A stretch of DNA of 21,111 bases. Source: Bacteroidales bacterium (lineage in GTDB: Bacteria; Bacteroidota; Bacteroidia; Bacteroidales; JALTDM01). Made by a program: the position numbers and the translations under genes. Positions 1-21,111 of the stretch are shown one piece after another; the first letter of the stretch is position 1; every line of letters starts with the position of its first letter. The stretch covers positions 1 to 21,111 of the forward strand of contig JALWKH010000137.1 in the NCBI GenBank assembly GCA_026996635.1, read 5' to 3'. A model generated the notes under the pieces. That model had not been told where the DNA came from. It saw only the letters and a list, made by a program, of their open reading frames with translations, and did not search any database.

Positions 1-74
1 AAATGGTGAAAATATAAAAAGGAAAAAATATGATACAAAGTAAGATAAAATCCCTTCCGCCTTCTTTTTTTAGC

Positions 75-82
75 TACCTTTG
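75..82 (+). promoter_or_regulatory. Bacteroidetes-type -7 box of the helicase gene
   Basis: TACCTTTG matches the Bacteroidetes -7 consensus TAnnTTTG and lies 26 bases before the TTG start of the helicase gene. No convincing TTTG -33 box is visible at the usual spacing. Assignment rests on the match and position. Confidence 0.5.
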
Positions 83-108
83 TGCCCGATTTTTAAAAAT
101 ATAATATA

Positions 109-1782
109 TTGAATTTTAACGAAATGGGCTTGTCGCCCAAACTATTGAAAGGGGTTGAGGAGCTTGGGTTTACGAATCCGACACCAATCCAAAAAGAGGT
201 CATTCCGGTTGTTTTAAACTCACAAGAAGACATAGTAGGACTTGCACAAACAGGAACAGGTAAAACGGCAGCTTTCGGATTACCGCTGATTGAACAAATC
301 GACACGCACGACAAATCTATACAAGCATTGATACTTGCTCCAACGCGGGAGTTGGCTATTCAGATTGCAAAAGACTTGCAAGCATACTCAAAGTTTATTG
401 ACGGTCTCAAAGTTGTTCCCGTTTACGGCGGGGCAAGCATCGAAACGCAAATCAGGGCTATAAAAAAAGGTGTTCATATAATTGTTGCCACGCCCGGCCG
501 TATGCTTGACCTGATAAAGCGTAAAGTTGCGGACATTACAAACATAAAAACCGTTGTGCTGGACGAGGCGGACGAAATGCTTAATATGGGCTTTCGTGAC
601 GAGTTGAACGGAATCCTTGAAAATACGCCGAAGGAGAAAAGAACGCTTTTGTTTTCCGCAACTATGCCGCGGGAAGTTGCACAAATTGCCAAAACATTTA
701 TGAACAATCCCGTGGAAATTACCGTTGGGCAAAAAAACTCGGGAGCTGAAAATGTAAAGCATATTTATTATCAAGTGCATGCACGAGACAGGTATTTGGC
801 ACTCAAGCGTATAGTGGATTTCAACCCCGACATTTACGGAATAGTTTTTTGCCGTACGCGATCCGAAACCAAAGATGTAGCCGATAAGCTTATCAAAGAC
901 GGATACAATGCCGACGCACTTCACGGCGATTTGTCACAGGCACAGCGCGACCATGTAATGAAGCGTTTCAGAAACAAAGCCTTACAAATATTTGTAGCTA
1001 CCGATGTGGCGGCACGGGGCATTGATGTTGATGATATTACACACATAATAAATTACAATTTGCCCGAAGACCTTGAAGTTTACACACACAGAAGCGGACG
1101 TACGGGGCGTGCCGGCAAATCAGGTGTTTCAATTGCTATTGTAAATTATCGCGAAAAGAGCAGGATACCGCAAATAGAAAGAATTATCCGCAAGAAATTC
1201 GAAAAACTGCCTGTGCCAAACGGCAAAGAAATTTGCGAAAAGCAGCTTTTAAGTATGATTGACCGTATGAAAACCGTGAAGGTTGATGAAGAACAAATAG
1301 CACCGTTTATGGATGCGGTTAACGAAAAGTTGCAGGATTTGACTAAAGAAGAAATTATCAAGCGGTTTGTCTCGGTTGAGTTCAACAGGTTTTTGGAGTA
1401 TTACAAGAATGCACCTGACTTGAACAAAAAAGCGGAAAGCGAAAAAACAAGCAGCGAAAGAAAACCAAGTGGCAGACGAAGAAGAGGAGAGCCGGGTTTT
1501 ACTCGATTCTACATTAACATTGGCAGAAAAGACGGAATAAATCCGAAAAACATTATCGGAATGATAAATGATTACGCCCGCGACCGTGATATAAACATCG
1601 GTGCAATAGACATAAAAGACAGTTTTTCTTTCTTTGAAGCAGGCGAAAAATATACTGATAAACTGCTCAAAGCTTTTAAGAATGCAAAATTCAAAGGGCG
1701 CAAGCTCAGGGTGGAAGTAACCGAAGACCGTCCGTCCGGCAGATCTGACAGGCCACGAAAAAGGAGTAAAAAGAGAAGATAG
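109..1782 (+). CDS. deaD: DEAD-box ATP-dependent RNA helicase (DeaD/CsdA type)
   Basis: This enzyme unwinds RNA using ATP, probably in ribosome assembly, RNA decay and cold adaptation. The 557 residues show all the family motifs: Q motif (GFTNPTPIQ, 20-28), Walker A AQTGTGKT (46-53), PTREL (78-82), TPGR (128-131), DEAD (152-155), SAT (183-185), then ATDVAARGID and HRSGRTGRAG in the second RecA domain. Residues about 460-540 resemble the DbpA-type RNA-binding domain of DeaD/DbpA proteins. The last 20 residues are very basic. The start is a TTG: it keeps Phe3, which lies 17 residues before the Q motif as the family requires, whereas the next ATG (124) would lose it. The gene stands alone, with a promoter box at 75-82. 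The choice of DeaD over DbpA is by overall form, so the symbol is approximate. Confidence 0.93.
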   Translation: MNFNEMGLSPKLLKGVEELGFTNPTPIQKEVIPVVLNSQEDIVGLAQTGTGKTAAFGLPLIEQIDTHDKSIQALILAPTRELAIQIAKDLQAYSKFIDGLKVVPVYGGASIETQIRAIKKGVHIIVATPGRMLDLIKRKVADITNIKTVVLDEADEMLNMGFRDELNGILENTPKEKRTLLFSATMPREVAQIAKTFMNNPVEITVGQKNSGAENVKHIYYQVHARDRYLALKRIVDFNPDIYGIVFCRTRSETKDVADKLIKDGYNADALHGDLSQAQRDHVMKRFRNKALQIFVATDVAARGIDVDDITHIINYNLPEDLEVYTHRSGRTGRAGKSGVSIAIVNYREKSRIPQIERIIRKKFEKLPVPNGKEICEKQLLSMIDRMKTVKVDEEQIAPFMDAVNEKLQDLTKEEIIKRFVSVEFNRFLEYYKNAPDLNKKAESEKTSSERKPSGRRRRGEPGFTRFYINIGRKDGINPKNIIGMINDYARDRDINIGAIDIKDSFSFFEAGEKYTDKLLKAFKNAKFKGRKLRVEVTEDRPSGRSDRPRKRSKKRR

Positions 1783-2104
1783 GTATTAGTTGTTAGTTGT
1801 TAATTGTTAATTGTTAATTGTTAATGATTATCCCGGGTATTTGCTTTTTGTACTGTTAAGCAGTCGTTCCGAACAAAGTCATTTTGAATTTGTTATCTCA
1901 CAAACTGTGTCTTCAATGTCGGTTGATGTTGCTTTTTCATAGTGTGGATATACAAAAAAGTACTGAAAAACAATGTGTCATATGCAATTATTTGTAAAAA
2001 AAGAAAAGATTACATTGCAACGGTCTTAAATGAAGCATTATAATGAAACAACCAATTATAAACTTTATCGGCTGTAATATCTTGTTTCTCGGTAAATATT
2101 AAAA
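1783..2104. other. Non-coding region between helicase and convergent gene
   Basis: No coding sequence or clear terminator is seen. It begins with a heptamer array (1786-1826). At 1879-1895 there is a 17-base inverted copy, with one mismatch, of a sequence found at 6220-6236, part of a dispersed intergenic repeat. The rest is A+T-rich and featureless to the eye. Confidence 0.6.
1786..1826 (+). repeat. Tandem heptamer array TTARTTG
   Basis: Five heptamers plus a partial unit lie head to tail: two TTAGTTG, then three TTAATTG, then TTAATG. The array begins 3 bases after the helicase stop codon. Arrays of this kind can change length by slipped-strand replication. The same TTAAT-rich word style recurs at 8491-8970 and 13455-14015. 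Confidence 0.8.
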
Positions 2105-3169
2105 TCATCTTTTGTAATATTCTATTTCAATATTTTTCCTTTTACAATTGTTAATAACTGTTTCTGCTTCTTTATTGCTGGAAGACCATATTTGCTTTGC
2201 AAATCCTAATGAGAAATAGTTTTTGTGATTTACAAAAGTCCAAGCAGTTCGGCGGTGGCATTCAAGATAACTGTCCGTTAAAAAGATTTCATTTCTGTTT
2301 TTTTGTATTTGCGTAGAAATAGCAGGATCCGGTTTTTTTGTGATAATATAATAATCTCCTATTATTTGCCCGTAGTTTAAACCGTAATCATATCCTTTTA
2401 CATTAGGACAATTATTATCCGCTAACCTGCTTGCTAATTCTGCAAATGAAATAGCATCAAAATTACCTTTTATTACTTCGGATTTTAATGTGTCAATAAA
2501 AAAATTCCTACACCAAGCAAAATTATGTAATACGACTACCCATATAGCAAATAATCCTTCTTTACCTACGGTATATTCCGATATTTTATTCTTTTCATAA
2601 AGAGCAACTATTTTATATAAATCTATTGAATCCTGTGTTATTATTTTCTGACGGTAAGGAGATTGATAAAAATTATTACCATATTGTTTGTGGGCAATAT
2701 TTCTTACTTTTTGGTCATCATTTAAGATTGATTCCAATGTTTTTCGCAACGAATCATCTCTTTTATGAAAATTTCTTTCAATTGCTTTACAATAATTTTC
2801 ATATCCGGCTATTTTTTTAAACAAAAGAAACGATGATTTGCGGGAATCCTCATTTATTATTTTAGAGATTGAATCATTCTCAATCTCTTGTAACAATACT
2901 AAATACCGGACTAATTTAATACTGTCAGTAACTATTTTATTATCAATAAGACAATTGATAGCATTTACCAAATCCCTTTCAAATGGATATTTCTTATATT
3001 CAAATGCTTTTGAGTAATATCGATTTGCTTCCGGTATGGAATCCTTTGTAATTAATTCTTCTGCCCTCATTATGTTTTTATAATACAGAGGGATATTGTC
3101 GTTTTGTGATTTTACGGTAAATGTTATCACAAAGAGAAAAAATGAAAATAATAATGTAATTTTTTTCAA
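2105..3169 (-). CDS. Exported protein of unknown function
   Basis: The 354-residue product begins with a clear signal peptide (basic MKK, hydrophobic stretch, probable cut after VKS before QND), so it should reach the periplasm or outer membrane. I do not recognise it with confidence. The arrangement DDQKVR, then a VGKEGLFAIW/VVLHN segment (about 200-216), then a region with YGLNYGQ loosely resembles small Bacteroidetes domain-of-unknown-function proteins with a DQ-R...H...YG pattern (DUF6624-like), from memory only. The N-terminal 30-90 region is helical and could be repeat-like. The gene looks more A+T-rich than its neighbours and stands alone, separated from ftcD by a terminator. It may be a recent acquisition. 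The ATG start places the signal peptide exactly at the N-terminus. Confidence 0.7.
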   Translation of the reverse strand: MKKITLLFSFFLFVITFTVKSQNDNIPLYYKNIMRAEELITKDSIPEANRYYSKAFEYKKYPFERDLVNAINCLIDNKIVTDSIKLVRYLVLLQEIENDSISKIINEDSRKSSFLLFKKIAGYENYCKAIERNFHKRDDSLRKTLESILNDDQKVRNIAHKQYGNNFYQSPYRQKIITQDSIDLYKIVALYEKNKISEYTVGKEGLFAIWVVVLHNFAWCRNFFIDTLKSEVIKGNFDAISFAELASRLADNNCPNVKGYDYGLNYGQIIGDYYIITKKPDPAISTQIQKNRNEIFLTDSYLECHRRTAWTFVNHKNYFSLGFAKQIWSSSNKEAETVINNCKRKNIEIEYYKR

Positions 3170-3201
3170 AGTGTTTAATTTTTACAAATAGGGGCTGTCT
3201 A

Positions 3202-3231
3202 AAAAAGGCTGCCGACAGAGGCAGCCTTTTT
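3202..3231. terminator. Bidirectional intrinsic terminator after ftcD
   Basis: AAAAAGGCTGCC and GGCAGCCTTTTT form a 12-bp perfect stem with a 6-base loop (GACAGA). The runs of A and T at the base let it work in both directions. It lies 21 bases after the ftcD stop on the minus strand and shields the exported-protein gene from ftcD readthrough. On the ftcD transcript the loop (UCUGUC) is complementary to GACAG just after the U run. Confidence 0.85.
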
Positions 3232-3252
3232 ATTTAGTGTGCTTATTCGGAA

Positions 3253-4953
3253 TTAGATTTTTGAATTAACTATTTCCAAAATTTCTTTTTCCATTTCTTC
3301 GGCTTTCTTTTCGATTTCGGCTGCTTCTTTCATTATTTTATCGAGCCATTCTTTGTCGTCAAGGCCTGAAGCATTAATTTTCACATTGAGATAAGCACCT
3401 TTTACTGCCGACCTTGCAGCAAGTGCACCTACACCTGCATCCGAAACGGAGTTAGGATTGCCTATTTCAGCCATTGCTTTGATTACATCCATGCTTTCGT
3501 ATGCCGTTTTCATTACTTTGAACGGAATTTCAATTGCAAACTTTGTGGCTTCTTGAATAGCTTTTTTTCTTGCTTCTTTTTCTTCTTCCGTGCCTTTGGG
3601 CAGTTTGAAGGCTTCCATTATTTTGTTAAAAGCGTTGGTGTCTTCATCTATCAAGCGCAATAATTCAACATATTTTTCTTTTCCTTTTTCAGCCCAGTTG
3701 GAAAATTCTTCCCATCTGTCGTCCCAACCTCTTTTGTGTGATGACAAGTTGGCAACCATCGTGGCGAGTGCAGCACCAAGCGCACCCATATATGCAGATA
3801 CCGAACCACCACCCGGAGCAGGAGCTTCGGAAGCTGTAGTTTCGGTAAAACCTTTTACGGTAAGGTCAACCAATTTCTTTTTGCCGGCATTTTCTTTTTC
3901 TTCAAGCACATATTCAATTATTTTTTCTTTCGGGTCAAAAGGCTTAAGTTCATCAAGCCCCATTGATTTAACGGCAATTTTTATAATTTCTTCGTCTGGC
4001 ACACCCAATGACCTTTGTTGTTTGCGGAGGTAGTGTTTTCCTGCATCGAGCATTGCTTGTAGAGGAATCAATCCTACCAATTCGCTGCCTGTAACCCTTA
4101 CGCCCCTTTCTCTTGCTTTTTTGTCCACTTCGTCAAAAGCAACATGCACGGGAGTAATGCTGATATCCGTTAAATTCATTGAAATTTGTGCAATGCCGTA
4201 TTCTTCTATGTACCAGCCAATTGCTTTTACAGCTTTCAATGTGCCGGGGATTCTTACGGGGTTGCCGTTTTCGTCTTTGACGATTTTTCCGGTAAGCGGA
4301 TTACCTTCCCTTTTTACACGGCCTGCTTCCCTTACATCAAAAGCAATGGCATTGGCACGGCGGGTAGATGTTGTGTTGAGGTTTACATTAAATGCCACCA
4401 GGAAGTTTCTGGCACCTACTGCGGTAGCGCCTGTTTTGGCTACGTGGTCATTCCATTCTGCCGGACCGAAATCGGGTTTCCAGTGCGGGTCTTTTAATTT
4501 TTCGGGGAGAGCTTCATATTCGCCCGACCTTACGGTTGCAAGGTTTCTTCTTTCTTCGGTAAAAGCGGCGTTTTCGTAACAATATGTCGGAATGTTGAGT
4601 TCTTCGCCAATTCTTTTAGCAAGTTTCCTTGCATATTCGGCTGCTTCTTCCATTGTAATCCCTGCTACGGGAACCAACGGACATACATCAGTAGCACCCA
4701 TACGCGGATGTTCGCCTTTGTGTCCGCGCATATCCAAAACTTCCGCAGCTTTTTTTACCGCCTGAAATGCTGCTTCAACAACTGCATCAGGGTCGCCTGC
4801 AAAAGTTACCACTGTCCTGTTTGTAGCTTTACCCGGGTCAACATCAAGAAGGTAAACGCCGTCTATTTTTTCAACTTCGTCGGTAATTTGTTTTATTTTG
4901 CTCATATCGCGGCCTTCGCTGAAATTAGGCACGCATTCCAAAATTCTTTTCAT
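3253..4953 (-). CDS. ftcD: Bifunctional glutamate formiminotransferase / formiminotetrahydrofolate cyclodeaminase
   Basis: This enzyme takes the formimino group from N-formiminoglutamate, made in histidine breakdown, onto tetrahydrofolate. The second domain then releases ammonia to give methenyl-tetrahydrofolate. The 566-residue protein has the formiminotransferase domains at about 1-320 (CVPNFSEGRD at 7-16; HKGEHPRMGATDV with His82 at the position of the catalytic histidine of the mammalian enzyme) and the cyclodeaminase at about 360-565 (APAPGGGSVSA; DEDTNAF). An open frame runs on upstream to 5160, but homologous sequence begins at MKRILECVPNFSEG, and a promoter box sits at 4986-4993, so the start is ATG 4953 or the adjacent ATG 4956. 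No hutH, hutU or hutI gene is next to it here. It diverges from the glutaredoxin-like gene. Confidence 0.95.
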   Translation of the reverse strand: MKRILECVPNFSEGRDMSKIKQITDEVEKIDGVYLLDVDPGKATNRTVVTFAGDPDAVVEAAFQAVKKAAEVLDMRGHKGEHPRMGATDVCPLVPVAGITMEEAAEYARKLAKRIGEELNIPTYCYENAAFTEERRNLATVRSGEYEALPEKLKDPHWKPDFGPAEWNDHVAKTGATAVGARNFLVAFNVNLNTTSTRRANAIAFDVREAGRVKREGNPLTGKIVKDENGNPVRIPGTLKAVKAIGWYIEEYGIAQISMNLTDISITPVHVAFDEVDKKARERGVRVTGSELVGLIPLQAMLDAGKHYLRKQQRSLGVPDEEIIKIAVKSMGLDELKPFDPKEKIIEYVLEEKENAGKKKLVDLTVKGFTETTASEAPAPGGGSVSAYMGALGAALATMVANLSSHKRGWDDRWEEFSNWAEKGKEKYVELLRLIDEDTNAFNKIMEAFKLPKGTEEEKEARKKAIQEATKFAIEIPFKVMKTAYESMDVIKAMAEIGNPNSVSDAGVGALAARSAVKGAYLNVKINASGLDDKEWLDKIMKEAAEIEKKAEEMEKEILEIVNSKI

Positions 4954-4985
4954 CATAATTATTTGGTTTTCGTTTTGTTTCATTG

Positions 4986-4993
4986 CAAAAATA
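4986..4993 (-). promoter_or_regulatory. -7 box of ftcD
   Basis: On the minus strand this reads TATTTTTG, a match to TAnnTTTG, about 32 bases before the ftcD ATG at 4953. It helps exclude the longer upstream reading frame. No clear -33 TTTG is present. Confidence 0.5.
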
Positions 4994-5052
4994 CAATAAA
5001 AAGTTGAAGTATTCTGTTGAATAAAAAATTTGGCATTTTGAAATTTTGTCAC

Positions 5053-5087
5053 TTTGGTATGACAAGCCGTAATAGGCATAAATTTTG
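5053..5087 (+). promoter_or_regulatory. Possible promoter of the glutaredoxin/GroES pair
   Basis: TTTG at 5053-5056 and TAAATTTTG at 5079-5087 are separated by 22 bases. The second element is one base longer than the TAnnTTTG consensus, so this is only a weak candidate. It is placed correctly, 25 bases before the ATG at 5113. Confidence 0.3.
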
Positions 5088-5112
5088 TTAAAGCTAACTG
5101 CCAAAAACGAAA

Positions 5113-5721
5113 ATGGAAATGGGACTGATTCATATCAACTCTCACGATGAACTGACACAAAATCTTGACAAAAAGGACGATGTGTATTTGTTGCTTTACA
5201 AGGAAGGAAGTGATTTGAGCGAGTGCGCAAAGAAAAATATTGAAAAGGCTGACGAATCAATAGATGACGACAAAAAGAATTATTTGTTGCTGGCGGCGAA
5301 TGTTAAGGAAGTAAGGGATATTCATCCGAATTACGGCATTAAAACCGTACCGATGTTATTGCATTTCCAAAAAGGTAAGTTTACAAAAACCGTTGCAGGC
5401 TGCAACAATCCCGAGTATTACAATAACATTTTTGCCAATATTTCACTTTCGGCAGGAAGAAACGACGAAACCAAAAAGGTGCCGCGGGTTACGGTATATA
5501 CCACACCGTCTTGCCCTTGGTGCAACAAGTTGAAACAATACTTGAGGGAAAACAACATACCTTTCCGAGACATTGATGTGTCGAAAGATACCAATGCCGC
5601 TCAAGAAATGGTAAAACGCACCGGTCAGCAAGGAGTGCCGCAAGCTGAAATAAACGGACAATGGATAATCGGTTTTGATAAACCGAAAATAGATAAATTA
5701 TTAGGTTTAACCGTAAAATAA
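5113..5721 (+). CDS. Thioredoxin-like/glutaredoxin two-domain protein
   Basis: The 202-residue cytoplasmic protein joins two thioredoxin folds. The N-terminal half (about 1-110) keeps the cis-proline segment (KTVPMLLHFQKGK) but has no CxxC. A single cysteine (C38, in GSDLSECAKKN) sits where the active site would be. The C-terminal half (about 120-202) is a complete glutaredoxin-like domain with CPWC at 134-137, then GVPQAEINGQWIIGFD, like the YruB/NrdH-type small glutaredoxins. It likely reduces disulfides; the partner is unknown. The start could be ATG 5113 or ATG 5119. It lies 18 bases before a GroES-like gene and is probably co-transcribed with it. Its 5' end overlaps only the false N-terminal extension of ftcD. 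Confidence 0.85.
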   Translation: MEMGLIHINSHDELTQNLDKKDDVYLLLYKEGSDLSECAKKNIEKADESIDDDKKNYLLLAANVKEVRDIHPNYGIKTVPMLLHFQKGKFTKTVAGCNNPEYYNNIFANISLSAGRNDETKKVPRVTVYTTPSCPWCNKLKQYLRENNIPFRDIDVSKDTNAAQEMVKRTGQQGVPQAEINGQWIIGFDKPKIDKLLGLTVK

Positions 5722-5725
5722 AAAT

Positions 5726-5732
5726 AGGAGGG
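5726..5732 (+). promoter_or_regulatory. Strong Shine-Dalgarno of the GroES-like gene
   Basis: AGGAGGG lies 7 bases before ATG 5740. Bacteroidetes genes mostly lack a strong Shine-Dalgarno, so this site stands out and fixes the start. Confidence 0.7.
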
Positions 5733-5739
5733 TAAAGTT

Positions 5740-6027
5740 ATGAAAGAAATATTGCCTGTAAATCAAAATGTTTTGATCGAAATCGAAGAAGAAAAAGAAA
5801 AGAAAACCGAAAGCGGAATAATAATTCCAGACACAGCTTCAACGGAAAAACCAACTATGGGTAAAGTTGTGGCTATGGCAAATATCGAAAATCCCGAATT
5901 TTCTGTGGGAGATACAGTTATTTACAAAAAATATTCGGGAACTGAAATTGAACTTGACAACAAAAAATATTTGGTAATACAATATTCTGACATTTTGGCA
6001 AAAGTTAACGAAACTGAAGAAATTTAA
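5740..6027 (+). CDS. GroES-like co-chaperonin (Cpn10 family)
   Basis: The 95-residue product has the Cpn10 fold pattern: an N-terminal PVNQNVLIEIEEE strand, the mobile loop KTESGIIIPDTASTEKP that carries the hydrophobic III tripeptide used to contact GroEL, and the VGDTVIYKKYSGTEIELD...YLVIQYSDILAKV core. It would cap a GroEL-type chaperonin during protein folding. No groEL gene follows; the transcript ends in a terminator at 6056-6085. It is coupled instead to the glutaredoxin-like gene. It may be the sole groES or a divergent second copy; the sequence around NIENPEF departs from the usual GxG turn. The rest of the genome would decide this. Confidence 0.88.
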   Translation: MKEILPVNQNVLIEIEEEKEKKTESGIIIPDTASTEKPTMGKVVAMANIENPEFSVGDTVIYKKYSGTEIELDNKKYLVIQYSDILAKVNETEEI

Positions 6028-6055
6028 TTTTAAATTATAATTTTTGTGTAAATGC

Positions 6056-6085
6056 CCCGCATCAAAGTAAGGTGCGGGTTTTTTA
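6056..6085 (+). terminator. Intrinsic terminator after the GroES-like gene
   Basis: CCCGCA (6056-6061) pairs with TGCGGG (6073-6078) around an 11-base loop and is followed by a T run (6079-6084). It ends the glutaredoxin/GroES transcript. Confidence 0.75.
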
Positions 6086-6182
6086 TTTGATTTTGGAAAA
6101 ACTTTTCATCGTTCCCGTCGATTGTTTTGTGTGATAGAGCTTAAGTCACTCACCTTAATACTCTCATGAAATGTAGAGATTC

Positions 6183-6260
6183 TGAAACAAAAGAGATACC
6201 GAAATATTTAGATTTTGAAACAAGTTCAAAATGACGTTATTCTGTATGACGTGGTTCAGA
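6183..6260. repeat. Dispersed intergenic repeat with hairpin
   Basis: ATTTTGAA (6212-6219) and TTCAAAAT (6225-6232) are perfect inverted repeats around ACAAG. GATTCTGAAACAA and GATTTTGAAACAA lie nearby as direct repeats, and TTCAAAATGACGT is echoed by TTCAGAATGACAT. A 17-base inverted relative lies at 1879-1895. I read it as a dispersed element with internal duplication. Confidence 0.5.
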
Positions 6261-6284
6261 ATGACATGATTTGGGACAGGCTAT

Positions 6285-6334
6285 CAAGGGAGGAAACAGA
6301 GCTTCTCCCCTTGAGGGGAGATACAGAGGGGTGA
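6285..6334 (+). repeat. Dispersed repeat, uninterrupted copy
   Basis: It contains CAAGGGAGGAAAC, then the hairpin CTCCCC-TTGA-GGGGAG (6305-6320), then ATACAGAGGGGTGA. A second copy at 14845-14918 is identical in the outer parts but carries 24 extra bases in the hairpin. Confidence 0.7.
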
Positions 6335-6385
6335 AAAAATCATACTGTATTTCAATTCATTGCCGACCGAAAAAAATTAAAGTGA

Positions 6386-6399
6386 TATGACTAGTCATA
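6386..6399. promoter_or_regulatory. 14-bp perfect palindrome, possible operator
   Basis: TATGACTAGTCATA is a perfect palindrome about 150 bases before tetR. Its TGAC...GTCA half-sites resemble operators of some TetR-family proteins, but its sequence differs from the palindrome at 6486-6513, so the binding protein is unknown. Confidence 0.35.
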
Positions 6400-6485
6400 A
6401 TATTTTCTGTTTAATTCAGCTTTAACCACAGCAACTTTTCTTGGTTTAAATCACAATGCTTGATGTAGATTATTTTTATTTGCAT

Positions 6486-6513
6486 GGAAACATTTTTCAC
6501 AAAAAATGTTTCC
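6486..6513. promoter_or_regulatory. Probable TetR operator, 12-4-12 perfect inverted repeat
   Basis: GGAAACATTTTT (6486-6497) and AAAAATGTTTCC (6502-6513) are exact reverse complements with a 4-base spacer (CACA). The right arm reaches into the expected -33 region of the promoter whose -7 box is 6530-6537. A regulator bound here would block that promoter, the usual arrangement for TetR self-repression of an efflux operon. Confidence 0.65.
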
Positions 6514-6529
6514 TATGTGAAAAAGTGTG

Positions 6530-6537
6530 TATATTTG
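6530..6537 (+). promoter_or_regulatory. -7 box of the tetR-efflux operon
   Basis: TATATTTG matches TAnnTTTG and ends 4 bases before ATG 6542. Transcription would start at or within a few bases of the start codon, implying a leaderless or nearly leaderless mRNA, or use of the TTG at 6563. Confidence 0.6.
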
Positions 6538-6541
6538 CAGT

Positions 6542-7153
6542 ATGGATAAAGAGCAAGAAATATTGGAAAAAACCTTTAAGTTGTTTTGTCGTTACGGCAT
6601 TAAGAGTCTCACTATGAGTGATATTGCCTCCAACTTGCATATCTCCAAAAAGACTCTTTACAAGTATGTTTCCGATAAGCACGATTTGGTAAAGAATGTT
6701 TTTTTGAATTTGGAACATCATCATAAGTTCATAAATACTTCCCTACTGAACGGTAATGCCATTGAGCAATTTTATCAAGTGTCCCGCAAAGTGATGGGAA
6801 TGATTAAGCAAACGAATATGCATATGCTCTTTGACCTGAAAAAATATTACCCTGATGTTTATGAAGAAATTCAAGTAAGAAGGCAAAAGGCTATTGTGAA
6901 GAATGTATCTGAAAACATTAAAGCTGGTCAAAAAGATGGCTTGTACCGCAAAGAAATAAATCCCGAATTGGTTGGAGAGTTGTATTTTCTAAAAACCAAT
7001 GCTTTGATAGACAGCGATTTTGTTAATTCGGGGAAATACACACTGAAAGAAATTTTCGTGGAATTGTTCAAATATCACATTCTTGGTATTTGTACCGAAA
7101 AGGGAAGGAAATTTTTAGAAAACTTTAAAATTTTTGAAGACGATGAAGTTTAA
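6542..7153 (+). CDS. TetR-family transcriptional regulator of the efflux operon
   Basis: The 203-residue protein has an N-terminal TetR helix-turn-helix (about 5-52: ILEKTFKLFCRYG, TMSDIASNLHISKKTLYKYV with the typical KKTLYKYF-like recognition helix, then KHDLV). A helical ligand and dimer domain follows. It most likely represses its own operon until a pump substrate binds. ATG 6542 is chosen; TTG 6563 would still keep most of the helix-turn-helix and would give an ordinary leader behind the -7 box. A 12-4-12 palindrome lies just upstream. Its 3' end overlaps the next gene by 11 bases, so the two are translationally coupled. The ligand cannot be inferred. Confidence 0.9.
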   Translation: MDKEQEILEKTFKLFCRYGIKSLTMSDIASNLHISKKTLYKYVSDKHDLVKNVFLNLEHHHKFINTSLLNGNAIEQFYQVSRKVMGMIKQTNMHMLFDLKKYYPDVYEEIQVRRQKAIVKNVSENIKAGQKDGLYRKEINPELVGELYFLKTNALIDSDFVNSGKYTLKEIFVELFKYHILGICTEKGRKFLENFKIFEDDEV

Positions 7154-8492
7154 ATTTTTCATATTAATGGTTTATTTGTTGGCATCTGTAATTGCTTTTT
7201 CGCAAGAAACCGATACAGTTTACACCTTGTCTTTGGAACAAGCCCAACAACTCGCTTTGCAGCGGAATAAGACCGTGCTAAATTCGGAATTGGACATTAT
7301 TAAGGCAAAAAAGAAAATTTGGGAAACCACTGCAATAGGACTACCGCAAGTAAACGGCAGTATCTCACACAATTACAACATAGATTTACCTGTAACTCTT
7401 ATGCCGGCACGGATTTTCAATCCGCAAGCGCCACCCGGAACATATATGGAAATGAGATTCGGAACGGAGCACAATACAAAAGCCGGGCTTACCGTATCGC
7501 AATTGATTTTCAGCGGACAATATTTGGTCGGCTTGCAAACTACAAAGGTTTTTAAGCAACTTGCCGAAACCAAAAGCAAGCAAACCCAAAGGGATATAAA
7601 ATATTCCGTAGCCCAAACTTATTACCTTGTGCTTATTACTGCCGAAAACAAAAAGATTATTGACAGCAATTATGTATTTGTGAAAAAACTGTATGAAGAC
7701 ACCAAGAAAATGTATGAAGCGGGATTTACCGATGAAGCTACCCTCAAACAAATGGAACTTAACAAGACTAATTTGGAAAATGCTCTGAACACGGTTGCCC
7801 GCCAGTATGAAGTGGCTAAAAACCTTCTCAAATTTCAAATAGGTCTGGACTTAAGTTCAAAAATAGTGCTTACAGGCAGCCTAAATGATATGGATAATGA
7901 GCCCGATCAGGCAAACAAACTGATAAACAGCGAAATTGACCCGGAGCAGACTTTGGATTATCAACTTGTGGAGACACAAGAAAAGTTGCAACAGTTAGCG
8001 GTAAAGAATGAAAAAGCGACTCTGCTGCCTACCGTTTCTGCTTTTTACAACCACCAAGAAAGTATGATGGGCGACGAAATAAAGTGGTTTGACGAAGACG
8101 GCAAATGGTATAAAGCCAACATTGTCGGGTTCAACATCAATATTCCCATTTTCGGCAGCGGACAAAAACTTGCCAAAATTTCGCAGGCAAAAATCGAATT
8201 GGAAAAAACAAGAAACCAAAAGTGGATGATGAAGCAAAACCTTACTTTGCAAATTTTACAGGCAAAAGTAAAACTCCAAAACGCCCTTGAAAAATACACT
8301 TCGCAAAAGCAAAACAAAGAACTTGCCCAATTCATTTACAACAACACCAAGCAAAAATACCTGAAAGGTATGGCAAGCAGTATGGAGCTCACACAGGCAC
8401 AAATGCAATATTTCACAACCCTGCAACAATACTATCAAGCTATATTGGAATATTGGAACGCAAAGAATGAACTGGAGAAGATGGTTGAATAA
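7143..8492 (+). CDS. TolC-family outer-membrane efflux channel
   Basis: The 449-residue product starts with a signal peptide (cut probably after AFS before QET). Two outer-membrane-efflux repeats follow: long helical segments such as LSLEQAQQLALQRN, the SQLIFSGQYLVGLQ strand and NIPIFGSGQKLAKISQAK, ending in YNNTKQKYLKGMASSMELTQAQ and a final helix. This is the trimeric duct that takes substrates from the inner-membrane pump across the outer membrane. The ATG at 7143 lies inside the end of tetR; an upstream in-frame TTG is less likely because ATG 7143 gives a normal signal peptide. It belongs with the adaptor and pump genes downstream, from which it is now separated by a small inserted gene. 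Confidence 0.93.
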   Translation: MKFKFFILMVYLLASVIAFSQETDTVYTLSLEQAQQLALQRNKTVLNSELDIIKAKKKIWETTAIGLPQVNGSISHNYNIDLPVTLMPARIFNPQAPPGTYMEMRFGTEHNTKAGLTVSQLIFSGQYLVGLQTTKVFKQLAETKSKQTQRDIKYSVAQTYYLVLITAENKKIIDSNYVFVKKLYEDTKKMYEAGFTDEATLKQMELNKTNLENALNTVARQYEVAKNLLKFQIGLDLSSKIVLTGSLNDMDNEPDQANKLINSEIDPEQTLDYQLVETQEKLQQLAVKNEKATLLPTVSAFYNHQESMMGDEIKWFDEDGKWYKANIVGFNINIPIFGSGQKLAKISQAKIELEKTRNQKWMMKQNLTLQILQAKVKLQNALEKYTSQKQNKELAQFIYNNTKQKYLKGMASSMELTQAQMQYFTTLQQYYQAILEYWNAKNELEKMVE

Positions 8493-8505
8493 TGTGTTAA
8501 TGTGA

Positions 8506-8525
8506 TAATTAGTTAATGTGCTAAT
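8506..8525 (+). repeat. Left inverted repeat of the four-helix-bundle element
   Basis: It carries the 13-mer TTAATGTGCTAAT (8513-8525), found again inverted at 8935-8947 and in the same orientation at 13484-13496. It sits 13 bases after the tolC stop codon. Confidence 0.8.
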
Positions 8526-8563
8526 GAAAAAATGTGTTAATGAATTAAAACGGAAATAAGAGG

Positions 8564-8911
8564 ATGGGAAAAGATAATGCGATATTGAATAAAAGTTTTG
8601 AGTTTGCTTTAAAAATCATTGAATTTGCTGAATATCTTGAGAATAAACATAAATATGTGATAGCAAAACAGATATTAAGATCAGGAACATCAATAGGAGC
8701 AAATGTAAGGGAAGCTCAAAGTGCCGAAAGCAAAGCAGATTTTATTCATAAACTTAAAATAGCTGAAAAAGAATTGAATGAAACGGAATATTGGTTATTG
8801 CTATGTAAGCATTCGGAAAATTACCCGAGTCCAAACAATTTATTGGATGAAGTTATAGAAATGAAAAAATTGTTAAGTGTAATAATCAGCAGTAGTAAAA
8901 AGAACACTTGA
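8564..8911 (+). CDS. Four-helix-bundle protein of the S23/23S rRNA IVP family
   Basis: The 115-residue helical protein carries the family signature LRSGTSIGANVREAQSAESK, then ADFIHKLKIAEKELNETEYWL. Homologues are encoded inside 23S rRNA intervening sequences, as stand-alone genes, and more distantly as the Avd proteins of diversity-generating retroelements. They form small, often pentameric, helical bundles thought to bind nucleic acid; the biological role is unsettled. AAGAGG directly before ATG 8564 may serve as its ribosome binding site. It interrupts an otherwise standard tolC-adaptor-pump operon and is flanked by inverted repeats. No reverse transcriptase or variable repeat is nearby, so a retroelement role is not supported. 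Nothing suggests a part in efflux. Confidence 0.9.
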   Translation: MGKDNAILNKSFEFALKIIEFAEYLENKHKYVIAKQILRSGTSIGANVREAQSAESKADFIHKLKIAEKELNETEYWLLLCKHSENYPSPNNLLDEVIEMKKLLSVIISSSKKNT

Positions 8912-8934
8912 ATGTGTCGAGATATAATTAGCAA

Positions 8935-8954
8935 ATTAGCACATTAATGAATTA
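8935..8954 (-). repeat. Right inverted repeat of the four-helix-bundle element
   Basis: ATTAGCACATTAATGAATTA is the near-complement of 8506-8525 (18/20). It lies 23 bases after the four-helix-bundle stop codon and 20 bases before the adaptor ATG. Confidence 0.8.
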
Positions 8955-8974
8955 GCAAATTAAAATAAATAATT

Positions 8975-10030
8975 ATGAAAAAGATTTTTTTGTTGATTGC
9001 GATAATCGGAGTAATCGGGGCGGGGTGCAAGAACGGAAATGAAACTGGAAACGATAAACAAACCGCACAAGTAGAACAAGCCAAAATACCCGTTAGGATA
9101 CAAAAGGTCGTAAAAAAGCCGTTTAGTCATTTTGTTGAGACTTCGGGCAATGTGGAAGCCGTGAATTGGGCATTTATTTCGCCCCAAGCCAACGGGCAAG
9201 TAATCAAGGTAAATGTAAACGAAGGCGATTATGTGGAAAAAGGACAAGTGCTGGTTGAATTGAACGATGCCATTATCAGAAAAAATATTGCCGAACTGCA
9301 AACTCAACTTGACCTTGCGAAAATCACTTACGAAAAGCAAAAATCACTTTACGAACAAAAAATCGTAAGCGAGATTCAATATTTGCAGGCAAAAACACAA
9401 AAAGAAGCATTGGAAAAGAAATTGGAAGTGCTGAACGAGCAATTGAGCTACACCAAAGTTACCGCACCATTTGCGGGAACAATTGAAAACATACAGATAA
9501 AAGAAGGTGAAATAGCAGCTCCCGGCAGGCAACTTATGCAGCTTTACAACCTTGACTTGCTGAAAATTAAAGCCGATTTGTCCGAAAAATATATATCGAG
9601 CATAAAAAAAGGCGATACAGTTCTTGTGCATTTCGACAACTTGCCTATGCAAGACTTAAAACTTCCCGTTTACCGCATCGGCAGTGTGATAAATCCAAGC
9701 AACAGAACATTTAAAATTGAGTTGCGACTGGCCAACAAAGACAAACTTATAAAGCCAAATATGGTAGCAAGGCTCAAAATAGAAGACTACAGCAATCCCG
9801 AAGCTATTGTAGTGCCTACTCCCGTTGTGAAAAAAGACTTCGAAAAGGAATTTCTTTTCATTGCCAAGAAAGTGAAAGGTAAACTCGTTGCCAAAAAAGT
9901 GTATGTGAAGACCAATATGTCTTACAACGGATTTACTGAAGTTGTGGAAGGCTTGAACGAGGGTGATTTGCTGATCACGGAAGGATATAACGAAGTGGCA
10001 GACAATTCGTTGATAGAAGTTTTAAAATAA
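8975..10030 (+). CDS. HlyD/AcrA-type efflux periplasmic adaptor lipoprotein
   Basis: The 351-residue protein bridges the RND pump and the TolC-like channel. A lipobox ends in IGAGC with Cys18 as the acylation site, so it is anchored to the inner membrane. Next come the first biotinyl-lipoyl half (FISPQANGQVIKVNVNEGDY, about 67-86), a coiled-coil hairpin (about 95-155), the second lipoyl half (YTKVTAPFAGTIENIQIKEG), a beta-barrel (about 190-270) and a membrane-proximal domain to the end. It is followed after 13 bases by the pump gene. Its upstream region is the inverted-repeat element, not an obvious promoter, so expression probably depends on readthrough from tolC or on RNA processing. Confidence 0.94.
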   Translation: MKKIFLLIAIIGVIGAGCKNGNETGNDKQTAQVEQAKIPVRIQKVVKKPFSHFVETSGNVEAVNWAFISPQANGQVIKVNVNEGDYVEKGQVLVELNDAIIRKNIAELQTQLDLAKITYEKQKSLYEQKIVSEIQYLQAKTQKEALEKKLEVLNEQLSYTKVTAPFAGTIENIQIKEGEIAAPGRQLMQLYNLDLLKIKADLSEKYISSIKKGDTVLVHFDNLPMQDLKLPVYRIGSVINPSNRTFKIELRLANKDKLIKPNMVARLKIEDYSNPEAIVVPTPVVKKDFEKEFLFIAKKVKGKLVAKKVYVKTNMSYNGFTEVVEGLNEGDLLITEGYNEVADNSLIEVLK

Positions 10031-10043
10031 AACCGGAATAAAG

Positions 10044-13000
10044 ATGAGTCAAGATAAAAAAGTAAAAAGAGAGTTTTTTCTTACGAATATTGCCCTTGGG
10101 AACAAAACTTCTATGTTCCTGCTGGCATTGATTATTTTGGGATTCGGTATTGTAGCTTATCAAAATATGCCGAAAGAATTATTTCCCGAAGTGAATATGC
10201 CGTACATAATGGTGCAAACCACATATCCGGGCAATTCGCCAATTGATATGGAAAAACTCGTAACCAAACCGCTTGAGAAAGAAATAGACGGCATAAAAGG
10301 CATTAAAAATATCACTTCCACTTCAATGCAAGATGTCTCCATTATAACCATTGAGTTCGATTTTAAGACCGACCTTTCAAGGGCGTTGCAAGATGTAAAA
10401 GATGCCGTGGACAAAGCCAAACCCGATTTGCCGACCGACTTGCCGCACGACCCTCTGGTAAAGGATATCGATTTGTCGGAGTTCCCTTTTATAAATGTGA
10501 ATCTTTACGGGGATTTCAGTCTCGACGAGCTGAAAAAATATGCCGATAAGCTGGAAGATAAGTTTGAAGAAATACCTGAAGTTTCCAAAGTGTCGGTGCG
10601 GGGAATCAATGACAAAGAGATTCAAATCAATGTTGACCCCGATGCAATGGAAGCCGTTCAAGTCAGCTTCAATGATATAGAAAATGCCGTAAAGCAAGAA
10701 AATATTGCTATGTCCGGCGGCGACATTAAGGTAAACGGGCTTCAACTTTCGTTGAGAATAGACGAGCAGTTTCACAATGTAAACCAAATAAAAAACCTTA
10801 TTGTAAAGCACCAAAACGGCAATATCGTTTACCTGAAAGATATTGCGGAAGTGAAAGAAACTTATGCAGAACCTAATAGTATTGCAAGACTTAACGGTAA
10901 TCCCGTTTTGTCCGTTCAATTGGTGAAAAAAACAGGCGAAAACCTTCTTGATGCTACCAAGCAAGTTTACAAAATCCTTGACGAAGCCCGCCAAAAGCAT
11001 ATTATTCCTTCCAACCTGAAAATTGCAATTACAAACGACCAATCTGACCTTATCAAAAAGCAACTCAGCAATCTGGAAAATTCAATGGTGATAAGCATAT
11101 TCTTTGTTGTTGTTGTGCTTTTCTTGTTCTTGGGCTTGCGAAACGCTTTGTTCGTAGGGCTTGATATTCCGCTTTCGATGTTTCTTTCCATTGCCGTATT
11201 GTCGCTTATGGATTACAAAATCAATATGGTGGTTTTGTTCTCGTTGATTCTTGCTCTCGGTATGCTTGTGGACAATGCCATTGTGATAGTGGAGAACATC
11301 TACCGTATGTTTACCAAAGACAATTTGCCGATAAAAGAAGCCGCAAAGCAAGGTGCGGGAGAAGTTGCCATTGCCGTTATTTCTTCTACCGCTACCACAC
11401 TTGCAGCCTTTTTCCCGCTGCTGTTTTGGGATTCCATTATGGGTAAATTTATGCAATTGTTGCCTATCGTGCTTATTATTGTTCTTTCGTCGTCTTTGTT
11501 CGTGGCACTGGTAATTATGCCGGTGTTTTCCAATACATTTTTGCGAAAAGAAGAAAAATTTGCACCTGCCAAAAAGCAGTTGATAATTGCGGGGGCTGTA
11601 CTTTTGCTTGCTCTACCGTTTTACTTTACGGGAAATTTTATGCTTGCCAATCTTTTGGCTACAATAACATTATTGCTTCTGCTGAATGTGCTTTTTCTGC
11701 AAAAACTCGGTATTTGGTTCAAAGATGTATTTCTCTCCAAGCTCGAAATTTGGTACTCAAAATCAATAGAATGGTCAATGCGGGGCAAAAATCCGTACAT
11801 AGTTTTCTTGCTTACACTTTTGTTGCTTGTTTTTACCCAAATTCTAATGAAAGTAAGAGCTCCCGAAAAGATTTTCTGGTCACAATCAGATCCGAATTAC
11901 ATCAACATAAAATTTGAGGTTCCGGTTGGTCACAACATTTATTACACGGATGATTTTTCAAAAAAAATAGAAAAGAAAGTAAATGAAATACTGGCACCGC
12001 ACAAAGACATTGTGAAATCAGTTCTCACTAATATCGGCAAAGGTGCAAAAACAAAAGGTAAATTGGGTCAAGCACCGGAAGTTACGGGGCCTAATCACGG
12101 ATTGATAACAGTTAGTTTTGTTGATTACGAATACCGTAACGGGGTGAGCACATCTGACATAATGAAACAAATCTCGGACAGTTTGGTGCACAGCTATCCC
12201 GGCGTATCGTTTGACATTTCGCAAGACGAGAAAGGTCCGCCGATGGGTTCGGCAGTAAGCATTGAAATTTTCGGTGAAGATTACAATACTTTGATGAGTA
12301 TAGCAGATTCAATGGAGATTTTGATAAAAAAAGCCGGCATACAAGGCTTGGAAGGACTTAAGGTTGACCTTGTAACGGGTAAGCCGGAACTTATTGTAAA
12401 AATTGACAGGGAAAAAGCCCGCAGGTTCGGGTTGAGTACAGCTCAAGTAGCTATGGCTATCAGAACTGCCCTTTTCGGAAAAGAAGTGTCAAAATTCAAA
12501 GTCGGTGATGACGAATACCCTATTGAGGTAAGGTTTAAAGAGAAATACAGAAACAACATTGATAATTTGATGAATCAAAAAATCACTTTCCGTAACAGGC
12601 GCGGTAAGATGATGCAAATACCTATTTCTTCAATAGCTTCGGTAGAATACAATACTACTTATGACGGCATAAAACACAAAAACCTTGACAGGTACATTAC
12701 TTTGTCGTCGAATGTGGTAAAGGGCTTCAATTCAAACAAGATAAACGATAAGATAAAAGAAGTGTTGAAAGACTTCAAATTGCCGGTGGGTTACTCGTAC
12801 AAGTTTGCGGGTAAGCAAGAAGACCAGCAAAAGACTATTGACTTTATGAAACACGCTATGTTGGTGGCAATATCGCTTATAATGCTTATTCTGGTGTCAC
12901 AATTCAATTCTGTCGTTAAGCCGTTTATTATTTTTATCAGTATAATTTTCAGTACGATAGGTGTGTTTTTGGGAATTGCGCTTACCAAAATGGATTTTGT

Positions 13001-13454
13001 GATTGTGATGAGCGGAATAGGAATTGTTTCACTTGCTGGAATTGTGGTGAATAATGCCATTGTGCTCATAGATTACATTGATTTGCTGAAAAAAAGACGC
13101 AGGAAAGAATTGGGGTTGCCCGAAGATGCTTTTTTACCCGTGCCGGAAGCTACCAAGTGCATAATAGAAGGCGGTAAAACAAGGTTGAGACCGGTATTGC
13201 TTACTGCGATTACCACTATTTTGGGCTTGCTGCCGATGGCAATGGGAATCAATATCAATTTCAAAGAATTGTATTACCATTTTGACCCGCATCTGTATTG
13301 GGGCGGAGATATGGCAGCAATATGGTCTCCTTTGGCTTGGACGGTGATTTTCGGTCTTACATTCTCTACATTCCTGACACTCATCGTAGTGCCGGCTATG
13401 TATCGTATTGCAACCAATATCGAAAAGGTTTTCAGGGATAGGAGAGGGAAGTGA
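10044..13454 (+). CDS. RND-family (HAE1/AcrB-type) efflux pump
   Basis: The 1136-residue inner-membrane transporter exports hydrophobic compounds using the proton gradient. It shows the RND pattern: N-terminal TM1, ELFPEVNMPYIMVQTTYPG, a first periplasmic loop, then TM2-TM6 with ALGMLVDNAIVIVEN. D410 matches AcrB Asp407, and Asn411 replaces Asp408, as in many HAE1 relatives. The second half ends with AGIVVNNAIVLIDY and RLRPVLLTAITTILGLLPMA. Between TM6 and TM7 (about 511-555) lies an extra very hydrophobic segment that could add two membrane helices. It is the last gene of the efflux cluster, 13 bases after the adaptor. Substrates cannot be read from sequence. Confidence 0.95.
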   Translation: MSQDKKVKREFFLTNIALGNKTSMFLLALIILGFGIVAYQNMPKELFPEVNMPYIMVQTTYPGNSPIDMEKLVTKPLEKEIDGIKGIKNITSTSMQDVSIITIEFDFKTDLSRALQDVKDAVDKAKPDLPTDLPHDPLVKDIDLSEFPFINVNLYGDFSLDELKKYADKLEDKFEEIPEVSKVSVRGINDKEIQINVDPDAMEAVQVSFNDIENAVKQENIAMSGGDIKVNGLQLSLRIDEQFHNVNQIKNLIVKHQNGNIVYLKDIAEVKETYAEPNSIARLNGNPVLSVQLVKKTGENLLDATKQVYKILDEARQKHIIPSNLKIAITNDQSDLIKKQLSNLENSMVISIFFVVVVLFLFLGLRNALFVGLDIPLSMFLSIAVLSLMDYKINMVVLFSLILALGMLVDNAIVIVENIYRMFTKDNLPIKEAAKQGAGEVAIAVISSTATTLAAFFPLLFWDSIMGKFMQLLPIVLIIVLSSSLFVALVIMPVFSNTFLRKEEKFAPAKKQLIIAGAVLLLALPFYFTGNFMLANLLATITLLLLLNVLFLQKLGIWFKDVFLSKLEIWYSKSIEWSMRGKNPYIVFLLTLLLLVFTQILMKVRAPEKIFWSQSDPNYINIKFEVPVGHNIYYTDDFSKKIEKKVNEILAPHKDIVKSVLTNIGKGAKTKGKLGQAPEVTGPNHGLITVSFVDYEYRNGVSTSDIMKQISDSLVHSYPGVSFDISQDEKGPPMGSAVSIEIFGEDYNTLMSIADSMEILIKKAGIQGLEGLKVDLVTGKPELIVKIDREKARRFGLSTAQVAMAIRTALFGKEVSKFKVGDDEYPIEVRFKEKYRNNIDNLMNQKITFRNRRGKMMQIPISSIASVEYNTTYDGIKHKNLDRYITLSSNVVKGFNSNKINDKIKEVLKDFKLPVGYSYKFAGKQEDQQKTIDFMKHAMLVAISLIMLILVSQFNSVVKPFIIFISIIFSTIGVFLGIALTKMDFVIVMSGIGIVSLAGIVVNNAIVLIDYIDLLKKRRRKELGLPEDAFLPVPEATKCIIEGGKTRLRPVLLTAITTILGLLPMAMGININFKELYYHFDPHLYWGGDMAAIWSPLAWTVIFGLTFSTFLTLIVVPAMYRIATNIEKVFRDRRGK

Positions 13455-13483
13455 TGTTGTTAATTTGTTAATGAACTAATGAA

Positions 13484-13496
13484 TTAATGTGCTAAT
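13484..13496 (+). repeat. Third copy of the 13-mer TTAATGTGCTAAT
   Basis: It lies 30 bases after the pump gene stop codon, in the same orientation as the copy after tolC (8513-8525) and opposite to the copy at 8935-8947. Confidence 0.75.
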
Positions 13497-13499
13497 TGT

Positions 13500-13560
13500 T
13501 TAATTTGCTAATTATCAGGTGTTTTTTCGTCATTGCGAGGAGCGAAGCAACGTAGCAATC
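13500..13560 (+). repeat. Composite direct repeat, copy A
   Basis: Positions 13500-13525 match 14001-14026 with one difference in 26 bases. Both are followed within 13 bases by a GTCATTGCGAG-type repeat (here 13528-13560, a variant with GGAGCGAAGCAACGTAGCAA). The same order of parts in two places suggests duplication of a compound unit. Confidence 0.7.
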
Positions 13561-13575
13561 TGCACAAAACGCTTC

Positions 13576-13610
13576 CGTCATTGCGAGCGAATGTAATGAG
13601 CGTAGCAATC
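13576..13610 (+). repeat. GTCATTGCGAG dispersed repeat, second copy
   Basis: The 35-base unit starts CGTCATTGCGAGCGAATG and ends GAGCGTAGCAATC. It is nearly identical to 14039-14073. A decayed third relative spans about 13626-13661 (CGTTATTGTGAGCGAA). TTGC near the start and GCAA near the end make it partly palindromic. Repeats of this look are common between genes in Bacteroidetes. Confidence 0.75.
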
Positions 13611-13674
13611 CTCATTAAACGACCTCGTTATTGTGAGCGAACAATGTGGGTGCGGTGATTGCCGCCAAATACGA

Positions 13675-13807
13675 GGGCTTTAGCCCCGGATAAAGATGGC
13701 TAAGGCTAAAGCCTGTGCGGGATTTTGGCTTATTCTACCCTACCATAAATGGTAGGGCTATTCAAAATATGATATTTTTGAATAAATTATAAACGGGCTA
13801 AAGCCCG
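13675..13807. repeat. Cluster of perfect hairpins
   Basis: GGGCTTTAGCCC (13675-13686) and CGGGCTAAAGCCCG (13794-13807) are inverted-repeat hairpins, with a GGCTAAAGCC copy at 13704-13713. CCCTACCATAAATGGTAGGG (13738-13757) is a 7-bp stem, and ATTCAAAATAT with ATATTTTTGAAT (about 13760-13782) nearly forms another. None is followed by a T run, so these are not ordinary terminators. Confidence 0.7.
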
Positions 13808-14000
13808 CCTAACCCACATGAATAACGAATATCCAATGCCGAATATCGATTTTAGAAGTAAAATTCATCATTCGTTGTTCATTATTCGATGTTCTTAAAT
13901 CAAAAAAAACATGTTCTCGCACGGTTGTATAGTGTGGATATGAATAGCACCGCCTTTTAAGGCGAGAAGTAAAAGGTTAATGAATTATTTAGTCGATGTG

Positions 14001-14073
14001 TTAATTTGTTAATTATCAGGTGTTTTCCTTTCTTTTCTCGTCATTGCGAGCAAATGTAATGAGCGTAGCAATC
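14001..14073 (+). repeat. Composite direct repeat, copy B
   Basis: TTAATTTGTTAATTATCAGG begins the copy at 14001. The GTCATTGCGAG unit follows at 14039-14073. It matches copy A at 13500 in order and sequence, 501 bases downstream. Confidence 0.7.
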
Positions 14074-14215
14074 TGCTTAATTAATGAGATGTTCACGCAC
14101 CTTCGGTGGCTCATAATGATGCATGGTGTTTAGTATTTCTCCATACCGCATGATTGTATCGTCTGGTTGTAAACCCTCCTATTCAACGCCGTGATAATTT
14201 TTTATTTTATTTTTG

Positions 14216-14223
14216 TATCTTTA
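14216..14223 (+). promoter_or_regulatory. -7 box of queD
   Basis: TATCTTTA matches TAnnTTTG at all but the last base, 21 bases before ATG 14245. No clear -33 box. Confidence 0.45.
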
Positions 14224-14244
14224 AGCACAAACAAACGGAATATT

Positions 14245-14697
14245 ATGAAACAGCAAATAATAAGGGTAACAAAAATTTTCGGGTGGGAAATGTCCCACGC
14301 TCTTTGGAACTACGACGGGTTGTGCAGCAACTTGCACGGACATTCTTATATAATGCATGTTACCGTGAAGGGCAAACAAATTGCCGATGACGAATCTCCG
14401 AAACTGGGAATGGTGATTGACTTCGGCGACTTGAAAAGAATTGTGAAAGAAAACATTGTAGATAAATTTGACCACAGCGTAGTTCTTAACTCCAAAGCCG
14501 ATGTGGCTGCATTGTCCGGCGTAAAGCAAATGTTCGACAGGGTGCATCTCGTTGATTTCCAACCTACGGCGGAAAACTTGGTGGTTTATTATGCCGAAAT
14601 TATCAAGTCAAAACTTCCCGAAGGAATAACTTTGCACAGCGTAAGGCTGTACGAAACAGCCACATCTTTTGCAGAGTGGTATGCGGAGGATAATTAG
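14245..14697 (+). CDS. queD: 6-carboxytetrahydropterin synthase (QueD) / 6-pyruvoyl-tetrahydropterin synthase family
   Basis: QueD turns 7,8-dihydroneopterin triphosphate into 6-carboxytetrahydropterin, the second step toward queuosine and other 7-deazapurines. The 150-residue protein carries the zinc ligands His18, His31 and His33 (MSHA; CSNLHGH), the catalytic Cys27, the Asp76-His77 pair (FDHSVVL), the PTAEN motif and Glu137 (RLYETATSFAEW). A longer frame begins at 14191, but ATG 14245 gives the usual family N-terminus and lies after the promoter box. No queC, queE or queF is adjacent. Assignment to QueD rather than eukaryote-type PTPS rests on the C-x3-H-x-H pattern and short length. Confidence 0.9.
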   Translation: MKQQIIRVTKIFGWEMSHALWNYDGLCSNLHGHSYIMHVTVKGKQIADDESPKLGMVIDFGDLKRIVKENIVDKFDHSVVLNSKADVAALSGVKQMFDRVHLVDFQPTAENLVVYYAEIIKSKLPEGITLHSVRLYETATSFAEWYAEDN

Positions 14698-14799
14698 TTT
14701 TTGCAGGATTTTTGAATTTGTTTCAGGGATAAACACTTTTATTTAATGATTTCCGTTATCCTTTTATTGTATTCGGATAGCGAAATGAAATTTTAGTAA

Positions 14800-14807
14800 T
14801 ATCTTTG
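14800..14807 (+). promoter_or_regulatory. -7 box of the lepB-phoH transcript
   Basis: TATCTTTG is an exact match to TAnnTTTG, about 150 bases before the lepB ATG. The resulting leader would run through the repeat at 14845-14939. Confidence 0.5.
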
Positions 14808-14844
14808 AAGTGCAAAAATTCGGCCTCACCCACCTAACCTCCCT

Positions 14845-14918
14845 CAAGGGAGGAAACCTAAATTCTCCCCTTGAGAGCCTGCACTGAACAGGTTTCAGTG
14901 GGAGATACAGAGGGGTGA
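14845..14918 (+). repeat. Dispersed repeat, copy carrying a 24-base insert
   Basis: The outer parts match 6285-6334 (CAAGGGAGGAAAC; CTCCCCTTGAG; GGGAGATACAGAGGGGTGA). Between TTGAG and GGGAG there are 24 extra bases (14876-14899). These include CACTGAA and TTCAGTG (14882-14888 and 14894-14900) as inverted repeats. GGTGACGAG then occurs twice (14914-14922, 14931-14939). Confidence 0.7.
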
Positions 14919-14958
14919 CGAGGCACACAGGGTGACGAGAATTAAAAATAATAAACAG

Positions 14959-16326
14959 ATGAAAAAAATCTTTTCTTTTTGGAAAAACAGGTATTTCAAA
15001 TTTGCATTGTTTTCCACAATATATCTCTTGTGGGTTATCTGGCTTGGTAATTATTGGTTTTTGCTTGGCGAAATAATAATTTTTGACCTTTATATCACTC
15101 AAAAAGTTTGGTGGACATTTTGGAAAAAACGGAATGTGGAAAAGCAGCCCAAAATTTTGGAATGGGTGGACGCTTTGATTGTAGCGGGTTTTGCCGCTTG
15201 GATGTTGAGGCTGTTTGTGGTTGAGGCATACACCATACCGACTCCTTCTATGGAGAAAACTTTGCTTGTGGGTGATTATTTGTTCGTCAGCAAGGTGTCT
15301 TACGGTCCGCGTGTGCCCGAAACTCCGTTGTCATTCCCGTTTGTGCACCACACATTGCCGCTTACCGACCATACACCTTCTTATGTAACTTGGATTCAAA
15401 ATCCTTATCACAGACTCAAAGGTTTGGGTCACGTAAAAAGAGGCGATATTGTTGTTTTCAACTTTCCCGAAGGCGATACTGTATGTGCCAATTGGCAAGC
15501 TGTGAGCTATTACCGCTTGTGCCGCCAATACGGACGTGATGTGGTTATTCACAACAAAGCATTGAATCCTATCACGGGTAAGCCTATTTGCGGGGATTTG
15601 CTCGTGAGGCCTGTTGATAAAAAGGAAAATTATGTAAAACGTTGTGTTGCCGTAGCAGGAGACACATTGCAAATAATTGACGGACAAGTTTATATCAACG
15701 GTAAGCCTGAAGATAATCCGGATGGGATGCAATTGCAATACCGTATTGTTACGGACGGAACTTTCATCAATCCCAAAATATTGGAAAAATACGACATTGA
15801 CGAAGTTTACCGCGACGGTCAGAATCCGAATGTTTTTTATGCCAATCTGACCAAAGAAAATTATGAGAGGATAAAAAGTTTCCGTAACATAAAAAGCATT
15901 ACCCGCGAGATAGCACCCAAAGGACAACGTAATCCGGATATTTTCCCGTTCAGTGAAAATTATCCGTGGAATGAAGATAATTTCGGACCGTTGTATATCC
16001 CCAAAAAAGGTTCTACAATAAAATTGACATTGAAGAACTTGCCGTTATACAAGCGCGTTATTCGTGTGTATGAAAAAAACGATTTGAAAGTGGCAGGCGG
16101 AAAAATCTACATAAACGGCAAAGAAGCAAACTCTTACACATTCAAGATGGATTATTATTTTATGATGGGGGACAACAGGTATAATTCCGCCGATTCCAGA
16201 TATTGGGGATTTGTACCGGAAGACCACATTGTAGGTAAAGTAAAATTGATTTGGTTTTCTGTGGACAGCAAAAAAGATTTGTTTCACAAAATCAGATGGA
16301 ACCGCATTTTTAAATATTTCCCGTAA
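14959..16326 (+). CDS. lepB: Signal peptidase I
   Basis: This membrane protease removes signal peptides from exported proteins. The 455-residue protein has two or three N-terminal membrane segments (about 13-48 and 71-90). Catalytic Ser97 follows in TIPTPSMEKTLLVGDYLFVSK. The catalytic lysine is Lys227 in NYVKRCVAVAGDTL, and box E is MGDNRYNSADSRYWGFVPEDHIVGK near the C-terminus. A long insert (about 240-380) between the lysine region and box E makes it larger than enterobacterial LepB, as is common in Bacteroidetes. ATG 14959 is preferred over an in-frame GTG at 14932, which lies in repeat sequence. Its stop overlaps the phoH start by one base, so translation is coupled. Confidence 0.94.
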   Translation: MKKIFSFWKNRYFKFALFSTIYLLWVIWLGNYWFLLGEIIIFDLYITQKVWWTFWKKRNVEKQPKILEWVDALIVAGFAAWMLRLFVVEAYTIPTPSMEKTLLVGDYLFVSKVSYGPRVPETPLSFPFVHHTLPLTDHTPSYVTWIQNPYHRLKGLGHVKRGDIVVFNFPEGDTVCANWQAVSYYRLCRQYGRDVVIHNKALNPITGKPICGDLLVRPVDKKENYVKRCVAVAGDTLQIIDGQVYINGKPEDNPDGMQLQYRIVTDGTFINPKILEKYDIDEVYRDGQNPNVFYANLTKENYERIKSFRNIKSITREIAPKGQRNPDIFPFSENYPWNEDNFGPLYIPKKGSTIKLTLKNLPLYKRVIRVYEKNDLKVAGGKIYINGKEANSYTFKMDYYFMMGDNRYNSADSRYWGFVPEDHIVGKVKLIWFSVDSKKDLFHKIRWNRIFKYFP

Positions 16327-17276
16327 TGGAACTTAAGATTTCTCTTAAAGGAGTAGAAGCAGTAAATTTTCTCGGTGTACAAAATAAGAACATAAATTTT
16401 CTGGCAACATTTTTCCCTAAAGTCAGAATAATTGCAAGGGGAGGAGAGTTGATTTTGCTTGGCAGCGAAACCGATGTGTTGGAGCTTAGCGGTGTAATTG
16501 ATCGTTTGTTGGATTATTTCAATTACCACAACAATTTGAGCATTCCCGTGATTGAGGAAGTAGTTTTCGGCAATTCCGACACACTGGCTTTTGCTAAACA
16601 AAAGGAAGAAGTTATTGTTTTCGGTGACAAGGGCAAAGTAATAAAACCGCGGACAGTTCACCAGTACGAACTTGTAAAAAGTGTGAAGAAAAATGACCTT
16701 GTTTTTGCAATCGGACCTGCGGGTACGGGTAAAACTTATGTGGCTATAGCTCTGGCTGTAAAGGCTTTTAAGGAAAGGCTGGTAAAAAAGATTATACTTA
16801 CGCGTCCTGCCGTGGAAGCCGGTGAGCAGCTCGGTTTCTTACCCGGTGATATGAAAGAGAAGTTAGATCCTTACCTGCAACCGCTGTATGACGGATTGGC
16901 TGATATGTTGCCCAAAAAGAAGTTGGAGGAAATGTATGACGAACGGCTTATTGAAGTTGCACCGTTGGCATATATGCGCGGGCGCACCTTAGAGAATGCT
17001 TTTGTGATTTTGGACGAAGCTCAAAACACTTCCGACAGCCAGCTCAAAATGTTTTTGACCCGTATGGGACAGAACTCCAAGTTTATCGTAACGGGTGATA
17101 TTACCCAAATAGACTTGCCGCGACATAAAAAATCTGGGCTTGTTCACGCACTGGAATTGTTTCGCGGAATTCCGGGAATTGATTTTGTTTTCTTTGACAA
17201 AGGTGATGTTGTTCGCCACCCGATAGTGCGTAAGATTATAGATGCTTACGAACACGATGAAGAAAATGAAGATTAG
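16326..17276 (+). CDS. PhoH-family ATPase
   Basis: The 316-residue cytoplasmic protein has an N-terminal KH-like region (about 1-100), then the PhoH NTPase domain: Walker A GPAGTGKT (130-137), the RPAVEAGEQLGFLPGDMKEK signature, Walker B FVILDEAQNT (226-235), and MFLTRMGQNSKFIVTGDITQIDL. This form (PhoH/YbeZ) is linked in other bacteria to ribosome and RNA metabolism, often beside ybeY; no ybeY is adjacent here. The ATG shares a base with the lepB stop (TAATG). The gap of 45 bases to the nucleotidase gene has no terminator, so the transcript may continue. Confidence 0.93.
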   Translation: MELKISLKGVEAVNFLGVQNKNINFLATFFPKVRIIARGGELILLGSETDVLELSGVIDRLLDYFNYHNNLSIPVIEEVVFGNSDTLAFAKQKEEVIVFGDKGKVIKPRTVHQYELVKSVKKNDLVFAIGPAGTGKTYVAIALAVKAFKERLVKKIILTRPAVEAGEQLGFLPGDMKEKLDPYLQPLYDGLADMLPKKKLEEMYDERLIEVAPLAYMRGRTLENAFVILDEAQNTSDSQLKMFLTRMGQNSKFIVTGDITQIDLPRHKKSGLVHALELFRGIPGIDFVFFDKGDVVRHPIVRKIIDAYEHDEENED

Positions 17277-17321
17277 TTTTTGTTGTTATTTGTATGATGT
17301 TCAGGTCTTAAAAGTGAAATT

Positions 17322-18728
17322 ATGAAAAAGCAAATTTTATTCGTAATAATAACTCTTGTGTCGTTATGGTCTGTTACGGCTCAAGACACAACCACGGTAA
17401 TAATTTTCCACACAAACGATATGCACGGCAGGCTTAAGACTTTTCCGCAAGCCAAGTTTATCATTGATTCCGTAAGGGCAATTTATAAGGATGTGTTTGT
17501 ATTTTCTGCAGGAGATATTTTTACGGGCAATCCCGTTACCGATAAATTTGTGCCGGATACTTGCAAGCGTAAAACGAATAAATATTACGGTTACCCGATT
17601 ATAGACCTGATGAACCGGGTGGGTTATAATGTGTCGGAGATAGGAAACCACGAATTTGATTACACAATTCCTGTGTTTATAGAAAGGGAAAAACAAGCAC
17701 GGTTTCCGTTTATTTGTGCCAATATGGACGGAAGCGATACGGGAATTGTAACAAAGCCGTATGTGATGTTCAAGACTTCCAACGGCGATAAAATCTTTGT
17801 TTTGGGACTTTTGCAAATCGGTCGCAACGGTTATCCCGATTCTTATGTTCCGAAAGTGAAACCGATAAAGTTTTATGACCCCGAAAAGATTTTGAAAAAA
17901 TATAAAAAAGCAAAAGACACCGTTGCCGTATCAATTCTGCTGTCACACTTGGGCAGTGATAAAGATGAAGAGGTTGCCGCCAAATATCCGTATTTTGATG
18001 TTATTATCGGAGGCCATACCCACCACCGTGTAGATACTCTTGTAAATAATACACTTGTGTTGCAAGCAGGTAAGTATATGAAGTATTTGGGAATGACTAC
18101 CTTGAAAATTTACAAAGGAAAGGTTGTGGAAAAGAAAGATACGCTGTTTGACTTGAAGAGATACAAAAGCTACGATAAAGAGTTGAAAAAACTTGTGGAT
18201 AAATATGAAGAAGCTCCATATCTTGACGAAGTTATTGCGAAAGCAGGCCGAACATTTACGGGAGATAAGGAATTAGGTAAAATAATAACCGCTGCAATGT
18301 TGGATTATACCGATGCGGATATAGCATTCCAAAATGATGGTGGCATAAGGATTTATCAAATACCCGAGGGTAACATTACTTTGAGACAGATATATGCAAT
18401 GTCGCCTTTCGGCAATAAATATGTTGTGCTTGAGATGACACCCGCCCAAATAAAAGATATGATTTTGTATGTTTATGCGCTGACACATCAAGACGGATTG
18501 GAAGCGGGAGGTGTTGATTTCTCTTTTAAAACCAAAGATGGGAAAATTACAGATGTGATATTGAAAAAAGACGGAAAGGAGTTGAAAGACGGGGTTTACA
18601 AGGTAGCAATAAACGACTATATGTTTACCGCATACAGGCTAAAGTACAACAAAGTGGTAAAAGAATATGACAAAACCGATGCTGAAGTTATTATCGATTA
18701 TCTGAAGAAAATAAAGGTCGTAAAATGA
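17322..18728 (+). CDS. Exported metallophosphatase / 5'-nucleotidase
   Basis: The 468-residue protein has a signal peptide (cut probably after VTA before QDT), so it acts in the periplasm. The metallophosphatase domain (about 22-270) has the two-metal ligands Asp33 and His35 (FHTNDMHGR), SAGD near 65, GNHEFD with Asn109-His110, LLSHLG and GGHTHH with His232 and His234. The 5'-nucleotidase C-terminal domain (about 300-460) binds the nucleoside: FQNDGGIRI and MSPFGNKYVVLEMT. It likely dephosphorylates nucleoside monophosphates or splits NAD-type dinucleotides, as UshA does. Some Bacteroidetes carry the two domains on separate genes; here they are fused. The stop overlaps the sirtuin start by 4 bases (ATGA). 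Confidence 0.92.
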   Translation: MKKQILFVIITLVSLWSVTAQDTTTVIIFHTNDMHGRLKTFPQAKFIIDSVRAIYKDVFVFSAGDIFTGNPVTDKFVPDTCKRKTNKYYGYPIIDLMNRVGYNVSEIGNHEFDYTIPVFIEREKQARFPFICANMDGSDTGIVTKPYVMFKTSNGDKIFVLGLLQIGRNGYPDSYVPKVKPIKFYDPEKILKKYKKAKDTVAVSILLSHLGSDKDEEVAAKYPYFDVIIGGHTHHRVDTLVNNTLVLQAGKYMKYLGMTTLKIYKGKVVEKKDTLFDLKRYKSYDKELKKLVDKYEEAPYLDEVIAKAGRTFTGDKELGKIITAAMLDYTDADIAFQNDGGIRIYQIPEGNITLRQIYAMSPFGNKYVVLEMTPAQIKDMILYVYALTHQDGLEAGGVDFSFKTKDGKITDVILKKDGKELKDGVYKVAINDYMFTAYRLKYNKVVKEYDKTDAEVIIDYLKKIKVVK

Positions 18729-19456
18729 CAGAAACATTTGACAAAGCACTTTCGGTACTTCAAAATGCTAAACATATAACAGCCTTTACGGGTGCGGGCA
18801 TATCGATTGAGAGTGGTATCCCGCCTTTTCGCGGCGAAAACGGCATTTGGAACAAATACGACCCGAAAATCTTTGATTTGCAATATTTTATCGAAAATCC
18901 GAAAGAAGATTGGGAACTCATTTACAAAGTGTTTTACAAAACCATAATAGAAGCCGAACCCAACCCCGCACATTTTGCACTGGCAAATCTGGAGCAGAAA
19001 GGGAAGCTAAAAGCTATAATTACTCAAAATATTGATAATTTGCATCAAAAAGCAGGTAGCCGTACTGTGTATGAGTTTCACGGCAATACCCGTGATGTTG
19101 TGTGTCTGGATTGCGGAAAAAAATATTCCGTGGCATTGCTTGATATGTCAAACTTGCCGCCGAGATGCGAGTGTGGAGGATTGCTCAAGCCTGATTTTGT
19201 GTTCTTCGGCGAATCTATTCCTCAAGATGTATTGGAAGCATCTCTAAACGAAACGCAAGTGGCAGATGTTTTTCTTGTTGTAGGCACTACAGGGGTTATT
19301 TATCCTGCCGGAGAAATACCGCGGCTTGCAAAGCGAAACGGTGCAACTATAATAGAAATAAACATTGAACCGTCGGAATACACCGGAAGCATAACGGATG
19401 TTTTTATCGAAGAAAAAGCTTCGGTTGCACTGAAATGGTTAGATGAAAATTTATGA
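18725..19456 (+). CDS. cobB: Sir2-family NAD-dependent protein deacylase
   Basis: Sirtuins remove acyl groups from lysines, using NAD and releasing nicotinamide. The 243-residue protein shows GAGIS (23-27) and SGIPPFRG (30-37) for NAD binding, TQNIDNLH (100-107), the catalytic His119 in EFHGN, zinc cysteines C127, C130, C148 and C150 (a compact final pair CEC), KPDFVFFGE and VVGTTGVIYPAGEIP. It is a core-only sirtuin. The ATG overlaps the nucleotidase stop, so the two are co-expressed. Its stop lies 3 bases from the end of the opposing SPOR gene, with no terminator between. Confidence 0.93.
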   Translation: MTETFDKALSVLQNAKHITAFTGAGISIESGIPPFRGENGIWNKYDPKIFDLQYFIENPKEDWELIYKVFYKTIIEAEPNPAHFALANLEQKGKLKAIITQNIDNLHQKAGSRTVYEFHGNTRDVVCLDCGKKYSVALLDMSNLPPRCECGGLLKPDFVFFGESIPQDVLEASLNETQVADVFLVVGTTGVIYPAGEIPRLAKRNGATIIEINIEPSEYTGSITDVFIEEKASVALKWLDENL

Positions 19457-19459
19457 TAA

Positions 19460-20494
19460 TCAAATCTTTGTAAGCCAGCCGTTTAATCCTTTTGATGACA
19501 GTTGTTTTCTAAAATAAAGTGCATCTTTTTTACTTTCAAACTTTCCGGCAATTACACGGTATAAACCTTTTACATATTTAATTTGTAAGTCTAAAGTGTT
19601 ATCATCGTGCTGGGCTTTAAACTTGTATGCATTGTCGCGGTTACTGAAAGCTCCCAATACTATGCCGTAATATTTTTTATTGCTGGATGATTTTACTTGT
19701 TTTTGTTGTGTTTGTTCTTCTTTTACTTTTGTTTGCAGGGTGGTTTGAGGAATAACTTGTTTAGTCGTATCTTTTTCTAGTGTTGTTTTCGTTGGTTGTG
19801 TAGCTTCTTGTCCTGTTTTTTTCTTTGTTATTCCGGGATAAAGAGCATTTTTTATGTTAAATGTTTTTTCTATGCCGTTAAGCATTTGCTTTTGTGACGG
19901 TTGCAGGTTATCGGTGTAAACCCTGTTGTGCAGGTTAAATGAATCTGCGAGTGATGCCTCGTTGGTGTTATGAGGCTTTGTGGGCATTAGAAGCAGGGAA
20001 ATAATCAAACTTGCAGCTGCAATATATTTTCTTGCTGTGGTATTTTTTACGGGGTGGCTTATTTTTAACCTGCGTTGTTTTAACTGTCCTGAATATACCG
20101 GCAGTTCTTCAAATCCGAATCGCTCTATTTCTTTTACAAACTCTGAAGGCATGTATTCAATGTGTTCTCCAACCTGTGATAAAGTTCCTATTATATCAAG
20201 TGAAACCTTTTTGTATTCTTTCAATGAATTTCTAATTGCTAAAATGAACGAATCTATGAGTTTTTTGGCTTCTTGAAAAGAGATGGAATTTAACTCGGAC
20301 AAGAAAAACAGAAATTCGGTATTGTTACATTTTAAGTTTTCGGAAAAATAAACCTTGAAAGTTGAAGGTATAAAGGTTTGGGTATCAGCATTAAAATGTG
20401 CCGGTATCTCTTCACAAATGAATCCGCCGATACCTTCCAAACAAACCTTTCCGGTTTTTAATAAATATGTAAATATCTGTTTTTCAATGCTCAT
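19460..20494 (-). CDS. HU-like domain / SPOR-domain membrane protein
   Basis: The 344-residue protein has two HU/IHF-like segments of the bacterial CCDC81 type in the cytoplasm (about 1-66, GKVCLEGIGGFICEEIPA; and 67-135, KEYKKVSLDIIGTLSQVG), one membrane segment (about 157-171), a low-complexity K/T/Q-rich linker (about 220-270) and a C-terminal SPOR domain (about 273-344: YYGIVLGAFSNRDNAYKFK, GLYRVIAGKFESKKDA). SPOR domains bind denuded peptidoglycan at division sites. A protein linking septal wall to a cytoplasmic HU-like module is typical of Bacteroidetes; the precise role is unknown. GGAGG 8 bases before the ATG and a -7 box at 20513-20520 fix the start. It converges on cobB. Confidence 0.88.
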   Translation of the reverse strand: MSIEKQIFTYLLKTGKVCLEGIGGFICEEIPAHFNADTQTFIPSTFKVYFSENLKCNNTEFLFFLSELNSISFQEAKKLIDSFILAIRNSLKEYKKVSLDIIGTLSQVGEHIEYMPSEFVKEIERFGFEELPVYSGQLKQRRLKISHPVKNTTARKYIAAASLIISLLLMPTKPHNTNEASLADSFNLHNRVYTDNLQPSQKQMLNGIEKTFNIKNALYPGITKKKTGQEATQPTKTTLEKDTTKQVIPQTTLQTKVKEEQTQQKQVKSSSNKKYYGIVLGAFSNRDNAYKFKAQHDDNTLDLQIKYVKGLYRVIAGKFESKKDALYFRKQLSSKGLNGWLTKI

Positions 20495-20512
20495 TGTAAA
20501 ATCCTCCGTTCA

Positions 20513-20520
20513 CAAATATA
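20513..20520 (-). promoter_or_regulatory. -7 box of the HU-like/SPOR gene
   Basis: On the minus strand it reads TATATTTG, an exact TAnnTTTG match, 18 bases before the ATG, leaving just enough leader for the GGAGG site. Confidence 0.6.
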
Positions 20521-20719
20521 AATCAATTTTCCGAATAAAAATTGTCGCAAAATTCTTGTTTTTGACATTCCGGATGTATCACATTATTATCCAAATGTTT
20601 AGGGTTTGAAAGAATTTTAAAATTTTTATTTGTCAGATTCTCAGTTGGTTGTGCATATTGTGCAGTGGCTTAGGGAGTTGTAGTTGAATAAATATTCTTA
20701 ATAAATTAATAAAAAGTGT

Positions 20720-20727
20720 TATCTTTG
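20720..20727 (+). promoter_or_regulatory. -7 box of rplY
   Basis: TATCTTTG matches TAnnTTTG exactly. Transcription should begin around 20732, just before the leader stem at 20738. No clear -33 box at normal spacing. Confidence 0.65.
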
Positions 20728-20737
20728 CACCCCTGAA

Positions 20738-20787
20738 TTAAGTGTGATGGATAACTAGGCATTACAGCCTAAAAGAGTAACACTTAA
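20738..20787 (+). ncRNA. Structured rplY leader resembling 5S rRNA loop E
   Basis: TTAAGTGT (20738-20745) pairs with ACACTTAA (20780-20787). TAGGC (20756-20760) pairs with GCCTA (20767-20771) around ATTACA. Between the stems, GATGG (20746-20750) faces AGAGTA (20774-20779), both directly adjoining the outer stem. In bacterial 5S rRNA the loop E strands are GAUGGUA and GAGAGUA, the binding site of L25. The gene behind this leader encodes L25. I infer an autoregulatory L25-binding site. The structure ends 13 bases before the ATG, so bound protein could block ribosomes. Confidence 0.6.
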
Positions 20788-20800
20788 AAATTTTACAATT

Positions 20801-21111
20801 ATGGAAAGATTAAAAATTAAAGCACAAGTAAGAAAACCGGGCAGAAAAGAAGCTGCCAGACTGAGAAAAGAACTTATGGTTCCTTGTGAATTGTACGGCT
20901 ATTCGTTAGATGAAAATCTTCATCTCGCCGTTAAAGAAGTTGATTTGAACAAGCTTATTTTTACTCACAAGGCTTACATTGTTGAATTGGATGTCGACGG
21001 AAAGACTTATGAAGCAATCTTGCAAGACATCAGCTACCATCCGGTAAGCGATAAACCTTTGCATGCAGACTTCTTGAATGTTACTCAAGACAGACCTGTT
21101 AAGATGAAAGT
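20801..21111 (+). CDS. rplY: Ribosomal protein L25 / general stress protein Ctc (partial)
   Basis: Only the first 103 codons lie in the window; the gene runs off the right edge. The product begins MERLKIKAQVRKPGRKEAA, then LRKELMVPCELYG, and has YEAILQDISYHPVSDKPLHADFL, the L25 signature that contacts 5S rRNA loop E. Residues 1-90 form the 5S-binding domain; the last visible residues (VTQDRPVKMK) open the C-terminal beta domain of the longer Ctc-type proteins. Basic residues at the N-terminus fit RNA binding. It has its own promoter and a structured leader, and diverges from the SPOR gene. Confidence 0.92.
   Translation, partial: MERLKIKAQVRKPGRKEAARLRKELMVPCELYGYSLDENLHLAVKEVDLNKLIFTHKAYIVELDVDGKTYEAILQDISYHPVSDKPLHADFLNVTQDRPVKMK

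Follow-up and report, generated by a model that had tools for sequence, protein, structure and literature searches.

Many Bacteroidales carry a conserved RNA hairpin directly before rplY, the gene for ribosomal protein bL25, and two strands of this hairpin match loop E, the bL25 binding site on 5S rRNA. The hairpin is best explained as an operator in the rplY leader through which bL25 would regulate its own synthesis, a reading to which comparative sequence analysis leads us to assign a probability of roughly 85%. We describe the element from the window (the whole 21,111-nt stretch of Bacteroidales DNA that was analyzed) and from related genomes. The relevant features of the window are as follows.

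20720..20727, forward strand: promoter-like -7 box TATCTTTG of the TAnnTTTG type, read from the sequence
20738..20745, forward strand: 5′ strand of the outer stem, TTAAGTGT, forming 8 bp with ACACTTAA in the minimum-energy fold
20742-20745, forward strand: GTGT, the part of the outer stem found family-wide (the 4-bp family stem)
20746..20750, forward strand: GAUGG, loop E-like 5′ strand, 5S positions 72-76 (the genome's own 5S has GATGGTA)
20751..20755, forward strand: AUAAC, extra internal-loop bases read from the sequence, unlike most leaders of the family
20756..20771, forward strand: inner hairpin TAGGC-ATTACA-GCCTA, from the fold; the family's inner helix varies yet pairs
20775..20779, forward strand: GAGUA, loop E-like 3′ strand, 5S positions 100-104 (the genome's own 5S has GAGAGTA)
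20780..20787, forward strand: 3′ strand of the outer stem, ACACTTAA, from the fold
20788..20800, forward strand: A/T-rich stretch leading up to the start codon, lacking both a Shine-Dalgarno-like sequence and a long U-run
20801..21111, forward strand: rplY (bL25), truncated where the window ends; PF01386 match with an E value of 2.2e-21, aligned with E. coli L25

The whole hairpin spans 20738-20787, with inner stem strands at 20756-20760 (TAGGC) and 20767-20771 (GCCTA). Its predicted minimum-energy fold is exactly the structure listed (-13.5 kcal/mol, z -2.15), and 9 of 200 shuffled sequences fold as well, so that as a single sequence the window folds only mildly better than chance. The pattern GATGG-N8..38-AGAGTA matches once in the window, where 0.11 matches are expected, and at least once in 10 of 100 shuffles. 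With a mild fold score and a pattern that recurs in shuffles, the window alone is weak evidence; the comparative data turn it into strong evidence. The initial annotation had named both stems, GATGG, and AGAGTA (which begins at 20774), and all are present where it put them and reproduced by the fold. Its identification of the downstream gene as rplY is confirmed by the PF01386 match and the start at 20801, and its remark that the internal loop is enlarged (10 + 8 nt), making the upper part an inexact copy, is borne out by the sequence.

The distribution of the leader was determined in 148 genomes sampled evenly across the window's order, all at least 90% complete except the window's own. A PF01386 match was present in 141 of them, with L25 genes split in two pieces merged for counting, and 139 were testable after removal of two genomes (G289 and G290) whose gene starts at a contig edge. 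The leader lies directly before rplY in 87 of the 139 and is absent in 52, a count in which a leader with a drifted core would score as absent. The total comprises 51 loci found by a strict pattern, 8 by model or relaxed pattern, and 28 by the covariance model R1. The strict pattern, GTGTRATGG-N8..38-RAGTARCAC, was searched genome-wide in the 148 genomes and gave 54 matches in 53 genomes, compared with 6 matches anywhere for a reversed control pattern. Fifty-one of the 54 share a strand with the L25 domain match and lie 22-67 nt upstream of it; the other three (G204, G234, and G019) are not beside rplY and were treated as chance.

This genome-wide tie to rplY bears on whether the hairpin might instead bind a different factor, such as a ribosomal protein other than bL25 or an RNA-binding protein of general function, or merely stabilize the mRNA. 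An ORF that we take to resemble pth closely follows rplY in L012 and L008, so the operon is not purely ribosomal, which gives this alternative some footing. We nevertheless consider it quite improbable in view of the tie itself, of the position of rplY as the first gene after the leader, and of loop E being the site of bL25.

The remaining members came from models and looser patterns. R1, built from 30 leaders, matched the leader in 29 of 73 further upstreams (E value of 0.003 or better, on the rplY strand); these were 72 from the order sample, which supplied 28 of the matches, and the genus relative G001. Two weak R1 hits were discarded, one on the wrong strand (L187) and one apparently within the end of the upstream gene (L195). 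Loci L003, L011, L016, L018, L022, L028, L029, and L030 are missed by the strict pattern and matched by the model with E values of 4.4e-4 or better. Across 30 L25 loci plus the window, the first regular expression found the motif in 18 of 31 and a relaxed one in 21, and L003 by model brought this to 22. One leader-less locus, L168 (G222:C71:3539-3703), was counted as such on a short upstream of 165 nt. There, at the contig edge, the 105 nt or so that precede the rplY start contain an apparent 5S gene end, GATGGTA...GAGAGTAGG, followed by a terminator-like hairpin, and this rplY may follow an rRNA operon.

Beyond the order sample, leaders were sought in a named set, the best 80 of a longer list of rplY loci from GTDB genomes, and occur in 16 of these 80 (15 by regular expression and L065 by model). 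The model was applied to the 14 distinct regular-expression positives and to two loci chosen by eye, L065 and L091. By NCBI ranks, 14 of the 23 Bacteroidales loci have a leader, as do 2 of the 9 loci to which no class is assigned. None of the 44 Flavobacteriales loci has one, and neither do the last 4 of the named 80, one each from Marinilabiliales, order-less Bacteroidia, Sphingobacteriales, and Ignavibacteria. L091 has a GTGTATGGG/GAGTAACAC variant that the search does not match. L065 and L175 have divergent leaders, GTGTGATGTGG or GTGTAATGTGG with TTTTTTAGTA on the 3′ side, and may represent decay of the element. In the rest of the phylum, none of 40 rplY upstreams sampled from 147 other genomes (at least one from each of 33 families, all outside the order) matched the leader model. 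When leader presence is mapped on a bL25 tree with 110 rows, of which 37 are leader-bearing, the label needs 3 changes, compared with a mean of about 31 in shuffles. This pattern suggests an old leader passed on by vertical inheritance, as judged from a quick FastTree tree in which 39 of 106 inner branches are weak.

For analysis of structure, 86 leaders (85 distinct) were aligned to a covariance model. Of 849 base-pair cells, 94.3% pair, and both-side changes occur in 9 of 10 pairs. Double-change cells number 141, compared with 35.3 ± 6.3 in shuffled alignments and at most 47 with partners slid, and the covariation score is 0.557 versus 0.251. The 4-bp outer family stem is paired in 97.6% of cells, with both-side changes in 3 of its 4 pairs and a nonstandard closing pair in 8 of 85 leaders. 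Because the alignment was itself fitted to the structure, the helix was tested again on bare sequences, free of the model alignment. An inner helix of at least 5 bp, ungapped near the core strands, occurs in 75 of the 86 leaders, compared with a mean of 34.9 (maximum of 45 in 500 swaps) when 3′ halves were swapped among leaders and a mean of 10.8 (maximum of 21) with shuffled inserts. The inner hairpin thus varies in sequence and keeps its pairing across the family, and the covariation that the initial annotation expected in the stems of related leaders is present in both. What precedes rplY is a conserved structured RNA with covariation in the presumed 5′ UTR, as looked for in r-protein leaders. 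The window copy is a divergent member, with the fifth lowest score among the 86 model matches (30.5 bits), an inner stem that is not flush with the core, and an insert helix of 2 bp at the default offset and 5 bp with larger offsets. The genus relative G001 (L214), in which the counterpart of AUAAC is AUAAU, is likewise divergent.

The sole 5S rRNA gene detected in the window's genome reads GATGGTA ... GAGAGTA at loop E, as had been assumed. We take the register of the loop E pairs to run from 72-104 to 78-98. The core strands correspond to loop E positions 72-76 and 100-104 of Bacteroidales 5S rRNA, in the same order and polarity and adjoining a helix. Of the 85 distinct leaders, 59 have GATGG and 23 have AATGG as their 5′ core; the 3′ core is GAGTA in 56, AAGTA in 13, TAGTA in 13, and AGGTA in 3. 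With the 5S numbering carried over, A73, U74, G75, G102, U103, and A104 are invariant (85/85), G76 is kept in 83, and A101 is kept in 82. Position 72 varies between G (60 leaders) and A (24), and position 100 among G (56), A (16), and U (13). The expectation that the two strands are conserved in related leaders was borne out, with the qualification that near-invariance is partly built in, since 55 of the 86 rows were found by patterns requiring most core bases and 31 by a model rewarding them. Neither the inner-helix pairing nor the specificity for rplY is produced by this core-based selection.

The mimic is partial. Positions 77/99 and 78/98 are usually replaced in the leaders by a G-U or Watson-Crick pair, so most leaders keep five pairs and not the full seven-pair motif GAUGGUA/GAGAGUA, and the two replaced pairs, U77-A99 and A78-G98, are described as universal in 5S rRNA in the relevant section of PMC7812874. 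The loop E mimic proposed in the initial annotation is therefore supported for five of seven pairs and for their order and polarity, and fails for 77/99 and 78/98 in most of the family. Two leaders keep more of loop E (GATGGTG/TAGAGTA in G205 and GATGGTA with AGAGTA in G253) and are a possible stepping stone between a full and a partial mimic. By eye, the bL25 of G205 (L113) has some extra residues near its N terminus.

Loop E of 5S rRNA could be read in 27 of the 30 L25 loci (26 credible readings by regular expression, 3 unread, and L267 reread after a spurious match). It has GATGGTA in 24 and AATGGTA in 3 on the 5′ side and GAGAGTA in 25 and AAGAGTA in 2 on the 3′ side, so the leader variant A72 (AAUGG) is also natural in 3 of 27 readable 5S rRNAs. 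Of the genomes with A72 in 5S, G203 and G022 have G72 in the leader and G007 has no leader; leader and 5S have not visibly coevolved. The leader model detects none of the 5S genes in the 30 loci, and its only two hits, both weak (E values of 0.34 and 1.3), lie outside the 5S gene. The idea that one model would recognize both leader and 5S thus failed, and the likeness accordingly goes no further than about ten bases, their order and polarity, and the adjacent helix. Resemblance to the protein's own rRNA site, which is common though not obligatory in r-protein leaders, is present here.

So short a likeness could be coincidental, with bL25 still regulating rplY through this leader and the protein, or its C-terminal domain, recognizing the hairpin in some other way. 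Such a coincidence would be in keeping with the loss of pairs 77-99 and 78-98 from most leaders, with only about ten bases shared, and with an E. coli operator that is seemingly recognized without an obvious loop E copy. We regard it as unlikely, because the fixed bases are loop E bases in register, beside a helix, on the mRNA of the loop E-binding protein; because the A72 variant recurs in 5S itself; and because a chance match to such a degenerate core has a frequency of about 6 in 10^6 per site (post hoc arithmetic).

The surroundings of the hairpin suggest how an operator at this position would act. The closest ORF upstream that we regard as a gene (19460-20494) runs on the opposite strand. 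Transcription of rplY is therefore expected to start independently, and the TAnnTTTG type of -7 box is the consensus of Bacteroidota promoters. Promoters and neighbors were compared in 104 upstreams (the 30 L25 loci, the window, and 73 fetched upstreams). A TAnnTT[T/C]G box is present in 50 of 51 leader-bearing upstreams versus 22 of 53 leader-less ones, and a certain upstream C terminus, identified by a crude regular expression and presumably that of prs, is present in 6 of 51 versus 33 of 53. These counts indicate that leaders accompany rplY's own promoter and that leader-less rplY often lies directly after prs. The promoter-like boxes also suggest that the leader region is transcribed.

Spacing was measured in 66 of the 86 leaders, those with a cut upstream sequence. 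The median distance from box end to core is 24 nt (in 65 of 66 leaders), and that from core end to ATG is 15 nt (66 leaders). A makes up 57% of the spacer between core and ATG; one of the 66 leaders has a Shine-Dalgarno-like word there, and three have a run of at least 5 T. This arrangement of promoter, motif, and start suits translational feedback in which a protein-clamped hairpin blocks ribosome loading. Because the hairpin sits between promoter and gene, it could in principle be a transcription attenuator or terminator; this is hardly credible, given that in 63 of 66 leaders the hairpin is not closely followed by a run of at least 5 T and that the conserved part is the internal loop and not a GC-rich stem.

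For the preferred reading, autoregulation by bL25, we propose the following course. Free bL25 would bind the loop E-like internal loop, in which [G/A]AUGG faces [G/A/U]AGUA, stacked on the outer stem. Bound protein would stabilize the hairpin, which ends some 15 nt before the rplY start codon, and block 30S loading. Newly made 5S rRNA would compete for bL25 and allow rplY to be translated, and excess bL25 would switch off its own synthesis. The choice of bL25 as ligand, the placing of control at translation and not transcription, and the competition by 5S rRNA are each inferred. It is quite probable that five of seven loop E pairs suffice for bL25 to recognize this leader, that the leader is old within Bacteroidales, that it is the first known r-protein operator to mimic 5S rRNA through a stack of non-Watson-Crick pairs, and that long two-domain bL25 is also autoregulated.

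In 30 loci, leader-bearing and leader-less together, bL25 is 186-239 aa long. Among 15 aligned sequences, leader-less species included, the invariant residues include R9, R21, Y31, H80, P81, and H88 (E. coli numbering), which fits a shared RNA site and is not specific to the leader. Chains close in sequence to these proteins were found by PDB sequence search in solved ribosomes (9i5t and 7jil).

Regulation of rplY by its product has precedent. bL25 binds 5S rRNA, and translational autorepression of rplY by L25 has been reported in E. coli and its relatives (PMC10931766). That leader has a weak GAGA Shine-Dalgarno sequence and, according to the passages of that article on L25, is confined to species with short bL25. 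Like the Bacteroidales leader, it has a hairpin in the 5′ UTR, ahead of the region where ribosomes bind to rplY. Three differences place the Bacteroidales leaders outside the gammaproteobacterial rplY leader family: the E. coli rplY region lacks a stem-flanked core (one AATGG and one GAGTA occur at L284 492-528, with no flanking pair); a Shine-Dalgarno-like word occurs in 1 of 66 Bacteroidales leaders; and E. coli bL25 is a short one-domain protein of 94 aa, in contrast to the long proteins of the 30 loci. Relative to 5S loop E and helix IV, the leaders share the GAUGG and GAGUA strands with their order, polarity, and stacking on a helix, whereas the flanking helices differ in sequence and 77-99 and 78-98 are usually missing. 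The principle that one protein site binds both rRNA and the protein's own mRNA is shared with the operators of L1, S8, S15, and L20, and none of these examples, as cited in the corresponding passages of PMC10931766, copies a 5S site. The comparative r-leader families of Eckert and Weinberg (2020; PMC7247131) include L13 and S4 leaders in Bacteroidia, and the L25 motif mentioned there is that of Enterobacteria. In the open-licence papers searched, no Bacteroidota L25 leader or 5S mimic was recognized, and L25 leaders appear in enterobacteria and their relatives only. Rfam 15 gave no match (E values up to 1) at the window hairpin or at the leader in 8 leader-bearing loci. The hairpin is best read as defining a new family of r-protein leaders, one that would join the rRNA-mimicking leaders already known.

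The element makes mimicry accessible in a compact and testable form: what leader and rRNA have in common is a predicted stack of non-Watson-Crick pairs, and the partial nature of the copy raises the question of which part of loop E bL25 requires. If the proposal is true, the cell has a direct means of adjusting bL25 to the amount of free 5S rRNA. It would also extend bL25 autoregulation to Bacteroidota, a phylum largely without Shine-Dalgarno-led initiation. Bacteroidales include common gut bacteria, and the share of carriers in the order makes the leader a natural Rfam family. Autoregulation would likewise be extended to long bL25, for which the L25 passages of PMC10931766 describe the known features as absent.

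Two further kinds of observation were made elsewhere in the window. Rfam family whalefall-1 has sub-threshold matches at 6301-6335 and 14822-14857 (20.5 and 19.7 bits, compared with a gathering threshold of 37), both of which are probably chance hairpins. An apparent RND-type efflux cluster occupies 6527-13454. Within it, between the outer-membrane efflux and membrane-fusion ORFs, lies a 115-aa ORF (8564-8911) that we take to resemble a 23S-intervening-sequence/four-helix-bundle protein.
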